From the NCBI GenBank assembly GCA_003152275.1, contig PLZU01000091.1:13474-77473 (forward strand): DNA of 64,000 bases, in the 5' to 3' direction. A program made the position numbers and the translations under genes. The notes below the pieces were generated by a model. The model did no database searches. It was not told where the DNA came from and saw only the letters and a list, made by a program, of their open reading frames with translations. Positions 1-64,000 of the stretch are shown here, one piece after another; position 1 is the first letter of the stretch; each line of letters begins with the position of its first letter. Source of the stretch: Actinomycetota bacterium. GTDB taxonomy: Bacteria > Actinomycetota > Thermoleophilia > Gaiellales > Gaiellaceae.

Positions 1-147
1 ATCGCGCTCGGCCATCCGCTCGGGATGAGCGGCGCGCGTCTCGTCGTCTCGCTCCTGCACGAGCTGCGCCGCCGCGGCGGCCGCTACGGCCTCGCGACGC
101 TCTGCGTTGGCGTCGGCCAGGGGCAGGCTGCGTTGTTCGAACGGTAA
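1..147 (+). CDS. Thiolase (acetyl-CoA acetyltransferase), C-terminal fragment
   Basis: The gene is cut by the window edge; only the last 48 residues are present, in frame from base 1 to TAA at 145-147. The fragment begins [15 protein letters not shown] and ends [14 protein letters not shown]. These are the two conserved C-terminal thiolase blocks: the GHP histidine and the C-x-G-x-G cysteine that acts as general base in Claisen condensation or beta-ketoacyl-CoA cleavage. The usual block is CVGGGQG, so one glycine is replaced by valine here. With the downstream CoA-ester genes it fits aromatic or fatty-acid beta-oxidation; the exact substrate cannot be told from this fragment. Confidence 0.9.
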
Positions 148-151
148 AAGC

Positions 152-180
152 GGTGTCAGACACCCGTAGGGTCTGACACC
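152..180. terminator. Palindrome between convergent genes; related to the GTGTCTGACACC repeat
   Basis: Perfect 10-base arms GGTGTCAGAC (152-161) and GTCTGACACC (171-180) flank a 9-base loop. It lies exactly between the stop of the thiolase (plus) and the stop of the next gene (minus), so it can serve as a two-way terminator. The core GTGTCTGACACC also occurs in the 37-base repeats at 45.1, 55.9 and 56.0 kb, so it is also a member of a dispersed palindromic family. Confidence 0.6.
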
Positions 181-184
181 AGAA

Positions 185-424
185 TCAGCCGACGGGTGGG
201 CGGATGTAGATGACGTTCTCGTGCTTCGTGGGCACGAAGGGCGCGCCGATCAGCATGATCAGCCGCTCGACGTGGCCGAAGAGCTCGCCGCCGTCGTCAT
301 CCGACTGCACTTCGATGCCGAGCTCGTCCTGCGGCTCCGCCTTGAGGCCGTTCTCGCGCAGGAGCTTGAGCAGCTTGTCCCGATCCGGGATCCGGGCCGA
401 CTTGACGTCGATCGTGCTCGACAT
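185..424 (-). CDS. Small conserved-looking protein, 79 aa, function unknown
   Basis: The start is chosen at the ATG at 422-424, preceded by GAGAGGAGCAAGGC, a good ribosome binding site. The longer open frame to 538 would overlap the start region of the divergent aldehyde dehydrogenase. The product is acidic and soluble, starting MSSTIDVKSARIPDRDK, and has no signal peptide, membrane segment or cysteine pair. It has a helical N-terminal half (DKLLKLLRENGL) and a strand-rich end (ENVIYIRPPVG). I do not recognise the family. It is divergent from the dehydrogenase and convergent with the thiolase. Confidence 0.65.
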   Translation of the reverse strand: MSSTIDVKSARIPDRDKLLKLLRENGLKAEPQDELGIEVQSDDDGGELFGHVERLIMLIGAPFVPTKHENVIYIRPPVG

Positions 425-555
425 GCCTTGCTCCTCTCGCTTCGCCTTCGGATCCGATACCTGCCCGTTCCGCGGCGGAGAGAAACGTCCTGCCCCAGCT
501 CGGATCCAGAGTGTGGCAGCCGCGGCCGGAGACTGCAATCGGTATTTTCCGGTTC

Positions 556-2028
556 ATGGCGGTCGCGACAGGCAACGAGTACGGCCTCTTCATCAACGGA
601 GAGAGCGTCGAGCCCGCCTCGGGCGAGCTCCGTGACCTCGTTGAGCCTGCGACCGGCGAGAAGATCGGCCGCTCCGCAATGGCCGGCGCGGCCGACATCG
701 ATCGCGCCGTCGAGGCCGCCCGTGCCGCCGTCGACGGACCGTGGGGCAGGACGCCGCCGACCGAGCGCTCCCGCCTTCTGCACGCGCTCGCCGACGCGAT
801 CCACGCAAACAGGAAAGAGCTGGCCGAGCTCGAGTCGCGCAACGTCGGCAAGGCGATCTCCTCGGTCAAGGCCGAGGTGGGTGGCGCCGTCGAGAACTTC
901 CGCTTCTTCGCGTCGGTGATTGGCTCGATCGCCGGCCGCTCGAACCCGGTCGGCGGCTCGCTGCTCACGTACTCGCTGAAAGAGCCCGTCGGTGTCGCTG
1001 CGCAGATCGTGCCGTGGAACTACCCGCTGCTCATGTCGGTGTGGAAGCTGTCACCCGCGCTCGCCGCAGGCTGCTCCGTCGTGTTGAAGCCGGATCCGCA
1101 GACGCCTCTCAGCGTCCTGGGCGTCGCCGAGCTCGCGACCGAGGTCGGCTTCCCTGCCGGCGCGATCAACATCGTCCCCGGCGACGGTCCCGGTGCCGGC
1201 GCGTATCTCGTCAAGCACCCCGGCGTCGACAAGGTCGCATTCACCGGCTCGACGAAGACGGGCGGCGAGATCATGCGACTTTGCTCGGAGCCGATCAAGC
1301 GGCTCACGCTCGAGCTCGGCGGCAAGAGCCCGAACCTCGTGTTCGCGGACGCATCGCTCGACGACGCGATCCCGAGCTCCGTGTGGTCGATCTACTACTC
1401 CGCAGGCCAGAGTTGCGAGGCGCGCTCACGCGTGCTCGTCGAGGCTTCGCTCTACGACGAGTTCGTGGCGCGCTTCGCCGACTACGCGAAGCAGATCCGC
1501 GTCGGCGACCCGCTCGACCCGGAGACGCAGATGGGCTCGCTCATCTCGATGGCACACCGCGACCGCGTGCACGGCTTCGTCAAGCGCGGCGTGAAGGAGG
1601 GCGCCGAGGTGGTCGCCGGCGGCGAGTTCGGCGACGGCAAAGGCGCGTTCTACCAGCCGACCGTGCTCGCGGGGGTCGACAACACGATGGAGGTGGCGCA
1701 GGAGGAGATCTTCGGCCCTGTCGTCACGGTAATCCCGTTCGAGGACGAGAAGGATGCGATCCGCATCGCAAACGACGTGCGCTACGGCCTTTTCGCAACC
1801 GTGTGGACGGGCGACCCTGCCCGCGGGCATCGGGTCGCGCGCGCAATCAAGGCCGGTATGGTCGGCATCAACATGCCGTTCACCGCGTTCCCCGGCATAC
1901 CGTTCGGCGGCTACAAGCAGTCCGGCTTCGGACGCGAGCTCTCGATCGAGACGCTCGATCTGTACCTCGAGACGAAAGGCGTGCTCGTCTCGACCAGTCC
2001 CAAGCCGTTCAACCCGTTCGGCCTCTAA
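556..2028 (+). CDS. NAD(P)-dependent aldehyde dehydrogenase family protein
   Basis: 490 residues, the usual length for the family. It oxidises an aldehyde to its carboxylic acid with NAD(P)+. Visible motifs are PWNYPLLMSVWK (cofactor domain), FTGSTKTGGEIM, the general base Glu253 in LELGGKSPN, the nucleophile Cys287 in SAGQSCEAR, and EEIFGPVVTV. The ATG at 556 was preferred over the in-frame ATG at 511 because the family begins about here (GLFINGESVEPASGE). It resembles betaine-aldehyde/phenylacetaldehyde-type enzymes. Given the paa genes nearby, phenylacetaldehyde oxidation is possible, but that is inference. Confidence 0.93.
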   Translation: MAVATGNEYGLFINGESVEPASGELRDLVEPATGEKIGRSAMAGAADIDRAVEAARAAVDGPWGRTPPTERSRLLHALADAIHANRKELAELESRNVGKAISSVKAEVGGAVENFRFFASVIGSIAGRSNPVGGSLLTYSLKEPVGVAAQIVPWNYPLLMSVWKLSPALAAGCSVVLKPDPQTPLSVLGVAELATEVGFPAGAINIVPGDGPGAGAYLVKHPGVDKVAFTGSTKTGGEIMRLCSEPIKRLTLELGGKSPNLVFADASLDDAIPSSVWSIYYSAGQSCEARSRVLVEASLYDEFVARFADYAKQIRVGDPLDPETQMGSLISMAHRDRVHGFVKRGVKEGAEVVAGGEFGDGKGAFYQPTVLAGVDNTMEVAQEEIFGPVVTVIPFEDEKDAIRIANDVRYGLFATVWTGDPARGHRVARAIKAGMVGINMPFTAFPGIPFGGYKQSGFGRELSIETLDLYLETKGVLVSTSPKPFNPFGL

Positions 2029-2081
2029 CGAAGACGCACCCGCGCATTCGGGGCGGGCTCGGCGCCCGCTCAACGAGTCTC

Positions 2082-2690
2082 GTGTTCGGCTTGTTCCTGT
2101 TCGGGCTCGCGATCGTCTTCATCCTCGAGTCGAAGCTCGGGCTCTCGCCCTGGGACGTGCTGAACCAGGGGATCGCGAAGCATTCGCCGCTCTCGTTCGG
2201 CATGGCAAACGTCGTCGTAGCGCTCATCGTGCTCTGCATCGCATGGTCGCTCGGCGGCAAGCCCGGCGTCGGCACGGTCGCGAACGCGCTGCTCGTCGGG
2301 TCGTTCATCCAACTCCTCACGGCCATCCACTTCCTCTCGCGGCTCGCCCACGACGGCTTGTCGGTACGGATCCCACTGCTCGTGGTCGGCATCGCTCTCA
2401 TCGGGCCCGCGACGGCGTTCTACATCGGCGCGGATTTCGGCGCGGGGCCGCGCGACACGCTCATGCTCGTCGGTGCACGGCGCACACGCTTCCGCATCGG
2501 GATCGTGCGTGGGACCCTCGAGCTGTGCGCGCTCGTGGCCGGCAGCCTGCTCGGCGGCACCTTCGGCGTCGGCACGGTTGCGTTCGCACTGCTCGTCGGG
2601 CCCATTGTCGAGGCGTCGTTCGATGTGCTTGCGCGCACTCCGCTCGCGGTTGGAACTTCGGACTCCGAACTAGTCCAAATCCGCACATGA
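2082..2690 (+). CDS. YczE/YyaS-like integral membrane protein
   Basis: A hydrophobic protein of about 200 residues with five or more membrane helices. It contains the hallmark KLGLSPWDVLNQG after the first helix, and a second internal repeat, ADFGAGPRDTLMLV, typical of the YczE/YyaS membrane family of unknown role. The frame is open upstream without an ATG. GTG at 2082 is the first standard start after the aldehyde dehydrogenase stop and falls just before the first helix, so a slightly longer N-terminus with a rare start is possible. It follows the dehydrogenase by about 50 bases and may be co-transcribed. Confidence 0.8.
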   Translation: MFGLFLFGLAIVFILESKLGLSPWDVLNQGIAKHSPLSFGMANVVVALIVLCIAWSLGGKPGVGTVANALLVGSFIQLLTAIHFLSRLAHDGLSVRIPLLVVGIALIGPATAFYIGADFGAGPRDTLMLVGARRTRFRIGIVRGTLELCALVAGSLLGGTFGVGTVAFALLVGPIVEASFDVLARTPLAVGTSDSELVQIRT

Positions 2691-2733
2691 TCGGCGTAAT
2701 GTCTGGGCCGTCCATCCAGGCAGGAGGAAAGGC

Positions 2734-4104
2734 ATGGCAACTTCGGCTCTCGACGGCCTTACGACGGCCGTGAAGGGGCGCGTGGTCGAGCGCGGCGATT
2801 CGGGTTATGACGACGCCCGAGCGCTCTTCAACGCGATGATCGACAAGCATCCGGCAGCGATTGCGTACTGCGTCGACGACGCGGACGTCGCGGCCGCGAT
2901 CCAGTTCGCGCGCAGGCGCGGGTTACGGCTTGCAGTGCGCTGCGGCGGACACAACGGTGCAGGGCTCGCGAGCGTCGACGACGGGCTCGTGATCGACCTG
3001 TCGTCGATGAACGCAGTCACGGTCGACCCGGGTGCGCGGATGGTGCGCGTGCAGGGCGGTGCGAGGTTCGGGGAGGTCGACCGCGCAACGCACGAGCACG
3101 GGTTCGCCGTCCCGGCCGGGATCATCTCGACCACCGGAGTCGGTGGCCTGACGCTCGGCGGCGGCGTCGGCCACCTTTCGCGTGGTGCCGGACTGACGAT
3201 CGACAATCTCGTCGCCGCCACGGTCGTCCTCGCTGACGGATCGATCGTTCAGACGGATCTCGAGCGCGACCCCGACCTTTTTTGGGCAATTCGCGGTGGC
3301 GGCGGCAACTTCGGCGTCGTCACGTCGTTCTCGTTCCGCGGACATCCAGTCACGAAGACGATGCAGGCGGGACCGGTGCTCTACGACATCGGCGACGCGG
3401 CTGAGCTCCTGCGCTGGTACCGCGACTTCCTGCCGGCACAACCGGAGGCGTTGACCGGCTTCTTCGCGTTCCTCTCGATTCCGCCCGGCCCGCCGTTCCC
3501 GGAGGAGCTGCATCTCCGCAAGGTCTGCGGCGTCGTCTGGTGCTACAACGGCGAGGACGACTCACCCGCGCTGCGCGAGGCACGCTCGTGGGGCACGCCG
3601 CTGCTCGACGGCATCGCACCCGTGCCGCTGCCCGACTGGAACTCCGCGTTCGACGCGGTTTATCCTGCGGGCGACCAGTGGTACTGGCGCGGCGAGTTCG
3701 TGAGCGAGATCCCGGACGACGCGATCGAACAGCACGTTGCATTCGGCGAGGCGATGCCGACCTGGAAGTGCACGATGCACCTGTATCCGATCGACGGTGC
3801 GCCGTCACGCGTCGGCAGCGACGAGACGGCGTGGGCGTACCGCGACGCGGTGTGGGCGCAGGTGATCGCCGGCGTCGACCCGGATCCGGCGAATGCGGGC
3901 GCGATCCGCGACTGGGCGGTGAGCTACTCCGATGCCGTGCGGCCGCACACGCTCGGCACCGGCTACGTGAACTTCCAGATGCAGGAGACCGGCGACAAGG
4001 TGCGCGCGATGTACGGCCCGAACTACGACCGGCTCGCGCAGATCAAGGGTCACTACGACCCGGACAACGCGTTCAGCGTCAACCAGAACATCGTTCCGGC
4101 CTAG
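2734..4104 (+). CDS. FAD-linked oxidoreductase of the berberine-bridge (BBE-like) type
   Basis: 456 residues; start ATG 2734 has a strong site, GGAGGAAAGGC. The PCMH-type FAD domain occupies roughly residues 30-200. RCGGHNGAG places His73 where BBE-like enzymes bind FAD covalently, and VGGLTLGGGVGHLSR follows. The cysteine of bicovalent members is not seen, so attachment would be single. The C-terminal BBE motif YDPDNAFSVNQNI near residue 445 is present. Such oxidases act on alcohols, sugars or phenolics; the substrate is unknown. The stop shares the tetranucleotide CTAG at 4101-4104 with the convergent gene. Confidence 0.92.
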   Translation: MATSALDGLTTAVKGRVVERGDSGYDDARALFNAMIDKHPAAIAYCVDDADVAAAIQFARRRGLRLAVRCGGHNGAGLASVDDGLVIDLSSMNAVTVDPGARMVRVQGGARFGEVDRATHEHGFAVPAGIISTTGVGGLTLGGGVGHLSRGAGLTIDNLVAATVVLADGSIVQTDLERDPDLFWAIRGGGGNFGVVTSFSFRGHPVTKTMQAGPVLYDIGDAAELLRWYRDFLPAQPEALTGFFAFLSIPPGPPFPEELHLRKVCGVVWCYNGEDDSPALREARSWGTPLLDGIAPVPLPDWNSAFDAVYPAGDQWYWRGEFVSEIPDDAIEQHVAFGEAMPTWKCTMHLYPIDGAPSRVGSDETAWAYRDAVWAQVIAGVDPDPANAGAIRDWAVSYSDAVRPHTLGTGYVNFQMQETGDKVRAMYGPNYDRLAQIKGHYDPDNAFSVNQNIVPA

Positions 4105-4958
4105 ACGTCGAGTGGAACAGTCGAGCGTCGGCGCCTAGCGGCGCCGGCGCTCGCACATACGACGAGACCGATCGCGAACCATGCGCGCGTGCGCAGATGC
4201 TCGTGCAGAAAGAGGACGCCGCTGGCCGCGGCGACCCCCGGCTCGAGCGACAGCACGACGCTGAAGACGTGCGACGGTAGACGCCGCAGCGCCTCGAGCT
4301 CGAGCGACCACGGCAGCGCCGACGACAGTAGGCCGACGCCGACCGCGGCGCCGACGAGCTGCGGGTCACGGAGGTGATGCCCGGCGGAGATGATCCCCCA
4401 CGGCGCCATGAGCAGCGCGCCGAGCGCCATCGCGGGCGCAAGTCCGGTTGCGCCCGTGAAGGCACGCCCGACCCGCACGCTGAGCAGAATGTAGAGCGCC
4501 CAGAAGAAGCCGGCGACGGCGGCGAGCACGATGCCGAGCGGCTTGACGGCCGTACCGCCGCCGTCTGCGAGCAGCGCAACGCCTGTCGCTGCGAGTCCGA
4601 CCCAGACGAGATCGACCGTTTTGCGCGAGCCGAGCACGGCCACCGCGAGCGGGCCGAGGAACTCGACGGTGACGACGACCCCGAGCGGCGCACGGTCGAG
4701 CGCCTCGTAGAAGGTGATGTTCATCGAGACGAGCACGACGCCGAGCGCGGCGACGAGCCGCAGATCGGCACGTGCGCGCCCGCGCAACTGCGGTCGTGCA
4801 ATCGCCCAGAGTGCCGCCGAGCCGAACAGCAGGCGCAGAAACACGACACCCGGCGGCCCGAGTTGCGGGAAGAGCGTCTTCGCGACCGCCGCACCGCCCT
4901 GCACCGAGCAGGCGGCCGCGAGTACGAGCCCCACCGCCGACGCGCGTCTCTCACGCAT
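4101..4958 (-). CDS. EamA/RhtA-like drug/metabolite transporter, 10 TM
   Basis: 285 residues with about ten hydrophobic helices in two EamA repeats (roughly residues 8-130 and 140-275). The layout resembles RhtA-type exporters, with VVTVEFLGPLAVAVLG in the first repeat and VFSVVLSLEPGVAAASG in the second. These inner-membrane carriers export amino acids or related metabolites. Its ATG directly abuts the stop codon of the upstream minus-strand transporter gene, so the two form an operon. Substrate unknown. Confidence 0.88.
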   Translation of the reverse strand: MRERRASAVGLVLAAACSVQGGAAVAKTLFPQLGPPGVVFLRLLFGSAALWAIARPQLRGRARADLRLVAALGVVLVSMNITFYEALDRAPLGVVVTVEFLGPLAVAVLGSRKTVDLVWVGLAATGVALLADGGGTAVKPLGIVLAAVAGFFWALYILLSVRVGRAFTGATGLAPAMALGALLMAPWGIISAGHHLRDPQLVGAAVGVGLLSSALPWSLELEALRRLPSHVFSVVLSLEPGVAAASGVLFLHEHLRTRAWFAIGLVVCASAGAARRRRSTVPLDV

Positions 4959-5405
4959 CTACTTTTTTAGCGACAAAGCCGCCCCGGCGCCGAGCAGCAC
5001 GATCCCGAGCACCCGAGGCCAGTGAAGCGGGATCTTCGTCGAGCCGAAAAGCCCGAAGCGGTCGATCGCCGCCCCCATCAGGAGCTGCCCTGCGATAAGG
5101 ATCCCGACAGTGGCGGCCACGCCGAGCCGCCCGCCGGCGTACGTGATCGTGAACACGATCAGCAGGCCGAGCAGGCCGCCCATCAGCATCCACCACGGGT
5201 GATCGAACGCATTGCGGTAGGCGGAGAAGCTCCGCCGGAAGGCGAGCAGCAACCCGACGGACACGACCGCCGTGAAAAGCGTCGCGAAGGCCACCGCGCC
5301 GACGATCGAGATCCGGTCGCCGAGCTGCGACATCATCGACACCTGCACCGCGCCCGCGAGACCCGCGAGCACGGACAGCAACACCGCTAACGCGCTTCCC
5401 GTCAC
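4959..5405 (-). CDS. DMT-superfamily transporter, YdcZ/DUF606 type
   Basis: 148 residues with five membrane helices, the size of the single-repeat DUF606 (YdcZ) family, which works as a homo- or heterodimer. Characteristic features are the N-terminal SVLAGLAGAVQVSMMSQLGD and the later VGILIAGQLLMGAAIDRFGLF. The start is GTG at 5403-5405; no ATG lies upstream in a plausible position. The stop TAG is immediately followed by the ATG of the next transporter. Two membrane carriers of one superfamily side by side suggest a shared export role. Confidence 0.85.
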   Translation of the reverse strand: MTGSALAVLLSVLAGLAGAVQVSMMSQLGDRISIVGAVAFATLFTAVVSVGLLLAFRRSFSAYRNAFDHPWWMLMGGLLGLLIVFTITYAGGRLGVAATVGILIAGQLLMGAAIDRFGLFGSTKIPLHWPRVLGIVLLGAGAALSLKK

Positions 5406-5471
5406 GATGGGAGACCATAGTGGGTCGGACCCTGGGGATAGTCTCCCTCGGCAAGCAACCGAAAGGAAGAG

Positions 5472-5753
5472 ATGCATCGTGTGATCGTCCTGTACGAGCA
5501 GGAGCCCGACGCCGATTCGTACGCCGAGCACGCCGAGGTGTGCAAGAACGTCCCTGGTTCGGTCTTCCGCCACGGCAAGGTGACGGGGGCGCCGATGGGC
5601 GAGCCCGCCCATGCGTACTACGCTGAGTGGGAGTTCGCTGACTCGGATGCGTTCAAGAGCGCGACTCGGAGCGAGGAGTTCATGGCGACCGGCAAGGATG
5701 CGCGCAAGCGCGGCTTCCCGCAGCCGAGCGTGGAGTTTGTCGAGCTTGGCTGA
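5472..5753 (+). CDS. EthD-domain (dimeric alpha/beta barrel) protein
   Basis: 93 residues, starting at ATG 5472 after AAGGAAGAG. The sequence begins MHRVIVLYEQEPDADSYAEH and carries AYYAEWEFADSDAF in the second half, matching EthD/ferredoxin-like dimeric alpha-beta barrel proteins of about 100 residues. Such proteins accompany aromatic and ether catabolic genes and sometimes act on quinone or lactone intermediates. The stop overlaps the start of the following enoyl-CoA hydratase, so the two are probably translationally coupled. Confidence 0.8.
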   Translation: MHRVIVLYEQEPDADSYAEHAEVCKNVPGSVFRHGKVTGAPMGEPAHAYYAEWEFADSDAFKSATRSEEFMATGKDARKRGFPQPSVEFVELG

Positions 5754-6558
5754 GCCCGACGCGCCGCTCCCGCTCGACCCCGCAGAGCTCGGCTTCGAGC
5801 GAATCCGGTACGAGAAGACCGGCTCCCGCGCCACGATCACGCTCAACCGGCCGGAGGTGCTGAACGCCTTCGACTTCAAGATGCTGCGGGAACTTGCGCG
5901 GGCGTGCGAGGACGCGAGCTGGGACGACGACATCCGCGTCGTCGTCATCACCGGCGAGGGTCGAGCGTTCTGCGTCGGCGCCGACCTGAAGAGCTGGGGC
6001 GCCGAACTCATCGACAACCCGCGCATGTACTGGAAGTGGTTCGGCGCGTTCAAGGACATGCACGATCGGCTGCGCGAGATCGGCAAGCCGACGGTTGCCC
6101 GCATCCAGGGCATCGCGGTCGGCGGCGGCAACGAGTTGCAGATGGGCTGCGATCTCGCGGTCATGGTCGACGATGCGTTCATCCGCCACGTCGGGCCGGA
6201 GCACGGCTCCGTTCCCGCCGGAGGCGCGACGCAGTGGCTGCCGATCATGGTCGGCGACCGCCGCGCCCGCGAGATTCTCATGCTGTGCGAGGAGATCCCG
6301 GCTGCGCTCGCGGCGGAGTGGGGGCTCGTCAACTATGTCGTGCCCCGCGCCGAGCTCGACGCGAAGGTCGACGAGGTCGTCGACAAGCTCGCCGCGAAGC
6401 TCCCGCAGACGATGCGCTACACGAAGCAACAGCTGAACTGGTGGCGCGACATCTCGTGGAACGAGACGATCGGCCATGCACGCGACTGGCTCTCGCTCTC
6501 GATGCTGAACGACGAGGCGAAAGGGGCGATCCAGGCATTCCTGGACAAGAAGAGCTAG
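5746..6558 (+). CDS. Enoyl-CoA hydratase/isomerase family protein
   Basis: 270 residues of crotonase fold. The start is taken as TTG 5746, which overlaps the EthD stop and follows GGAG; the first downstream ATG would remove the opening strand (RATITLNRPEVLNAF). The oxyanion-hole loops are GRAFCVGADLKSWG and QGIAVGGGNELQMGCDLAV, then HGSVPAGGATQWLP. The expected reaction is hydration or isomerisation of an enoyl-CoA in beta-oxidation or aromatic-ring catabolism. It is followed at once by a second paralogue. Confidence 0.9.
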   Translation: MAEPDAPLPLDPAELGFERIRYEKTGSRATITLNRPEVLNAFDFKMLRELARACEDASWDDDIRVVVITGEGRAFCVGADLKSWGAELIDNPRMYWKWFGAFKDMHDRLREIGKPTVARIQGIAVGGGNELQMGCDLAVMVDDAFIRHVGPEHGSVPAGGATQWLPIMVGDRRAREILMLCEEIPAALAAEWGLVNYVVPRAELDAKVDEVVDKLAAKLPQTMRYTKQQLNWWRDISWNETIGHARDWLSLSMLNDEAKGAIQAFLDKKS

Positions 6559-6590
6559 TCCTCGTCGAGCGCACTGCGCGGGTCGGCGTC

Positions 6591-7316
6591 GTGCTGATGA
6601 ACCGGCCGAAGCAGCTGAACGCGCTCTCGGGCGACCTGATGGGCGCTGTCGTCGGCGCGCTGCAGGAGCTCGATGCCGACCCGGAAATCCGGGCAATCGT
6701 GCTCGGCGGCGGCGAGCGCGCCTTCGCGGCGGGTGCCGACATCACCGAGCTCGCAGCAGGGACACCGGTCTCGCTCTACGAGAACCGGCGCATCGACGAG
6801 TGGGACAAGATCCGCGGCTTGCGCACGCCGGTCGTCGCAGCCGTCTCCGGCTTCTGCCTCGGTGGCGGCTGCGAGCTCGCGATGCTCTGCGACCTGATCG
6901 TCGCGTCCGAGACAGCGAAGTTTGGGCAGCCCGAAATCAACCTCGGCGTGCTCCCGGGCGCAGGTGGCACGCAGCGACTCACCCGCGCGGTCGGCAAGGC
7001 GATCGCGATGGACATGATCCTCACCGGCCGAATGATCGGCGCGCGCGAAGCGCTGGGGCTCGGTCTCGTCGCGCGTGTCGTCGCGAAGGAAGCGTGGCTC
7101 GACGAAGCGAAGCGCGTCGCCGGCGAGATCGCGGCGAAAGGGCCGATCGCGGTGAGACTCGCGAAGGAGGCCGTCGACCAGGCGTTCGAAGCGCCGCTCA
7201 GCGTCGGCGTCGAGTTCGAGCGGCGCGCGTTCTACCTCGCGCGCGCGTCCGAGGACGCGACCGAGGGCCTGACCGCGTTCGTCGAGAAACGTCCGCCGGA
7301 CTTCAAGGGCCGCTAG
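6591..7316 (+). CDS. Enoyl-CoA hydratase (PaaF/EchA-like); start uncertain
   Basis: Crotonase-fold protein with AFAAGADITELA, SGFCLGGGCELAMLCDL and INLGVLPGAGGTQRL. The last carries the second catalytic glutamate position of classical hydratases, so 2-enoyl-CoA hydration is likely. Homologous coding clearly begins earlier, near 6552 (ELVLVERTARVGVVLMNRP), but there is no ATG, GTG or TTG in that frame between the preceding stop and GTG 6591. The true start may be a rare codon such as ATT at 6537, or a base may be wrong here. The stop TAG shares a base with the next GTG start. Confidence 0.85.
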   Translation: MLMNRPKQLNALSGDLMGAVVGALQELDADPEIRAIVLGGGERAFAAGADITELAAGTPVSLYENRRIDEWDKIRGLRTPVVAAVSGFCLGGGCELAMLCDLIVASETAKFGQPEINLGVLPGAGGTQRLTRAVGKAIAMDMILTGRMIGAREALGLGLVARVVAKEAWLDEAKRVAGEIAAKGPIAVRLAKEAVDQAFEAPLSVGVEFERRAFYLARASEDATEGLTAFVEKRPPDFKGR

Positions 7317-8113
7317 TGCGGGTTCTTGTTCTGACGATTGCCGTGTTGTGCGCGAGCGTGCTCGCGGCGACCGCGCGCGCCGCGTCGCCGCCGAGTCTCT
7401 TCGACGGCGCAGGCGTCTTCGTCGACAACCCCGGGAACCTGCCGGGCCCGTGGGGTCTCGCGGCCACGCTCGAGGCGAATCACTTCACGTGGATCGCGTT
7501 CCACGTGAACAACGGTCTCGTCCAGTCCGACATTCCCTCCGATTGGCTCGACGTGTTTCGGGCTCACGGGATCGCGGTTGGAGGCTGGGGATACGAGGAC
7601 GGCCAGCCGTTGATCGAGGCGGTGCTCGCTCACCTCGCCGTGCAGCGCTATGGGCTCGAGTTCTACATCGCCGACGCCGAGGCACCGTACGAGCAGACGA
7701 AGAAGCTGCACGGCTGGAAGCGCTCGGAGGTGTTCGTCGACACGTTCCGCTCGCTCGAGCCGACGTTGCCCGCCGCGCTCACGACGTACGGCGCTGCGAC
7801 GGCGCCCTGGGTGCTGCCGATCGACTATGCGAGCTGGCGGAACGCCGGCTTCGACCTGCTCCCGCAGGCGTACTACAACCAGTTCCCGAAGCAGTATCGG
7901 CCCGACATGACGGTGGCGCACTCGCTGTGCGCCGGCTGGCCGCTCGACCGCGTGCATCCGGTGCTCGGCGTCTACCGCCATTACCCGGCTGAGAATTACG
8001 TCGCGCTCATGGCCGGCCTCGGCACGCGCGGGTTCTCTGTCTTCCTCGTCGACCAGGCGACGGCGGCGGACTACGCCGCGCTCGAGCCGCTCGCCGCCGC
8101 ATCGTCCGGGTAG
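7316..8113 (+). CDS. Secreted protein, possible TIM-barrel glycosidase-like
   Basis: 265 residues from GTG 7316, overlapping the upstream stop by one base. An N-terminal signal peptide, MRVLVLTIAVLCASVLA, likely ends after TARAA. The mature part has alternating strand/helix stretches such as FTWIAFHVNNGL, IAVGGWGYEDGQ and LEFYIADAEAPYEQ, then AALTTYGAAT. This resembles (beta/alpha)8 folds of the GH25 or DUF1906 type, with an acidic pair at the end of a strand. I cannot assign a family firmly. Its position inside a CoA-catabolism run gives no functional clue. Confidence 0.7.
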   Translation: MRVLVLTIAVLCASVLAATARAASPPSLFDGAGVFVDNPGNLPGPWGLAATLEANHFTWIAFHVNNGLVQSDIPSDWLDVFRAHGIAVGGWGYEDGQPLIEAVLAHLAVQRYGLEFYIADAEAPYEQTKKLHGWKRSEVFVDTFRSLEPTLPAALTTYGAATAPWVLPIDYASWRNAGFDLLPQAYYNQFPKQYRPDMTVAHSLCAGWPLDRVHPVLGVYRHYPAENYVALMAGLGTRGFSVFLVDQATAADYAALEPLAAASSG

Positions 8114-8122
8114 GGTCCGCGC

Positions 8123-8890
8123 ATGGCCGAGGTCGAGGTAGCACGCGACGGTGCAGTCCAGACAATCACGCTGAACCGTCCCGACGTCTTGAATGCGTTC
8201 AACCGCGCGCTGCACAAGGCGCTGCGGGAGGCACTCAAAGAGGCACGCGATCCGGAGGTTCGGGCGGTCGTGCTGACCGGCGCCGGCCGTGGCTTCTCGG
8301 CGGGTCAGGACCTGAAGGAGTTTGGCGAGACGGCAGACATCGGCGACGCGCTGCGCGACTCGTATCACCCGAACGTGCTCGCGATCCGCGCGCTCGAGAA
8401 GCCCGTCATTGCAGCGGTGAACGGCGTGTGTGCGGGAGCCGGGCTCTCGCTCGCCTGCGTCTGCGACTTCCGCATCGCCGCTGACAACGCGAGCTTCGTG
8501 CCCGGCTTCATCGGCATCGGCCTCGTTCCCGACGCGGGCGGCACGTACTTCCTACACCGGCTTCTTGGCGCGTCACGGGCGTTCGAGTGGATGTCGTCGA
8601 ACCGCAAGCTCTCCGCCACCGAGGCGCATGCGTGGGGTCTCGTCTCGGAGGTGGTCAAGCCGGATGCTCTACGGTCACGCGCGGCCGAGCTCGCGGCGTC
8701 CTATGCCGCGCTTCCAACCCGCGGGATCGGCATGACGAAACGCCTCTTCGATCACGCGGACAATGCGACGCTCGAGGAGCAACTCGAGCTGGAAGCGCAA
8801 CTGCAGGCGGCGGCTACGCAGACCGAGGACTTTCGCGAGGGCGTCGCGGCGTTCCTCGAGAAGCGCGCCCCCGAATTCAAAGGGCGCTGA
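8123..8890 (+). CDS. paaG: Enoyl-CoA isomerase, PaaG-like (1,2-epoxyphenylacetyl-CoA isomerase)
   Basis: 255 residues. Crotonase fold with GRGFSAGQDLKEF, NGVCAGAGLSLACVCDF and GLVPDAGGTYFLHRL. The aspartate in LVPDAGGT is where E. coli PaaG carries its catalytic Asp, rather than the glutamates of hydratases, and this supports isomerisation of ring-1,2-epoxyphenylacetyl-CoA to the oxepin form. The paaABCD operon, whose product makes that epoxide, lies about 5 kb downstream on the other strand. The assignment is by motif and context. Confidence 0.82.
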   Translation: MAEVEVARDGAVQTITLNRPDVLNAFNRALHKALREALKEARDPEVRAVVLTGAGRGFSAGQDLKEFGETADIGDALRDSYHPNVLAIRALEKPVIAAVNGVCAGAGLSLACVCDFRIAADNASFVPGFIGIGLVPDAGGTYFLHRLLGASRAFEWMSSNRKLSATEAHAWGLVSEVVKPDALRSRAAELAASYAALPTRGIGMTKRLFDHADNATLEEQLELEAQLQAAATQTEDFREGVAAFLEKRAPEFKGR

Positions 8891-9304
8891 TCACTGGCCG
8901 GTAGCGAGCTGCGCGCAGACGTGCATGCCGAGGTTGGCCGCGGCCTGACGACTCTCGCTGCCGGCGAGCTGGGCGCGCGCCGCCGCCGCGGTCACCGATG
9001 GGAAGTCGCGGCGTTGCGCGCCGACGCCGAGGTCTCTCACGGCTTTTGCAACGTGACGGTCGGCGGCGAGCCACGCGCGCACAGCCGCGGCGTCACTCGA
9101 CGACGGTTTCAGCGCTTCGAGCCTGCGGAGCGCCGCCTCGTAGAGCGGCAGCGTCTTGTCCACGTACTGCACGATCTGTATGTACGACCGCGGCCGCAGG
9201 ATGACCTTCGTCTGCGATGAGTACGCGGAGCACACCGCGTCCGCATTCTTGACGAAATCGGAGTGCGAGAGTCGTCCGCTGCCACAGCCGGCGAGAGCGA
9301 TCAG
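8891..9304 (-). CDS. Small lipoprotein, function unknown; start codon unresolved
   Basis: The frame encodes a hydrophobic stretch ending in a clear lipobox (ALAVLIALAGC) followed by a helical domain of about 130 residues with two cysteines (DAVCSAYSS and GMHVCAQL), so it is exported and lipid-anchored. No ATG, GTG or TTG exists in frame near the signal sequence. The coordinate given is a CTG that overlaps the stop of the upstream Rdx gene as CTGA, but the signal peptide appears to begin about 20 codons earlier, inside that gene in another frame. Homologues would settle the start. It abuts paaG tail to tail. Confidence 0.6.
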   Translation of the reverse strand: MIALAGCGSGRLSHSDFVKNADAVCSAYSSQTKVILRPRSYIQIVQYVDKTLPLYEAALRRLEALKPSSSDAAAVRAWLAADRHVAKAVRDLGVGAQRRDFPSVTAAAARAQLAGSESRQAAANLGMHVCAQLATGQ

Positions 9305-9519
9305 GACTGCAAGAGCGCAAGCACTTCGCCCGGCTCCGGAAAGCGATCGACGTCGTGCTTGGAGAAGACAAGCCTGCCGTCGTCCAGGACGTCGAACTGC
9401 CCCGAGCGTCCCGCTGTGATCGTTGCGTCGAATCCTCGCTCCTTCAGCTCGGCCGCGAGACTCGCAGCCCGACGGTCGTACCCGCTTCAGACGGGGCAAT
9501 AGAAGATTTCGACGCTCAT
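9301..9519 (-). CDS. Rdx/SelW-like selenoprotein (UGA read as selenocysteine)
   Basis: ATG at 9517-9519 opens MSVEIFYCPV, then TGA (9487-9489), then continues in the same frame as SGYDRRAASLAAELKERGF, with SGQFDVLDDGRLVFSK and FPEPGEVLALLQS, to TGA at 9301-9303. The whole 72-codon frame aligns with the thioredoxin-like Rdx (SelW/SelT/SelH) family. Its N-terminal YCxxC is here YCPVU: the TGA replaces exactly the second redox residue. A SECIS-like hairpin follows 17 bases after the TGA. Rdx proteins are small oxidoreductases that often use selenocysteine. The alternative is a Cys-to-stop mutation of a pseudogene. Confidence 0.78.
9451..9469 (-). promoter_or_regulatory. Putative bacterial SECIS hairpin
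   Basis: On the coding strand the RNA GGCUGCGA-GUC-UCGCGGCC forms an 8-base-pair stem (one G-U pair) with loop GUC. The stem starts at +18 and the loop guanine lies at +26 after the in-frame UGA. Bacterial SECIS elements lie within the coding region roughly 16-37 bases after UGA, with a short apical loop whose first bases include G; E. coli fdhF has GGUCU. Position and loop fit. The prediction was made by eye, without energy calculation. Confidence 0.6.
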
Positions 9520-9597
9520 CTGAGAGAGCGTCGCAGACGCGCTGGCTGCCGGGCAAGTCCTAGAGGGGTGCGGTCTAACGATCTTTCTAGCAAAAGT

Positions 9598-9609
9598 CAG
9601 ACCGGTCTG
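9598..9609. promoter_or_regulatory. TetR-type operator palindrome
   Basis: CAGACCGGTCTG is a perfect 12-base palindrome lying 8 bases before the ATG at 9618 and 26 bases before the alternative GTG at 9636 of the TetR gene. AGACCGGTCT-like palindromes are common operators of TetR/AcrR repressors, so autoregulation is likely. It also lies upstream of the divergent Rdx gene, which may be controlled by the same site. Confidence 0.6.
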
Positions 9610-9617
9610 TCTACCAG

Positions 9618-10202
9618 ATGTGTAAGCTACGTCTCGTGAGCGCCGAGCCCATCGCCCGCGACCGCATCCTCGAGAGCGCGTACGAGCTCTTCTCCACCCG
9701 CGGTGTTCGTGCCGTCGGGATCGACGAAGTGATTGAGCGGGCTGCGGTCGCCAAGGCGACGCTCTATCGGCACTTCCCGTCGAAGGACGAGCTCGTGCTT
9801 GCATTTCTCAAGCAGCGCGAGGTGGTCTGGACGCATGGCTGGGTCGAGGCCGAGGCGCGTAAGCGTGGTGCGACTCCCGAGGAGCAGCTGCTCGCCATCT
9901 TCGATCTCTTTGACGAGTGGTTCCACCGCGCTGACTTCGAAGGCTGCTCGTTCATCAACGTCCTGCTCGAGACGGCCAACCGTGAGCATCCAGTTGGCCG
10001 CGCGAGCGCCGAGCACCTCGAGAACATCCGCTCCGTCCTCCGCTCCCTCGCCGACGAGGCCGGCTTGCGCTCGAGCGACGAGTTCGCGCGCTCGTTCCAC
10101 ATTCTCATGAAGGGCTCGATCGTCCAGGCGGGCGAAGGCGATGTTGACGCCGGGAAGCGCGCCAAGGAAATGGCGCGCGACCTGATCGAGAAGTACCGCT
10201 AA
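9618..10202 (+). CDS. TetR/AcrR family transcriptional regulator
   Basis: 194 residues (188 if GTG 9636 is used, which would begin VSAEPIARDRIL). The N-terminal HTH spans roughly residues 10-60, with ILESAYELFSTRGVRAVGID and the recognition helix in AKATLYRHFPSKDEL. The C-terminal ligand domain contains GCSFINVLLETANREHP, as in LmrA/YxaF-like members. A 12-base palindrome upstream suggests autorepression. Targets may include the divergent Rdx gene; the inducer is unknown. Confidence 0.9.
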   Translation: MCKLRLVSAEPIARDRILESAYELFSTRGVRAVGIDEVIERAAVAKATLYRHFPSKDELVLAFLKQREVVWTHGWVEAEARKRGATPEEQLLAIFDLFDEWFHRADFEGCSFINVLLETANREHPVGRASAEHLENIRSVLRSLADEAGLRSSDEFARSFHILMKGSIVQAGEGDVDAGKRAKEMARDLIEKYR

Positions 10203-10273
10203 CCCTCCTAACAGGGATTGCGCCTCCGGCGAGCGTCACCCATGCTCTGGCTCGAGGTCAACGGGAGAGCCGC

Positions 10274-10489
10274 ATGCGGATCAAACTCTCGGACGCGACC
10301 CAGCTGGAGCGGCTGCTGAAGTATCTCGCGTTCGACGCCAACGTGATCGTCACGCAAGTCGCGCTCGACGAAGTCGAGGTGTCCTTCCTTGGCTCGCTGA
10401 ACACGTCCGCGCAGGTGATGCAGTCGGAGCTGCGGCTCAGGTTGTGGCTCGCTGCGCATCCCGACGTGATTGCCACGATGCACGAGTAG
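10274..10489 (+). CDS. Small soluble protein, 71 aa, unknown
   Basis: ATG 10274 is preceded by GGGAGAGCCGC. The product begins MRIKLSDATQLERLLKYLAF, with a short helix followed by strands (ANVIVTQVALDEVEVSFL) and a C-terminal helix (ELRLRLWLAAHPDV). The pattern suggests an ACT- or ferredoxin-like half domain, but I do not recognise a family. Codon usage matches the neighbours. It stands alone between a regulator and a secreted protease. Confidence 0.65.
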   Translation: MRIKLSDATQLERLLKYLAFDANVIVTQVALDEVEVSFLGSLNTSAQVMQSELRLRLWLAAHPDVIATMHE

Positions 10490-10532
10490 GCGTATCCTCG
10501 GAGCGGTTTCCGAGGGTAAAGGGGAGAGAGAC

Positions 10533-11288
10533 ATGCGCAGACTCGTCATCGCCGCTGCGGCGCTCGTTGCAGCGGCTGGAAGCACCGGAATCGCGTTCGC
10601 CATCACCGGCGGCGGGCCTGACGGCAACGGCCATCCGGAAGTCGGCGCACTGCTCGCGCCAGTAGCGTTTTCGGACGGCACCTGGGAGGAGTGCACCGGG
10701 ACGTTGATCTCGCCGACGGTGTTCCTCACTGCTGCGCATTGCGACGAGGGCTTGAGTCGCGTCGCTGTCACGTTCGACTCCAGCTACAACTCCGCGACCG
10801 GCAAGACGTACTGGGGTACCTGGCACGCGAACCCGAATTTCCGCAAGGCGCAGGGCGACCCGTACGACATCGCAGTGGTCGTTCTCGATTCACCCGTGGC
10901 GAACATTTCGCCGGCTCGGCTGCCGAAGCTCGGTTCGCTCGACAACCTGAAGAACGGCGACATCATCACGGCGGTTGGCTACGGCGCGCAGTCGGTCACG
11001 ATGGGCAAGGGCGGAGCGACCTTCCATTACGCCGACATCCGCTACGTCGCGACCGGATCGGTCAACGCGATGACACCGGCGTGGCTTCGCGCGTCGATGA
11101 ATCCTGCGACCGGTGACGGCGGCACCTGCTACGGCGACTCCGGGGGCCCGAACTTCCTCGGCGACACAAACATCATCGCCGGGACGACGATTACCGGTGA
11201 CTTCGTTTGTCGCGCGACGAACGTCGATTACCGGCTCGATACCGCGTCTGCGCAGAACTTCCTCGCCCAATACGTGACGCTCCCGTAG
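10533..11288 (+). CDS. Secreted trypsin-like serine protease (S1 family)
   Basis: 251 residues; ATG 10533 follows GGGGAGAGAG. The signal peptide is MRRLVIAAAALVAAAGSTG to about AFA. The triad residues are visible: His69 in LTAAHC, Asp112 in YDIAVVVLD and Ser203 in YGDSGGP. ECTGTLISPTVFL and a disulphide-like Cys pair flank the histidine. The chain ends soon after the S1 fold, so there is no extra binding domain. It is probably an extracellular endopeptidase; no activation peptide is obvious. Confidence 0.9.
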   Translation: MRRLVIAAAALVAAAGSTGIAFAITGGGPDGNGHPEVGALLAPVAFSDGTWEECTGTLISPTVFLTAAHCDEGLSRVAVTFDSSYNSATGKTYWGTWHANPNFRKAQGDPYDIAVVVLDSPVANISPARLPKLGSLDNLKNGDIITAVGYGAQSVTMGKGGATFHYADIRYVATGSVNAMTPAWLRASMNPATGDGGTCYGDSGGPNFLGDTNIIAGTTITGDFVCRATNVDYRLDTASAQNFLAQYVTLP

Positions 11289-11309
11289 GGGCGTGGAAGG
11301 AGTCATCTG

Positions 11310-11903
11310 ATGTCGTGGTCTCTGAAGGGAACTGTGCTCGTCGCGTGCAACTGCGACTACGGCTGTCCGTGCAACTACAACGCGCACCCGACGACCGGTG
11401 ATTGCGAGGGTGGCTGGACGTGGGTTGTGGACAAAGGCGTGCACGACGGCGTGCAGCTCGACGGGCTTGCGCTCGCTGTCTTCGCAGACTGGCCTGGCGC
11501 GATTCACGAGGGCGGCGGTGTCGCGGTCGCGTACATCGACGAGCGTGCGAACGAGGAGCAGCGCGCCGCGTTGACGAAGCTCGTGCGCGGTGAGGTTGGC
11601 GGCCCGTGGGCGATCTTCATCAACGCGTATGCGCTCGACGGCCCGCATGCGGTCCGGTTCGACGTCGAGCTCGCCGAGCACAGGTCGAAGCTGTCGATTC
11701 CGGGAGTCGTGGAGCTGGCGATGGCGCCGATAGCGAACCCCGCGACCGGTGCGGAGGTGCACCCGGGGACGCGCCTGCCCGAGGGGCTCGTGTTCGAGGA
11801 GGGCTATTACGCGACGTCGACCGTGTTCACGGTTCGGAATGGCGTTGCATACGACCACTCTGGGCGGAACACGGAGTACGCGCCGTTTGCGTACTCCGGC
11901 TAA
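11310..11903 (+). CDS. DUF1326 family protein
   Basis: 197 residues, starting MSWSLKGTVLVACNCDYGCP after GGAAGGAG. The cysteine cluster CNCDYGCPCNY near residues 14-22 and the later GVAVAYIDERANEEQRAAL and HSGRNTEYAPFAYSG are characteristic of DUF1326, which lacks an established function. The cysteine-rich start suggests metal binding, but this is inference. It precedes an aminotransferase by 22 bases. Confidence 0.88.
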   Translation: MSWSLKGTVLVACNCDYGCPCNYNAHPTTGDCEGGWTWVVDKGVHDGVQLDGLALAVFADWPGAIHEGGGVAVAYIDERANEEQRAALTKLVRGEVGGPWAIFINAYALDGPHAVRFDVELAEHRSKLSIPGVVELAMAPIANPATGAEVHPGTRLPEGLVFEEGYYATSTVFTVRNGVAYDHSGRNTEYAPFAYSG

Positions 11904-11925
11904 ATCGAAGCCGTATAGTCGGCAT

Positions 11926-13131
11926 ATGGCGGTCACGCCCGAGACGCGCCAATGGGACGAGCTCTTCGCTGCCCGCACGCGCGGGAACGTCGGCGAAGGG
12001 ATCGCCGACATCCTCGCGCTCCTCGGCGTACCCGACGTGATCTCGTTCGCGGGCGGCTTCCCCGACCCGCTCACCTTCCCACGCGAGCGCGCGTCGGCTC
12101 TGCTTGCGGAGTTCGCCGCGGCGGGCGAGGCGAGCGCGTTCCAGTACGCGCCCACGCGCGGGCTGGCCGGCCCGCTCGACGCGCTGGCCGGCCGGCTTGA
12201 GGCCCTGCAGGGCCGGCGTCCGGCCGAGGACGAGCTGCTGATCACGAGCGGTGCGATCGAGGCGCTCGAGCTCGTTGGCAAGTCGTTTCTCGACCGCGGC
12301 GACCTGGTCGTCGTCGAGGGCCCAACCTACCTCGGCGCGATCATGGCGTTCCGCAGCTTCGAGGCCGAGGTCGTCGCTCTATCGATGGACGAGCACGGGC
12401 TGCAGATCGACGAGTTGGAGCGGCGCCTCGCCGAAGGTCTGCGCCCGAAGCTCCTGTACACGATTCCCGACCACCAGAACCCGGCGGGGGTCAGCCTCTC
12501 CGCCGAGCGGCGCGCGCTGCTGGTTGAGCTGGCGCGCCGTCACGGCTTCCTGATCGTCGAGGACGTCGCTTACCGTGAGCTCGGCTTCGAGGACGACGCA
12601 CCGCCGAGCTTGTGGAGCCTCGCACCGGATGTCGTTGTGCAAACCGGCACGACGTCGAAGACTTTCTTTCCCGGCGTGCGACTTGGTTGGGCGGTCGGGC
12701 CCGCCGAAGTGTGCGCGCAGCTCGTCGCGGCGAAGCAGAACACCGACCAGTGCGCAGGCGCGCTCGGACAGCGGCTCTTCGAGGAGTACGTGCGCCGCGG
12801 CTGGATCGACAACCAACTCGCGCAGTCGCGGACCCTGTACCGGCGCAAGTGCGAGCGCACGCTTGCGGCACTCGAGCGCTGCATGCCTCCAGATGCGCGC
12901 TGGACGCGCCCGCAGGGCGGATTCTTCTCGTGGCTAACGCTGCCGGAGGGCGCGGATGCCGTCGACCTTGCGAGACGAGCCGTCGAGCGCGGCGTCGGCA
13001 TCGTCCCCGGTTCGCTTTTTTTCCCGGACGGGCGCGGTGGCGACAACGTGCGGCTGTCCTTCAGCCTCGTCGACGAAGCGCTGATCGACACCGGGATCGA
13101 GCGGCTCGCGTCGCTCGTACGCTCCGACTAG
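11926..13131 (+). CDS. PLP-dependent class I aminotransferase (LysN/MocR-like, no HTH)
   Basis: 401 residues from ATG 11926. Fold-type I aminotransferase related to 2-aminoadipate/aromatic aminotransferases: ISFAGGFPDPLTFP at the start, VEGPTYLGAI, YTIPDHQNPAGV (the cofactor Asn/Asp region), EDVAYRELGF, and the Schiff-base Lys245 in GTTSKTFFPGVRLGW. The Arg in LSFSLV near the end would bind the substrate carboxylate. It may supply an amino-acid degradation step feeding aromatic or branched acids; the substrate is not defined. Confidence 0.92.
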   Translation: MAVTPETRQWDELFAARTRGNVGEGIADILALLGVPDVISFAGGFPDPLTFPRERASALLAEFAAAGEASAFQYAPTRGLAGPLDALAGRLEALQGRRPAEDELLITSGAIEALELVGKSFLDRGDLVVVEGPTYLGAIMAFRSFEAEVVALSMDEHGLQIDELERRLAEGLRPKLLYTIPDHQNPAGVSLSAERRALLVELARRHGFLIVEDVAYRELGFEDDAPPSLWSLAPDVVVQTGTTSKTFFPGVRLGWAVGPAEVCAQLVAAKQNTDQCAGALGQRLFEEYVRRGWIDNQLAQSRTLYRRKCERTLAALERCMPPDARWTRPQGGFFSWLTLPEGADAVDLARRAVERGVGIVPGSLFFPDGRGGDNVRLSFSLVDEALIDTGIERLASLVRSD

Positions 13132-13157
13132 GAGACGCTGGAGCTACGGTTCGCTCG

Positions 13158-14068
13158 ATGCCGGGGTCTCGGGTCGGGGTCGTTGCGTTGCTCGTCGCGC
13201 TCGGCGTCGCCTTCGCCACGACCGCGTTCGCGAGTCCCGTCGTGCGCGTGCCCGATGCGGCGAATCCGGCGTGGTCGCCGGACGGCACGCAGATCGCGTT
13301 TGCGTACCTCAGCCGTGCGGGCCCGCTCGAGACGATGCGCGCCACCGACGGTGGAGCGAAGCAAACGGTCTATACGACGAACAACGGCTGCTGCGAGCCG
13401 ATCCTCTGGGCCGCCTCTGGGCGGATCGCGTTCGTGTCCGACTACAGACTCCAGAGCGTGTCGGCCGCAGGCGGCAAGCCAACCCAGCTCTTCGGAGACT
13501 CACCGTGGTTCATCCTCTCTCCCAACCGGGCAACTGTCGCCTTCGACGCGACCGACTCGATCGACGGCTTCTCGCCCGACGGTACGGATCTCGTCTTCAC
13601 GCGCTACCCGTTCGCGAACGGCGAGCCCGTGCTCGGAAAGCCGTCGCTCATGGCTGAGCACGTCCGCGGCGGCACGCCCGTGCCGCTGAGCCGGAGCGCG
13701 CTGATCGGATCTTCGCTGCTTCCGCCGGTGCGGACGACGTCCAGTGGTCGCCGGATGGGCGCTGGATCGCCTTCGTCGACGCGCAGAAGCTCGAAGTCGT
13801 GAGCACGACCGGCGGGAAGCCGCGCGTCCTCGTTCCGTCGCGGTTCGGGTCGTTCTCCTGGTCGCCGACGTCGAAGCGCTTGGCCTACGTCGCGGACGGG
13901 GCAAAGCGGCCGTACTCCAGCCGTCTCGCCACCGTCGACGTGCAGGGTCACCGAAAGGTGCTGTGGAGCGGCTCGCTCCACTACGTCAGCAACGACACCA
14001 TCGACCGGCCGCAGTGGTCTCCGGACGGGACGAAGCTCGTCTTTATGGGCCTAAAGAAGCTCGCCTAG
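13158..14068 (+). CDS. Secreted PD40/TolB-like beta-propeller protein, frame-shifted
   Basis: A signal peptide (VGVVALLVALGVAFATTAF) is followed by propeller blades with WSPDG-type motifs: NPAWSPDGTQIAFAY, then in a second frame VQWSPDGRWIAFVD and RPQWSPDGTKLVFMG. The first frame runs from ATG 13158 to TAG at 13800-13802, but the homologous sequence moves to the -1 frame between about 13690 and 13730 and then continues to 14068. This is what a single missing base would produce. It is either a consensus error or a real lesion. The stop shares CTAG with convergent paaD. Confidence 0.75.
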
Positions 14069-14547
14069 ATCGTCTTGAACTGTTCGAACGGCTGCCGGCA
14101 GCTCTCGCAATAGCGGAGCGAGCGGCACGGCGTCGGGCCAAAGATGTTCTCGAGCTTCGTCTCGGTCGAGCCGCAGTACGGGCAGCGGAAGACGTCCGAC
14201 TGCAGCTGCACGAGCTTCGGGGCGGATGCTTCGCGTGGTGCCGGCGGCGCGAAGCCGGCGGCACGCAGCTTCTCGCGTCCCGCCGGCGTGATCTTGTCGG
14301 TCGACCATGAGTCGTCCTGGATCACGTGCACGTCGGGCTTGGCGCCGAGCGCGCTCACGGTCTCCTCGAGCGCGCGCTTCATCACGTCGAGTGCAGGGCA
14401 ACCGAGGAAGGTCGGCGTGAACTCCACTCGGACATGTCCGTCAAGCACATCAACCGAACGGATGACGCCGAGGTCGACGAGCGAGATGATGGGGATCTCC
14501 GGGTCGGGGATCGCGTCGAAGGCCTCCCACACCTGTTCGGCGGTCAC
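14065..14547 (-). CDS. paaD: Phenylacetyl-CoA 1,2-epoxidase subunit PaaD (MIP18-like, zinc ribbon)
   Basis: 160 residues from GTG 14545-14547, overlapping the paaC stop. The N-terminal MIP18/DUF59 domain (IPDPEIPIISLVDLGVIRSV, FTPTFLGCPALDVMK) is followed by a zinc ribbon with CPYCGS and CESCRQP spaced by about 20 residues. PaaD helps assemble or mature the PaaABC(E) complex, probably in iron-site formation. It is the last gene of the minus-strand paaABCD operon. Confidence 0.93.
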   Translation of the reverse strand: MTAEQVWEAFDAIPDPEIPIISLVDLGVIRSVDVLDGHVRVEFTPTFLGCPALDVMKRALEETVSALGAKPDVHVIQDDSWSTDKITPAGREKLRAAGFAPPAPREASAPKLVQLQSDVFRCPYCGSTETKLENIFGPTPCRSLRYCESCRQPFEQFKTI

Positions 14548-15167
14548 CACTGCGCACCCGCCGGCGCGGAGCGGCGCACCATCGTCATCTCGTCGTGCAA
14601 CGCCGCGAACGCGTCGTCGTGCGTCCCGCGCTCGACGGCGTCGACCTGCTCGCGGCCAAGCCGAGCGGCGAGCGCTTCGCGCTGCTTCGGAGGCAGCACT
14701 CCCAATGCGTACCGCCACAGTTCGTCGACCGCGCTGCGGAACTGCGGAGTGTCGGCGAGTCGTTCGCGCCACATCTCGGCGTGCATACGGTGGTACGCCT
14801 CCTCGCGATTGATCTTCGCCGCGAGCCCGGCCACGCGCGCGTCGTCGTCTTCCATCAACGCAGTGATTCGAATCTCGTCGGCGACCTCGTAGAGGCAGCG
14901 GCGCGCAATCGTGCGGCCCCAGTCGAGCAGGTGCAACTCGACAAGCGGCGCGCAGCGGTATTCCTCCGGCTTGCGGTCGAACGCGAGCACGTCCGCGTCG
15001 TCCGCAAGCAACTCGTAGACGGCACGCGCATGACCGATCTCGTTCTGCGCGATCGACGAGAACGCGACGTCCTCTTCGAGCATCGGCGCGATCCCGGTCC
15101 ACTCGGAATCGCGCCAACCGAGAATCAGCTCGTCGTCAGCCAGTCCCAGCAGCAGCAGCTCGTTCAC
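14544..15167 (-). CDS. paaC: Phenylacetyl-CoA 1,2-epoxidase subunit PaaC
   Basis: 207 residues, GTG start preceded by AAGGAGG inside the end of paaB. This is the ferritin-like helical structural subunit that pairs with PaaA, with LEEDVAFSSIAQNEIGHARAVYE and KINREEAYHRMHAEMW. The E-x-x-H elements are only partly kept, as is usual for the non-catalytic PaaC chain. It is shorter than E. coli PaaC (about 248). It overlaps paaB by 32 bases and paaD by 4 bases, so translation is coupled. Confidence 0.93.
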   Translation of the reverse strand: MNELLLLGLADDELILGWRDSEWTGIAPMLEEDVAFSSIAQNEIGHARAVYELLADDADVLAFDRKPEEYRCAPLVELHLLDWGRTIARRCLYEVADEIRITALMEDDDARVAGLAAKINREEAYHRMHAEMWRERLADTPQFRSAVDELWRYALGVLPPKQREALAARLGREQVDAVERGTHDDAFAALHDEMTMVRRSAPAGAQW

Positions 15168-15417
15168 GTGCCTCCTTCAAGCGCGCCTTGATCGAGTAGC
15201 CGTCCACGCGGCGGTACTTGAGGTCGAACTCGTCCGCCCAATCGCCAACGACGTGTACCGCATCGCGCGGCGCAAGCCACAGCGCGACCGACTCGCCGCG
15301 GCGGCCGTACTGCTCGCGCGCCCATGCCTCCGCAAACTCCGCGTCCGGCGCGTCGAGCGAGCCCGCATGCTCGAACGGCTGGCCCTTGCGGTCCTGCCGA
15401 AAAACTTCCCAGATCAT
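15136..15417 (-). CDS. paaB: Phenylacetyl-CoA 1,2-epoxidase subunit PaaB
   Basis: 93 residues, the family length. It begins MIWEVFRQDRKGQPFEHAGS and contains ADEFDLKYRRVDGYSIK. PaaB bridges PaaAC dimers in the epoxidase complex and has no catalytic residues. The ATG overlaps the paaA stop as ATGA. Confidence 0.94.
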   Translation of the reverse strand: MIWEVFRQDRKGQPFEHAGSLDAPDAEFAEAWAREQYGRRGESVALWLAPRDAVHVVGDWADEFDLKYRRVDGYSIKARLKEARERAAAAGTG

Positions 15418-16322
15418 GCGGCGAGAACGGCGTCGCGCACCCACTGCTCCTGGTCGATGAAGTGCGCGCGGAACGCGAGCCGCTGCGCCGTGCACGGCCC
15501 GTGGCCGGTGACGACGCTCTTCAGCTCCGCCCAATCCGGCTCCGTGTACTCCCACACACCGTCGTCGCGCTTGCGCAGCTGCGGGTCCGGCACCGTGAGC
15601 CCGAGCTCGAGGATCTGCGGCACGTAGCCGTCGAGGAACTGCTGGCGCGCCTCCTCGTTGCCCTGCGACTTGATGCGCCACAGGAACATCGGGTCGTCCT
15701 CGGCGGGGATCGGGTTGCCATGGAACTGCATGAGCGGCCCCCACCAGCGGTTGAGCGCCTCCTGCACGAGCTCGAACTGCGCCGGCGTGCCGGTGACCAT
15801 CGCGAGAATCACGTCGCGACCGTGGAGGATGTGGAACGACTCCTCCCAGCAGATCTTCTTCATGATCCGCGCGTACGGCGCGTACGAGCACTTGAGGAGC
15901 GCCTTCTGGCTGATGATTGCGGCCGCATCCACGAGCCACGCAATGACTCCCACATCCCCCCAGGTGCGGGTGGGGTAATGGAAGACGTTGTGGAACTTCG
16001 ACTTGCCCGACACAAGGTCGGCGAGACACTGCTCGCGTGACTTGCCGAGGTCCTCGACGACTCGATAGATCAGCTGCGCGTGGCCGACCTCGTCCTGCAC
16101 CTTCGCGGTCAGCGCGAGCTTGCGCTGAAGGGTCGGCGCGCGGAGGATCCACTCGCGCTCGGGCAGGACGCCCATCAGCTCGGAGTTGCCGTGCATCTCG
16201 ATGAACTTGACGAGCTTCGCCCGGTAGTCCGCCGGCAACCAGTCGCTCGTCTCGACCTGCCCGCCGCCCTGGACGTACTCGAGAAATGCCTGCTCATCCC
16301 GGGAAATCTCAACAGCAGCCAC
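15414..16322 (-). CDS. paaA: Phenylacetyl-CoA 1,2-epoxidase catalytic subunit PaaA
   Basis: 302 residues from GTG 16320-16322, with AGGAGG six bases upstream. This is the diiron ferritin-like oxygenase subunit: TAKVQDEVGHAQLIYRVVED supplies one E-x-x-H set and KKICWEESFHILHGRD the other. It inserts one oxygen atom from O2 into the ring of phenylacetyl-CoA, forming the 1,2-epoxide. The reductase PaaE is not in this operon, so electrons must come from elsewhere. The promoter region contains the PaaR-type operator at 16348-16361. Confidence 0.95.
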   Translation of the reverse strand: MAAVEISRDEQAFLEYVQGGGQVETSDWLPADYRAKLVKFIEMHGNSELMGVLPEREWILRAPTLQRKLALTAKVQDEVGHAQLIYRVVEDLGKSREQCLADLVSGKSKFHNVFHYPTRTWGDVGVIAWLVDAAAIISQKALLKCSYAPYARIMKKICWEESFHILHGRDVILAMVTGTPAQFELVQEALNRWWGPLMQFHGNPIPAEDDPMFLWRIKSQGNEEARQQFLDGYVPQILELGLTVPDPQLRKRDDGVWEYTEPDWAELKSVVTGHGPCTAQRLAFRAHFIDQEQWVRDAVLAA

Positions 16323-16347
16323 GAAGCCTCCTGTGCCCTTTTGGGAC

Positions 16348-16361
16348 CGAACGATCGTTAG
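16348..16361. promoter_or_regulatory. PaaR-type operator
   Basis: CGAACGATCGTTAG matches the pseudopalindrome CNAACGNNCGTTNG that I recall as the binding consensus of the TetR-family repressor PaaR of Thermus thermophilus. It lies 26 bases upstream of the paaA start and just before the divergent TetR gene, ideally placed to repress both until phenylacetyl-CoA is present. Confidence 0.75.
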
Positions 16362-16365
16362 GGTG

Positions 16366-16940
16366 ATGGTATCTCCTCGCGCCGCTCCGAGCTCACCCGC
16401 GCCGCCGCCCGGCTCTTCGCCGAGAAGGGCTACCACGGCACGTCCGTGGGCGACCTCGCTCAGGCGCTCGGCGTGCAGAAGGGCTCGCTCTACGCTCACA
16501 TCGAGTCGAAGGCCGACCTGCTGTGGGAGGTCGCGCGTGAGGGCGCCGAGGCCTTCCACGCGGCGCTCGACGAGGTCCCCGACGACGGGCCGGTCGTGGA
16601 GCGGATTCGCGCGGCGCTGCGCGGCCATCTCCGCGTCGTGGCGCAGCAACTCGACGTCGCGACCGTCTTCATCCGCGAGTGGCGGTATCTCGAAGGCGAG
16701 CGCCGCGACACCTTCATCGCCGAGCGGCGCCGCTACGAGGAGCGCTTCCGCGCGCTCTTTCGCGAAGGCCGCGAGCGCGGCGAGCTGCGCACCGACCTCG
16801 ACGACGGCGCAGCCGCGCTCCTTGCGCTCTCGTCCGTGAATTGGGCCTACACCTGGTTGCGGCGTGACGCCGGCACGGACAGCCTCGCCGACCGGTTCAC
16901 GGCCCTCCTGCTCGACGGGATGCGCGGCTACTCAAGTTAA
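16366..16940 (+). CDS. paaR: TetR-family regulator of the paa operon (PaaR-like); 5' end disturbed
   Basis: The HTH domain reads SELTRAAARLFAEKGYHGTSV then QALGVQKGSLYAHIESKADL; the C-terminal domain contains VATVFIREWRYLEGERRDTF. It is divergent from paaA and shares the operator at 16348-16361, so it is the likely phenylacetyl-CoA-responsive repressor. The coding frame has no ATG/GTG/TTG before the HTH. The ATG at 16366 lies in the neighbouring frame, and one missing base between 16366 and about 16385 would join them. Otherwise an ATC at 16371 would have to start. GTG 16446 would delete half the HTH. Confidence 0.82.
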
Positions 16941-16985
16941 GAACGGCTTGCGGGGCGTGCCTCGCAAGGGGCAAGGTGGTATCCG

Positions 16986-17876
16986 GTGCAGGCGGTCCTC
17001 GTCGTCAATCCCTACGCGTCCCGGGTCACCGAGGCGCGGCTAGCCGCGATCGAGCGGGAGCTCTCCCGCGTCGTCGATCTCACGATCGTGAAGACGGACC
17101 AGCAAGGTCACGCGACCGAGCTCGTTGCCGCCGCGTGTCGCGGGGGGTGCGACGTGGTGATCGTGTTCTCCGGTGACGGCGGCTTCAACGAGGCGTTGAA
17201 CGGGCTCGAGGGCGACGTGCCGATCGGCTTCATCCCGGGCGGCGGGACGAGCGTCCTGCCGCGCGCGCTCGGGCTGCCGGCGGAGCCGCTTGCGGCTGCC
17301 GTGCGGCTGGCCGATGCGATCGAGCACTGGCGGACGCGGCGGATCACCCTCGGCCGCGTCAACGGTCGCCGCTTCGCGTTCAACGCGGGGCTCGGGATCG
17401 ATGCGGAGGCCGTGCGTCGCGTCGACGAGATGGGACGCCGCGCGGACGGCAAGCGGCCGGGCGACCTCGCGTTCATCATGGCCGTGGTCAAAGCACTCGC
17501 ATCCCGGCGTGGGCATGTGGAGCCGGCGCTCGAGGTGAAAGGGCTCGGCCGTGCCGCGTCGGCGTTTGTTGCGAACGCGGCGCCGTACACCTACGCGAAG
17601 CGTTTGGCGCTCCCGATCGCGCCGGAGGCCGCCTTCGAGCTCGGCCTCGACGTTGTCGCGCCCGTCCGTGTGCGCCGCCGCTCTCTCGTCCGAACGGCCT
17701 GGGCCGTGCTGCTCGGGCATCCTCGCTATGCGAACGTGCTCTATGCGCACGACGTCGACCGGATCGAGATCGTCTGCGACCATCCGACGCCGCTCCACGC
17801 GGATGGCGAGGATCTCGGTGACGTCGAGATCGCGATCTTCGAGGCAGAGCGGGGAGCCGTCGAGGTCTTCATCTAG
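16986..17876 (+). CDS. Diacylglycerol kinase family lipid kinase (YegS/DgkB-like)
   Basis: 296 residues from GTG 16986. The catalytic domain opens with VLVVNPYASR and carries the nucleotide-binding FSGDGGFNEALNGL near residues 60-74 and IPGGGTSVLPRAL. The C-terminal half has FNAGLGIDAEAV and ADGEDLGDVEIAIF, the conserved acidic end. It phosphorylates a lipid such as diacylglycerol or a related head group at the membrane face. The gene stands between the TetR gene and the dehydrogenase operon. Confidence 0.9.
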   Translation: MQAVLVVNPYASRVTEARLAAIERELSRVVDLTIVKTDQQGHATELVAAACRGGCDVVIVFSGDGGFNEALNGLEGDVPIGFIPGGGTSVLPRALGLPAEPLAAAVRLADAIEHWRTRRITLGRVNGRRFAFNAGLGIDAEAVRRVDEMGRRADGKRPGDLAFIMAVVKALASRRGHVEPALEVKGLGRAASAFVANAAPYTYAKRLALPIAPEAAFELGLDVVAPVRVRRRSLVRTAWAVLLGHPRYANVLYAHDVDRIEIVCDHPTPLHADGEDLGDVEIAIFEAERGAVEVFI

Positions 17877-17910
17877 TCCGCCTCCGCCGGGTAGTACCCT
17901 GCTCCTCGCG

Positions 17911-18972
17911 ATGGCGCGGGTTGCGGAGGGGGGTCACGAGCTTCGCCGGGTGCTCGACGAGGACCGCGAGGTCGACGGCCTCGGCGAGCAGGAGCTGCTC
18001 GAGCTCTACCGCTCGATGGTGCTGCTGCGAACCTACGACGAGCGGTCCGTCATCTACCACCGCCAAGGCCGCATCGGCACCTACGCGATCTTCTGGAACC
18101 ACGAGGCGATGCAGGCAGGCGCCGTACACGCGCTCGACGATGAGGACTGGATCTTTCCGAGCTACCGCGAGTCGGCGATCGGCCTGTTGCGCGGCATGCC
18201 CGCGGCGACGGTGCTGCACTGGTGGCGCGGGCATCCCGCAGGCTGGTGGAACCCGTCCGACTACAACCTCGCGTCGATCTGTGTGCCGATCGCGACGCAA
18301 GTGCCGCATGCCGCCGGCCTTGCGTGGGGCAAGAAGCTGAAAGGTGAACGCGCGTGCGCGCTGACGTTCTTCGGTGACGGCGCGACGAGCGAGGGCGCGT
18401 TCCACGAAGGTGCGAACTTCGCCGGCGTAATGCAGGCGCCGCTCATCCTCTTCTGCAACAACAACCAGTGGGCGATCTCGACGCCGGTGAGCGCGCAGAC
18501 GCACGCGGAAGCGCTCGTCGATAAGGCGGTCGGCTACGGGATTCCCGGTGTGCGTGTGGACGGCGGCGACGTGCTTGCGGTCTACGAGGCGACGCGCGAG
18601 GCGGTTGAGCGTGCGCGCTCCGGCGGCGGCCCGACGTTCATCGAGGCGGTCACCTATCGCGCCGCGCCACACGCGACCGCCGACGATCCGCGGGCGTACA
18701 TCGACCTCGAGCGTGTCGAACAGGAAAAGCAGAACGAGTGTCTCGGCCGATACGAGCGCTATCTCCGCCGGCTCGGCGCCCTCGGTGACGATCTCGACAA
18801 GACGATCAAGGACGAGTCGGCCGAGCTGATGCGCGCCGGCATCACGGCGGCGGAGGCGGAGCCCGATGCCGATGTCGGGCTGCTTTTCGAGCACGCATAT
18901 GCGAACCCGCCCGCTTCGTTCCAGGCGGAGCTCGCGGAGTTGAGGCGGATTCTCGGAGGCGACGTTGGCTGA
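17911..18972 (+). CDS. pdhA: 2-oxoacid (pyruvate-type) dehydrogenase E1 alpha subunit
   Basis: 353 residues. Thiamine-diphosphate-dependent decarboxylase subunit: IFPSYRESAIGLLRGM, and the ThDP motif GDGATSEGAFHEGANFAG from residue 155 to NNNQWAIS. The phosphorylation-loop region YRAAPHATADDPRAY is present. With E1 beta it decarboxylates pyruvate or a branched 2-oxoacid and acylates E2 lipoate; sequence alone does not separate the two. It overlaps E1 beta by 8 bases. Confidence 0.93.
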   Translation: MARVAEGGHELRRVLDEDREVDGLGEQELLELYRSMVLLRTYDERSVIYHRQGRIGTYAIFWNHEAMQAGAVHALDDEDWIFPSYRESAIGLLRGMPAATVLHWWRGHPAGWWNPSDYNLASICVPIATQVPHAAGLAWGKKLKGERACALTFFGDGATSEGAFHEGANFAGVMQAPLILFCNNNQWAISTPVSAQTHAEALVDKAVGYGIPGVRVDGGDVLAVYEATREAVERARSGGGPTFIEAVTYRAAPHATADDPRAYIDLERVEQEKQNECLGRYERYLRRLGALGDDLDKTIKDESAELMRAGITAAEAEPDADVGLLFEHAYANPPASFQAELAELRRILGGDVG

Positions 18973-19939
18973 CCTCCTGATGATCGAGGCAGTGAACGAC
19001 GCGTTGCATGTCGAGCTCGAACGCGACGACACAGTGATGGTGATGGGCGAGGACGTTGGCCGTGCAGGCGGCGTCTTTCGGGCGACGGCGGGCCTCCGCG
19101 AGCGCTTCGGCGCCGACCGTTGCGTCGACACACCGCTCGCGGAGGCGGGCATTCTCGGCACTGCGATCGGGCTCTGCATGGCCGGCTTCAGGCCGGTCAC
19201 GGAGATGCAGTACGACGCGTTCTCGTATCCGTGCCTCGACCAGCTCATCACGCATGTCGGGCGCTATCACTGGCGTACGGGCGGCGGCATGGAGTTCCCG
19301 CTCGTCGTGCGCATGCCGTACGGCGGCGGCGTGCGCGCGCCGGAGATGCACGACGACTCGCCGGAGACCTACTACGTTCATACGCCGGGTGTGAAGGTCG
19401 CGATTCCGTCGACGCCCGCCGACGCGAAAGGCTTGCTCGCCGCCGCGATCCGCGACCCGGACCCCGTCGTCATCTTCGAACCGAAGCTCATCTACCGTAC
19501 CGAGCGCAGCGAGGTTCCTGAGGGCGACTACATCGTGCCGCTCGGGAAGGCGCGGCTCGTGCGTGCGGGCGACGACGTCACGCTCGTCGCGTACGGCGCG
19601 ATGGTTCCGCTTTGTGAGCGTGCCGCCGATGCGCTCGCGGACGAGGCGTCGGTCGAGGTGCTCGATCTCCGCACGCTCAAACCGCTCGACGAAGACGGGC
19701 TGCTGGCGTCGGTCGCGAAGACGGGGCGCGTCGTGATCGTGCAGGAGGCGCCGAGAACTGCTGGCTTTGGCGCCGAGCTTGCCGCGATCCTGGCCGAGAA
19801 GGCGATGCTCGATCTGCGCGGCCCGGTGCTGCGCGTGACGGGATACGACGTTCCGTACCCGTACTGGAAGCTCGAGGATGCGTACATGCCGTCGGTAGAG
19901 CGCATCGTCGATGCCGTCCGGAAGCTCCTCGCATTCTGA
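18965..19939 (+). CDS. pdhB: 2-oxoacid dehydrogenase E1 beta subunit
   Basis: 324 residues from TTG 18965. Transketolase pyrimidine-binding domain with MGEDVGRAGGVFRATAGL, DTPLAEAGILGTAIGLCMAG and EMQYDAFSYPCLDQLI; C-terminal transketolase domain with LDLRTLKPLDEDGLL and VQEAPRTAGFGAEL. It forms the alpha2beta2 E1 heterotetramer with the upstream product. The next gene on the strand is an acetamidase-like protein rather than E2. Confidence 0.93.
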   Translation: MADLLMIEAVNDALHVELERDDTVMVMGEDVGRAGGVFRATAGLRERFGADRCVDTPLAEAGILGTAIGLCMAGFRPVTEMQYDAFSYPCLDQLITHVGRYHWRTGGGMEFPLVVRMPYGGGVRAPEMHDDSPETYYVHTPGVKVAIPSTPADAKGLLAAAIRDPDPVVIFEPKLIYRTERSEVPEGDYIVPLGKARLVRAGDDVTLVAYGAMVPLCERAADALADEASVEVLDLRTLKPLDEDGLLASVAKTGRVVIVQEAPRTAGFGAELAAILAEKAMLDLRGPVLRVTGYDVPYPYWKLEDAYMPSVERIVDAVRKLLAF

Positions 19940-19946
19940 GCGCGCA

Positions 19947-20804
19947 GTGATCCACGAGATTCCGCTTGCTGAGGCGACGCTGCACGGGTACTTCTCGTCC
20001 GTGCTTCCGCCGGTGCTGACGGTGAACCCTGGCGACTCCGTGCGCTTTCAGTCGTTGAACGCCGGCTGGAACTGGGATTTCGAGAGCGAGTTCGTCGAGC
20101 GAGACAAGGAATTGCACAACGGACACGCGCTGAACGGCCCGGTCGAGGTGCGGGGCGCACGCGTCGGTCAGACGCTCGCAGTTCACATCGACGAGGTGAC
20201 ACCGCGACCGTGGGGCGTCACGTTCGCGCACGGCGATCGCTTCGCCTGGACGCTCGACGGTGGCTCGGGAACCGACGAGCTTGGCAAGACGGTCTCGCTG
20301 GCGCCGTTCCTCGGCGTCATCGGGATGCCGCCGCCGGAGCCGGGCATTCACCCGACCGGTCCGCCGCGGAAGTGGGGTGGCAACATCGACTGCAAGTTGC
20401 TCGTTGCGGGGTCGACGCTCTACCTGCCGATTCCGGTCGACGGCGCGCTCCTCTCTGCAGGTGACGGACACGCGGCGCAGGGCGATGGTGAGGTGTCCGG
20501 CACAGCGATCGAATGCCCGCTCGAGTGGGCGCAGCTGACGCTCGATCTGCGCGACGACCTCGACCTGCGCTCGCCGATCGCCCGCATCGCCGACGCGTGG
20601 GTCGCGTTTGGTTTCGACGAAGATCTCGATCTCGCGGTCGAGCAATGCATGGCGACGATGCTCGACCTGATGGAACGCGAGCTCGGCCTCGAGCGTAAGC
20701 ATGCGCTCGCCCTCGCGAGTGTCGTCGTCGATCTGCACGTCACGCAGATCGTCAACGGTGCGAAAGGCGTGCACGCGGTGCTCCGCGACGGCGCGATCAG
20801 GTAG
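19947..20804 (+). CDS. Acetamidase/formamidase family protein
   Basis: 285 residues from GTG 19947. FmdA/AmdA family: TVNPGDSVRFQSLNAGW, NGHALNGPVEVRGARVGQTL, PPRKWGGNIDCKLL (the conserved GGNxD element), and GDGHAAQGDGEVSGTAIE with the typical histidine. Such enzymes hydrolyse short amides to acid plus ammonia. The gene sits between E1 beta and E2 with gaps of only 7 and 10 bases, so it is co-transcribed with a complex it does not normally belong to. Confidence 0.9.
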   Translation: MIHEIPLAEATLHGYFSSVLPPVLTVNPGDSVRFQSLNAGWNWDFESEFVERDKELHNGHALNGPVEVRGARVGQTLAVHIDEVTPRPWGVTFAHGDRFAWTLDGGSGTDELGKTVSLAPFLGVIGMPPPEPGIHPTGPPRKWGGNIDCKLLVAGSTLYLPIPVDGALLSAGDGHAAQGDGEVSGTAIECPLEWAQLTLDLRDDLDLRSPIARIADAWVAFGFDEDLDLAVEQCMATMLDLMERELGLERKHALALASVVVDLHVTQIVNGAKGVHAVLRDGAIR

Positions 20805-20814
20805 GAATCCGGCC

Positions 20815-21888
20815 GTGGCCTACGAGTTCAAGCTGCCCGACCTAGGTGAGGGCCTCACCGAGGGCGAGATTGCGCGCTGGCTCGTCCACGAGGGCCAGGA
20901 GATTGCAGAAGACGATCCGCTCGTCGAGATCGCGACCGACAAGACGACGGTCGAGATCCCGTCGCCCGCCGCCGGCATCGTGACGACGATCTTGATCGCC
21001 GAAGGCGAAGTGGTTCCCGTAGGGACAGTCCTGGTGGTGATCGGCGGTGCGGCGGAGGCAGCCGATCACGCGCCGCGCGCTGAGCCGAACCGAGCAAGTA
21101 ACAGACTGTTACAAGGGGAGAAGGTACGCGCGACACCGCTCGTACGCCGGCTTGCCGAAGAGCTCGGAGTCGACCTCGAACGACTCGCAGGCACCGGGCC
21201 GCAGGGGCGGATCACCGAAGGGGACGTGCGCGGGACCGCACCCGAGCAGAAGAGAGAAGGCCGCCGCGAGCCGATCCGCGGGATCAAGCGGCAGATGTTC
21301 GAGCACCTCACGCGCGCACACCGCGAGATCCCGCCCGTCACCTGGGTCGAAGAATGCGACTTCACCGACGTTGACCTGAAGCGGCTGCTGCCGCTCGTGC
21401 TGAAGGCGGTCGCGGAGTCGCTGCAGGAGTTCCCCGAGCTGAACGCGCGCATCGAGGGCAACGAGCTCGTGTACGTCGATCGCTACGACCTCGGCATCGC
21501 GGTACAAACCGAGCAGGGACTTGTCGTTCCGGTCGTCCGCGCGTGCGACTCGCGCTCGCTCGACGAGCTCGACGCCGATATCAAGCGGCTCGCGGAGGCT
21601 GCACAGAGCGGCAAGCTCGCGCCGGAGGAGCTACGGGGCGCGACATTCACCGTCACGAGCGCCGGCAAATCGGCGGGGCTGCTCACGACGCCCCTCATCA
21701 ACCATCCGCAGGTTGCGATCCTCGGTGTCTACCGGATCGCGGATCGGCCGGTCGTGCGCGACGGTGAGATCGTCATACGCCGCGTCGGAAACGTCTCCGT
21801 CACGTTCGACCATCGCGTGATCGACGGCAAGCGCGCAGCAGACTTCGGCCTCGCCGTCATTGCTCGCCTGACAGGACGAAGCGGCTAG
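20815..21888 (+). CDS. pdhC: 2-oxoacid dehydrogenase E2 (dihydrolipoyl acyltransferase)
   Basis: 357 residues, short for E2 because the linkers are brief and there is a single lipoyl domain. The lipoyl domain is residues 1-80 with Lys43 in EIATDKTTVEIPSP. The peripheral-subunit-binding domain is around residues 102-140 (RATPLVRRLAEELGVDL, GPQGRITEGDV). The catalytic core ends with His333 in TFDHRVIDGKRAADF. It transfers the acyl group from lipoate to CoA. No E3 (lpd) gene follows. GTG start at 20815. The stop shares CTAG with the convergent gene. Confidence 0.94.
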   Translation: MAYEFKLPDLGEGLTEGEIARWLVHEGQEIAEDDPLVEIATDKTTVEIPSPAAGIVTTILIAEGEVVPVGTVLVVIGGAAEAADHAPRAEPNRASNRLLQGEKVRATPLVRRLAEELGVDLERLAGTGPQGRITEGDVRGTAPEQKREGRREPIRGIKRQMFEHLTRAHREIPPVTWVEECDFTDVDLKRLLPLVLKAVAESLQEFPELNARIEGNELVYVDRYDLGIAVQTEQGLVVPVVRACDSRSLDELDADIKRLAEAAQSGKLAPEELRGATFTVTSAGKSAGLLTTPLINHPQVAILGVYRIADRPVVRDGEIVIRRVGNVSVTFDHRVIDGKRAADFGLAVIARLTGRSG

Positions 21889-22187
21889 GCAGCCGCAGGC
21901 GTCTTGTCGTGCAGGTGCAGGTCGATCATCGACTCGATCTTCGGCTTGGTCGAGCGGCCCTCGAGGCGCGCGACGATCCGCTTGCCCTTGACGAGCGCGA
22001 GCGACGGCACCTCGGCGACGAGGAAGCGCTTGGCGAGGTCGGGGCGCTCGTCGACGTCGACTTTCTTCACGCGCAGCGAGCCGCGCTCCTTCCGCTCGAT
22101 GTGCGCAAGCAAGCTCTCCATGCGCCGCGCCGGGCCGGAATGGCGGGACGTGAAGAAGACGAGCAGCGGGAGATTGTCCTCGGACAC
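21885..22187 (-). CDS. Thioredoxin-fold protein lacking the CxxC active site
   Basis: 100 residues with thioredoxin-type order: LPLLVFFTSRHSGPARRMES, LRVKKVDVDERPDLAKRF, VAEVPSLALVKGKRIVARL (the cis-proline is in VPSL). Where a thioredoxin has WCGPC there is RHSGPA, so both redox cysteines are absent and the protein has no cysteine at all. It cannot be a dithiol oxidoreductase; a binding or scaffold role is inferred. The stop shares CTAG with the E2 gene. Confidence 0.82.
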   Translation of the reverse strand: MSEDNLPLLVFFTSRHSGPARRMESLLAHIERKERGSLRVKKVDVDERPDLAKRFLVAEVPSLALVKGKRIVARLEGRSTKPKIESMIDLHLHDKTPAAA

Positions 22188-22231
22188 ATTGAGATAACGC
22201 TCCGGAGGGGACCCCGGGTACGCTGGGCGCG

Positions 22232-22654
22232 ATGGGCGGTTGGTATTGGATCGGCGTCAGCATCGGCCTCGGTGCCGCCGCCGGCGTCCTAGTCGCCGGT
22301 TTCGCAACCCGGGTGATCCTCGCCGCGGTCGTCATTGCCGCCGCGATCGGCGTTGGCCTTGGCTATGCGATCGACGCGTGGCAGCCCGGCAGCTGGGGCG
22401 ATCTCGTCGGCGGAGCCTCGGGCGGCCTCGCCGGCGCGCTCGGCGCGACGCAGATCGTGCGGGGTGCGCTTCGCCGTGGTGGAACCGCCGGTGCTACCGC
22501 GGCGCTCGTCGCAGGCGCTGCGCTCGCCGCTGCGGGGCTCGCCTGGATTCCGGTCGTCGGCTACCTCGAAGCGCTCGCGCTGCCCGTGCTCGCCGCTCGC
22601 CTCCGCCGCCGCGCGCCGGAACGGTACGCCGGGTTGCGCACGCTCGCGAAGTGA
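22232..22654 (+). CDS. Small multi-helix membrane protein, unknown
   Basis: 140 residues, with about four glycine/alanine-rich membrane helices (VSIGLGAAAGVLVAGFATRV, VVIAAAIGVGLGYAIDAW, SGGLAGALGATQIV, ALVAGAALAAAGLAWIPVV) and a basic C-terminal tail (LAARLRRRAPERYAG). No family is recognised. The stop overlaps the GTG of the following phosphodiesterase, so they are translated together. Confidence 0.7.
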   Translation: MGGWYWIGVSIGLGAAAGVLVAGFATRVILAAVVIAAAIGVGLGYAIDAWQPGSWGDLVGGASGGLAGALGATQIVRGALRRGGTAGATAALVAGAALAAAGLAWIPVVGYLEALALPVLAARLRRRAPERYAGLRTLAK

Positions 22655-23982
22655 CGAGCAAGAAGCTCGTCCTCATCGTCGTCGACGGGATGACGCCCGC
22701 CGCTTTCGAGCGCGCCGTCGAGAGTGGCCGCGCGCCTGCGCTCGCGCTCCTCGCCGAGCATGGCGCCTACCGGCGCGCGACCTCCGTCTTCCCGTCGCTC
22801 ACGCCGGTCTGCCTTTCGTCGATCGTGACCGGGGCGGGACCCGATGTGCACCACATTCCGCACCTCGTCTGGTGGCATCGCCAAGAGCGGCGCATAGTCG
22901 AGTACGGCTCGTCGTTCGCTGCGCTGCGCGCCGCGGGGATGGCGCAGTCGATCACCGACACGATCTTCAATATGAACGCGGAGCATCTCGCGCGTGACGC
23001 CGTCACCGTGTACGAGGCGCTCGAAGACGGCGGGCTCGTCACTGCCGCAGTGAACATCACCTGCTACCGCGGCCGTACGAAGCATTTGCCGGTGCTGCCG
23101 TGGGTGACGAAAGCGGCTTACGGTCCGAAGCGGTTCTTCTTCTACAGCCTGTTCGAGTCCGATCAGACAGGTGCGCCGTTTGCCGTGCGCAATCGGGCCG
23201 GCGGTTCCATCGACGTGTACGCCGCGGCGGTCGGGCGGTGGCTCGTCACGCGCGACGGTTTCGACTTTCTCGCCTACTACCTCTCCGACTTCGACTATGC
23301 GTCACACGCGCACGGGCCTGAAGGAGCAGAGGATGTCGCGCTCGTTCGCACGGACGCCGCGATCCAGACGCTGCTCGACGCAGCAGGCGGCGCCGACGAG
23401 TTTCTCGATCGGTACGCGGTGATCCTGCACTCCGACCATGGCCAGACGACCGTCGGCCGCGCGGCGCAACTCGAGCTGCCGCTCGCCTCGCACGCCGACA
23501 GCATCGTCGTCACCGCATCCAACCGTGCGGGCCAGGTCTATCTGCTGCCGGACGCACGCGTCGATGCGGCGACTCTCGCCCGAGCGCTCGACGCCGAGCC
23601 CTCCGTCGAGACGACGCTCCGTCTCGAAGGCGGCGAAGCCGTCGCGCGACGCGCCGGGGAGGAACTTCGCTTTCGTCGCGCGGCCGACGGCTGGGAGACG
23701 ACCGGCGATGCGTCGATCCTCGATTACCCGGACGCGTTCCACCGCACCTGGTCAGCGCTCGCGAATCCCAACGCCGGCGAGCTGTTGATCTCCGCGGCGG
23801 AAGGGTGGGAGTTCGTCGACATCGGTGGACGTCATCATGCCGGCGGCGGCAGCCACGGCTCGCTCGTCGAAGGCGACTCCATCGTCCCCGTGCTCACTGT
23901 CGGCGTCGATGCGCCAATCGAGCGCATCACCGACGTCACTCCGGCCGTGCTCGCGCACTTCACCCGTGCACGCGTCGCTTGA
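22651..23982 (+). CDS. Alkaline-phosphatase-superfamily phosphodiesterase/nucleotide pyrophosphatase
   Basis: 443 residues from GTG 22651 (GTGA overlap). Type I phosphodiesterase fold: VLIVVDGMTPAAF (metal Asp), SVFPSLTPVCLSSIVTG (nucleophile Thr/Ser region), YYLSDFDYASHAHGP (Asp and His ligands), LHSDHGQTTVG (Asp-His ligands) and a late HHAGGGSHGSL. It would hydrolyse phosphodiester or pyrophosphate bonds at a two-metal site. No signal peptide is seen, so it is probably cytoplasmic or anchored through its membrane-protein partner gene. Confidence 0.88.
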   Translation: MTSKKLVLIVVDGMTPAAFERAVESGRAPALALLAEHGAYRRATSVFPSLTPVCLSSIVTGAGPDVHHIPHLVWWHRQERRIVEYGSSFAALRAAGMAQSITDTIFNMNAEHLARDAVTVYEALEDGGLVTAAVNITCYRGRTKHLPVLPWVTKAAYGPKRFFFYSLFESDQTGAPFAVRNRAGGSIDVYAAAVGRWLVTRDGFDFLAYYLSDFDYASHAHGPEGAEDVALVRTDAAIQTLLDAAGGADEFLDRYAVILHSDHGQTTVGRAAQLELPLASHADSIVVTASNRAGQVYLLPDARVDAATLARALDAEPSVETTLRLEGGEAVARRAGEELRFRRAADGWETTGDASILDYPDAFHRTWSALANPNAGELLISAAEGWEFVDIGGRHHAGGGSHGSLVEGDSIVPVLTVGVDAPIERITDVTPAVLAHFTRARVA

Positions 23983-24598
23983 CCGGCGCGCGATGGTCGA
24001 CCGCCAGCTGCGCGCGCGCGGCATCGAGGACGAACGCGTACTGACGGCGATGGGGCGCGTTCCGCGAGAGCTGTTCGTGCCCGCTGGGCTACGCGCACGC
24101 GCCTATGACGACGCCGCGCTGCCTATCGGCGCCGATCAGACGATCTCGCAGCCGTACATGGTGGCGCGCATCTGCGTCGAGTTGCAGTTGCACGGCGGAG
24201 AGAAGGTGCTCGACGTCGGCACCGGTTCGGGCTATCAGGCGGCGGTGCTCGCGGAGCTCGCCGGCGAGGTGCACTCGCTCGAACGGATTCCCGCGCTGGC
24301 CGACCGCGCACGCGCAGCCCTCGACGCGGCGGGCTACGCCGGCCGCGTCCACGTGCACGACGCCGACGGCACCCTCGGTCTGCCCGGCGAGGCGCCGTTC
24401 GGCGGCATCGCCGTCGCGGCCGCGGCCCGGCAGCCGCCGCCCGCGCTCCTCGAGCAACTCGAGCCTCACGGCCGGCTCGTGATCCCGATCGGCCCACACC
24501 ACCAGCAATTCCTCAGGGTCTACGTGCAGACCGCTGAGGGAGCCGTGGACTTCGCGGCCGTGCCGTGCCGGTTCGTGCCTCTTGTCCACGACGGTTGA
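23966..24598 (+). CDS. pcm: Protein-L-isoaspartate O-methyltransferase
   Basis: About 210 residues. GTG 23966 overlaps the upstream gene; ATG 23993 is the alternative. The SAM-dependent repair methyltransferase signature is complete: RQLRARGIEDERVLTAM, VPRELFVPAGLRARAYDD, LPIGADQTISQPYMVARI and VLDVGTGSGYQAAVLAEL. It methylates abnormal isoaspartyl residues in damaged proteins. Confidence 0.9.
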   Translation: MHASLDRRAMVDRQLRARGIEDERVLTAMGRVPRELFVPAGLRARAYDDAALPIGADQTISQPYMVARICVELQLHGGEKVLDVGTGSGYQAAVLAELAGEVHSLERIPALADRARAALDAAGYAGRVHVHDADGTLGLPGEAPFGGIAVAAAARQPPPALLEQLEPHGRLVIPIGPHHQQFLRVYVQTAEGAVDFAAVPCRFVPLVHDG

Positions 24599-24637
24599 CG
24601 TTTGCGGAGCGTCCGCTCCGGTAGACAGCATGGCGCT

Positions 24638-25057
24638 ATGGGGTCTCTCTCCGCTTCGGCGTTCCTTCGCCTTCCCGTGCGTCTGCACGGGATTCAGCTC
24701 GGGCGGCCAACGGATCTTCTCGTCGATGTCGAGTCATGGCATGTGCTCGGCTTTGTCGTCCACTGCGGCGACGAGTCGGTGCGCTTTCTGCCGTGGGCGG
24801 CGTCACAACCGTCAGAAGCGGAGATTGCGGTTGGGTCGGCGCTGTTGCTGCTCGAAGACGTCGCGTTCTACAAGAAGCGCAGTGTCTCGTTCCGCTCGCT
24901 GATCGGCGGCGAGCTGACGGTCGGCGGCGTGTTGCGCGACGTACTGATCGGCGAAGGCGGTGCGGTCAGCGAGCTCGAGATCGAACGGGACGGCGCGCGG
25001 CGGCGCGTGCCGCCCGCTGGTACGAGAGTTGTGCCCACTCGAGCGACAGCGGCCTAG
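24638..25057 (+). CDS. PRC-barrel-like small protein, unknown
   Basis: 139 residues from ATG 24638. It is beta-rich with RLPVRLHGIQLGRPTDLLVD, VLGFVVHCGDESVRFLPW and GELTVGGVLRDVLIGEGG, the alternating short strands expected for one or two PRC-barrel domains. PRC barrels often serve RNA processing or surface attachment, but no function can be assigned here. It lies between pcm and a GtrA protein. Confidence 0.65.
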   Translation: MGSLSASAFLRLPVRLHGIQLGRPTDLLVDVESWHVLGFVVHCGDESVRFLPWAASQPSEAEIAVGSALLLLEDVAFYKKRSVSFRSLIGGELTVGGVLRDVLIGEGGAVSELEIERDGARRRVPPAGTRVVPTRATAA

Positions 25058-25074
25058 CTACATTGGCCGCCTCG

Positions 25075-25500
25075 ATGGAGGCCCCGGTCCGCAGTCGCGC
25101 CCACGCTGTTCTGCGCACCCGGCGCCACTGGGTGCAGCTCGGCAAGTTCTGTGTTGTCGGCGCGATCGGCTACGCGATCAATGTCTTTGGGGTCTACAGG
25201 CCCCTTATTCACGCGGGCGTGCACTACCTGCTCGCTGCGACGTGTTCGTTCGTCGTTGCTGGTACCTGCAACTACCTGCTGAACCGCCTCTGGACCTTCC
25301 GCGACCGTCGGGCCGGCGTCGCCGTCCAGGGGATGCGCTTCTTCGTCGTCTCGCTGGCCTCGCTCGGCGCGAACCTGCTCGTTCTCCACCTCCTCATCAC
25401 GTTCGGCGCGGGAAAGCTCGTCGGCCAGGCCGTCGCGATCGTGCTCGTGACGCCGCTGAACTTCGTCGGGAACAAGCTCTGGTCGTTCCGGCCCTCCTAA
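25075..25500 (+). CDS. GtrA family membrane protein
   Basis: 141 residues with four membrane helices in the standard GtrA order: QLGKFCVVGAIGYAINVFG, YLLAATCSFVVAGTCNYLLN, MRFFVVSLASLGANLLVL and VGQAVAIVLVTPLNFVGNKL, ending in the conserved LWSF. GtrA proteins are proposed to assist flipping of polyprenyl-linked sugars or act in wall polysaccharide synthesis. An in-frame TTG at 25063 is an alternative start. Confidence 0.88.
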   Translation: MEAPVRSRAHAVLRTRRHWVQLGKFCVVGAIGYAINVFGVYRPLIHAGVHYLLAATCSFVVAGTCNYLLNRLWTFRDRRAGVAVQGMRFFVVSLASLGANLLVLHLLITFGAGKLVGQAVAIVLVTPLNFVGNKLWSFRPS

Positions 25501-25521
25501 CCAACGTTTAGCCTGTTCGCA

Positions 25522-27324
25522 GTGGCGCGCCGCCTCGCCCTCATCGTGATCTGCACGCTTGCGGTCGTGCCTGCGGCCCGTGCAGCGACGATCCCTGTCA
25601 CCGCGCCGGTGTACGACGGCAAGGGGCATCTCATCCAGACGCCGTTCGCGCCACCGCCGAACGCAGCGCACCTGACGAAACCGCACGTGCTCGCGCTCGT
25701 GGAGAAGGACCCGAAGGTAGCGGCCTGGCTCACCCGTTACCCCGACAAGAAGGGCCTCGTCGACGAAGAGACGTACGACCCGAAGACGGCGAGCTGGACC
25801 GTGAAGATCTGGCTCGGCAAGGCGGGCGAGATCGTCGAGGCAACTGTGGACGACGCGAGCGGTGTCGTTACGGCGGCGTGGACCGGGCCGGAAGTCGCGT
25901 GGAAGATGGCGCGCGGCTACAAGGGCGCGTTCGGTGGCGTCAAGATCAACAGTCCTTGGGTATGGGGCATGTTCTGTCTCGTGTTTCTGATCGGGCTCGC
26001 CGACCTGCGCCGGCCGTTCTCGTTGCGCAACCTCGATCTCGTGATGCTGCTCTCCCCAACGGCGTCGCTCTGGTACTTCAACCACGGTGACGTGTTCACG
26101 GCCGTGCCGCTGTTTTATCCTGCGCTGATCTGGGTCGTTCTGCGCGGCGTGTGGATCGGCGTGACCGGGCGCGGCTCACCTTCGCGCTCCGTGTGGCCGG
26201 CCTGGGTCTTGCTCGCCGCCGCCGTTTTCCTCGGCGGCTTTCGCATCGGTCTGAACGTGCAGGCGTCGAACGTCATCGACGTCGGCTATTCCGGCGTGAT
26301 CGGCGCGGAGCGCATCGTGAACGGGCAGGCGCCGTGGGGGAACTTTCCGATCGAGGGCACCTTGAAAGCGTGCGGCCCTGCGGATGCTTCGGGGGAGATC
26401 CGCGAGCGCATTCAAACGAACGGGCGCTGCGAGTCGGCGAATCCGCAGGGAGACACCTACGGCCCGGTCGCGTACGAGTCGTACATCCCGGGCTATCTCC
26501 TCTTCGGGTGGAGCGGCAAGTGGGACTCGCTGCCCGCAGCCCATTTCACCTCGATCGCGTTCGACGTTCTCTGCATGCTCGGGCTGTGGCTCGTCGGTCG
26601 CCGCTTCGGGGGAGCGCAGCTCGGCGCGGCGCTCACTTTCGCGTGGGCGGCCTATCCGTTCACGCAGTACGCGTCGAGCTCCAACACGAACGACGCGCTG
26701 CTGCCGTGCTTCCTCATCTGGGGATTCTGGCTCGTCTCGTCTCCGGTTTCCCGGGGCGCCCTCTGCGCGCTTTCGGGGCTGACGAAGTTCGCATCGCTCA
26801 TCGTGGCCCCGCTCTGGCTCACCTATCCCGACCGGCGGCTCTCACGTCGGTTCATCGCCGGCTTCGCGGCGGCGACGCTCGCCGCGTTCTCGGTTGTGCT
26901 GCTCGAGCCAAGCCCGTTCCACGAGCTCCGCCTCTTCTGGGATCGCACGGTCCGCTGGCAGGTCGGCCGCGACGCGCCGTGGTCGCTCTGGGACTGGGGC
27001 CAGTACTACGCGCGCGGACTGCCCAACCTGCGGATCGTCCAGCACGTGCTGCAGGGCCTGCTCGTCGTCGGGGCACTCGTCGTCGCGTTCGTGCCGCGCA
27101 AGAAGTCGCCGCTCCAGCTCGCCGCGCTCACCGCTGCGCTCCTGGCTGGATTCGAGCTCTGCCTGACCTACTGGCTCTACACGTACATCCCGTGGTTCTT
27201 CCCCTTCGCTGCGATCGCGGTGCTCGCGCCCGCGGCCGTGCTGGTGCGCGCCCCCGTCCCGGAGCAGGAAGGCTTAGAGCTCGAGCCGCAGCAGTTCGAT
27301 CCCACTCGCCCGGCCATCGTCTGA
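25522..27324 (+). CDS. Polytopic membrane protein, possible GT87-like mannosyltransferase
   Basis: 600 residues from GTG 25522. A signal-like helix ends near AARA, then comes an extracytoplasmic domain of about 120 residues (VEKDPKVAAWLTRYPDKKG) resembling a PepSY-like fold, then ten or more helices. The motif GYSGVIGAERIVNGQAPWGN and AYPFTQYASSSNTNDALLP match polyprenol-phosphate-dependent membrane glycosyltransferases (GT87/DUF2029 type). With GtrA upstream, a lipid-linked sugar pathway is plausible. It overlaps the convergent phosphoesterase by 51 bases. Confidence 0.75.
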   Translation: MARRLALIVICTLAVVPAARAATIPVTAPVYDGKGHLIQTPFAPPPNAAHLTKPHVLALVEKDPKVAAWLTRYPDKKGLVDEETYDPKTASWTVKIWLGKAGEIVEATVDDASGVVTAAWTGPEVAWKMARGYKGAFGGVKINSPWVWGMFCLVFLIGLADLRRPFSLRNLDLVMLLSPTASLWYFNHGDVFTAVPLFYPALIWVVLRGVWIGVTGRGSPSRSVWPAWVLLAAAVFLGGFRIGLNVQASNVIDVGYSGVIGAERIVNGQAPWGNFPIEGTLKACGPADASGEIRERIQTNGRCESANPQGDTYGPVAYESYIPGYLLFGWSGKWDSLPAAHFTSIAFDVLCMLGLWLVGRRFGGAQLGAALTFAWAAYPFTQYASSSNTNDALLPCFLIWGFWLVSSPVSRGALCALSGLTKFASLIVAPLWLTYPDRRLSRRFIAGFAAATLAAFSVVLLEPSPFHELRLFWDRTVRWQVGRDAPWSLWDWGQYYARGLPNLRIVQHVLQGLLVVGALVVAFVPRKKSPLQLAALTAALLAGFELCLTYWLYTYIPWFFPFAAIAVLAPAAVLVRAPVPEQEGLELEPQQFDPTRPAIV

Positions 27325-28050
27325 GCAGTCGACGACCACGCCCTCGATCCGGACGCCGCCCTCAGCCGGCTCGAAGCGCACCGGCAGGCGTGTTCGCATG
27401 CGCCGGATCGCGAGCTCGGCCTTCACGCCGATCACCGAGTCGTGCGGCCCTGTCATGCCCGCGTCCGTGATCGCAGCCGTTCCGCCAGGCAGCACCCGTG
27501 CATCGTTCGTCTGTACGTGCGTGTGCGTGCCGATCACCGCAGTGACACGCCCGTCGAGCCAGCGCGCCATCGCGACCTTTTCGCTCGTCGCTTCCGCGTG
27601 GAAATCGAGCACGACGACGGGTGCGTGCTCGCGCGCCTCGTCGACCAGCACATCGACGACCTCCCACGGTGACTGCGGCGTGTCGAGGTAGAGCGAGCCC
27701 AGAAGGTTCAGCACCGCGACGTTGACACCGTTGCGCGCCTCGACGACGGCGAGCCCGTGCCCGGGCGTCCAGGCGCCGGCGTTTGCCGGACGGATGACGG
27801 TCTCGCTGCGCGCGAGGTAGTCGCCGATCCCCTCGCGGCGGTACGTGTGGTTGCCCAGCGTGATCACGTCGGCACCTGCGGCGAGCAGCCGATCGGCGAG
27901 CTTGGCGGTGATGCCGGCGCCGTCGGCGACGTTCTCGCCGTTGACGATGCAGACGTCCGCGCCGAGCTCTTCGCGCAGATCGGGTAGACGTTCTTCGACC
28001 GCGCGCCTGCCGGCGACGCCGAAGACATCCGCGAGGAAGAGGAGTCTCAG
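27274..28050 (-). CDS. YmdB-like metallophosphoesterase
   Basis: 258 residues. Motifs: LLFLADVFGVAGRRAV (first metal Asp), IVNGENVADGAGIT (Glu-Asn), ITLGNHTYRR (catalytic His), VVLDFHAEATSEK and VIGTHTHVQTND. These define the YmdB family, 2',3'-cyclic-nucleotide phosphodiesterases linked to biofilm and RNA control. The start that gives the usual N-terminus is a CTG at 28048-28050, overlapping the upstream stop as CTGA. No ATG/GTG/TTG is available until inside the protein at 27867. RNase Y, a frequent neighbour, is absent. Confidence 0.88.
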   Translation of the reverse strand: MRLLFLADVFGVAGRRAVEERLPDLREELGADVCIVNGENVADGAGITAKLADRLLAAGADVITLGNHTYRREGIGDYLARSETVIRPANAGAWTPGHGLAVVEARNGVNVAVLNLLGSLYLDTPQSPWEVVDVLVDEAREHAPVVVLDFHAEATSEKVAMARWLDGRVTAVIGTHTHVQTNDARVLPGGTAAITDAGMTGPHDSVIGVKAELAIRRMRTRLPVRFEPAEGGVRIEGVVVDCSDDGRASGIELLRLEL

Positions 28051-28811
28051 TTGAGGACGAGCGTCGCCGCCGGGCGCAGCTCAATAGAGACGTGGTTTCC
28101 CGCGTCGTTCGTGTAGCGCGCGAGTGCCTGGCGCTCGATCTTCGCGAGATCCGCGACAGCGCCGATGCGGGTGGCGCCGCTGACGACGTTGACGCCGACC
28201 TTCAGCGACGGGTCTGCGCGAAGCTGCGTCACCGACACGACGAGCGATGGCGCGCTCTGCGGCTGGATGTCGATGCGCGAGCCGAAGCGATGCCCGGCGA
28301 CGATGTACGGCGTCAGGCCGACGATCGTCCCGTCGACGGGTGCGTAGACGCTCGTGCCGGGTACGCCGCCGACGTCGAGCGCCGAGGTCGCGCCGCCATC
28401 GAGCTGGTACCACGTCGGATGGCCGCCACCGCCGCCGAAGATCTTGTGGAACACGCTCTGCAATGCGCCCTCATTCCCCTGGTGGCCGAGAGGCTTCAGC
28501 GCCAGCGCATTCTCCGCGCTCGAGTGGTACCCGATTGCAGTCGCCTGGGATTGCGCAATCGGCATCTGGATGCGGACGAGACCGCGCAGCGCGACGATCT
28601 GTGGGAACGGCTTCGTCTGCGCGCTCGCAATGACGTTGCCGACGGCGAGCGAGTCGATCGGGCGGGAGTTGCCGCCGAATGCGGACAGCGCAAGCGCCAC
28701 GACGAGGATGATCGCGAGAAAGGTGAGGAGCGCGAACCTGCGGGCTCTACGCGCGGCGCGCACTTCCCGAGCTTCGACGCGCCGCCTCCGGGTGGGGCGT
28801 GAGGACGGCAT
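28047..28811 (-). CDS. Membrane-anchored LytM/M23-like protein with degenerate metal site
   Basis: 254 residues from ATG 28811. A basic N-terminus and one helix (RFALLTFLAIILVVALALSAF) are followed by an exported region and an M23-like beta domain: TSALDVGGVPGTSVYAPVDG, IVGLTPYIVAGHRFGSRIDI. In active M23 enzymes the first motif is HxGxD; here His is replaced (TSALD), and the HxH strand reads VSVTQL. It therefore probably lacks zinc and peptidase activity and may regulate wall hydrolases as EnvC-like proteins do (inference). Confidence 0.75.
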   Translation of the reverse strand: MPSSRPTRRRRVEAREVRAARRARRFALLTFLAIILVVALALSAFGGNSRPIDSLAVGNVIASAQTKPFPQIVALRGLVRIQMPIAQSQATAIGYHSSAENALALKPLGHQGNEGALQSVFHKIFGGGGGHPTWYQLDGGATSALDVGGVPGTSVYAPVDGTIVGLTPYIVAGHRFGSRIDIQPQSAPSLVVSVTQLRADPSLKVGVNVVSGATRIGAVADLAKIERQALARYTNDAGNHVSIELRPAATLVLN

Positions 28812-28949
28812 GTCCGGGGCCACCGTACCGAACGGCAGCGCCACCTTCAACCTGCGAGGTAGCACCCTTGGTTCCGGCTCCAGCCAGAGGTCGAGGGCGA
28901 GGCTACCATCCTCGAAGACGTCGCCGATGCCCGCGATACCATCGTTTCG

Positions 28950-30131
28950 ATGCCGGGACCCAGCATCCAGCCTCGTGTGGAGATCCCGCGGTGGGTGCAG
29001 CTCGTGGGGCTCCCACTCGTGCTCTTGCTCGCCTGGGTGGTGGCGGGAGCGGTGCGTCACGTGGTCTTCATCTTCCTCGTGGCGCTGCTCATCGCCCTGC
29101 TCCTCAACCCGCTCGTCCGGGGGTTGGGACGGGTCTGGATCCCGCGCGGCCTGGCGGTCGCGATCGTCTACGTGAGCTTCGCAGCGGTAATGGCACTCGC
29201 GATCCTCGCTCTCGCAACCGTCGTTGTGCAGCAGACGCGCACCGCCAGCCACCGCGTCGATTCCTACTTTACGACCGAGTCCGGACGCACCCACGAGACC
29301 GGCGCATCGCAAGATCTCGCCCGCTTCCAGCAGTGGCTCAATGCACACCACCTGAAGCGCATCCAGGTGGAGAAGCAGGGACAGAAGTTCCTTACGTCGA
29401 TCGGCACGAAAGACGTCGAGAAGTACACGACGAAAGCGCTGAACTGGGCCGAGGGCGCGGGACTCGCCGTCGTCGGCCTCCTGTTCAGCGTTGTGCTCGT
29501 GATCGTCGTGTCGGTGTACATGCTGCTCGACATGGACCGGCTTGCGTTGGCTGTCGATCGACGCTTTCCGTCAGTGCCCGGGACGACCCCGCTCGTCGAG
29601 CGGATGGAGCGTGCGCTCCTGAGCTACGTGAAGGGGCAGCTCGCGCTGTCGCTCATCATCGGCGCGAGCGCGGGGATTGGCCTCTGGGTTTTCGGCATGA
29701 CCGGATTGCTGCCGCATGGCGGCAAATACGCGCTGCTCTTCGGTGTCTGGGCCGGCATCACAGAGCTCATCCCGTACGTCGGGCCGTGGCTCGGGGCCGC
29801 GCCGCCGGTGATGTATGCGCTCGTGCAACATCCCCTCTCGGCGCTCTGGGTCGTGCTGCTCTTCCTTGCGATCCAGCAGCTCGAGGGCCACGTCGTCGTG
29901 CCGAAGGTGATGAGCCACTCTCTGCGTCTGCACCCGCTGCTCGTGATCTTCGGGCTGCTTGCGGGCGGTGAGATCTACGGGTTCCCGGGAATCCTCGTTG
30001 CGCTGCCATTGCTCGCGGCCGCGCGCGCCGTGTGGGAGTTCTTCTCGGAGCGCGTCGAGCTTGAGGATTGGTCTCCCGGCGAGCCGGTCACGGTGGCCGT
30101 CGGCGTCGAGGTCGTGCCCGACCAGCAATGA
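28950..30131 (+). CDS. AI-2E/PerM family membrane transporter
   Basis: 393 residues with seven to eight helices. Typical blocks are LIALLLNPLVRGLGR, VVSVYMLLDMDRL, LLSYVKGQLALSLIIGASAG, ELIPYVGPWLGAAPPVMYA and VVPKVMSHSLRLHPLLVIF. Family members export autoinducer-2 or act as Na+/H+ antiporters; the ligand is unknown here. The 138-base region between this gene and the divergent M23-like gene presumably holds both promoters. A strong palindrome follows the stop. Confidence 0.88.
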   Translation: MPGPSIQPRVEIPRWVQLVGLPLVLLLAWVVAGAVRHVVFIFLVALLIALLLNPLVRGLGRVWIPRGLAVAIVYVSFAAVMALAILALATVVVQQTRTASHRVDSYFTTESGRTHETGASQDLARFQQWLNAHHLKRIQVEKQGQKFLTSIGTKDVEKYTTKALNWAEGAGLAVVGLLFSVVLVIVVSVYMLLDMDRLALAVDRRFPSVPGTTPLVERMERALLSYVKGQLALSLIIGASAGIGLWVFGMTGLLPHGGKYALLFGVWAGITELIPYVGPWLGAAPPVMYALVQHPLSALWVVLLFLAIQQLEGHVVVPKVMSHSLRLHPLLVIFGLLAGGEIYGFPGILVALPLLAAARAVWEFFSERVELEDWSPGEPVTVAVGVEVVPDQQ

Positions 30132-30136
30132 GCGGA

Positions 30137-30177
30137 CACGGGGCCAGACGCTGGTCAGAAAGGCGTCTGTCCCCGTG
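30137..30177. terminator. Long palindrome after the AI-2E gene
   Basis: The 15-base arms CACGGGGCCAGACGC (30137-30151) and GCGTCTGTCCCCGTG (30163-30177) pair with one mismatch around an 11-base loop. There is no trailing T-run. It could stop transcription of the AI-2E gene, or be a member of the palindromic repeat class. The second arm contains a GTG (30175) that is one possible start of the next gene. Confidence 0.55.
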
Positions 30178-30180
30178 ACT

Positions 30181-30798
30181 GTGTTTATTCGCGCGGTCGC
30201 GGTCGCGCGCCGCTACGGCGACCTCGAGGCGCTCGCGCCCACGGACGTCGAGCTTTCGGCTGGTGAGACCGTCGCGCTCGTCGGTCCGAACGGCGCCGGC
30301 AAGTCGACGCTGCTCGCTCTGCTCGCCGGCGCGCTGGAGCCCACTGAAGGGACGGTCGAGACGCACGCACGTGTCGGCTGGGTTCCGCAGCGCCCGGCGC
30401 ACTACGCGCGACTGTCGGCGCGTGAGAACCTCGAACTCTTTGCGCGCCTCGAGGGCGTGCCTGCCGCGCAGGTCGCGGTGCAAGAGCTGCTCGCACGCTT
30501 CTCGCTGCCCACGGACATGCGGCCGTCGGGTGACCTTTCGGTTGGCAACCGGCAGCGACTGAACGTCGCGCTTGCGCTCCTCGGCGAACCGCGCGTGCTC
30601 CTGCTCGACGAGCCGACCGCCGCGCTCGACCCGGGCCAGCGGCGGCGCGTGTGGGAGGTCGTCGACGCGCTCCGCAGCGACGGCGGCGCGGTCTGCTTCG
30701 CGACGCAGAACCTCGAAGAGGTGGAGCATGCGGACCGCGTGCTCGTGCTGCTCGATGGACGCATCGTTCCCGCGACCCCGGAGGAGGTCTTCCAGTGA
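30181..30798 (+). CDS. ABC transporter ATP-binding protein
   Basis: About 206 residues. Walker A is VGPNGAGKSTLLALLAG, the signature region GDLSVGNRQRLNVAL (a variant of LSGGQ), Walker B VLLLDEPTAALDPGQ, and the switch is ATQNLEEVEHADR, where the usual His is replaced by Gln. It energises the permease encoded by the overlapping downstream gene. GTG 30181 is chosen because the in-frame GTG at 30175 falls inside the palindrome arm; either is possible. Confidence 0.9.
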   Translation: MFIRAVAVARRYGDLEALAPTDVELSAGETVALVGPNGAGKSTLLALLAGALEPTEGTVETHARVGWVPQRPAHYARLSARENLELFARLEGVPAAQVAVQELLARFSLPTDMRPSGDLSVGNRQRLNVALALLGEPRVLLLDEPTAALDPGQRRRVWEVVDALRSDGGAVCFATQNLEEVEHADRVLVLLDGRIVPATPEEVFQ

Positions 30799-32123
30799 GC
30801 GCGGTCGTGTTGCTGCTGCGGAAGGACCTGACGGTGCTGCGACGGTCGCCCCTGCTCCTCGGCGCGTTGCTCGCGTACCCGATCGTGATCGCGCTTCTCG
30901 TCGGTCTCGTTGCCGGTTTCGCGAGCTCGAAGCCGCGTGTCGCGTACGTCGACGAGGACAACGTGCCGGCTGTCGTGCAGGTGGCGGGGCAGAGCTTCCA
31001 CGTGCAGTCGGTCATCGACGAGGTTGCGCAGAACGTGACGCTCGTTCCCATGAGCCCGGACGAAGCTCGGCGGGAGCTTGCGTCCGGCAAGGTGGTCGCG
31101 ACGATCACGGTGCCACCCGGGTTCGTTGCCGCACTCGAGACGACTGCCGAGAGCCCGAGCCTCGTGCTGCAGACCGGCACGGGCGCGGTTGCGCCGCGCG
31201 TGACGCAGCAGGTGCAGGCGTTGGTTTACCGCCTCAACCGGCAGCTGCAAGGCGTCTTCATCAAGGCGAACCTCGTCTTCGTGCGGCTGATCCTGCACGG
31301 CGGCAGCGGCAGCTTCCTCGGGCAGCCGTTCACCGTGCTCGGCCTCGACCGCACGGAGAAGCTGCTCGCCGCGATGCCGCAATCGCAGCGCGTGAAGACA
31401 ATTCGCGCCTTCATCCACACCGCGCGCGCCGGGCTCGCCCGGACCGGGACCGCGCTCCAGGCGACGGCGCATCCGATCGAGCTGCGCCAGCCCAAGGCGA
31501 AAGGGCGCAGCTGGCTGCTCTCGGCGCAGGTCCAGTCGTACGGGATCGCGCTCACCGTGACGTTTCTCGCGCTGCTTCTCGCCGCAGGCGCAGCAGCGGC
31601 CGAGCGGGACGAGGGAACCATTGGCCGTTTGCGGCGCGGGCTCGTGTCGCTCGGCCAGCTCGTCTGGTCGAAGGTCGCGCTCGCCGCAGTCGTGGGGTTG
31701 GCGCTCGGCGGGGCGATCGCGATCCTGTTCGGCATCGTCGCCGAGGTCGGCGGTGTGACCGGCGGCGAGCCTTGGGCGCGACTGCCGCTGTTGTTCGTCG
31801 GGATTGCGCTCGTCGCGGCCGTCGTCGGAGCCGCCGGTGCGCTCCTCGGGGCGCTTGCACGCGAAGCGCGAACGGCGTCGCTTCTGGCCGTCCTCGTCGT
31901 GCTGCCGGTCGTCTTCCTTGGTCTCGTCCCGCGCGAGGCGCTCTCGTTCGCGTGGTGGGTGAGCGAGTTCCTGCCATTTGCGCACGCAGTGCGCTGGTTC
32001 AGTGCGGCGCTGTACGACACGAGCCCGTGGCGGACGGTCGGCGTCGAGACGCTGTGGCTGCTCGGGATCGGCGCGGTGCTCGGCGCGCTCGCGCGGCTGA
32101 GCATGCGGCGTCTCGCTGCCTAA
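30795..32123 (+). CDS. ABC-2 type transporter permease
   Basis: 442 residues from GTG 30795 (GTGA overlap with the ATPase). One N-terminal helix (LLGALLAYPIVIALLVGLV), a large extracytoplasmic domain of about 200 residues (RVAYVDEDNVPAVVQ, VATITVPPGFVAALE), then five or six helices from SYGIALTVTFLALLLAAG. This is the ABC-2/YhgE-like exporter layout. Together with the ATPase it probably exports a drug, lipid or polymer. Confidence 0.88.
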   Translation: MSAVVLLLRKDLTVLRRSPLLLGALLAYPIVIALLVGLVAGFASSKPRVAYVDEDNVPAVVQVAGQSFHVQSVIDEVAQNVTLVPMSPDEARRELASGKVVATITVPPGFVAALETTAESPSLVLQTGTGAVAPRVTQQVQALVYRLNRQLQGVFIKANLVFVRLILHGGSGSFLGQPFTVLGLDRTEKLLAAMPQSQRVKTIRAFIHTARAGLARTGTALQATAHPIELRQPKAKGRSWLLSAQVQSYGIALTVTFLALLLAAGAAAAERDEGTIGRLRRGLVSLGQLVWSKVALAAVVGLALGGAIAILFGIVAEVGGVTGGEPWARLPLLFVGIALVAAVVGAAGALLGALAREARTASLLAVLVVLPVVFLGLVPREALSFAWWVSEFLPFAHAVRWFSAALYDTSPWRTVGVETLWLLGIGAVLGALARLSMRRLAA

Positions 32124-32133
32124 GCCAGCACGG

Positions 32134-32609
32134 CTAGCGAATCGGGAACGGCCCACTCGTCGCGGACGTGCGGTTTCCGGCGCGGTCGACCGCGATCACC
32201 CGCCCGGCGACCGTGAGCGTGCACGAGCGGACGAGGCCGTTGTCGGTCGCTGTGAAGTGAATCGTCAACGGTCGTCCGGTGCGCGCCGAACGGGGCGTTT
32301 CGACCGTGACCTTCGGCGCGATCGTGTCGATGCCGTGTCCGTGCAGGGCGATGTGCACAACGCCGGAGCGCAGCCTCAGAGTGAGTGTCCCGGTCGCCAC
32401 CTCATCGAGCTCGTACGGCTCGAACACGATCAGAACTCCATGCGCCGTGCGCGTTGCGCTGAACCCGGCGCCGGCGGCGCTCACCGCGAGGCCGGAATGG
32501 CAAGCCGGTGCAGAGCGGCGCCGCCGAGCTCGACGGATCCGAAGTCGATTGACCGCGGCGGCGAGGCGGGAAGGAGCAAGACAGCCGCCAGCAGTGCGGC
32601 GCGGCTCAT
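32134..32609 (-). CDS. Exported Ig/ASH-like domain protein, frame-shifted
   Basis: ATG at 32609 opens a signal peptide ([16 protein letters not shown]) and [19 protein letters not shown], the beginning of an ASH-type (choice-of-anchor D) repeat. That frame stops at 32481, but its natural continuation lies in the adjacent frame: [20 protein letters not shown], then an Ig-like domain [20 protein letters not shown] and a final [17 protein letters not shown]. The switch near 32485-32500 corresponds to one missing base. It is a pseudogene or a consensus error. Confidence 0.65.
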
Positions 32610-32653
32610 GCCAGGAGGGTACTCCGAGCCCTGAGCGGCGTACTCTTTCAGCG

Positions 32654-33616
32654 ATGTCAGATTTCCCAGAAGTCCGGCTCCGCCGCTTCCGGCGGAACCC
32701 GAGTCTCCGCGCCCTCGTCCGGGAGACACGGCTCAGCCTCGACCAGTTCGTGATGCCGCTGTTCGTCGCGCCCGAGTCGCTCGGGAACGAGCAGCTCCCG
32801 GGCATGGCCCGGTATTCGGTCGACGACGTCGTCCGCGAGGTCGAGGAGCTCGTCCGGCTCGGCGTCCAGGCGGTGATCCTCTTCGGGATCCCCGAGGAGA
32901 AGGACGAGCAGGCGACCGGCGCCTGGGACGACGACGGGATCGTTCAACGAGCGCTTCGCGCGCTCCGGCCGCGCTTCCCCGAGCTCGTGCTGATGACGGA
33001 TGTCTGTCTCTGCGAGTACACGTCGCACGGGCATTGCGGCGTGATCGTCGACGGTGAGGTGCATAACGACCAGAGCCTCGAGTTGCTTGCGCGCACTGCG
33101 GTGTCGCACGTCGAGGCTGGAGCCGACGTCGTCGCACCGAGCGACATGATGGATGGACGCGTGCGCGCGATCCGCGAAGCGCTTGACGACCGCAGCTACG
33201 AGACGACGCCGATCCTCGCGTACTCCGCGAAGTACGCGTCGGCGTTCTACGGGCCGTTCCGCGAGGCGGCGGACTCGACGCCGGCGTTCGGCGACCGGCG
33301 CGGGTACCAGATGGATCCCGCGAACGTGCGCGAGGCGCTGCGCGAGACCGAGCTCGACATCGACGAGGGCGCCGACGCGATCATGATCAAGCCGGCATTG
33401 CCGTACCTCGACGTGATCCGCGCCGTGCGCGAGTCGTTCGACGTTCCGGTCGCCGCGTACAACGTGTCGGGCGAGTACGCGATGGTGAAGGCGGCGGCGC
33501 AGCAGGGCTGGCTCGAAGAGCGCGCGGCTGCGCTTGAGTCGTTGATCGCGATCAAGCGGGCGGGCGCGGATCTGATCGTCAGCTACTGGACGAAGGATCT
33601 CGCTCAGTGGCTTTGA
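32654..33616 (+). CDS. hemB: Delta-aminolevulinic acid dehydratase (porphobilinogen synthase)
   Basis: 320 residues. It condenses two 5-aminolevulinate molecules to porphobilinogen in heme synthesis. The zinc triad Cys118, Cys120 and Cys128 is in [14 protein letters not shown]; the Schiff-base lysines are Lys193 ([14 protein letters not shown]) and Lys246 ([13 protein letters not shown]). PSDMMDGRV is also present. It is the first gene of a long plus-strand run and overlaps hemL by 10 bases. It is a zinc-type enzyme, unlike Mg-only forms. Confidence 0.96.
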
Positions 33617-34872
33617 GAACGCGCTCTGAGCTGTACCGTCGCGCGCTCGAACTGATTCCCGGCGGCGTCAACTCGCCCGTGCGCGCCATGCGCGCCGTCG
33701 GTCTCGACGAGCCGTTCTTCGTCGAGCGCGGCGAGGGCGCCTACCTCTACGACGTCGAGGGCAACCGCTATCTCGACTGGGTGCTTTCGTGGGGGCCGCT
33801 GATCTTCGGGCACGCCGACCCCGAGACGATCGAGGCGGTGCGCGAGGCGGCGCAGCGCGGCACTACCTTCGGTGTGACGACCGAGGCCGAGGTCGAGCTC
33901 GCAGCCGAGGTCGCGGACGCGGTGCCGTCGATCGAGAAGGTGCGCCTCGTCTCCTCCGGCACCGAGGCCGCAATGAGCGCACTGCGGCTCGCCAGGGGCT
34001 ACACGAAGCGCGACCGCATCCTCAAGTTCGCCGGCTGCTACCACGGCCACGCCGACGCGCTGCTTGCAAGCGCCGGTTCCGGACTTGCGACGCTAGCGAT
34101 CCCGTCGACGCCCGGCGTCCCTTCTGCCGTCACGGCGGACACGATCGTCTGTCGGTACAACGACGTCGACGCGGTCGCCGAAGCGGTCATGCGTTACGGC
34201 GAGGGGCTCGCCGCGATCATCGTCGAGCCGGTCGCAGGGAACATGGGCGTCGTTCCGCCGGCCGATGGCTTCCTCGAAGTGCTGCGCAAATTGTGCGATG
34301 CATCTGGGGCGCTGCTCATCTTCGACGAAGTGATCACCGGCTTCCGGATCGCTCGCGGCGGAGCGCAAGAGCGGTTCGGCATCACGCCAGATTTGACGGT
34401 GCTCGGCAAGATCGTCGGCGGCGGCCTGCCGCTTGCTGCGTTCGGCGGCCGCGCGGAGGTGATGGACCAGCTCGCGCCGATCGGGCCCGTCTACCAGGCC
34501 GGAACGCTCTCGGGCAATCCGCTTGCGACCGCTGCCGGACTCTCGGTGCTGCGCCGGCTCCGCGACGAGGCGGTGTACGACGAACTTGAGCGCAAAGGCG
34601 CACGACTCGAAGCCGGCCTCTCGCAGCTGGGGCGGGTCCAGCGGGTCGGCGCGATGCTCACGCTGTTCATGACCGACCGCGTCGTCAGCAACTTCGACGA
34701 CGCGCAAGCGTGCGACACGGAACGCTACGCCGCGCAGTTCCGCCACCTCCTCGAACGCGGCATCTACGTCGCGCCGTCCCAGTTCGAGGCGATGTTCGTC
34801 TCGCTCGCGCACACCGACGAGGACATCGACCGCACCGTGGAAGCTGCCGGTGAGCTCGGCCGCGACGGCTGA
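33607..34872 (+). CDS. hemL: Glutamate-1-semialdehyde 2,1-aminomutase
   Basis: 421 residues from GTG 33607. PLP fold-type I enzyme converting glutamate-1-semialdehyde to 5-aminolevulinate, so this organism uses the C5 route. Motifs: [58 protein letters not shown] and Lys268 in [17 protein letters not shown]. It feeds HemB, encoded immediately upstream. The end overlaps the next gene by 23 bases. Confidence 0.96.
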
Positions 34873-35383
34873 TCTCTGGGGAGCGATCGCGCGCGATGCC
34901 TCCGAGGAGTCGTCGCTCTGGCGCGATGCTCTGAGGCTGGACCCCGAGCATGAGCCCGTCTTTTCGCCGCTCGGCGAGGACCGCTTTGCGCTCGGCCTCG
35001 AGACGATCTACGAGGGGTACCTCGTGCACTACGGTTCCTCGCGCCTGTTCGCGCCGCTCGATGCCGACACGGCGCTCTTGCTCGGCGACTACCTGTACGC
35101 GCACGGGCTTGTCCGCATCGCCTCGTTCGGCGAGGTCGGCGCCGTGGGCGATCTCTCGGAGCTGATCTCGCTCTGCTCGCAGCTGCGCGCCGAGAATGCA
35201 GACGGCGACGGCCCGCTCTGGGCCGCGACCGCAGCGCTGCTCGGCACCGGTGAGCTCGACGAGGGACGAGCAGCACTGCGCCTCCGGGGGGAGGCGGGCG
35301 TTCTCGACTCGGCCGCCCGGGCCGCTGCACCCGACGAGGCCGTCGAGCGGGCGTTGGCTGCGCACGCAGAACGCTTCCGATAG
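34850..35383 (+). CDS. Prenyl-synthase-like helical protein without DDxxD motifs
   Basis: 177 residues from GTG 34850. The middle, LLLGDYLYAHGLVRIASFGE followed by VGAVGDLSELISL, resembles the helix pair of trans-prenyl synthases: compare TGDYLFARAFAELSATGD in the prenyl synthase of this same operon. Neither aspartate-rich motif is present, so it cannot bind allylic diphosphate in the usual way. It might be a regulatory or partner subunit, as in heterodimeric prenyl synthases; this is inference. It overlaps hemL and is followed by a tiny membrane protein. Confidence 0.7.
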   Translation: MSSAATADLWGAIARDASEESSLWRDALRLDPEHEPVFSPLGEDRFALGLETIYEGYLVHYGSSRLFAPLDADTALLLGDYLYAHGLVRIASFGEVGAVGDLSELISLCSQLRAENADGDGPLWAATAALLGTGELDEGRAALRLRGEAGVLDSAARAAAPDEAVERALAAHAERFR

Positions 35384-35396
35384 ATTTCTAGCCGCG

Positions 35397-35531
35397 ATGC
35401 CCCACGTACTCGCCGAGACCGCCGCGCAGGAAGGCGCCAAGACCATCTATGGGATGCTCGTCGTCGGCCTGGTCTTCCTCTCGGTGATCGCGCTCGGCGA
35501 GCTGACGCACTGGCTCCGCCACCGGCGTTAG
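35397..35531 (+). CDS. 44-residue single-pass membrane protein
   Basis: ATG 35397. Sequence layout: a short soluble N-terminus (MPHVLAETAAQEGAKT), one helix (IYGMLVVGLVFLSVIALGEL) and a basic tail (THWLRHRR). It lies between the prenyl-synthase-like gene (13-base gap) and the UbiD gene (5-base gap). Its size and place suggest a small accessory subunit of the quinol:cytochrome c reductase encoded downstream, but this is inference. Confidence 0.65.
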   Translation: MPHVLAETAAQEGAKTIYGMLVVGLVFLSVIALGELTHWLRHRR

Positions 35532-35536
35532 CGCCG

Positions 35537-37036
35537 ATGCAAGACCTCCGCGACTGGATCGCCGTCCTCGAGCGCGAGGGCGAGCTCGTGCGCGTCACCG
35601 CCGAGGTCGACCCGGACCTCGAGGTCACCGAGATCGTCGACCGCACGGTGAAGGCGGGCGGCCCGGCGCTGCTCTTCGAGAATCCGAAGGGCGCTAGCCA
35701 TCCGTTGCTGATCAACCAGTTCGGGACGGAGCGCCGCATGTGCCTCGCGTTCGGCGTCGAGTCTCTCGACGACGTCGGGCGGAAGGTGAGCGATGTGCTC
35801 GAGATGCAGCCGCCCTCGGGACTGATGGACAAGGTGCGCGGCTTGCAGAAGCTGAAGTCGATCGCGGACGCGCGTGCGCAGACCGTTCGCCACGGGCCGG
35901 TGCACGAGGTCGTGTTGCAGGGCGACGACATCGACCTCACGCTCCTGCCGGTGCAGCGCTGTTGGCCGGGCGACCCTGCACCGTTCGTCACGCTTCCGGC
36001 GGTGATCACGCGCGACCCGCGGAGCGGTGTGCGCAACGTCGGCATGTACCGGATGCAGGTGATCGATCGTCGCACGACGTTCATGCACTGGCAGATCCAC
36101 AAGGACGGCCGCGCAGACTGGCTCGCGACGGACGGACGCATCCCGGTCGCCGTCGCACTCGGCCTGGACCCGATCACCGCGTATTCCGCGAGCGCCCCGC
36201 TGCCGAAGCACATCGACGAGTTCATGATGGCCGGCTTTCTCCGCGGTGCACCCGTCGAGCTCGTGAAGGGCGTGACCGTCGACCTTGAGGTGCCCGCGCA
36301 CGCGGAGATCGTGCTCGAGGGGTACATCGAGAAGGACGAGCTCGGCTCTGAGGGCCCGTTCGGCGATCACACGGGGTACTACACGGCGGCCGAGCCGTTC
36401 CCGATCTTCCACCTCACCGCGATGACCATGCGCAACGGCGCGATCTACCCGTCGATCGTCGTCGGCAAGCCGCCGCAGGAGGACGCGTGGCTGGGCAAGG
36501 CGACCGAACGCATCTTTCTCCCGGCGATCCGTGCGACGGTGCCGGAGATCGTCGACTACGACCTGCCGGTCGCGGGCGTGTTCCACAACTGCTGCATCGT
36601 CGCGATCAAGAAGTCGTTCCCCGGGCACGCGCACAAGGTCATGCATGCGATCTGGGGCCTCGGGATGCTCTCGCTCACGAAATGCGTTGTCGTCGTCGAT
36701 GCGCACGTCGACGTGCACGACTACGAGCAGGTGCTCTTCTATGCCGGTGCCAACGTCGACCCGGCGCGCGACGTCGTGATCGCGGAAGGCCCGCTCGACC
36801 ATCTCGATCATGCGCCGGAGCGGCAGTTCATCGGCGGGAAGCTCGGCATTGACGCGACCGCCAAGTGGCCGGAGGAGGGGGCGCGTCCCTGGCCCGAGGA
36901 GATCGAAATGAGCCCCGAGATCCGCGACCTCGTCGACCGGCGCTGGGGCGAGTACGGGATCGAGTCGGTTCCCGGAGCGGGGAACGGCGGAGTCGGTAAG
37001 ACTTCTCGCTCGTTGCGCCAACTGCTACGACGTTGA
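35537..37036 (+). CDS. UbiD-family decarboxylase, probably in menaquinone synthesis (MqnL-like)
   Basis: 499 residues. prFMN-dependent decarboxylase: MQDLRDWIAVLEREGELVRV, NPKGASHPLLINQFGTERRM, VGMYRMQVIDRRTTFMHWQ, EGPFGDHTGYYTAAEPFP, and KKSFPGHAHKVMHAIWGLG near residue 358. The UbiX prFMN synthase is in the same run, and mqnE/A/C follow. It therefore likely removes the carboxyl group from the prenylated 1,4-dihydroxy-6-naphthoate intermediate of the futalosine pathway. That assignment rests on context. Confidence 0.9.
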   Translation: MQDLRDWIAVLEREGELVRVTAEVDPDLEVTEIVDRTVKAGGPALLFENPKGASHPLLINQFGTERRMCLAFGVESLDDVGRKVSDVLEMQPPSGLMDKVRGLQKLKSIADARAQTVRHGPVHEVVLQGDDIDLTLLPVQRCWPGDPAPFVTLPAVITRDPRSGVRNVGMYRMQVIDRRTTFMHWQIHKDGRADWLATDGRIPVAVALGLDPITAYSASAPLPKHIDEFMMAGFLRGAPVELVKGVTVDLEVPAHAEIVLEGYIEKDELGSEGPFGDHTGYYTAAEPFPIFHLTAMTMRNGAIYPSIVVGKPPQEDAWLGKATERIFLPAIRATVPEIVDYDLPVAGVFHNCCIVAIKKSFPGHAHKVMHAIWGLGMLSLTKCVVVVDAHVDVHDYEQVLFYAGANVDPARDVVIAEGPLDHLDHAPERQFIGGKLGIDATAKWPEEGARPWPEEIEMSPEIRDLVDRRWGEYGIESVPGAGNGGVGKTSRSLRQLLRR

Positions 37037-37055
37037 CGCCTGGGAGGGCGGTGGT

Positions 37056-38009
37056 TTGAATCCAGACGAGATGCCTGACGAGCCGCATCTGCCTTCGCCG
37101 TCGATCTGGCCGATCGGCTTCGCGATCGGCATCGCAGTCCTGCTCGTCGGCCTGATCATCGATCCGCTGTGGATCTCGACGATCGGCGGCTTGATCGCCG
37201 TCGTCTTCGGCGTCCTCTGGGCGCGCGACGCGACCTCCGAGCTTCGCGGCAAGCCGGTCGCGATCGAGCCGGAGCGCCGCCAGGCTGCGCCTGCGGGCGA
37301 AGACGCCCCGTTGCAGGAGCTCTCCGCCGAGCGCTACCCGCGGAGCAAGTTCCTCGAAGGCACGACGCTCGGGCTCGGCGCCGTCATCGGCGGCATCATC
37401 ACCGTGCCGGTGGCCGGCTTTGCCGTCCTCCCGGGCTTCGTCGGGCAGAAGCAGCACAAGGTCGACCTCGGCCCAGTCTCGGACTTCGCCGACGGCCAGT
37501 GGTACATCGCGACGTTCATGCTCGACCCGAGCGAGGGCGAGGTGTCGCGCCGCACCACCTTCATCCGCAACAACGGCCCGCTCACGGTCAAGGGCAAGCA
37601 GGTACCGAGCTTCACGATCATCTCGAACCATTGCGTCCATCTCGGTTGCCCGGTGCAGGCGAACGGCCCGAGCGGCGCGATCCTCGGCTTGAAGACCCTG
37701 ACGGAGACCGGCAAGAACGGCAAGGTCACGCTCACCCCAACTGTCCCGGCCGGCTTCGGTTGCCCGTGCCACGGCGGCCAGTACGACACCGAGGGCAACC
37801 GCACCGCAGGCCCGCCGGTGCGTGCGCTCGACCGTTACGAGTACGAGATCGACAACGGCCGCATCGTGCTGCTCAGCACCTACTCCGTCGCGCACGTCGA
37901 CGGCACCGGCGCGCAGGCGAAGATCCAGAAATACAAGCCCGTCGGTCCCGGCGAGCACATCGACGGCATCGAGCAGATCTTCTATCCGCTCAACCCACCG
38001 CACCATTGA
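37056..38009 (+). CDS. qcrA: Rieske iron-sulfur subunit of quinol:cytochrome c reductase
   Basis: 317 residues from TTG 37056 after GGGAGGG. Two N-terminal helices (IGFAIGIAVLLVGLIIDPLW, IGGLIAVVFGVLWA), a third at about residue 110 (GAVIGGIITVPVAGFAVLPG), then the exported Rieske domain. The [2Fe-2S] ligands are in NHCVHLGCPV (Cys193, His195) and CPCHGGQYD (residues 236-239), with a disulphide-type Cys in each box. This three-helix form is typical of actinobacterial QcrA. Confidence 0.93.
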   Translation: MNPDEMPDEPHLPSPSIWPIGFAIGIAVLLVGLIIDPLWISTIGGLIAVVFGVLWARDATSELRGKPVAIEPERRQAAPAGEDAPLQELSAERYPRSKFLEGTTLGLGAVIGGIITVPVAGFAVLPGFVGQKQHKVDLGPVSDFADGQWYIATFMLDPSEGEVSRRTTFIRNNGPLTVKGKQVPSFTIISNHCVHLGCPVQANGPSGAILGLKTLTETGKNGKVTLTPTVPAGFGCPCHGGQYDTEGNRTAGPPVRALDRYEYEIDNGRIVLLSTYSVAHVDGTGAQAKIQKYKPVGPGEHIDGIEQIFYPLNPPHH

Positions 38010-38797
38010 TGAGCACGCGCCGCCGGCAGCCCTCGCGCATGCAGCAAGCGGTCGACTTCCCGCTCGACTGGCTCGAGGAGCGCTCGGGGCTCGTCGGCGG
38101 CGTCAAGTATTTCCTCTTCCGCAAGGTCCCTGCCGACACGAACTGGATGCAGACGCTCGGGTCGGCGACGCTGACCGCGTTCCTCGTGCAGACGGTCACC
38201 GGTGTGATCCTTGCCATGTACTACCAGCCGACGCCGAACGACGCGTATGCGTCGATCGTGAACATCACCGACCACGTGACCTTGGGCTGGCTCGTGCGCG
38301 GCATGCACAAGTGGGGTGCGAGCGTCTTCATCATCCTCATGTTCCTGCACATGGGGCGCGTTTTCCTGTTCGGCGCGTACAAGTATCCGCGCGAGCTGAA
38401 CTGGGTTCTCGGCGTGCTGTTGCTCGTGATGGGGATGGCGGAAGGCTTCACGGGATATCTGCTGCCGTGGGATCAGACCGCCTACTGGGCGAGCGTCGTC
38501 GGCATCAACCTCAACGGAACGGCGCCGTTCCTTGGGCCATGGTTAGCGCAGTTCTTACGGGGCGGCCAAGACATCGGGGCCGAGACGCTCGCCCGCTTCT
38601 ACTCGTTGCACATGCTGGTGATCCCAGGCGCGATCTTTGCGCTGATCGGGCTCCACCTCTACCTCGTGATCCGGCTCGGTGTCACTTCGCCGCCGTGGTC
38701 GAAGGAAGCGGCGGGTGCGGATCGCGCTGACGAGCCGTCGCAACTTCGCGAGGGTCTCACGCGACCTGCTGCGCGGGGCGCCGGAGAATCCGAGTAA
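38009..38797 (+). CDS. qcrB: Cytochrome b6-type subunit
   Basis: 262 residues with four helices, b6 size rather than full cytochrome b. Heme ligands are His100/His114 (MHKWGASVFIILMFLHMGR) and His201/His216. The 13 and 14 residue spacings match b6, not mitochondrial-type b. The first helix reads TLTAFLVQTVTG; in b6 and Bacillus QcrB the position of Ala is the Cys that binds heme c(i), so that heme should be absent. ATG overlaps the Rieske stop. Confidence 0.93.
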   Translation: MSTRRRQPSRMQQAVDFPLDWLEERSGLVGGVKYFLFRKVPADTNWMQTLGSATLTAFLVQTVTGVILAMYYQPTPNDAYASIVNITDHVTLGWLVRGMHKWGASVFIILMFLHMGRVFLFGAYKYPRELNWVLGVLLLVMGMAEGFTGYLLPWDQTAYWASVVGINLNGTAPFLGPWLAQFLRGGQDIGAETLARFYSLHMLVIPGAIFALIGLHLYLVIRLGVTSPPWSKEAAGADRADEPSQLREGLTRPAARGAGESE

Positions 38798-39633
38798 TGG
38801 CTGCAGGGAAGCCCTCGGCGGTCGACGAGCGGCGCGCGCAGTTCGCGCGCTACAAGCAGGACGTCAAGGCGCGCGGGAAGTCGTTCTACCCGTTCGCGAT
38901 GTTCGAGGACACGGTGATGAGCCTCGTCGTCGTGACGGTGATCGTCGCGCTCGCGGCGGTCTGGAAGTGGACGGCGTGGGCGCCGCACCACCTTGGAACA
39001 CATCAAGGCTTGCTCGGCCCGGAATACACAGCGCCCGCGGATCCGGGGACGACGAACTTCGTCCCACGTCCCGACTGGTACTTCTATTTCCTCTTTTATC
39101 TGCTCCGGATCTTCAAGTGGCCGGAGACCGTGTTCCTCGGCACGGTCGGCGTGCCGACGATCGCGCTCATCCTCCTGATCGCCTTGCCGTTCTACGACGT
39201 GCGCCGCGAGCGCCGCCTTTCACGCCGGCCCGTCGCCGTTGTCGGCCTCGTGCTCACGATCCTGTCGATGGCGATCTTGACGTGGAAGGGCGCGACCGCG
39301 TCCGAGGCGCTGGCGTCGGAGGTGATCGCCGACGTCCCGAACTGGATCAGCGCGGAGAAGCTGCCGCCGGCCGCGGTGCCAGGCGCCAAGCTCTTCGCCG
39401 TCGCAGGCTGCACGGCCTGCCACACCTATCTCGGTACGGGCTCGTCCAACCTCGGGGCGCCCGACCTCACCACGATTGGCACGCGCAACCTAGGCATCGC
39501 TTTCCAGATCCGTCACCTCCAGTGCCCGTCATGTGTGAATCCAGGCTCGCCGATGCCCAAGTTCGCGTCGCTCGGGACGACACGCCTGCACGAATTGGCT
39601 GTCTTCCTCGAAGCATCCAAAGGCAAGAAGTAG
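38797..39633 (+). CDS. qcrC: Subunit IV-cytochrome c fusion of the bc complex
   Basis: 278 residues. The N-terminal 150 residues are b6f subunit IV-like, with the Qo motif PDWY at residues 92-95 (RPDWYFYFLFYLLRIF), the form linked to menaquinol. Three helices follow, then a cytochrome c domain with CTACH at residues 205-209 and a likely axial methionine in GSPMPKFASL. An additional LQCPSC pair precedes it. The fusion allows direct electron transfer from Rieske to the tethered heme. ATG overlaps the qcrB stop. Confidence 0.93.
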   Translation: MAAGKPSAVDERRAQFARYKQDVKARGKSFYPFAMFEDTVMSLVVVTVIVALAAVWKWTAWAPHHLGTHQGLLGPEYTAPADPGTTNFVPRPDWYFYFLFYLLRIFKWPETVFLGTVGVPTIALILLIALPFYDVRRERRLSRRPVAVVGLVLTILSMAILTWKGATASEALASEVIADVPNWISAEKLPPAAVPGAKLFAVAGCTACHTYLGTGSSNLGAPDLTTIGTRNLGIAFQIRHLQCPSCVNPGSPMPKFASLGTTRLHELAVFLEASKGKK

Positions 39634-39654
39634 CCAACGGGCACAATCCCGGGA

Positions 39655-40239
39655 ATGCATGTCTTCCTTGGGATCACCGGCGCCTCCGGCGCCCCCTACG
39701 CCGCCCGCCTGCTCGAGGCGCTGACCGCCGCTGATTGCGAGATCGGCGTCGCCGCGTCGAGCGCCGGGATCGAGGTGCTCGCCACCGAGCTCTACGGCAA
39801 CGCGCGGCTTTCGCGTGACGAGACGATCGCGCGCCTGCTCGAGCACGCGCCGAACGCGACCGTCTACGACCCGAACGACTGGAAGGCGCCGTACGCATCG
39901 GGGTCGGCGAAGGTCGACGCCTATGTGATCTGCCCGTGCTCGATGGGAACGCTCGGCACGCTCGCCTCCGGCGCGATGCAGAACCTCATCCACCGTGCAG
40001 CGTCGGTGGCGATCAAGGAAGAGCGCCGCCTCGTGCTGATGCCGCGCGAGACGCCCCTCTCGGTGATTCATCTGCGCAACATGCTTACGCTGCGCGAGGC
40101 GGGTGCCACGATCCTCTTCCTCGCGCCCGGCTTCTACCACGGAGCCGAAACCGTCGACGATCTCGTCGATTTCGTCGTCGGGCGCGCGCTCGATCAGCTC
40201 GGGCTCGAGAACACGCTCACGAAGCGGTGGGGGCAGTGA
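39655..40239 (+). CDS. ubiX: UbiX-family flavin prenyltransferase
   Basis: 194 residues. It makes prenylated FMN for UbiD-type decarboxylases. Motifs are FLGITGASGAPYAARLLEAL, YVICPCSMGTLGTLASGAM and LVLMPRETPLSVIHLRNML with RNM. The partner UbiD gene is 4 kb upstream in the same run. The N-terminal second residue onward is typical; length is as expected (about 190). Confidence 0.95.
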   Translation: MHVFLGITGASGAPYAARLLEALTAADCEIGVAASSAGIEVLATELYGNARLSRDETIARLLEHAPNATVYDPNDWKAPYASGSAKVDAYVICPCSMGTLGTLASGAMQNLIHRAASVAIKEERRLVLMPRETPLSVIHLRNMLTLREAGATILFLAPGFYHGAETVDDLVDFVVGRALDQLGLENTLTKRWGQ

Positions 40240-40919
40240 GCGTCGAGACTGGGACGCTGCCGGCAGAGGGCGTGCGGAAGATGTTCGATCGCATCGCGCC
40301 GGTGTACGACGCGATGAACCGCGTCATGACCGCAGGACTCGACCGGCGCTGGCGTCGGATCACCATCGACCAAACCGTGCGCAAGGGCGACCGCGTACTC
40401 GATGCATGTTGCGGTACCGGCGATCTGGCCATCGGCGCGCGCGCGCGTGGGGCCGAAGCGGTCGGGCTCGACTTCTCGGAGCGGATGCTCGAGCGTGCGC
40501 GCCGCAAGGAGCCTGCGATCGAGTGGGTGCAGGGAGACGTGCTTGCGCTCCCGTTTGGCGACGCGGCGTTCGATGCGGCGACGGTCGGCTTCGGCGTGCG
40601 TAACGTCGAGGATCTCGAAGCCGGGCTACGCGAGCTGCGGCGAGTGCTGCGCGCCGGCGGCCGGCTGGGCATTCTCGAGATCACGATGCCGCGCGGCCGG
40701 CTCGCGCCGTTCTATCGCGTGTGGTTCGACAAGGTCGTGCCTGCGCTCGGCAAGGTGCTGCCCGGCGGCTCCGCGTACACGTACCTGCCTGCAAGCGTGC
40801 GCCGGTTCCCGCCGCCGGACGAGCTCGCCGCGCTCCTCGAGCGCTGCGGGTTCGAGCATGTCCGGTATCGCACGTTCGCCGGGGGTATCGTCGCCCTGCA
40901 CGTGGGCGAAGCTCAATGA
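40236..40919 (+). CDS. ubiE: Demethylmenaquinone methyltransferase (UbiE/MenG)
   Basis: 227 residues from GTG 40236 (overlaps the ubiX stop). SAM-dependent C-methyltransferase: VRKMFDRIAPVYDAMNRVMT, VLDACCGTGDLAIGA (SAM motif I), VQGDVLALPFGDAAFD, GFGVRNVEDLEAGLRELRRV and the terminal GGIVALHVG. It performs the final ring methylation of menaquinone. Position between ubiX and the prenyl synthase fits. Confidence 0.93.
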   Translation: MSVETGTLPAEGVRKMFDRIAPVYDAMNRVMTAGLDRRWRRITIDQTVRKGDRVLDACCGTGDLAIGARARGAEAVGLDFSERMLERARRKEPAIEWVQGDVLALPFGDAAFDAATVGFGVRNVEDLEAGLRELRRVLRAGGRLGILEITMPRGRLAPFYRVWFDKVVPALGKVLPGGSAYTYLPASVRRFPPPDELAALLERCGFEHVRYRTFAGGIVALHVGEAQ

Positions 40920-41815
40920 CGCTGTCGGCGATTCGCGAGGCTGAAGGTCTCGAGGAATACCTCGACGCGATCGAGGAGCGGTTGGCGCGATCGGTGGCAA
41001 GCCACCCCGGCCTCGTCGCCGCCGTCGGGAACGAGGCACTCGCCGCGGGCGGAAAGCGGCTGCGCCCGCTGCTGGTCTTTCTCTCGACGCCACCGGGACG
41101 CGAGCCGTCGCTCGCCGCCGGTGTCGCCGTCGAGCTCGTGCACATGGCGACGCTCGTGCACGACGACCTGATCGACCGCGCGCACTTTCGCCGCGGCAAG
41201 GCTGCCGCGTGGTCTGTGTACGGCGCTGATGCGGCGCGCGCCACCGGCGACTATCTCTTCGCCCGAGCGTTCGCGGAGCTTTCCGCGACCGGCGACGTGG
41301 AGGCTGTGCAGGTTCTCGCCGACGCGACGCTCGCGCTCGCGCGCGGCGAAGCGTTGCAACGCACGCAGACGAACGACCCGTCGACTACCGTCGCGGCGTA
41401 CATCGAGCGCTGCGCGCTGAAGACCGGCGCGCTCTTCGAGGCGGCCTGCCGGCTCGGAGGCGGTTCCGGCCAGTACGGCATCGCGCTCGGTGTCGCGTTC
41501 CAGATCGCTGACGACGTCCTCGACTGCTCGGGCGCCACGATCGAGACCGGAAAGATCGCAGGCACGGACCTCCGTGACGGCACACCTACGCTGCCGCTTC
41601 TCCTTGCCGCGCAGGAGGACGAGCTCGTTCGCGCTGCGCTCGCCGGTGGGCCCCTGGATGGAGCGCTCGTGCGCGTTGCCGCAACCGGCGCCCTCGAGCG
41701 CTCGCGCGAGGTTGCGCTGGACTACGCTAGGAGAGCCCGGGCGTGCCTCAACGGTGAGCTGCACCGCGACGAGCTCGAGTCGCTGACGCACGCGGTCGTC
41801 AATCGCGAAAGGTAG
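40916..41815 (+). CDS. Polyprenyl diphosphate synthase
   Basis: 299 residues (ATGA overlap with ubiE). The first aspartate motif DDLID begins at Asp83 (LVHDDLIDRAHFRRG) and the second DDVLD at Asp199 (FQIADDVLDCSG). LAAGGKRLRPLL binds isopentenyl diphosphate, and KTGALFEAACRLGG is conserved. It probably makes the menaquinone side-chain precursor. Chain length cannot be judged by eye; residues before the first motif are small (MATLV), consistent with long products. Confidence 0.92.
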   Translation: MTLSAIREAEGLEEYLDAIEERLARSVASHPGLVAAVGNEALAAGGKRLRPLLVFLSTPPGREPSLAAGVAVELVHMATLVHDDLIDRAHFRRGKAAAWSVYGADAARATGDYLFARAFAELSATGDVEAVQVLADATLALARGEALQRTQTNDPSTTVAAYIERCALKTGALFEAACRLGGGSGQYGIALGVAFQIADDVLDCSGATIETGKIAGTDLRDGTPTLPLLLAAQEDELVRAALAGGPLDGALVRVAATGALERSREVALDYARRARACLNGELHRDELESLTHAVVNRER

Positions 41816-41829
41816 GCCAGAAGGTAGGC

Positions 41830-42936
41830 ATGGCGGTCCTTGACATCCTCGACACGCTCGCACCGATCCGCGAGAAGGTCGAAGCGCGCGAGCGTCTCGA
41901 CTTCGAGGACGGGCTCGCCCTCATGGAGACTGACGACCTGCTCGCACTCGGTGAGCTCGCCGACCTTGCGCGCCGCGTGCGCGGCGGCGGCGACGAGGTC
42001 TACTTCGTTCAGAACTTGTACCTCAACCAGACAAACGTCTGTCGCGTGAAATGCAAGTTCTGCGCGTTCGCGAAGACGCAGAAGCAAGAGGACTCGTACA
42101 CGATCGGCGCCGACGAGCTCGTCGAGGATGCGGTGGCGCAATACGAGCTTGCGAACTACACCGAGATCCATTGCGTCAACGGCGAGAACCCGCACGTCGA
42201 CCTCGAATTCTACGCGGACGTGCTGCGCAAGCTGAAGGCCGCCCTACCCGACGTGCACCTGAAGTTCTATACGGCCTCCGAGATCCATCACATGTCCAAG
42301 CTCGAGGGTTGCACGCACGACGAGGTGTTGCGTGTGCTGAAGGACGCAGGGCTTGGCTCTCTGCCGGGCGGCGGCGCGGAGATCTTTGCGCCGCGCGTGC
42401 GCCAGCTGATCGCGCCCGGCAAGGAGCCTGCCGAGGAGTGGTTCCACATCCACGACACCGCGCACAAGATGGGGATTCCCACGCACTGCACATTGCTCTA
42501 CGGTCACGTCGAGACCTACGAAGAGCGCGTCGACCACATGCTCCGGCTGCGCGCGCAACAGGATGCGACTGGGGGGTTCCTCGCGTTTATCCCGCTGGCG
42601 TTCCATCCGGAGAACACGGTCTTCGAGCGCCGCGGGTTCAAGTTCACGACAGGCGCCGACGACCTGAAGATGGCGGCCGTGTCGCGACTCGTGCTCGACA
42701 ACATCCCGAACATCAAGGCGTACTGGATCATGATGGGCATGCCGATGGCCCAGCTCGCGCTGCATTTCGGCTCGAACGACGTGCAGGGCACCGTCGTCCG
42801 CGAGAAGATCTTCCAGGCCGCCGGCGCGACGAGCGGCACCGAGCAGAAGATTCCGGAGCTCGTGCGATTCATCAAGGATGCCGGACGCATTCCGGTACAG
42901 CGCGACACGCTGTACAACGAGCTGCACCGATGGTGA
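41830..42936 (+). CDS. mqnE: Aminofutalosine synthase MqnE (radical SAM)
   Basis: 368 residues. The radical-SAM cluster cysteines are Cys71, Cys75 and Cys78 in NVCRVKCKFCAF, following the family block YFVQNLYLNQTN. SLPGGGAEIFAPRVR and KMGIPTHCTLLYGH follow. It joins 3-enolpyruvyl-oxybenzoate with SAM-derived adenosine to give 6-amino-6-deoxyfutalosine. It is followed by a small unknown gene and then mqnA. Confidence 0.95.
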   Translation: MAVLDILDTLAPIREKVEARERLDFEDGLALMETDDLLALGELADLARRVRGGGDEVYFVQNLYLNQTNVCRVKCKFCAFAKTQKQEDSYTIGADELVEDAVAQYELANYTEIHCVNGENPHVDLEFYADVLRKLKAALPDVHLKFYTASEIHHMSKLEGCTHDEVLRVLKDAGLGSLPGGGAEIFAPRVRQLIAPGKEPAEEWFHIHDTAHKMGIPTHCTLLYGHVETYEERVDHMLRLRAQQDATGGFLAFIPLAFHPENTVFERRGFKFTTGADDLKMAAVSRLVLDNIPNIKAYWIMMGMPMAQLALHFGSNDVQGTVVREKIFQAAGATSGTEQKIPELVRFIKDAGRIPVQRDTLYNELHRW

Positions 42937-43226
42937 GCGACGTCGAGGAGCTGCGCGATCTGTTGCATCCCGACGTCACGTGGATCGGCTTTCCCGGCGG
43001 CGACGCCACACCGATCTGCCGCTCGAAGGAAGAGGCGACTGCGCGACTCAACGCTTTCATCGACGGTGCGCAGCGGGTGCACCCGGAGATCCTCGAGCAG
43101 TCGGACGAGCGAATGGTTGTGCGTATGCACCTCGACTCGCCGGCCGAAGGCATCGACCTGCACCAGGTGCTGACGCTGCGCGACGGGCTCGTGTGGTTGA
43201 TCGAGGACTACCCGGAGCGCCCGTGA
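42930..43226 (+). CDS. SnoaL/NTF2-like small protein within the mqn genes
   Basis: 98 residues from ATG 42930, overlapping both mqnE (7 bases) and mqnA (4 bases). The pattern LRDLLHPDVTWIGFPGG, EATARLNAFIDGAQ, MVVRMHLDSPAEGI and HQVLTLRDGLVWLIEDYP is that of a short NTF2-like cone fold (SnoaL-type), which often holds hydrophobic small molecules. Its tight overlaps suggest a role linked to futalosine intermediates; not demonstrated. Confidence 0.75.
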   Translation: MVSDVEELRDLLHPDVTWIGFPGGDATPICRSKEEATARLNAFIDGAQRVHPEILEQSDERMVVRMHLDSPAEGIDLHQVLTLRDGLVWLIEDYPERP

Positions 43227-44002
43227 TCAAGCTCGGCCGCATCAGCTACGTGAACATGGCGCCGGTCTTCTACCGCGTGGACGCCGAGATCGAGGAAGTG
43301 CAGGGCGTGCCGACGGAGCTGAATCGCATGCTCATCGACGGGGAGCTCGACACCGCGCCCATCTCGTCAATCGAGTACGCGCGCAACGCCGATCGGCTTC
43401 GTCTCCTGCCGCGGCTTTGCGTCGCGTCCGAAGGCGCCGTCGACTCGATCCAACTCGTCTCGCGCAAGCCGCTCGAGCAGGTGCGGGTCGTTGCGATCAC
43501 ATCCGAGTCCGCAACCTCGGTCGCACTCACGAAGGTTCTGCTGCCCGAGGCGGAGCAGGTTCCGCTCTCCGCGTATGAGGCAGGGGACGCCGACGCGAAG
43601 CTCCTGATCGGCGACGCCGCGCTCAAATCTGCGTTCGAGGACCCGACGCCGCACTACGACCTCGGCCGACTGTGGCTCGAGCGCACAGGCCTGCCGATGG
43701 TCTTCGCAGTCTGGGCGTGCCCGGAGCCGCTTGCCGAAGGGCTCGCCGAGCTCGAGGACGCGCTCGTGTCGTCGGTGCGCATGGCGCGTGCTGAGCCCGA
43801 GCAGCTCGCGTTCGAGGCTGCAGAGCGGTACGGCTATCCGGCCGGCTTCCTCGCGCGGTACTTCGAGAAGCTGCGCTACCGCTTCGGGCCGCGTGAGCGC
43901 GCCGGCCTCTACACGTTCCTCGAGCTCTGCCGGGACGCCGAGCTGCTTGACACGGTGCCGGAGCTGCGCTTCGTGCAAACAAAGGGAGTGGCGGTCGCGT
44001 GA
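43223..44002 (+). CDS. mqnA: Chorismate dehydratase MqnA
   Basis: 259 residues from GTG 43223. Periplasmic-binding-protein-like fold: IKLGRISYVNMAPVFY, PTELNRMLIDGELDTAPISS, LRLLPRLCVASEGAVDSIQL, LLIGDAALKSAFE and LPMVFAVWAC. It dehydrates chorismate to 3-enolpyruvyl-oxybenzoate, the first step of the futalosine menaquinone pathway. GTGA overlaps on both sides. Confidence 0.95.
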   Translation: MIKLGRISYVNMAPVFYRVDAEIEEVQGVPTELNRMLIDGELDTAPISSIEYARNADRLRLLPRLCVASEGAVDSIQLVSRKPLEQVRVVAITSESATSVALTKVLLPEAEQVPLSAYEAGDADAKLLIGDAALKSAFEDPTPHYDLGRLWLERTGLPMVFAVWACPEPLAEGLAELEDALVSSVRMARAEPEQLAFEAAERYGYPAGFLARYFEKLRYRFGPRERAGLYTFLELCRDAELLDTVPELRFVQTKGVAVA

Positions 44003-45105
44003 GTGTGGTTGAACAGAAGAGCGCGGTCGCGGAGGTGCTTGAGAAGGCGGTGGAAGGCGAACGCATCAACGACGAAGAAGCCGTGACGCTTCTGCGCTCG
44101 CGCGATCTCATTGCTGTCGGACGCGCGGCGAACACGGTCCGCAATCGCCTGCACGACCCGGATCGCGTCACGTTCATCATCGACCGCAATCTCAACTACA
44201 CGAACATCTGCGTCACCGACTGCGATTTCTGCGCCTTCTACCGGCGCCCGGGCGATGTGCGCGAGGGCTATCTGCTGCCGAAGCCGGTGATCTTCAAGAA
44301 GATCGAGGAGACGCTCGCGATCGGCGGCACCGGCGTTTTGATGCAGGGCGGTCACCATCCCGATCTCGGCATCGATTACTACGAGGATCTGTTCCGGTCG
44401 ATCAAAGCGAAATACAAAATCCATCTGCACGCGCTGTCGCCGCCGGAGATCCAGCACATCTCGCGCCGCTCGAAGCTGACGATTCCGGAGACGCTAACGC
44501 GGCTGCGCGACGCCGGTCTCGACTCGATTCCCGGCGGCGGGGGCGAGGTGCTTGTCGATCGCGTGCGCCACATCATCGCGCCGAAGAAGACGAAGTCGTC
44601 CGAGTGGCTGAACGTGATGCGTCACGCGCACCGGCTCGGCATCTCGACGACGGCGACAATGATGTACGGGCACGTCGAGACGCTCGAGGAGCGGGTCGAG
44701 CACATGCGGCGGGTCCGCGAGGTGCAGGACGAGACGGGTGGTTTCCGCGCGTTCTTCTCGTGGACGTTCCAGGACGACGGTAACCGGCTCGGCGAGAAGG
44801 TCCCGCCGGAGACGCGTCCGACGTCGTTCGACTACCTGCTCACCCAGGCCGTCTCGCGCATCTACCTCGACAACATGCCGCACATCGGCTCGTCGTGGGT
44901 GACGCAGGGCAAGAAGATCGGGCAGGTTGCCTTGCAGTTCGGCGCGGACGATCTCGGTAGCGTCATGATTGAGGAGAACGTCGTCTCAGCGGCGGGCACG
45001 ACGTATCGCGCGTCGACGGACGAGTTCGTGCACCTGATCAAGAGCCTCGGCAAGATCCCGGTCCAGCGTGACACGCTGTACCGGCCGGTCAAGGTCTGGA
45101 ACTGA
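43999..45105 (+). CDS. mqnC: Cyclic dehypoxanthinylfutalosine synthase MqnC (radical SAM)
   Basis: 368 residues from GTG 43999. Radical-SAM cysteines Cys71, Cys75 and Cys78 in NICVTDCDFCAFYRRPG; GGTGVLMQGGHHPDLGIDYY, ALSPPEIQHISRRSKL and SIPGGGGEVLVDRVR are MqnC hallmarks. It cyclises dehypoxanthine futalosine. It is the last gene of the run. mqnB (or an MTAN) and mqnD are not in this window and must lie elsewhere. Confidence 0.95.
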   Translation: MSVVEQKSAVAEVLEKAVEGERINDEEAVTLLRSRDLIAVGRAANTVRNRLHDPDRVTFIIDRNLNYTNICVTDCDFCAFYRRPGDVREGYLLPKPVIFKKIEETLAIGGTGVLMQGGHHPDLGIDYYEDLFRSIKAKYKIHLHALSPPEIQHISRRSKLTIPETLTRLRDAGLDSIPGGGGEVLVDRVRHIIAPKKTKSSEWLNVMRHAHRLGISTTATMMYGHVETLEERVEHMRRVREVQDETGGFRAFFSWTFQDDGNRLGEKVPPETRPTSFDYLLTQAVSRIYLDNMPHIGSSWVTQGKKIGQVALQFGADDLGSVMIEENVVSAAGTTYRASTDEFVHLIKSLGKIPVQRDTLYRPVKVWN

Positions 45106-45128
45106 CCGTCACGACTTCGTGACGACTT

Positions 45129-45165
45129 CGTCACGACTTGTTCGTGTCTGACACCAGGACATGTC
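45129..45165. repeat. 37-base dispersed repeat, copy A
   Basis: Begins CGTCACGAC, contains the palindrome-rich core GTGTCTGACACC and ends GGACATGTC. Same length and end points as copies B and C near 56 kb, with about seven differences. It lies 23 bases after the mqnC stop, preceded by the inverted repeat GTCACGA/TCGTGAC (45108-45123), so the whole block may end the long operon. Confidence 0.7.
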
Positions 45166-45199
45166 GGCTCGGGCACCGCTGAGCCTCGTCAGCGAACCG

Positions 45200-45925
45200 T
45201 CAGAGGCGGGAGGCGAGCTCCGCGAGCGCTCGGTCGGCGTACTCGGGCCGCCCAGTGGAGACCCCGTAGTGCACGGAGTAGAAGGGCGCGAGCCGGTGGT
45301 AGAAGCCCGTCCGGCGTCGCAGGTCGGGGTCGACGTCCCAGTCCGGGAACGGTTCGTGTAGGAGCCACGCGTAGTCGAGCGCTGGATCCCCGACCCGTGC
45401 GTCAGCCCAATCGATCACGCCGGCGAGGCGACCGTCCCGCACGAGCATGTGTTCGGCGCCGAGGTCGGCATGAACGAGCGCCGGCTCGAAGCCCGTCAGG
45501 GAGTCGACCTCGTCAAAGAGCGTGCGCGCTTTCGCGCGGAGCGGGTCGTCCAGCAGCGGGAAAACGAGGCCTTCGAACACCGCGCATTGCGCCTTGTAGG
45601 AGTCGACCCAGTCCGTCCCCTCCACGGGTAGCTCCGCGATGTCCAGCGCGTGCAGCGAATTGAGAAAGGCGCGCACTCCGTCGCCGTCCTCGTCAACGAG
45701 CGGTGTGCCATGGATCATCGGGTACACGACGTACGGCGGCTCTCGCGAGATGTGAGCGAAGCGCGGCACCTCGACCGGGAGGGCGTCCGCCAGCGCGGGC
45801 AATAGCGCCGCCTCCTGCTCGAGCGCGAGCACCACCTCACTGCGGCGCGGGAAACGAAACACCCAAGCGTCGTCGGCGACGATTACTTCGAAGTCGAACC
45901 CCTCGTCGATCGCAACGAGGCTCAC
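45200..45925 (-). CDS. Aminoglycoside/choline phosphotransferase-like kinase
   Basis: 241 residues from GTG 45923-45925 (GTGA overlap with the permease stop). APH fold: FDFEVIVADDAWVFRFPRR with the ATP Lys replaced by Arg, PPYVVYPMIHGTPL, catalytic loop LVHADLGAEHMLV (Asp with later Asn position replaced by His) and metal Asp in GVIDWADARVGDPALDYA. It probably phosphorylates a small hydroxylated molecule. It is last in an ABC exporter operon, suggesting drug or antibiotic resistance, but the substrate is unknown. Confidence 0.88.
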   Translation of the reverse strand: MSLVAIDEGFDFEVIVADDAWVFRFPRRSEVVLALEQEAALLPALADALPVEVPRFAHISREPPYVVYPMIHGTPLVDEDGDGVRAFLNSLHALDIAELPVEGTDWVDSYKAQCAVFEGLVFPLLDDPLRAKARTLFDEVDSLTGFEPALVHADLGAEHMLVRDGRLAGVIDWADARVGDPALDYAWLLHEPFPDWDVDPDLRRRTGFYHRLAPFYSVHYGVSTGRPEYADRALAELASRL

Positions 45926-46725
45926 GATGCGTATTCGAGCGAGCCGTCCCGCTGGCCCGCTCGCATGAACCTGCCGAAGGTGCCGAGTGCCAGCGTCAGC
46001 CACAGGCTTGCCACGAGGAGTTCGGCGCCCGTGTGAGCCGCAACCGCTGACCACGAGCCGCCGTTGATCACGTCGCGGATGGCTTCGAGCCCGTTCGTGA
46101 TCGGCAGGCACCGCGAGATCCACGCGAGCCACGTCGGATAGAAGGACACGGGCACGTTGACACCGCAAAGCGTCATGAGCGTCACGATCGTCGCGTTGAC
46201 GACCAGGCCCGTGATCTCGCGCTGGCGGATGATCACGCCCGCGAGGAACGTGCTGAAGCAGTAGGCGGAGATCCCGACCAGCAACGTCAGCGGCACGACG
46301 AGCAGAATGCGCGGCCAGGGAAGGTGCAAGCCGAAGAGAGGCCCCGCGATGAAGAGGCCGAGCAGCCCGTTGAGGATTCCGTCCGCCGTGACGTAGAGCC
46401 CGCGCGACGCGAAGACCACGACCGGCCGCGTGGGGCTCGCGAGCAGCAGCGAAAGGGTGCCGTTCGCGCGCTCGGCGGTCGTCATGTTCATCGCAAAGGT
46501 CGCGCCCATCGCGGCGACCATGACAGCGTTGCCGACCAGGAAGAAGTGCGCCTGCTCGTCCGAGCGCAGCAGCTTGCCGATCAGCGCGAAGAAGCTGACC
46601 TGCGAGAAGATACGCAGCTGCAAGCCGAAGACCCAGCTCTTTGCCGACCAGATCGCCCAGTAATCGTTCGCACCGCTGACGAGCGCGTACCAGACCACAC
46701 GTAACGTGGAAACGAGGCTTCTCAC
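45922..46725 (-). CDS. ABC-2 type permease, second subunit
   Basis: 267 residues from GTG 46723-46725, overlapping the upstream permease stop. Six helices with the ABC-2 pattern: MTTAERANGTLSLLLASPTR (the coupling region), NGLLGLFIAGPLFGLHL, TFLAGVIIRQREITGLV and LPITNGLEAIRDVING near the end. It pairs with the next permease to form a heterodimeric exporter driven by the ATPase at 47489-48442. Confidence 0.9.
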   Translation of the reverse strand: MRSLVSTLRVVWYALVSGANDYWAIWSAKSWVFGLQLRIFSQVSFFALIGKLLRSDEQAHFFLVGNAVMVAAMGATFAMNMTTAERANGTLSLLLASPTRPVVVFASRGLYVTADGILNGLLGLFIAGPLFGLHLPWPRILLVVPLTLLVGISAYCFSTFLAGVIIRQREITGLVVNATIVTLMTLCGVNVPVSFYPTWLAWISRCLPITNGLEAIRDVINGGSWSAVAAHTGAELLVASLWLTLALGTFGRFMRAGQRDGSLEYAS

Positions 46726-47489
46726 ATCGTTCCCAGTTCGCCGCTCGTCCTCACCCGCACGAGGATCACGCGCATTGCCCACGCCCCAAGGGCGAAGCCG
46801 CAGACCCCGAGCAGCGCGACCATGCCGAGCCGGAAGCCGACGTCGTGCATCGGTGTCGACCTCAGCGCCGCGCGCAGGAGGTCGGCGCTCCAGGACAGAA
46901 ACACGATGCTGCTCACCGGCCGGATCCAGTGCGGCAGCACGGAGACCGGCACGAGGATCCCACCCAGGATGTAAAACGGATAGCTGGCCGCGTTCGAAAA
47001 CGTAACGGCGTTGCGCGTGAGCACAAACAGGCTCGACATCGCGACAGACGTCCCCGCCATCGTGGCGAGCGTGATGACGATCGTCGCGACGAACGCCCAC
47101 AGATGGTGGATCCGCACGGTCGCGCCGAAAAGCAGCCGCGCGACGAGCCAGGTCTCAGCGAAGGAAACGACGCCGATCATCGTCGTCGTCGTGATCCGGC
47201 CGAGGATCACCGCCGCGAACGACGACGGCGCTGCGACGAGCATCTCGATCGTGCCGTTCCAGCGCTCGATCTGGATCGACCAGCCGGCGTTGAACAGAGC
47301 CAGCCACCAAAGCGCGATGAAGACGGGGGCGACGGTTGCGTATGCCGTCAGGTCGGGCCGGCCCGCGTGCCGGAAGATCATCAGGAAGATGACGGTGAAC
47401 ATCGGCGCCGTGAAGAACGGGATCAGCGAGTCCGGATAGGACCGCAGGAAGCGCAGCTGAATCCGGGCGCCGGCCAGGAACGCGCGCAT
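46722..47489 (-). CDS. ABC-2 type permease, first subunit
   Basis: 255 residues from ATG 47489. Six helices; SIQIERWNGTIEMLVAAPSS is the cytoplasmic coupling segment, and FSNAASYPFYILGGILVPVS and WSADLLRAALRS mark the C-terminal half. The ATG overlaps the ATPase stop. Order ATPase-permease-permease-kinase on the minus strand indicates one transcription unit. Confidence 0.9.
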   Translation of the reverse strand: MRAFLAGARIQLRFLRSYPDSLIPFFTAPMFTVIFLMIFRHAGRPDLTAYATVAPVFIALWWLALFNAGWSIQIERWNGTIEMLVAAPSSFAAVILGRITTTTMIGVVSFAETWLVARLLFGATVRIHHLWAFVATIVITLATMAGTSVAMSSLFVLTRNAVTFSNAASYPFYILGGILVPVSVLPHWIRPVSSIVFLSWSADLLRAALRSTPMHDVGFRLGMVALLGVCGFALGAWAMRVILVRVRTSGELGTM

Positions 47490-48442
47490 CAGACGACGAG
47501 GCCGCGCTCGCCGATCATCTGCACGTAGACCTCTTCGAGGCTCGGCAGCGACGTCTTGACCGACGTGATTCCGGCGTCCACGAGATGCCGCAGCACGAGG
47601 GCGGTCGCTCCGTCCTCGTTCACCTCGATGCGGATGCTGCCATCGGCCTGGGGCGAGACGGACGAAACCCCCGCGACGAGCTTGAGTTGGGCAAGCAGTG
47701 CGTCCGGCGCGTCCTCGATGTCGATGCGCTGGAAGCGAGAGATCAGCGAGCCGAGCGAGCGCGGCGTTTCGGTCGCGAGGATGCGCCCCCGGTCGATCAG
47801 CGAGACGCGGTCGCACACCGTTTCGGCTTCCACCATGTCGTGCGTCGTGAGCAGAATCGTGCGGCCCTCATCCTGAAGGTCGCCGACGAGCTTGCGGAAC
47901 TCGCGCGCCGCGAGAGGATCCATTCCTGTCGTCGGCTCGTCGAGGAAGAGCACGCGCGCGTCACCCATCAAACCCCGTGCGAGGTGGAGCCGCTGCTTCA
48001 TGCCGCGCGAGAACTCCTCTACGCGCTGGTCAGCGCGGTCGGTGAGGCCAACACGGTCGAGCAGCATCGCGGTGCGCTCTTTGATCTGCGGCCCCGACAG
48101 CCGGTACAGCGCCCCCCAGTACTCGAGGTTCTGCCTTGCCGACAGCCGGGTGTACAGGCCGCGCTCGCCGCCGAAGACGATCCCGATCAGCGGTCGGACA
48201 GCCTTCGTCTCGGTCACGACGTCGTGACCGCAGACGAGGGCGCGTCCCTCCGTCGGGAGGAGCACGGTCGAGAGGATCTTCACGAGTGTCGTCTTGCCCG
48301 CGCCGTTCGGGCCGAGCAGGCCGTGCACTTCGCCGACGGGGATCGTCAACGAGACGCTGTCGAGCGCCGTCACCGGTTCGCGCTTGCGCGGCGTGAAAAC
48401 GCGGCGGATCCCCTCGACGACAACCGCTTCCATGGCCGGCAT
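47489..48442 (-). CDS. ABC transporter ATPase (DrrA/NatA-like)
   Basis: 317 residues; start ATG 48442 or 48433. Walker A LLGPNGAGKTTLVKILS, signature FSRGMKQRLHLARGL (the family form of LSGGQ), Walker B VLFLDEPTTGMDP, switch His in LTTHDMVEAE. A C-terminal extension of about 90 residues (SLIDRGRILATETPRSLG onward) is typical of drug and polysaccharide ABC-2 ATPases. It energises the two permeases downstream. Confidence 0.93.
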   Translation of the reverse strand: MPAMEAVVVEGIRRVFTPRKREPVTALDSVSLTIPVGEVHGLLGPNGAGKTTLVKILSTVLLPTEGRALVCGHDVVTETKAVRPLIGIVFGGERGLYTRLSARQNLEYWGALYRLSGPQIKERTAMLLDRVGLTDRADQRVEEFSRGMKQRLHLARGLMGDARVLFLDEPTTGMDPLAAREFRKLVGDLQDEGRTILLTTHDMVEAETVCDRVSLIDRGRILATETPRSLGSLISRFQRIDIEDAPDALLAQLKLVAGVSSVSPQADGSIRIEVNEDGATALVLRHLVDAGITSVKTSLPSLEEVYVQMIGERGLVV

Positions 48443-48472
48443 TCTTCCAGGCGGCTACCCTGGGCCGGGGTC

Positions 48473-50155
48473 GTGCTTCGCAAGCTCTTCATCGCCGCCG
48501 CGCTCGCCGCAATCGCCGCGTTGCCCGCCGGGGCCTCGCAGGGGACCTCGGCGCAGATCGTCACGCAGTCGCTTCTGATGCCTGGCGTTTCGTACGAGCG
48601 CGATGTGGAGTTCACCCCGCACGGCCCCGTCGTCCTCGACGTTGTCACGGCGCCCCGCCCTGATGGGACCCTCTACACGCTTACGCCTGTGCTCTCGAAC
48701 AACGCCGTCGTCGCGACGGAGAAGCTGACCGACATGGAGAAGGAGCTCTCGGCGACCTCGACCGTCGTCGGCGTCAACGGCGACTTCTTCGCAGCCGATC
48801 CGGGCAAGCCAAGCGGCATCCTCATGCGCGGCGGCGCGCTCGACACAGCGCCGCTCAGCTCGCGCTCGAGTCTCGGCATCGGCGCGGACGGGACGCTGAC
48901 GGTCGCGCAGGTTTCGTTCGACGGTTCCTGGCACGGCACCGGCCAGCGCAGGCAGCTCGACCTGAATGCCGCACCGGTCAAGGGGCACACGACGCTCTAC
49001 ACGTCGTCCTGGGGACCGGAGACGCCCGTAGAAAGTGGCGTCGTCGTCGACGTGCTGCCGGCGATCCCGCCACTCTTGCCGAACCACATTGTCACCGGCG
49101 TCGTCGCCCAGGTGCTCGACCACGGGCCCGTGCCGATCCCGCCGGGCGGGGCGGTGCTCGTCGCGCGCGGCGGACAGGCGCCATATCTCACGGCTGAGGC
49201 GCCGGTCGGCACGACGGTCGAGCTGCGACCGACACTGACACCCAACTGGAACGGGATGGTGAGCGCGATCGGCGGCGGGCCGCTGCTCGTCTCCGCCGGT
49301 AAGCCCGTGTTCCGTGCACGCGAATCCTTCGGCGATGCGGTGCTCAACCGTCGCAGCGCGCGCAGTGCCGTCGCGCAACTGAGCGACGGCAGGATCCTGC
49401 TCGTGACGGTTGAGGGCGGCGGCCCGGCGTACAGCGCTGGAATGACGAACTACGAACTGGCCGTCGCGCTCGTGCGCCTCGGTGCGCGCACCGCAATGGG
49501 GCTCGGCACCGGAACATCGGCCGCGATGGCCTTCGACGGCACGCTGCTGACGCGCGCAACGGAGCAGCCGATCGCCGATGCGCTCATGTTGTCGTACAGC
49601 GGCGCGTATGCGGCGCCGCCTGCATCGACGACGCTCTCGCCGAACGGCGACGGTGTCGACGACGTACAGACGTTCTCGTACAAACTCGTTCGCCCGTCAC
49701 AGGTGACTGCAACAGTCGTCGGGCCCGACCACTCGACGCTCACGCTCGCGCAGGACGCAGAGCAGCCGGGCGTCCACACGTTGCAGTGGGACGGCAAGAC
49801 TGCCGTCGAGGGCAGCTGGCACTTCTCTGTGACCGCAATCGACGACCTCGGGCACACGACGACCGCCGACCGGCAGTTCGCCGTCAACCTCACGCTGGGA
49901 TTCCTGCAGGTGACCCCGAAAGGCGCAGGAGTCACCGCGACGTTCCAGCTCGCGCATGCAGCGAACGTCACGGTGACCGTCGAGAAGAGCAATGGGATCG
50001 TGCTTGCGACGCTGCTCTCCAAGAAGCTCGACCCCGGCTCGCAAAGCGTGACGTGGGCTGGGCCTGCCGGGAGCGGTTACCGCGTCCGTGTCGTCGCGAC
50101 GAACGCGATCGGACAGGCGACGCTTCTGTCACCGCTGATGTCGCGTCGCTCGTAG
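48473..50155 (+). CDS. Secreted phosphodiester glycosidase-domain (DUF2233/NAGPA) protein
   Basis: 560 residues from GTG 48473. A signal peptide (LRKLFIAAALAAIAALPAGA) is followed by a NAGPA/DUF2233 domain: VVGVNGDFFAADPGKPSGIL, NGMVSAIGGGPLLVSAGKP and GMTNYELAVALVRLGARTAM with MGLGTGTSAAM. The last 190 residues hold a FlgD-type Ig domain starting STTLSPNGDGVDDVQTFSY. It probably removes or adds phosphodiester-linked sugars on the cell surface. Confidence 0.85.
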   Translation: MLRKLFIAAALAAIAALPAGASQGTSAQIVTQSLLMPGVSYERDVEFTPHGPVVLDVVTAPRPDGTLYTLTPVLSNNAVVATEKLTDMEKELSATSTVVGVNGDFFAADPGKPSGILMRGGALDTAPLSSRSSLGIGADGTLTVAQVSFDGSWHGTGQRRQLDLNAAPVKGHTTLYTSSWGPETPVESGVVVDVLPAIPPLLPNHIVTGVVAQVLDHGPVPIPPGGAVLVARGGQAPYLTAEAPVGTTVELRPTLTPNWNGMVSAIGGGPLLVSAGKPVFRARESFGDAVLNRRSARSAVAQLSDGRILLVTVEGGGPAYSAGMTNYELAVALVRLGARTAMGLGTGTSAAMAFDGTLLTRATEQPIADALMLSYSGAYAAPPASTTLSPNGDGVDDVQTFSYKLVRPSQVTATVVGPDHSTLTLAQDAEQPGVHTLQWDGKTAVEGSWHFSVTAIDDLGHTTTADRQFAVNLTLGFLQVTPKGAGVTATFQLAHAANVTVTVEKSNGIVLATLLSKKLDPGSQSVTWAGPAGSGYRVRVVATNAIGQATLLSPLMSRRS

Positions 50156-50164
50156 ACTCCGCCG

Positions 50165-50842
50165 GTGCTCGCAAGCATCACCTCGACGTTCGAGTCGCAC
50201 ATCGCCTCTCAGGGGGCGTACGCAGTCTTCGTCCTGATGGCGATCGACGCGGTCTTTCCCGCGGCGAGCGAGCTCGTGATGCTCTACGCGGGCGCGGTAG
50301 CTGCTGGAGTCTTCCCCGGGGCCCACCACGTCTCGCTCTTCGGCGCCAAGATCGGTTTCGGGATCGGCTCGTTCATCGTCATGGCGCTCGCCGGCACCCT
50401 CGGCTATGTCGCCGGTGCGCTCATCGGCTGGTGGATCGGCCTCCGCGGCGGGCGCCCGCTGCTCGAACGCCGAGGCCGCTGGCTGCACGTGACGCCCGAG
50501 CGGCTCGACCGTGCCGAGCGGTGGTTCCAGCGCTGGGGGAACTTTGGCGTGCTCGTCGGGCGCGTGACGCCGATCGTCAGGTCGTTCGTCTCGATCCCGG
50601 CGGGTGTCTTCGAGATGCCGCTCGCTCCCTACACGCTCTACACGGTCGTCGGCTCGGCGGTCTGGTCCTTCGTGATCGCCGGCGTGGGTTACGGGCTCGG
50701 CTCGAGCTACGAACGCTTCAACCACGGCTTCAAGTACGCCGAGTACGCGGTCGTTGCAGGCGTTCTCGTGCTCGCGGCGTATCTCATCTATCGATTAAGG
50801 AGGGCCGCTACAGTGAGGCGCCGTGACGATCCCGCTCGTTGA
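50165..50842 (+). CDS. DedA family membrane protein
   Basis: 225 residues from GTG 50165. SNARE-associated/DedA domain: DAVFPAASELVMLYAGAVAA, GYVAGALIGWWIGLRGGRPL, ERWFQRWGNFGVLVGRVTPI (the conserved G-R-F/V-T/I-P-x-x-R) and VRSFVSIPAGVFEMPLAPY. DedA proteins help recycle undecaprenyl phosphate or flip lipids. The end overlaps the following aminotransferase, linking it to polysaccharide synthesis. Confidence 0.9.
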   Translation: MLASITSTFESHIASQGAYAVFVLMAIDAVFPAASELVMLYAGAVAAGVFPGAHHVSLFGAKIGFGIGSFIVMALAGTLGYVAGALIGWWIGLRGGRPLLERRGRWLHVTPERLDRAERWFQRWGNFGVLVGRVTPIVRSFVSIPAGVFEMPLAPYTLYTVVGSAVWSFVIAGVGYGLGSSYERFNHGFKYAEYAVVAGVLVLAAYLIYRLRRAATVRRRDDPAR

Positions 50843-51914
50843 CGTCCATTCCCAGTACGAGCCGCTGATCCCCGAACTCGAGGCCCGTTTCCGTGAGGTG
50901 CTCGACGGCGGCCAGTTCATCAGGGGCCCGCATTTCTACGCGTTCCAGGAGGAGGCGGCCGCCTACCTTGGTGCGAAGCAGGCGATCGGCGTTGCGAACG
51001 GCACCGACGCGCTCGTGCTCGTGCTCGACGCGATGGAGATCGGCCCGGGCGACGAAGTCATCTGTCCGGCGTTCACCTTCTACGCGACCGCCGAGTCGAT
51101 TGCCCGGCGAGGCGCGACCCCGGTGTTCGCCGACGTCGACCCGGTGACACTCAACATTGATCCTGACGCCGCCGCCGCCAAGATTTCGAGCCGCACGCGT
51201 GCGATCATGCCCGTGCACCTCTTCGGCCGGCCGGCCGCGTTGGACGAGCTGTCGCAGCTCGGAGTTCCGCTGATCGAGGACGCCGCGCAAGCATTCGGCG
51301 CGCCGGGTGTCGCGCAACACGGTGTCTTCTCGACGTACAGCTTCTTTCCGACGAAGAACCTCTTCTGCCTCGGCGACGGCGGACTCGTCGTGTCGAACGA
51401 CGAGGATCTCGCCGACCGTCTGCGCGTCCTTGCGTTCCACGGTTCGCGCGACAAGGTTGACTTCGACTTCGTCGGCTACAACTCGCGGCTCGACGAGCTG
51501 CAGGCGTCGTTCCTGCGCCTCTTCCTGACGCATCTCGACGAGTGGAATCGCGGCCGCCGCGAGGCTGCCGCACGGTACGCCGAGCTCGGTCTCGGCGATC
51601 TCGTCGACCTCCCGCTGGACGAGGACGGCCACATCTACCACCTCTTTGTCTGCCGCTCAAGCGCGCGAGATCGGATTCGCGAAGCCCTCGTCGAGGCCGG
51701 TATCGGCACCGCCACCTATTACGTCACGCCCCTGCACCTCCAACCGGCCATGCGCTTCCTCGGCAACGAGCCCGGCTCGCTGCCCGAGACCGAGCGCGCC
51801 GCAAAGGAGAACTTCTCCGTGCCGCTCTGGCCGACGATCTCCGTGGAGCAGCAGGAACGTGTCGTCGACGTTGTTCGCTCCGCCGTCGGCGTCGTAACGC
51901 GAGCCGGCGCATGA
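50823..51914 (+). CDS. DegT/DnrJ/EryC1/StrS sugar aminotransferase
   Basis: 363 residues from GTG 50823. PLP fold-type I: PLVDVHSQYEPLIPELEARF, VANGTDALVLVLDAMEIGPG, CPAFTFYATAESIARRGATP, EDAAQAFGA, and the PLP Lys in YSFFPTKNLFCLGDGG. It would transaminate a 3- or 4-keto nucleotide sugar. The 4-keto product of the adjacent PglF-like dehydratase is the obvious substrate (inference). Confidence 0.93.
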   Translation: MTIPLVDVHSQYEPLIPELEARFREVLDGGQFIRGPHFYAFQEEAAAYLGAKQAIGVANGTDALVLVLDAMEIGPGDEVICPAFTFYATAESIARRGATPVFADVDPVTLNIDPDAAAAKISSRTRAIMPVHLFGRPAALDELSQLGVPLIEDAAQAFGAPGVAQHGVFSTYSFFPTKNLFCLGDGGLVVSNDEDLADRLRVLAFHGSRDKVDFDFVGYNSRLDELQASFLRLFLTHLDEWNRGRREAAARYAELGLGDLVDLPLDEDGHIYHLFVCRSSARDRIREALVEAGIGTATYYVTPLHLQPAMRFLGNEPGSLPETERAAKENFSVPLWPTISVEQQERVVDVVRSAVGVVTRAGA

Positions 51915-51944
51915 GCGTGCTCATGCGGCGAGGGAAGGGGACTC

Positions 51945-51966
51945 GGGGGAACCGGACGGTTCCCCC
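51945..51966. terminator. Perfect 9-bp hairpin
   Basis: GGGGGAACC (51945-51953) and GGTTCCCCC (51958-51966) pair perfectly around the loop GGAC. It stands 31 bases after the aminotransferase stop; a strong GC stem followed by only two T residues. It may be a weak terminator or a regulatory hairpin before the next gene. Confidence 0.5.
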
Positions 51967-51972
51967 TTGCGG

Positions 51973-51997
51973 CGTGTCGCACCTTTGGTGCGGCACG
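51973..51997. promoter_or_regulatory. Second hairpin before the dehydratase gene
   Basis: CGTGTCGCACC (51973-51983) and GGTGCGGCACG (51987-51997) form an 11-base-pair stem with one G-T pair and loop TTT. It ends 11 bases before the ATG at 52009, so it can hide the ribosome binding region (GGCGGGGG) of the dehydratase mRNA. Confidence 0.45.
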
Positions 51998-52008
51998 GCG
52001 GGGGTCCG

Positions 52009-53964
52009 ATGAGCGGCTTCAGGCGACATCGCCTGTTGCAGCTGCTGATCGACGCAGGCATCGTCGCCCTCTCGTGGTTCCTCGCGTTCGAGCTGCGGTT
52101 TGACCAGGGCCTGCCGGTCTATTACGACACGTTGTTGCGGCGCACGATCTTGCTCGTCGTTGCGATCAAGATCGCCGTCTTCCTGCTGTTCGGATTCCAC
52201 CGCCGCTGGTGGCGTTACGTCTCCGTGCACGACATGTGGGGTGCCGCGCGCGGCGTTGTCGTCGCGTCACTCGTCGCGGATGTCACGGTGTATCTCGTGT
52301 CGCCGGTGCACAACGTGCGGCTGCCGCGTTCGATCGCGGTAATGGACTTGTTGATCACGATGGCGCTGATTGCGGGTGCGCGACTGTTCGCGCGCACGGT
52401 GATCGAGCGTCCGCGTTTGGGTGGTGTCGTGGCGCGTGGACGCGAAGTGGTCGTCGTCGGAGCCGGCGATGCCGGCCGCACCGTCGTCGCGGAGATGCAG
52501 CGCTCGCGGATGCTGCGCTACACGCCGATCGGCTTCGTCGACGACGACCCGACGAAAAAGAACATCCGCATCCTCGGCGTGCGCGTGCTCGGGACGACGG
52601 CGGACCTGCCGCGGATCGTGCGCGACTACTCGCCGGACGAGGTGTTGATCGCGATTCCGTCGGCATCAGGTGAAGTGCGCGCGCGCGTCGTGGAGGCGGC
52701 GCACGCTGCGAACGTCCCGGTGAAGACGCTGCCCGGTCTCTACGAGCTGATCACGGGCGATGTGCAGCTTGCGCATATCCGGCCGGTGCAGGTTGAGGAC
52801 GTGCTCGGCCGCGAGCAGGTCGAGGTCGACATGCGCGAGGTCGGCTCCTTCCTCGAGGGGCATACCGTTCTCGTCACGGGTGCCGGCGGCTCCATCGGCG
52901 CCGAGCTCTGCCGCCAGATCGCGCGGATGGGCCCGACGAGGCTCATTCTCGTCGACAACGCCGAGACCCCACTTTTCGAGATTGAGCGCGAGCTCGTCTC
53001 GGAGCGCGACTTCACGGCCACGATCCCGAAGCTTGTCGACATCAAGAACCGCAAGGCGCTGCGGCGCGAGGTCTTCGAGAAGTACCAGCCCACGATCGTC
53101 TTCCATGCGGCCGCGTACAAACACGTGCCGTTGATGGAAACCCATCCGCTCGAGTCGGTGCGCAACAACGTCGTCGCGACCAAGATCGTTGCGGAGCTCG
53201 CCGCCGAATTCGAGGTGAAGCGCTTCGTGCTGATCTCGACGGATAAGGCTGTCAACCCGAAGACGGTGATGGGCCAATCGAAGGCGTTGTGCGAGTGGAT
53301 CATCGAGTCGCTCGGGCAGCGCCGAGACGTTCCGACGCGCTTCGTCGCAGTCCGCTTCGGCAACGTGCTCAACTCCTCCGGCAGCGTCATTCCGACCTTC
53401 CGCAAGCAGATCGAAAAAGGTGGTCCGGTGACGGTCACGACACCGGAGATGACGCGGTATTTCATGACCATCCCGGAAGCGGTCTCGCTCGTCGTCCAAG
53501 CGGGCGCGATCGGTGGCCGCGGTCAGATCTTCGTGCTCGACATGGGCGAGCCGGTGAGGATCCTCGATCTTGCGTGCAACATGATCCGCCTCTCCGGCAA
53601 GGAGCCGCGCCTTCCGGCGAGTGGTGAGCCGGGGCCGAATGACATCGCGGTGAAGTTCGTCGGTGCCCGCCCCGGCGAGAAGCTGCACGAGGAGTTGTGG
53701 GGCGAGAGCGAGTCCGTTGGGGCGACGGATCACCCGAAGATCATGCGCTTGAGCCGGGCGCCGATCGACGCCGAGTGGTTGTCGCAGCAGCTCATCGAGC
53801 TCGAGCAGCTCGCAGACGACGGCGACACGCTCGAGGTGGTCGCGAAGCTAGGTGCGATCGTGCGCGAGCCGAAGCGTGAAACGCCTACGGGCTCGCCGGC
53901 GGGCAGCCTCCCGCGAGGCGAAGCGTCACTGCGGACGAAAGCTCCGCACACTCCGCCCGCGTGA
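52009..53964 (+). CDS. PglF/CapD-like nucleoside-diphosphate-sugar 4,6-dehydratase
   Basis: 651 residues. Four N-terminal helices (LLIDAGIVALSWFLAFELRF onward), a CoA-binding-like Rossmann domain (VVVVGAGDAGRTVVAEMQRS), then an SDR domain with the NAD loop VTGAGGSIG at about residues 289-297. STDKAVNPKTVMGQSK carries Met in place of the usual Tyr before Lys, as in UDP-GlcNAc 4,6-dehydratases. It makes a 4-keto-6-deoxy sugar nucleotide for glycans. The last 40 residues are low complexity. Confidence 0.93.
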   Translation: MSGFRRHRLLQLLIDAGIVALSWFLAFELRFDQGLPVYYDTLLRRTILLVVAIKIAVFLLFGFHRRWWRYVSVHDMWGAARGVVVASLVADVTVYLVSPVHNVRLPRSIAVMDLLITMALIAGARLFARTVIERPRLGGVVARGREVVVVGAGDAGRTVVAEMQRSRMLRYTPIGFVDDDPTKKNIRILGVRVLGTTADLPRIVRDYSPDEVLIAIPSASGEVRARVVEAAHAANVPVKTLPGLYELITGDVQLAHIRPVQVEDVLGREQVEVDMREVGSFLEGHTVLVTGAGGSIGAELCRQIARMGPTRLILVDNAETPLFEIERELVSERDFTATIPKLVDIKNRKALRREVFEKYQPTIVFHAAAYKHVPLMETHPLESVRNNVVATKIVAELAAEFEVKRFVLISTDKAVNPKTVMGQSKALCEWIIESLGQRRDVPTRFVAVRFGNVLNSSGSVIPTFRKQIEKGGPVTVTTPEMTRYFMTIPEAVSLVVQAGAIGGRGQIFVLDMGEPVRILDLACNMIRLSGKEPRLPASGEPGPNDIAVKFVGARPGEKLHEELWGESESVGATDHPKIMRLSRAPIDAEWLSQQLIELEQLADDGDTLEVVAKLGAIVREPKRETPTGSPAGSLPRGEASLRTKAPHTPPA

Positions 53965-54055
53965 GCAGCGACAGATAGCGCGGCCCCAACCAGCGCGAGA
54001 CTCTCCACCCTCTCGTCACGAAGCCGACCGACCCCCCGGGTACGGTGGTCCGTCC

Positions 54056-55876
54056 TTGGACGCCGAGCGGATCTTTGCCGGACTGAACGCGGAGCAGCGC
54101 GCCGCGGTCGAGACACCGCACGGACCGGTCTGCATCCTTGCGGGCGCCGGCACGGGCAAGACGACGACGATCACCCGCCGGATCGCGTGGCAGGTGGCGA
54201 GCGGGGCGTTTCCCGCGTCCGAGCTCGTGGCGGTCACGTTCACGGACAAGGCTGCGGGCGAGCTGCGGGCGCGGCTCGCTGCCCTCGGCGTGGATGGCGT
54301 GCGAGCGTCGACCTTCCACTCTGCCGCGCTCGCGCTGCTCCGTCGCTTCGCCGGTGACCCTGGGCGGATCCTCTCGACGAAGGCATTACTGCTGCGGCAG
54401 ATCGGCAACCGGCTGCCCGCGCCGTACAAGTTCCGGCCGGCGGGCGACCTTGCGACGGAGATCGAGTGGGCGAAGAACCGACGGCTCACGCCGCAGACGT
54501 ACATCGGTGCGCTTGGTGACCACGAGCCGCCGCTGCCTGCTGACCTCGCGCACCGAGTCTTCCGCGAGTACGAGAAGAGGAAGGCAGACGCTGGTTCGCT
54601 CGACTTCGAGGATCTGCTCGAGCGGACGATTCTTGCACTCGAAGACGATCCGCATGCGCGTGAGGTCGTGCGTGAGCGGTGGCGTGCGTTCACGGTCGAC
54701 GAGTACCAGGACGTCAACTTGCTGCAGCAGACACTGCTCGACCTGTGGCTCGGCGATCGAGACGAGCTCTGTGCGGTCGGCGACGACTATCAGTCGATCT
54801 ACGGGTTCACGGGCGCGAGCGCGCAGTGGCTGCTTGCGCTGCCTCGGCGTTACCCAGATGCGCGTGTCGTTCGGCTCGAACAGAACTACCGGTCGACGCC
54901 GCAGGTGCTCGCGCTCGCGAACCGACTCGTGCCGAAGCTCGGGGGCGCGGAGAAGACGTTGCACGCGACTCTCGCCGACGGGCCCGAGCCCGTCGTGCTG
55001 CCGAACGCCGACGTCGCCGCCCGGATCAAGGAGCTCGTGTCCGCCGGCGTCGTGCTCGAGGATCAGGCCGTGCTCGTGCGCACGAACGCGCGTGCGGCCG
55101 ACTTTGAAGAGGCATTCCACGAGGCCGGCATTCCATTTCAGGGCGCCTCGCTGCTCTCGCGGGATGCGGCCCGAAGGGTGCTGAAGGCGCTGCCGCGCGA
55201 CCCGGTTTCCGCCGGCGAGTCGGTGCGGCAGGCGGCGCTTGCACTCGGCTGGCTCGAGCAGCCACCCGAGAAGCTCGGCGAGCGGGAACAGACGAGACAG
55301 GCCGACCTCGCCCGCCTCGTGCGGCTGGCCGAGCAGTTCGAGGGCGACGTGCCGGAGTTCGTCGCGTCGCTGCATGAGCGCTTTGGCGCGACCGCAGACC
55401 GCGGCGTGCACCTGCTGACGCTGCATCGAGCGAAGGGCCTCGAGTTCGAGGCTGTGCATCTGCCGCGGCTCGAAGAGGGCGAGCTGCCGAATCGTCGCGC
55501 AGACGTCGACGAGGAGCGGCGCCTGCTCTACGTCGGGATCACGCGCGCGAAGCGGTACCTGCTCGTGACGTGGGCGGGGAAACCGAGCCGGTTTCTCTCG
55601 GAGCTCGGCGTGACCGCCTCCCGCAACCCGGTGACGCGCCGCGATCCGGCTGTAGAGATGCCGCCCGCCTTCGGCGTGCTCCGCGAGTGGAGACTCGAAC
55701 GAGCAAAAGCCGACGAGGTTCCGGCGTACGTCGTATTCCACAACGCGACGCTCGCCGAGATAGCGGAGCGGCAGCCGCGCACACTTGCCGAACTCGCGCT
55801 CGTTCCCGGCGTCGGCCCAACGAAGCTCGAGCGCTACGGCGAAGGCGTACTCGCAGCGCTCGCCCGCGTCGCCTGA
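54056..55876 (+). CDS. UvrD-family DNA helicase with HRDC domain (UvrD2-like)
   Basis: 606 residues from TTG 54056. SF1A helicase: ERIFAGLNAEQRAAVETPHG (Q motif), Walker A GAGTGKTTTITRR with Lys35, TFTDKAAGELRARL, VDEYQDVNLLQQTLLDLW (motif II), VGDDYQSIYGFTGA, EQNYRSTPQVL, LLTLHRAKGLEFEAVHLP and YVGITRAKRYLLVTW. The C-terminal HRDC domain LAEIAERQPRTLAELALV matches actinobacterial UvrD2. It unwinds DNA in repair and is out of place among glycan genes. Confidence 0.92.
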   Translation: MDAERIFAGLNAEQRAAVETPHGPVCILAGAGTGKTTTITRRIAWQVASGAFPASELVAVTFTDKAAGELRARLAALGVDGVRASTFHSAALALLRRFAGDPGRILSTKALLLRQIGNRLPAPYKFRPAGDLATEIEWAKNRRLTPQTYIGALGDHEPPLPADLAHRVFREYEKRKADAGSLDFEDLLERTILALEDDPHAREVVRERWRAFTVDEYQDVNLLQQTLLDLWLGDRDELCAVGDDYQSIYGFTGASAQWLLALPRRYPDARVVRLEQNYRSTPQVLALANRLVPKLGGAEKTLHATLADGPEPVVLPNADVAARIKELVSAGVVLEDQAVLVRTNARAADFEEAFHEAGIPFQGASLLSRDAARRVLKALPRDPVSAGESVRQAALALGWLEQPPEKLGEREQTRQADLARLVRLAEQFEGDVPEFVASLHERFGATADRGVHLLTLHRAKGLEFEAVHLPRLEEGELPNRRADVDEERRLLYVGITRAKRYLLVTWAGKPSRFLSELGVTASRNPVTRRDPAVEMPPAFGVLREWRLERAKADEVPAYVVFHNATLAEIAERQPRTLAELALVPGVGPTKLERYGEGVLAALARVA

Positions 55877-55917
55877 TCCCTCCCTGTGGAAAAGGTGTCA
55901 CGAAAGTGTCACGCAAT

Positions 55918-55954
55918 CGTCACGAAACCGTCGTGTCTGACACCGGGGCATGTC
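55918..55954. repeat. 37-base dispersed repeat, copy B
   Basis: Begins CGTCACGAAACCG, contains GTGTCTGACACC and ends GGCATGTC. Differs from copy C by one base. The preceding 25 bases carry further GTCACG units (GTGTCACGAAAGTGTCACG). It lies just after the UvrD stop, where convergent genes end. Confidence 0.75.
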
Positions 55955-56011
55955 CGCACGGCGCATCCGTCCGATCTGCGAAATCGCCGGCAAGCAGGCC
56001 TTTTCCCGCAG

Positions 56012-56048
56012 CGTCACGAAACCGTCGTGTCTGACACCGGGTCATGTC
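56012..56048. repeat. 37-base dispersed repeat, copy C
   Basis: Nearly identical to copy B (G to T near the 3' end), same orientation, 94 bases further on, ending 3 bases before the stop of the convergent DUF354 gene. The direct pair with its palindromic core could act as a terminator or be a remnant of REP-like transposition. Confidence 0.75.
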
Positions 56049-56051
56049 TGC

Positions 56052-57062
56052 CTACGGCAGGGCCGAAAGGAGCAGCTGCAGCATGAGGGTGGGGTCGCGG
56101 CGGACACGTTCGCCCGCGGCGGCGTCCCGCTTGTGCAGGTCGAGCGCGCGCGGGTCGGTCAAAGGCTTAAGGCGGCCATCGCGGATCAGTTCCTCGTCGA
56201 CTCCGCCGAGCCGGCCGCCGTACGTCGTATAGACCGGGACTCCGAGCGCGGCTGCCTCGCGGTTCATCGTCCCGCCTGCCGAGACAACGACGTCGGCGAG
56301 CGCAATCAGGCTCTGCGCGTCGACGGCGGTCTCGGGGAGGATCACCGACGGCAGGTCGAGTTCGCGAACGTACTCGCGCTGCTCTTCCGTGCGGGGCAAG
56401 ACGAACGCGTGCACGTTCTCGAGCCGTCCCAGATGATCGAGCGTCATCGGAAAGAGCGGGTTCGAGTGCCGGTGGTAGAGCGACACGTCCGGTGGAGGAC
56501 GCAGCACGACGAGGACGCGTGCAGGATCCACCCCGAAACGGTCGAGCAGCGACCGGTCGGGCTCGAAGTCTGAGAGGTAGTACTCCTCCTTCAAGCCGGG
56601 GTACTGCACGAGCTTCGGCGGCTTCACGCCGTACGGCTCCAGGCGCTCCGGAGGAATCGCCTCCGGTACGACGACCTTCGTCGCTGCGCGACACCCGAGC
56701 TGATGTTGAAGGGTTGCGAACTCGTAGTCGAACGTCGTCGAGCTCGGAATGCCCAGGCGCCGCGCCGTAATCGTCAACTCGTGCGAGCCGTGCGCAAGCG
56801 CTACGTCGAAGCCGCGCCCTTTCGCGAAGCGGCGCAACGCGCCGAGGCGGTGCGTCATCTGCCGCGCCTTCTGCACGCGCGAGCGCCCACCGTGCTTCCC
56901 GATCACCTCTGCCTGCAGGCCGTGCAGCTCCAACAGTTGCAGAGTCTGCGCGTAGTCGCGAGCGGTGATCTGCACGTCATCGCCACGCTCGCGCATGATC
57001 TTGATCAGCGGGCGGAACACGAGCACGTGTGCGCTCGCGGTCATGTCAATCCACACTCTCAT
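56052..57062 (-). CDS. DUF354 family protein (glycosyltransferase B-like fold)
   Basis: 336 residues, MRVWIDMTASAHVLVFRPLI at the N-terminus, then QITARDYAQTLQLLELHGL, ALAHGSHELTITARRLGIPS, FDYEFATLQHQL and ALADVVVSAGGTMNREAAAL. DUF354 has the two-domain fold of UDP-GlcNAc 2-epimerases and GT-B enzymes and occurs in polysaccharide clusters. The exact activity is unknown. It is read from the same strand as the asparagine synthase upstream. Confidence 0.88.
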   Translation of the reverse strand: MRVWIDMTASAHVLVFRPLIKIMRERGDDVQITARDYAQTLQLLELHGLQAEVIGKHGGRSRVQKARQMTHRLGALRRFAKGRGFDVALAHGSHELTITARRLGIPSSTTFDYEFATLQHQLGCRAATKVVVPEAIPPERLEPYGVKPPKLVQYPGLKEEYYLSDFEPDRSLLDRFGVDPARVLVVLRPPPDVSLYHRHSNPLFPMTLDHLGRLENVHAFVLPRTEEQREYVRELDLPSVILPETAVDAQSLIALADVVVSAGGTMNREAAALGVPVYTTYGGRLGGVDEELIRDGRLKPLTDPRALDLHKRDAAAGERVRRDPTLMLQLLLSALP

Positions 57063-57072
57063 TCCCGCTCCA

Positions 57073-57091
57073 GCGCCGGCCGAGCCGGCGC
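57073..57091. terminator. 8-bp perfect hairpin between asnB and DUF354
   Basis: GCGCCGGC (57073-57080) and GCCGGCGC (57084-57091) with loop CGA. It lies in the 67-base gap after the asparagine synthase stop and before the DUF354 start, reading on the minus strand. It could attenuate transcription between the two genes; no T-run. Confidence 0.45.
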
Positions 57092-57129
57092 CTCCGCTCT
57101 TTGCCGGGCTCCGTCGAGCCTACGCCCGG

Positions 57130-59022
57130 TCAAGCTAATAGCGCTTCCATGCGGCCTGAGCGGAGCGTCGGCGGCTCCTGCTCGACGTGGCGCTCGTACC
57201 AGAGCGTGAACGTGAGCAGGCCCCACAGCTGGCGGCTCCAGTCCTCTGCACCGGCGGCGTGCTCGTCGAGCAGGCGCGTCACGGGCTCCGGCTGAAAGAA
57301 CCCTTGTGAGCGCAGCGTGTGAGGCGACAACGTCTGGCGCGCGAACGGCTCGAGCTCGCCGCGAAGCCAGGCCGCGGCCGGAATTGAGAAGCCGCGCTTG
57401 CGTCCGTGTACGACTTCGCGCGGCAGCAGCGGTGCGGCGGCCTTGCGGAGCAGGATCTTCTTTGAGAGCCCGCGTACCTTGTGCTTCGCCGGTAGCGCGA
57501 AAGCAAAGTTGGTCACGACGGAGTCGAGAAACGGGACGCGCGCCTCCAGCGAGTGCGCCATCGACGCACGGTCGGTCTTCACCAGCAGATCGTCGACGAG
57601 GTAGATGCCGAAGTCGACGTCCTGCAAGCGCGCCAACGGTTCGGCCCCCTCCGTCTCGGCGTACCGCGCCCGATAGACGTCGACCGGGTCGAAGTCGCTG
57701 CGCGAGCCGCGCAGCTCGGCGCGCAGGTCCGGCGAGAAGATCTCCTTCCAGCCGTGATGCCGCTCGAGTGGTGGTAAATGGGCGGAGCGGACGAAACGCT
57801 TTGCCTTGTAGTCGAAGCTCGCCTTCGCGGACGAGCTTGGCAATCGCTCGACCAGTGGACGCGCGAGCCGGGCGAGCGGAGCCACCCGGTCCGCGAGCAG
57901 ATCAGCCGCGTACGTGTAGTAGCCGCCGAAGAGCTCGTCTCCGCCCTCTCCGGAGAGCGCGACCTTCACGTGCTCCGCAGCGAGCTGCGACACGAGATAC
58001 GTCGGCAGCGCCGACGAGTCGGCGAACGGCTCGTCGAAAGCCTCCGCGAGTGCGGGCAGCAACAAGAGAGGATCGGGCCGCACAAGCAGCTCGTGATGGT
58101 TCGTCCCGTAGCGCTCCGCGACGAGGCGGGCCTCGACGCGCTCGTCGAAGCTTCGCTCCTCGAAGCCAATCGTGAACGTATGCACCGCCTCCGACGTCTC
58201 CTGAGCGGCAAGCGCTGCGAGGACAGCCGAGTCGACGCCGCCTGAGAGCAGAACACCGACGGGGACGTCGGAGAGCAGATGGGCGCGCACGGAGTCGCGT
58301 AGCCGGGCGCGGAGCTCCTCGACGAGCTCCACCTCGTCGTCTCCTCGCAACTCGTCGACCGGCACAGGGCCGGGGCGCGCGTAGCGATCGATCTCCACGC
58401 CGCCGTTCTCCGTCCAGACGAGCAGGTGGCCGGCGGGAAGCTTCCGCGTGTCGCGGAAGATCGAATAGGGCGCTGGGATCGAGTTGAACGCAAGGAACGC
58501 CTCGAGCGCGTCGAGATCGATCTCGCCGCGTGGGAGCGCGCGCAGCTCGGACGCGAACTCGAGCACGCCGCCTGTGTCGCGGTAGTAGAGCGGCTTGATC
58601 CCATAACGGTCACGCGCCAGCACGAGGCGGCGAGCGTCGGCATCCCAGATCGCGACCGCGAACATCCCGCGGAGCCTGCGTGTGTACTCCGGGCCATAGC
58701 GTTTGTAGAGGTGGAGGTGGATTTCGGTGTCGCAGTGCGTTCGGAAGGTGTGGCCCTCACGCTCGAGCTCTCGGCGCAGCTCGGGGTAGTTGTAGATCTC
58801 GCCGTTCTGCACGACAATGCACGATCCGTCTTCGCTCACCATCGGCTGGCCGCCGCCGGCGAGGTCGATGATTGAGAGCCGGCGCGCTGCGAGCGCAACG
58901 GGACCGTCGACGTACTCACCACCGCTGTCGGGACCGCGATGGACGAGCGATGCGTTCATCGCCATCAGTCGCTCGACGTCGGCCGCGCCCGTTCGCGAAG
59001 CGATCCCACAGATCCCGCACAT
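57130..59022 (-). CDS. asnB: Asparagine synthase (glutamine-hydrolysing), AsnB type
   Basis: 630 residues from ATG 59020-59022. Class II glutaminase domain with catalytic Cys2 (MCGICGIASR), LVHRGPDSGGEY and GEIYNYPELRREL; synthetase domain with the PPi loop LLSGGVDSAVLAAL, FDEPFADSSALPTYLVSQ and SGEGGDELFGGYYTY. It either makes asparagine or, as many AsnB proteins in glycan clusters do, amidates a surface sugar acid or peptide. The cluster position favours the latter, without proof. Confidence 0.93.
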   Translation of the reverse strand: MCGICGIASRTGAADVERLMAMNASLVHRGPDSGGEYVDGPVALAARRLSIIDLAGGGQPMVSEDGSCIVVQNGEIYNYPELRRELEREGHTFRTHCDTEIHLHLYKRYGPEYTRRLRGMFAVAIWDADARRLVLARDRYGIKPLYYRDTGGVLEFASELRALPRGEIDLDALEAFLAFNSIPAPYSIFRDTRKLPAGHLLVWTENGGVEIDRYARPGPVPVDELRGDDEVELVEELRARLRDSVRAHLLSDVPVGVLLSGGVDSAVLAALAAQETSEAVHTFTIGFEERSFDERVEARLVAERYGTNHHELLVRPDPLLLLPALAEAFDEPFADSSALPTYLVSQLAAEHVKVALSGEGGDELFGGYYTYAADLLADRVAPLARLARPLVERLPSSSAKASFDYKAKRFVRSAHLPPLERHHGWKEIFSPDLRAELRGSRSDFDPVDVYRARYAETEGAEPLARLQDVDFGIYLVDDLLVKTDRASMAHSLEARVPFLDSVVTNFAFALPAKHKVRGLSKKILLRKAAAPLLPREVVHGRKRGFSIPAAAWLRGELEPFARQTLSPHTLRSQGFFQPEPVTRLLDEHAAGAEDWSRQLWGLLTFTLWYERHVEQEPPTLRSGRMEALLA

Positions 59023-59087
59023 GGAGTCGAGTCTATGGACAGCCGGAGGCGCACGAACCCGAGCACTGCATGCACGACACGCGGCGA

Positions 59088-59792
59088 TCAGCCGCCGCTG
59101 GATACGAGACCTCGCAGCGATTGTCTGAGTACGCGCCAGCCAGTCGCGACGACGGTGCGAAGGTAGAGGCGTACCGAGCGGTCGGCGATCCATTCGAGGT
59201 CGTGCGCAAGCTTCTCGGCCATTGACGTCTCGTAGCCGCGCCGCACCTGTGCGAGCCCCGTGAGACCGGGGCGGACGATCAACCGCTGCCAGTACGCCGG
59301 CAACTCGCGTGCGAGCTCCTCGAAGAAGACGGGGCGGATCGGCCGCGGCCCGACGAGGCTCATGTCCCCGCGAAGCACATTGATGAACTGCGGGATCTCG
59401 TCGAGCTGTGTCGCCTTTAACCATCTGCCGATGCTCGTGAACTCATCCTGCGTACGGCGGACGAGCTCCTCGCCGAGGTATGGCCCGAGCCGCGTCTCCG
59501 CATCGCCGCGAAGGGTTCGGAACTTCAGCATCGTGAACACGCGGCCGCCGCGCCCGACGCGGGGCCCTCGGTAGAACACCGGCCGGCCGCTCGTGGCGAG
59601 CACGATCAGCGTGATCGGCGCAGCGATTGGCAGCGCGCAAAGCAGGAAGAGCGCAGACAGCAGGACATCGAGCACGCGCAGCAGCACGTCGCGCCGCCGG
59701 GCCGGCGTCTCGAGGGCCAGCTGCCGGTAGCCGCGAATGAACGTGTCCTCGATTCCGCAGATGCTAGACCCTTGCGAGGCTTGTCCAGGCAT
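59088..59792 (-). CDS. Undecaprenyl-phosphate sugar phosphotransferase (bacterial sugar transferase)
   Basis: 234 residues. One membrane helix (LLSALFLLCALPIAAPITLI), then PVFYRGPRVGRGGRVFTMLK, KFRTLRGDAE, RWLKATQLDEIPQFINVLRG and MSLVGPRPIRPVF, which define the WcaJ/PglC-type catalytic domain. It transfers a sugar-1-phosphate to undecaprenyl phosphate, starting glycan assembly. The Arg-x-x-Lys of the usual R-x-T-K-x-D-E motif is kept as KATQLDE. Confidence 0.92.
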   Translation of the reverse strand: MPGQASQGSSICGIEDTFIRGYRQLALETPARRRDVLLRVLDVLLSALFLLCALPIAAPITLIVLATSGRPVFYRGPRVGRGGRVFTMLKFRTLRGDAETRLGPYLGEELVRRTQDEFTSIGRWLKATQLDEIPQFINVLRGDMSLVGPRPIRPVFFEELARELPAYWQRLIVRPGLTGLAQVRRGYETSMAEKLAHDLEWIADRSVRLYLRTVVATGWRVLRQSLRGLVSSGG

Positions 59793-59803
59793 AATGATCG
59801 CTT

Positions 59804-60697
59804 ATGGATACACGTCAGTTGGCGGCGTTCTGCGCTGTGGTCGAGCGGCGGAGCTTCTCGCAGGCGGCGGAGCAGCTCGGGGTCACGCAGCCCGCGGTGA
59901 GCTTGCAGATCCGCTCACTCGAGAAGCGGCTCGGACAGCAGCTCGTCGACCGCTCGGGACGCCGCGTCGAGCCGACAGAGGCCGGCCGCCGCCTCTACCG
60001 GAGCGCGCTGCGGCTGCTCGCGCTGGAGGAGCAGCTCCTCGCCGAGCTCGGTGAGGAAGCCGAGGGCGAGCTGAGCGGCCGGCTCGAGATCGGCGCCTCG
60101 ACCGGGCCCGGCGGCACGGTGCTGCCCGTCGTGCTCGCGCAGTTCCAGCAGCTGCACCCCGGCGTCCACGTCGCGCTCTCGGTCTCCGATACGCAGCGCG
60201 TGATCGAGCAGGTCGCCCGGCGCGAGCTCGAGCTCGGCGTCGTCGGCGCCGCGCGGCGTCACCGCGGCGTCGTCTTCGAGCCCTTCTTCCGCGACGAAGT
60301 GGTGCTCGCGGTGCCACGCGGCCACCGGTTTGCGAACCGCAGCGTCACACTCGACGAGCTGAAGGACGAGCCGCTCGTGCTGATGCAGGAAGGAGCGGGC
60401 GTCCGTCAGGTGATCGACGACGAGCTGCGCGAGGCGGGCGTGCGCCTGCGCGACCTCGACGTGCGGCTCGAGCTCGGCCTGCAGGAGTCCGCGCGGAGCG
60501 CGGTGATCGGCGGATTCGGCGTGACGTTCATCTCGCGCTCGGCGATCGACGCCGACGTTACGGCGGGCACTGTCGCCGTCGCACGCGTCGACGGGCTCGA
60601 GCCTTCGCGTGAGATCTCGCTCGTGCGGTCCGCGGGTCGCGCCGAGACGCGCGTCGCGCAGGCCTTCGTCGAGTTCGCGAAGTCGCGGCTCACGTGA
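59804..60697 (+). CDS. LysR-family transcriptional regulator
   Basis: 297 residues. Winged HTH at residues 1-60 (RQLAAFCAVVERRSFSQAAE, GVTQPAVSLQIRSLEKRL), then a substrate-binding domain starting GRLEIGASTGPGGTVLPVVL as in CbbR/CysL-like members, and IGGFGVTFISRSAI. It overlaps the downstream dehydrogenase (ATG/GTG overlap of 4 bases) on the same strand, so it probably controls that gene, unlike the usual divergent LysR arrangement. Confidence 0.92.
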   Translation: MDTRQLAAFCAVVERRSFSQAAEQLGVTQPAVSLQIRSLEKRLGQQLVDRSGRRVEPTEAGRRLYRSALRLLALEEQLLAELGEEAEGELSGRLEIGASTGPGGTVLPVVLAQFQQLHPGVHVALSVSDTQRVIEQVARRELELGVVGAARRHRGVVFEPFFRDEVVLAVPRGHRFANRSVTLDELKDEPLVLMQEGAGVRQVIDDELREAGVRLRDLDVRLELGLQESARSAVIGGFGVTFISRSAIDADVTAGTVAVARVDGLEPSREISLVRSAGRAETRVAQAFVEFAKSRLT

Positions 60698-61632
60698 TCG
60701 TCCGCTGGGGCCTCGACGCTTTGCCGGAGGTGTGCGCCGAGGCGGGGGTGACGTCGCCGCTGCTCGTTGCGAGCGCTCGCTGGGACTTGCCGATCGAGAC
60801 CAGCGCGCGTTGGAGCGAGGTGCCGTCGCATCGCATCGACGAGGCGGCGATACAGGCTGAAGGCGGCGTCATCGCCGTCGGCGGCGGTAGCGCCATCGAC
60901 CTCGGCAAGGCGATCTCCGCGGCGGCGGGCGTGCCGCTCGTATCGGTGCCGACGACGTACGCGGGTGCGGAGTGGACGACATATTACGGCGTCCGCGATC
61001 CGGAACGGAAGCTGCGGGGTGGCGGTGCCGGCGCGAATCCGCGCGGCATCGTCTACGACCTCGAGTTGACGCTCGATCTGCCGCGCGAGCCGACAGTCGG
61101 CACGGCGATGAACGCGCTTGCCCACTGCGCGGAGGCGCTGTACGTCGAAGGCCACAACGCCGACGCTGACGAGCACGCGCTCGCTGGCGCGCGGCTGATC
61201 GGCGAGTGGCTGCCACGCGTCGTCGACGCGCCGCGCGACCGCGAGGCGCGAACGGAGTTGCTGCGCAGCGCGTGCCACGGCGGCGCGGCTCTCGGCGGGT
61301 CGGGCCTCGCGCTCGCGCACGCGATGGCGCAGGCGATCGGCGGGCGGTACGGCGTGCCGCACGGAACGCTGAACGGGATTTGCCTACCGCCGGCACTCCG
61401 CTGGAACGAACAGTGGGCGCCCGACGCGGTGCACCGATTCCGCGCCGCCGTTGGTTGCGACGTCGAGGAGCTCGCGGCGCTTGGCGGTGTCACGCGATTG
61501 CGTGAACTCGGTGTGCCCGAGGCCGATCTGCCGGAACTCGCGGAGGCGGCCGCGGGTCGCGCCGGCAATCGCGCGAACCCGCGGCCTGCGACAGCTGCCG
61601 AGATCGAGGAACTGTTCCGCTCCGTCTGGTGA
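60694..61632 (+). CDS. Iron-containing alcohol dehydrogenase, maleylacetate reductase-like
   Basis: 312 residues from GTG 60694; shorter than typical (about 350). Group III ADH features: IAVGGGSAIDLGKAISAAAG, VSVPTTYAGAEWTTYYGVRD, MNALAHCAEALYVEGHNADA and LAHAMAQAIGGRYGVPHGTL, the last holding metal ligands. Maleylacetate reductases share this SVPTTYAGAE block and finish the 3-oxoadipate branch of aromatic degradation. Assignment to that substrate is likely but not certain. Confidence 0.85.
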   Translation: MIVRWGLDALPEVCAEAGVTSPLLVASARWDLPIETSARWSEVPSHRIDEAAIQAEGGVIAVGGGSAIDLGKAISAAAGVPLVSVPTTYAGAEWTTYYGVRDPERKLRGGGAGANPRGIVYDLELTLDLPREPTVGTAMNALAHCAEALYVEGHNADADEHALAGARLIGEWLPRVVDAPRDREARTELLRSACHGGAALGGSGLALAHAMAQAIGGRYGVPHGTLNGICLPPALRWNEQWAPDAVHRFRAAVGCDVEELAALGGVTRLRELGVPEADLPELAEAAAGRAGNRANPRPATAAEIEELFRSVW

Positions 61633-61633
61633 A

Positions 61634-61759
61634 TTAGCTGACAGCGTCGCGGATTGCTCCGGCGAGGATGAGCAGGAACACGATCCAGAAGAAGAGGTAG
61701 ACCTTGACGGACAGCGGCCAGCTCCACCACACGGGCCACCCGATTCGAAGGCGTCTCAC
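61634..61759 (-). CDS. 41-residue single-pass membrane protein
   Basis: GTG 61757-61759 follows a strong site, AGGAGGAGCC, and stops at TAA 61634-61636. The product begins MRRLRIGWPVWWSWPLSVK and continues into one helix, VYLFFWIVFLLILAGAI, ending RDAVS. The clear ribosome binding site and membrane composition support a real gene. Its function is unknown. It follows the exported protein gene 61770-62450 on the same strand after a 10-base gap. Confidence 0.65.
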   Translation of the reverse strand: MRRLRIGWPVWWSWPLSVKVYLFFWIVFLLILAGAIRDAVS

Positions 61760-61769
61760 GCGGCTCCTC

Positions 61770-62450
61770 CTAGTTCCCGCCGCCTGAGGCAGTCCAGGCG
61801 CCGTTCCCGTTCACCCACATGTCGACGTACGGATAGTACGAACCGATGCATCCGTACCTGAGGATGCAGTTGTCGACCCTTCCTTCACGGTGCGCGTAAT
61901 GGCCGCCGAATGGGCCGCCGGCCCAGGTGTAGTACCAGCCGTACCCGTTGTTGTCGTATCGGACTTGGCCGTTCGGGTCGACGTTGTAGAAGTTCCCTCG
62001 GGCGTCGAAGCAGGTGATGTTCGGGTACTGCCAACACCAATGGCTCACCTGCTGGTAACGCCACGCGACGAATACCGAGGAAATCGACCACTTCGTGACC
62101 GTGAACTCGACCGTGTCGCTTCCCGACGACGAGCAGCACGAGGAGAGCCGTCGCGCGGGGGGCTGCTGAGCTGCCGCGAGGTTGGAGCCGGGGTCGATTG
62201 ACGTCGCGTCCGCGAGGTCCGATCCTGCGAGTGAGGCGCCGCCGCCGGGGCTGCCGAAGACGCTCCCCGGCTGGAGCCCGTCGCGGTGGGTCTGCGAGAC
62301 AATCTGGCCGGCGCCGTCCCTGACGGTCTCGGTGTAGCTGATCTCCACGCCCGGCGCCCACGTCGCCGCCGGGGGCGGAGCCGGCTTCTTCGCCGCCGCC
62401 GCTCCCGGGACGAGCAGCGCGAGCGCCGCGATCAAAATCGTCTTTCGCAC
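61770..62450 (-). CDS. Secreted cysteine-containing protein, unknown
   Basis: 226 residues from GTG 62448-62450 with AAGGAGGAACC upstream. Signal peptide RKTILIAALALLVPGAAAA. The mature part has a Pro/Ala/Gly-rich linker, then an aromatic domain rich in Tyr and Trp with six cysteines (SSCCSSSG, HWCWQYPNITCFDARGNFY, NCILRYGCIGSYYPYVDMW), suggesting three disulphides. No family is recognised; an extracellular binding or structural role is likely. Confidence 0.72.
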   Translation of the reverse strand: MRKTILIAALALLVPGAAAAKKPAPPPAATWAPGVEISYTETVRDGAGQIVSQTHRDGLQPGSVFGSPGGGASLAGSDLADATSIDPGSNLAAAQQPPARRLSSCCSSSGSDTVEFTVTKWSISSVFVAWRYQQVSHWCWQYPNITCFDARGNFYNVDPNGQVRYDNNGYGWYYTWAGGPFGGHYAHREGRVDNCILRYGCIGSYYPYVDMWVNGNGAWTASGGGN

Positions 62451-62573
62451 GGTGGTTCCTCCTTACTGTTGCCGTACCCCCGCAACGGCAGCCGCACCGT
62501 ACCGTTGCCAGTGATGACAACGCAAGATGTCCCACCGAGCTAGGTATAAGCTGCGCGAATCTCTGGGATTAGC

Positions 62574-62579
62574 TAGAAT
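62574..62579 (+). promoter_or_regulatory. -10 promoter element, near-leaderless
   Basis: TAGAAT, a good sigma-70 -10 hexamer, ends only 7 bases before ATG 62587 (a GTG lies at 62584). Transcription would begin at or next to the start codon, giving a leaderless or almost leaderless mRNA, as is common in actinobacteria. No clear ribosome binding site is seen there, in keeping with this. Confidence 0.45.
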
Positions 62580-62586
62580 CCGCGTG

Positions 62587-63780
62587 ATGTCGGTAAACGG
62601 CTCATTCGACGTGCTCGTGATCGGGAGCGGGGCCTCCGGCCTCGCCGCAGCCGTCTCGGCCGAGCGGGCCGGCGCGCGCGTCGCCCTCGCGACGAAGGCC
62701 TCGATCCAGTCCTGCAACTCGGCCAAGGCCCAGGGCGGGATCCAGGCGGCGTTCGGCGAGGACGACTCGCCCGACCAGCACGCGCAGGACGTCTGGAAAT
62801 CGAGCCACGAGACGGCGAACATGAAGCTCGTCGAGGTGCTCACCACCGAGGCTCCCTCCGCGATCCACTGGCTCGAGGAACTGGGTGTCACCTTCACGAA
62901 GGAGAACGGCGGCTACCGCCTCGCCCGCTGCGGCGGCGCGTCGGCCAAGCGCCTCCTCCAGGTCGGCGACCGCACCGGCCACGCGATCACGAAAGCGCTG
63001 CGCGATGCGGCCGAGTCCGGCGGCGTGACCCTCTTCCCCAAGAGCCCGCTCGCGGAGCTGTCGCAGACCGAGCACGGCTGGCGCGCGCGCGCGGGCGAGC
63101 ACGTGATCGACGCCGCGACCGTGATCCTCGCCGCCGGTGGGCGCTGCTACGCAGTCGCCGAAGAGCGCGGCGAGCTCTCGACGAATCATCCGGGCGCGAC
63201 CGGCGAGGTCACGAAGATCGCGCTCGACGCGGGCGCGGAGGCGCGCGACCTCGACGCGCTGCAGTACCACCCGAACGGCGGCGCGTGGCCGGAGACGATG
63301 CAGGGGTACAGCATCCCCGAGACCACTCGCGCGTACGGCGCGGTTCTCCTGAATGCGGACGAGGAGGAGTTCACCGACTCGCTCGGCCCGCGTGACGTCG
63401 TCAGCCAGGCGATCGTCGACGAGGTTGCGAACGGCAAGGGTGTCGAGACGCCCGACGGACGGCCCGCGGTCTATCTCGACACGACGCGCATCTCACAGCA
63501 CGATGCGGAGCTTTCACTGCCGTACATGCTGAGGCGGTACCGCGCAGGCGGAATCGACCCGCTCAGAGAGAAGATCTTCACCTACCCCGTCCTCCACTAC
63601 CAGAACGGCGGCCTCGTGATCGACGCGGACGCCGAGACGACGCTCGAAGGTGTGTACGCATGCGGCGAGATTGCGGGCGGCACGCACGGGCGGAACCGCA
63701 TGATGGGCAACTCGTTGCTCGAGTGCGTCGTCTTCGGCAGGCGCGCGGGCAGAGCCGCTGCAGAGAAAGCGAGAGCATGA
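62587..63780 (+). CDS. FrdA/SdhA-like flavoprotein, short form
   Basis: 397 residues, about 180 shorter than fumarate reductase/succinate dehydrogenase A because the C-terminal helical domain is missing. FAD motif VLVIGSGASGLAAAVSAERA, SAKAQGGIQAAFG (Asn where SdhA has the covalent-FAD His), DALQYHPNGGAWPE (substrate His), ETTRAYGAVLLN, SLGPRDVVSQAIVDEV (Arg), and NRMMGNSLLECVVFGRRAG. Probably a soluble flavoprotein with noncovalent FAD related to L-aspartate oxidase or fumarate reductase. ATGA overlap with the fumarase gene suggests it acts on fumarate or succinate. Confidence 0.85.
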   Translation: MSVNGSFDVLVIGSGASGLAAAVSAERAGARVALATKASIQSCNSAKAQGGIQAAFGEDDSPDQHAQDVWKSSHETANMKLVEVLTTEAPSAIHWLEELGVTFTKENGGYRLARCGGASAKRLLQVGDRTGHAITKALRDAAESGGVTLFPKSPLAELSQTEHGWRARAGEHVIDAATVILAAGGRCYAVAEERGELSTNHPGATGEVTKIALDAGAEARDLDALQYHPNGGAWPETMQGYSIPETTRAYGAVLLNADEEEFTDSLGPRDVVSQAIVDEVANGKGVETPDGRPAVYLDTTRISQHDAELSLPYMLRRYRAGGIDPLREKIFTYPVLHYQNGGLVIDADAETTLEGVYACGEIAGGTHGRNRMMGNSLLECVVFGRRAGRAAAEKARA

Positions 63781-64000
63781 GCATAGATACGACAACCGAG
63801 CTGCAGCATGCGGTGGAGGACGCTGCGGCGCACCTCTACGTCTGGGCGCTGAAAGACATCCCGCAGGACTTGCGCGACGCGCTCAAGGACGCCGCGGCGC
63901 GTGAGACGTCGATTCCGGGCCGGCGCGTCCTCAACACGATCCTCCGCAACGTCGAGGTCGCCGACGCCGACGGCAACCTTGTCTGCCAGGACACCGGCAT
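63777..64000 (+). CDS. Fumarate hydratase class I / tartrate dehydratase alpha subunit, N-terminal part
   Basis: 74 residues visible; the gene runs off the window. It begins MSIDTTTELQHAVEDAAAHL and reaches VEVADADGNLVCQDTGI. The VCQDTG motif contains the first Cys ligand of the [4Fe-4S] cluster in class I fumarases and TtdA-type two-subunit enzymes. It interconverts fumarate and malate (or dehydrates tartrate). The start overlaps the flavoprotein stop as ATGA. Confidence 0.88.
   Translation, partial: MSIDTTTELQHAVEDAAAHLYVWALKDIPQDLRDALKDAAARETSIPGRRVLNTILRNVEVADADGNLVCQDTG

Follow-up and report, generated by a model that had tools for sequence, protein, structure and literature searches.

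Within the 64,000-nucleotide stretch of DNA that we analysed (the window), a minus-strand frame begins with ATG at 9519-9517, carries an in-frame TGA at 9489-9487 and ends with a second TGA at 9303-9301. Read through the first TGA, its product has 72 residues, MSVEIFYCPV-U-SGYDRRAASLAAELKERGFDATITAGRSGQFDVLDDGRLVFSKHDVDRFPEPGEVLALLQS, with the motif CPVU at residues 8-11 (Table 1). The first-pass annotation had described such a frame, with the TGA standing at the second Cys of a CxxC motif, and we found it exactly so. That annotation also held that ordinary gene callers miss the gene (hereafter selW) and split it. They do miss it, but there is nothing to split: ordinary annotation overlooks the frame because the UGA comes after just 10 codons and no in-frame start follows until the last codons. 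The gene is also overlapped and shadowed by the frame of a lipoprotein (ORF 8891-9556). No sigma-70-type promoter for selW was found by a consensus scan, and no clear ribosome-binding site was seen.

Table 1 Features of the selW locus in the window.
Feature	Position	Strand	Evidence
Rdx/SelW-like selenoprotein gene, 72 codons and terminal TGA	9301..9519	minus	frame, family models, homologues
Codon 11, the selenocysteine UGA, at the second CxxC position (C-P-V-U)	9487..9489	minus	TGA at the aligned position in 74/74 loci
TGC codon of Cys8 in CxxU	9496..9498	minus	invariant in protein alignment A2 and in 51 aligned codon columns
bSECIS-type hairpin, 8-bp stem and GUC loop, within the coding region	9451..9469	minus	folding, covariation, codon conservation

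An enoyl-CoA hydratase gene (PF00378; window 8123-8890) is convergent with selW and adjoins it in many relatives, at ~70-82% identity. A functional link between the two genes was rejected, because convergent genes give none. Between selW and a divergent TetR gene (9618-10202, plus strand) lies the palindrome AGACCGGTCT (9599-9608), which occurs once in the window (0.06 expected) and looks like a putative TetR operator.

The family of the product was examined by searching family models with Cys placed at the UGA. Over its whole length the product matched Pfam Rdx (PF10262; E 1.8e-11, 44.5 bits, cut-off 22.6) and TIGR02174, CXXU_selWTH (41.5 bits, cut-off 34.2); with the Campylobacter-type model NF041051 it stayed below the cut-off (63.5 of 88). 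The comparison of the 72-codon frame with Rdx, which the first-pass annotation had proposed, came out in favour of the gene, and homologues align over the UGA. An AlphaFold2 prediction made with 17 sequences (pLDDT 96.2) has a strand at residues 2-7 and a helix at 14-27 with the motif between them, and the predicted model takes a thioredoxin-like beta-alpha-beta-beta-beta-alpha fold. Its top PDB matches were SelW-related proteins (2fa8, 2p0g, 2ojl, 2oka, 2obk and 3dex; TM 0.84-0.89 for the best chains), and human MIEN1/C17orf37 was another of the top matches. Compared by fold and identity, these structures are alike in fold but share 22-34% identity with the product, and in the present gene UGA takes the second place of the motif.

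We searched 399 genomes of the class for homologues in six frames and with a Pfam Rdx scan. The six-frame search gave a homologue in 71 of the 399 genomes, with E down to 7e-29, matches spanning the UGA and a TGA inside all full-length matches. When the loci were read, TGA occupied the aligned codon in 74/74 and the frame was open beyond it, closing with TGA in 37 loci, TAG in 29 and TAA in 8. Rdx matches were obtained by the Pfam scan in 74/399 genomes, and full-length matches with exactly one TGA in 72 of these 74, suggesting that Sec is used in Rdx almost without exception in these largely uncultured Thermoleophilia of a Gaiella-like family. The Cys form, CTQC, was seen only in G236 and G389, which belong to one genus and in which neither selA nor tRNA-Sec was found; the sole other TGA-free match of the Rdx scan is a fragment at a contig end. 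The relatives that carry names are MAGs of Thermoleophilia, Actinomycetota and Gaiella, besides a bin labelled as Acidobacteriota and two matches in Planctomycetota. In the Planctomycetota locus that was read (L117), UGA again occupies the same motif, and a GGUCT motif follows downstream. The same clade also has a distant second subfamily of Rdx (EYCVPU; L081-L095), whose analogous hairpin has a GGUCU or GUC loop and other stem letters, and three genomes (G075, G197 and G305) carry both subfamilies.

Downstream of the UGA, the hairpin GGCUGCGA-GUC-UCGCGGCC extends from +18 to +36 and has its loop G at +26, just where the first-pass annotation had put it. Folding of the downstream RNA, also proposed beforehand, gave a divided answer: the hairpin forms, at -12.5 kcal/mol when folded alone, but with 52 nt of context its stability is no better than that of shuffles (z -0.93). 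The bSECIS consensus model has an apical loop of 3-9 nt and an upper stem of 4-16 bp, a G at loop position 1 or 2, frequently with G or U after it, a UGA-to-loop distance of 16-37 nt and an MFE of at most -7.5 kcal/mol (PMC13188914). With its 3-nt loop, 8-bp stem, G in first place and 25 nt from UGA to loop at -12.5 kcal/mol, the selW hairpin lies within all four constraints. Of the 1270 TGAs in the window, 64 (5%) are likewise followed by a G-loop in the allowed range on a stem of no fewer than 8 pairs. Because 5% of the window TGAs have an equal hairpin and the context z is -0.93, the hairpin in isolation is weak evidence; as a single sequence it is no more than chance would be expected to give, and on the same two grounds we rejected its stability in context as proof. 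Rfam SECIS_1 (RF00031) had no match in the window's own genome and none in any control genome either, and at the gathering threshold no Rfam match was found within the window.

The hairpin was then viewed across homologues, with codons counted in 51 main-subfamily genes and stem covariation in 54 sequences. The serine at U+9, under the loop, is encoded by AGT in 47/47 cases, as against 4/166 for the other serines in these genes (background 0.02). The neighbouring codons under the hairpin are GCG for Ala in 50/50 (background 0.47) and CTC for Leu in 48/48 (background 0.62), and the loop G is invariant in 54/54 sequences. The 8-bp stem is paired at 97.9% in the 54 sequences, a value reached by 0/500 shuffles, and slid versions of the stem pair at 26-52%. 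Covariation of the stem lies above all 500 shuffles, both sides having changed in 7 cells versus a shuffled mean of 0.8; only two stem pairs show a double change because the stem is so highly conserved. These alignments indicate that conservation of the hairpin exceeds the demands of the protein, with compensatory changes in the stem, and that frame and hairpin together, followed across homologues, go beyond chance expectation.

The genome from which the window comes (3.25 Mb, 86% complete) contains all the genes of the selenocysteine machinery for which the first-pass annotation had suggested a search. selA (C59:15549-16793) adjoins selB (C59:16808-18427), selD (C12:29014) is free of internal stops, and the tRNA-Sec at C36:23646 has the anticodon TCA (UCA). 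Nor is selW the sole selenoprotein gene of this genome, because the gene for the formate dehydrogenase alpha subunit, FdhA (L120; G000:C94:184550-185287), has an in-frame UGA in VDSCNRTUHAPSVVGLA, where RTUHAPSVVGLA is canonical, and a GGUCU-loop hairpin; an N stretch, which is an assembly feature, divides the FdhA match between two frames. The FdhA element, of the fdhF type, resembles that of selW in being a small G-loop hairpin after the UGA, which the same SelB machinery presumably recognizes, whereas the protein is unrelated and the hairpin lies ~6 nt closer to the UGA and has a 5-nt loop when folded alone. The earlier claim that the cell decodes selenocysteine is thus supported by the machinery genes and by the conserved TGA in homologues, from which we infer insertion itself, and the frame is almost certainly a true bacterial selenoprotein gene, one of the SelW-like/Rdx family.

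Across the class, selA was found in 56/72 UGA-Rdx genomes versus 136/327 others (Fisher p 2e-8, with kinship not corrected for). Full selA is absent from 16 of the 72, with a mean listed completeness of ~77%; among these 16, a true tRNA-Sec occurs in four and selB in one. In selA-less genomes, selB matches near 200 bits were rejected as SelB, being below the cut-off and probably derived from other GTPases of translation. Most RF01852 matches there, which Aragorn identifies as Ser tRNAs, were rejected as tRNA-Sec. For about 11 UGA-Rdx relatives (G091, G179 and ~9 others), no selA, selB or true tRNA-Sec was present among the matches listed (135 tRNA candidates scored), and two of these genomes are listed as 91% complete. 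One possible interpretation of these relatives is that a reassigned code or a suppressor tRNA decodes the UGA as Cys or Trp in part of the clade. However, TGA serves as the terminal stop in 37/74 loci, and the window's own genome has the hairpin together with a true tRNA-Sec, so that we rejected this interpretation as very improbable. The machinery of the ~11 relatives likely escaped notice because the MAGs are incomplete and the tRNA candidates scored stopped at 135, the tRNA result holding among the matches listed.

CxxC Rdx proteins do occur in the class, in G236 and G389, and the selW frame might be imagined as an ordinary Cys-Rdx gene in which a nonsense TGA replaced TGC or TGT, either in a pseudogene or by a sequencing error. 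The same TGA in 74/74 loci from independent assemblies, with the downstream frame intact, already refutes this reading, and the RNA-level conservation and the Sec machinery of the genome also speak against it, leaving it next to no probability. Decay of the frame after the TGA in close relatives, which the first-pass annotation had named as a possible refutation, was looked for and did not appear; the frames are conserved. Just as implausible is a real stop after a 10-residue peptide, with the downstream conservation owed to an overlapping gene such as the lipoprotein: the overlapping ORF 8891-9556 exists, but conservation of the protein tracks the Rdx frame, with matches and a Pfam family spanning the UGA, and in most relatives no overlapping lipoprotein lies beside the gene.

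Selenocysteine insertion at codon 11 of the selenoprotein gene rests on established knowledge of SelA, SelB, SelD and tRNA-Sec. SelA would convert Ser-tRNA-Sec to Sec-tRNA-Sec with selenophosphate from SelD, and SelB would bring Sec-tRNA-Sec to the ribosome and bind the hairpin that follows closely on the 3' side of the UGA, whereupon the UGA would be read as selenocysteine and not as a stop. The expected thioredoxin-like protein of 72 residues has Cys8-x-x-Sec11 at the N-end of the first helix. Most likely it would be a small thiol/selenol oxidoreductase working through a Cys-Sec selenenylsulfide, an activity that we infer along with its substrate. Action on thiols or glutathione has been proposed for SelW-like proteins (PMC1088965), and by analogy the Cys8-Sec11 redox couple may act on thiols or glutathione.

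The lipoprotein frame (window 8891-9350, minus strand) has the lipobox ...VLIALAGCGSG and begins within the 3' end of selW. No ATG, GTG or TTG stands at the expected place in the window or in L020 and L040, and L023 has an ATG further up; several free-standing relatives have such a start codon ~15-20 residues before the Cys. It is conceivable that the lipoprotein is made only by ribosomes that have passed the Sec UGA, either reinitiating or shifting frame at the selW stop, because in the window, and in two close relatives out of three, no start stands at the expected place ahead of the signal peptide, but we consider this very unlikely. If true, synthesis of a membrane lipoprotein would depend on the selenium supply.

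The selenoprotein family to which selW belongs was already known in bacteria. SelW-like CxxU proteins have long been recognized as bacterial selenoproteins (PMC1088965, PMC1794560, PMC2398784), and theirs was the most abundant family in two marine surveys, of the Sargasso Sea (PMC1088965) and of the GOS (427, CxxU; PMC2398784). Among sequenced bacteria, they were reported in Geobacter sulfurreducens and Symbiobacterium, with few Cys forms in Sec-using organisms (PMC1794560). In the library that we searched, no relevant paper on selenoproteins of Gaiella or Thermoleophilia was found. Because such proteins were already known from surveys and sequenced bacteria, the present gene is an added member, and knowledge of the SelW-like family itself is unchanged by it; UGA-Rdx genes escape ordinary annotation, and the near-constant hairpin is a convenient seed for searching. 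With the bacterial SelW-like selenoproteins (PF10262/TIGR02174) the gene shares the CxxU motif with Sec in second place, the thioredoxin-like redox family, a bSECIS hairpin in the coding region just past the UGA and the rarity of Cys forms in Sec-users. It differs from the known ones in its host, a Thermoleophilia/Gaiella-like actinomycete of soil type, and in a hairpin that is nearly invariant across the main subfamily.
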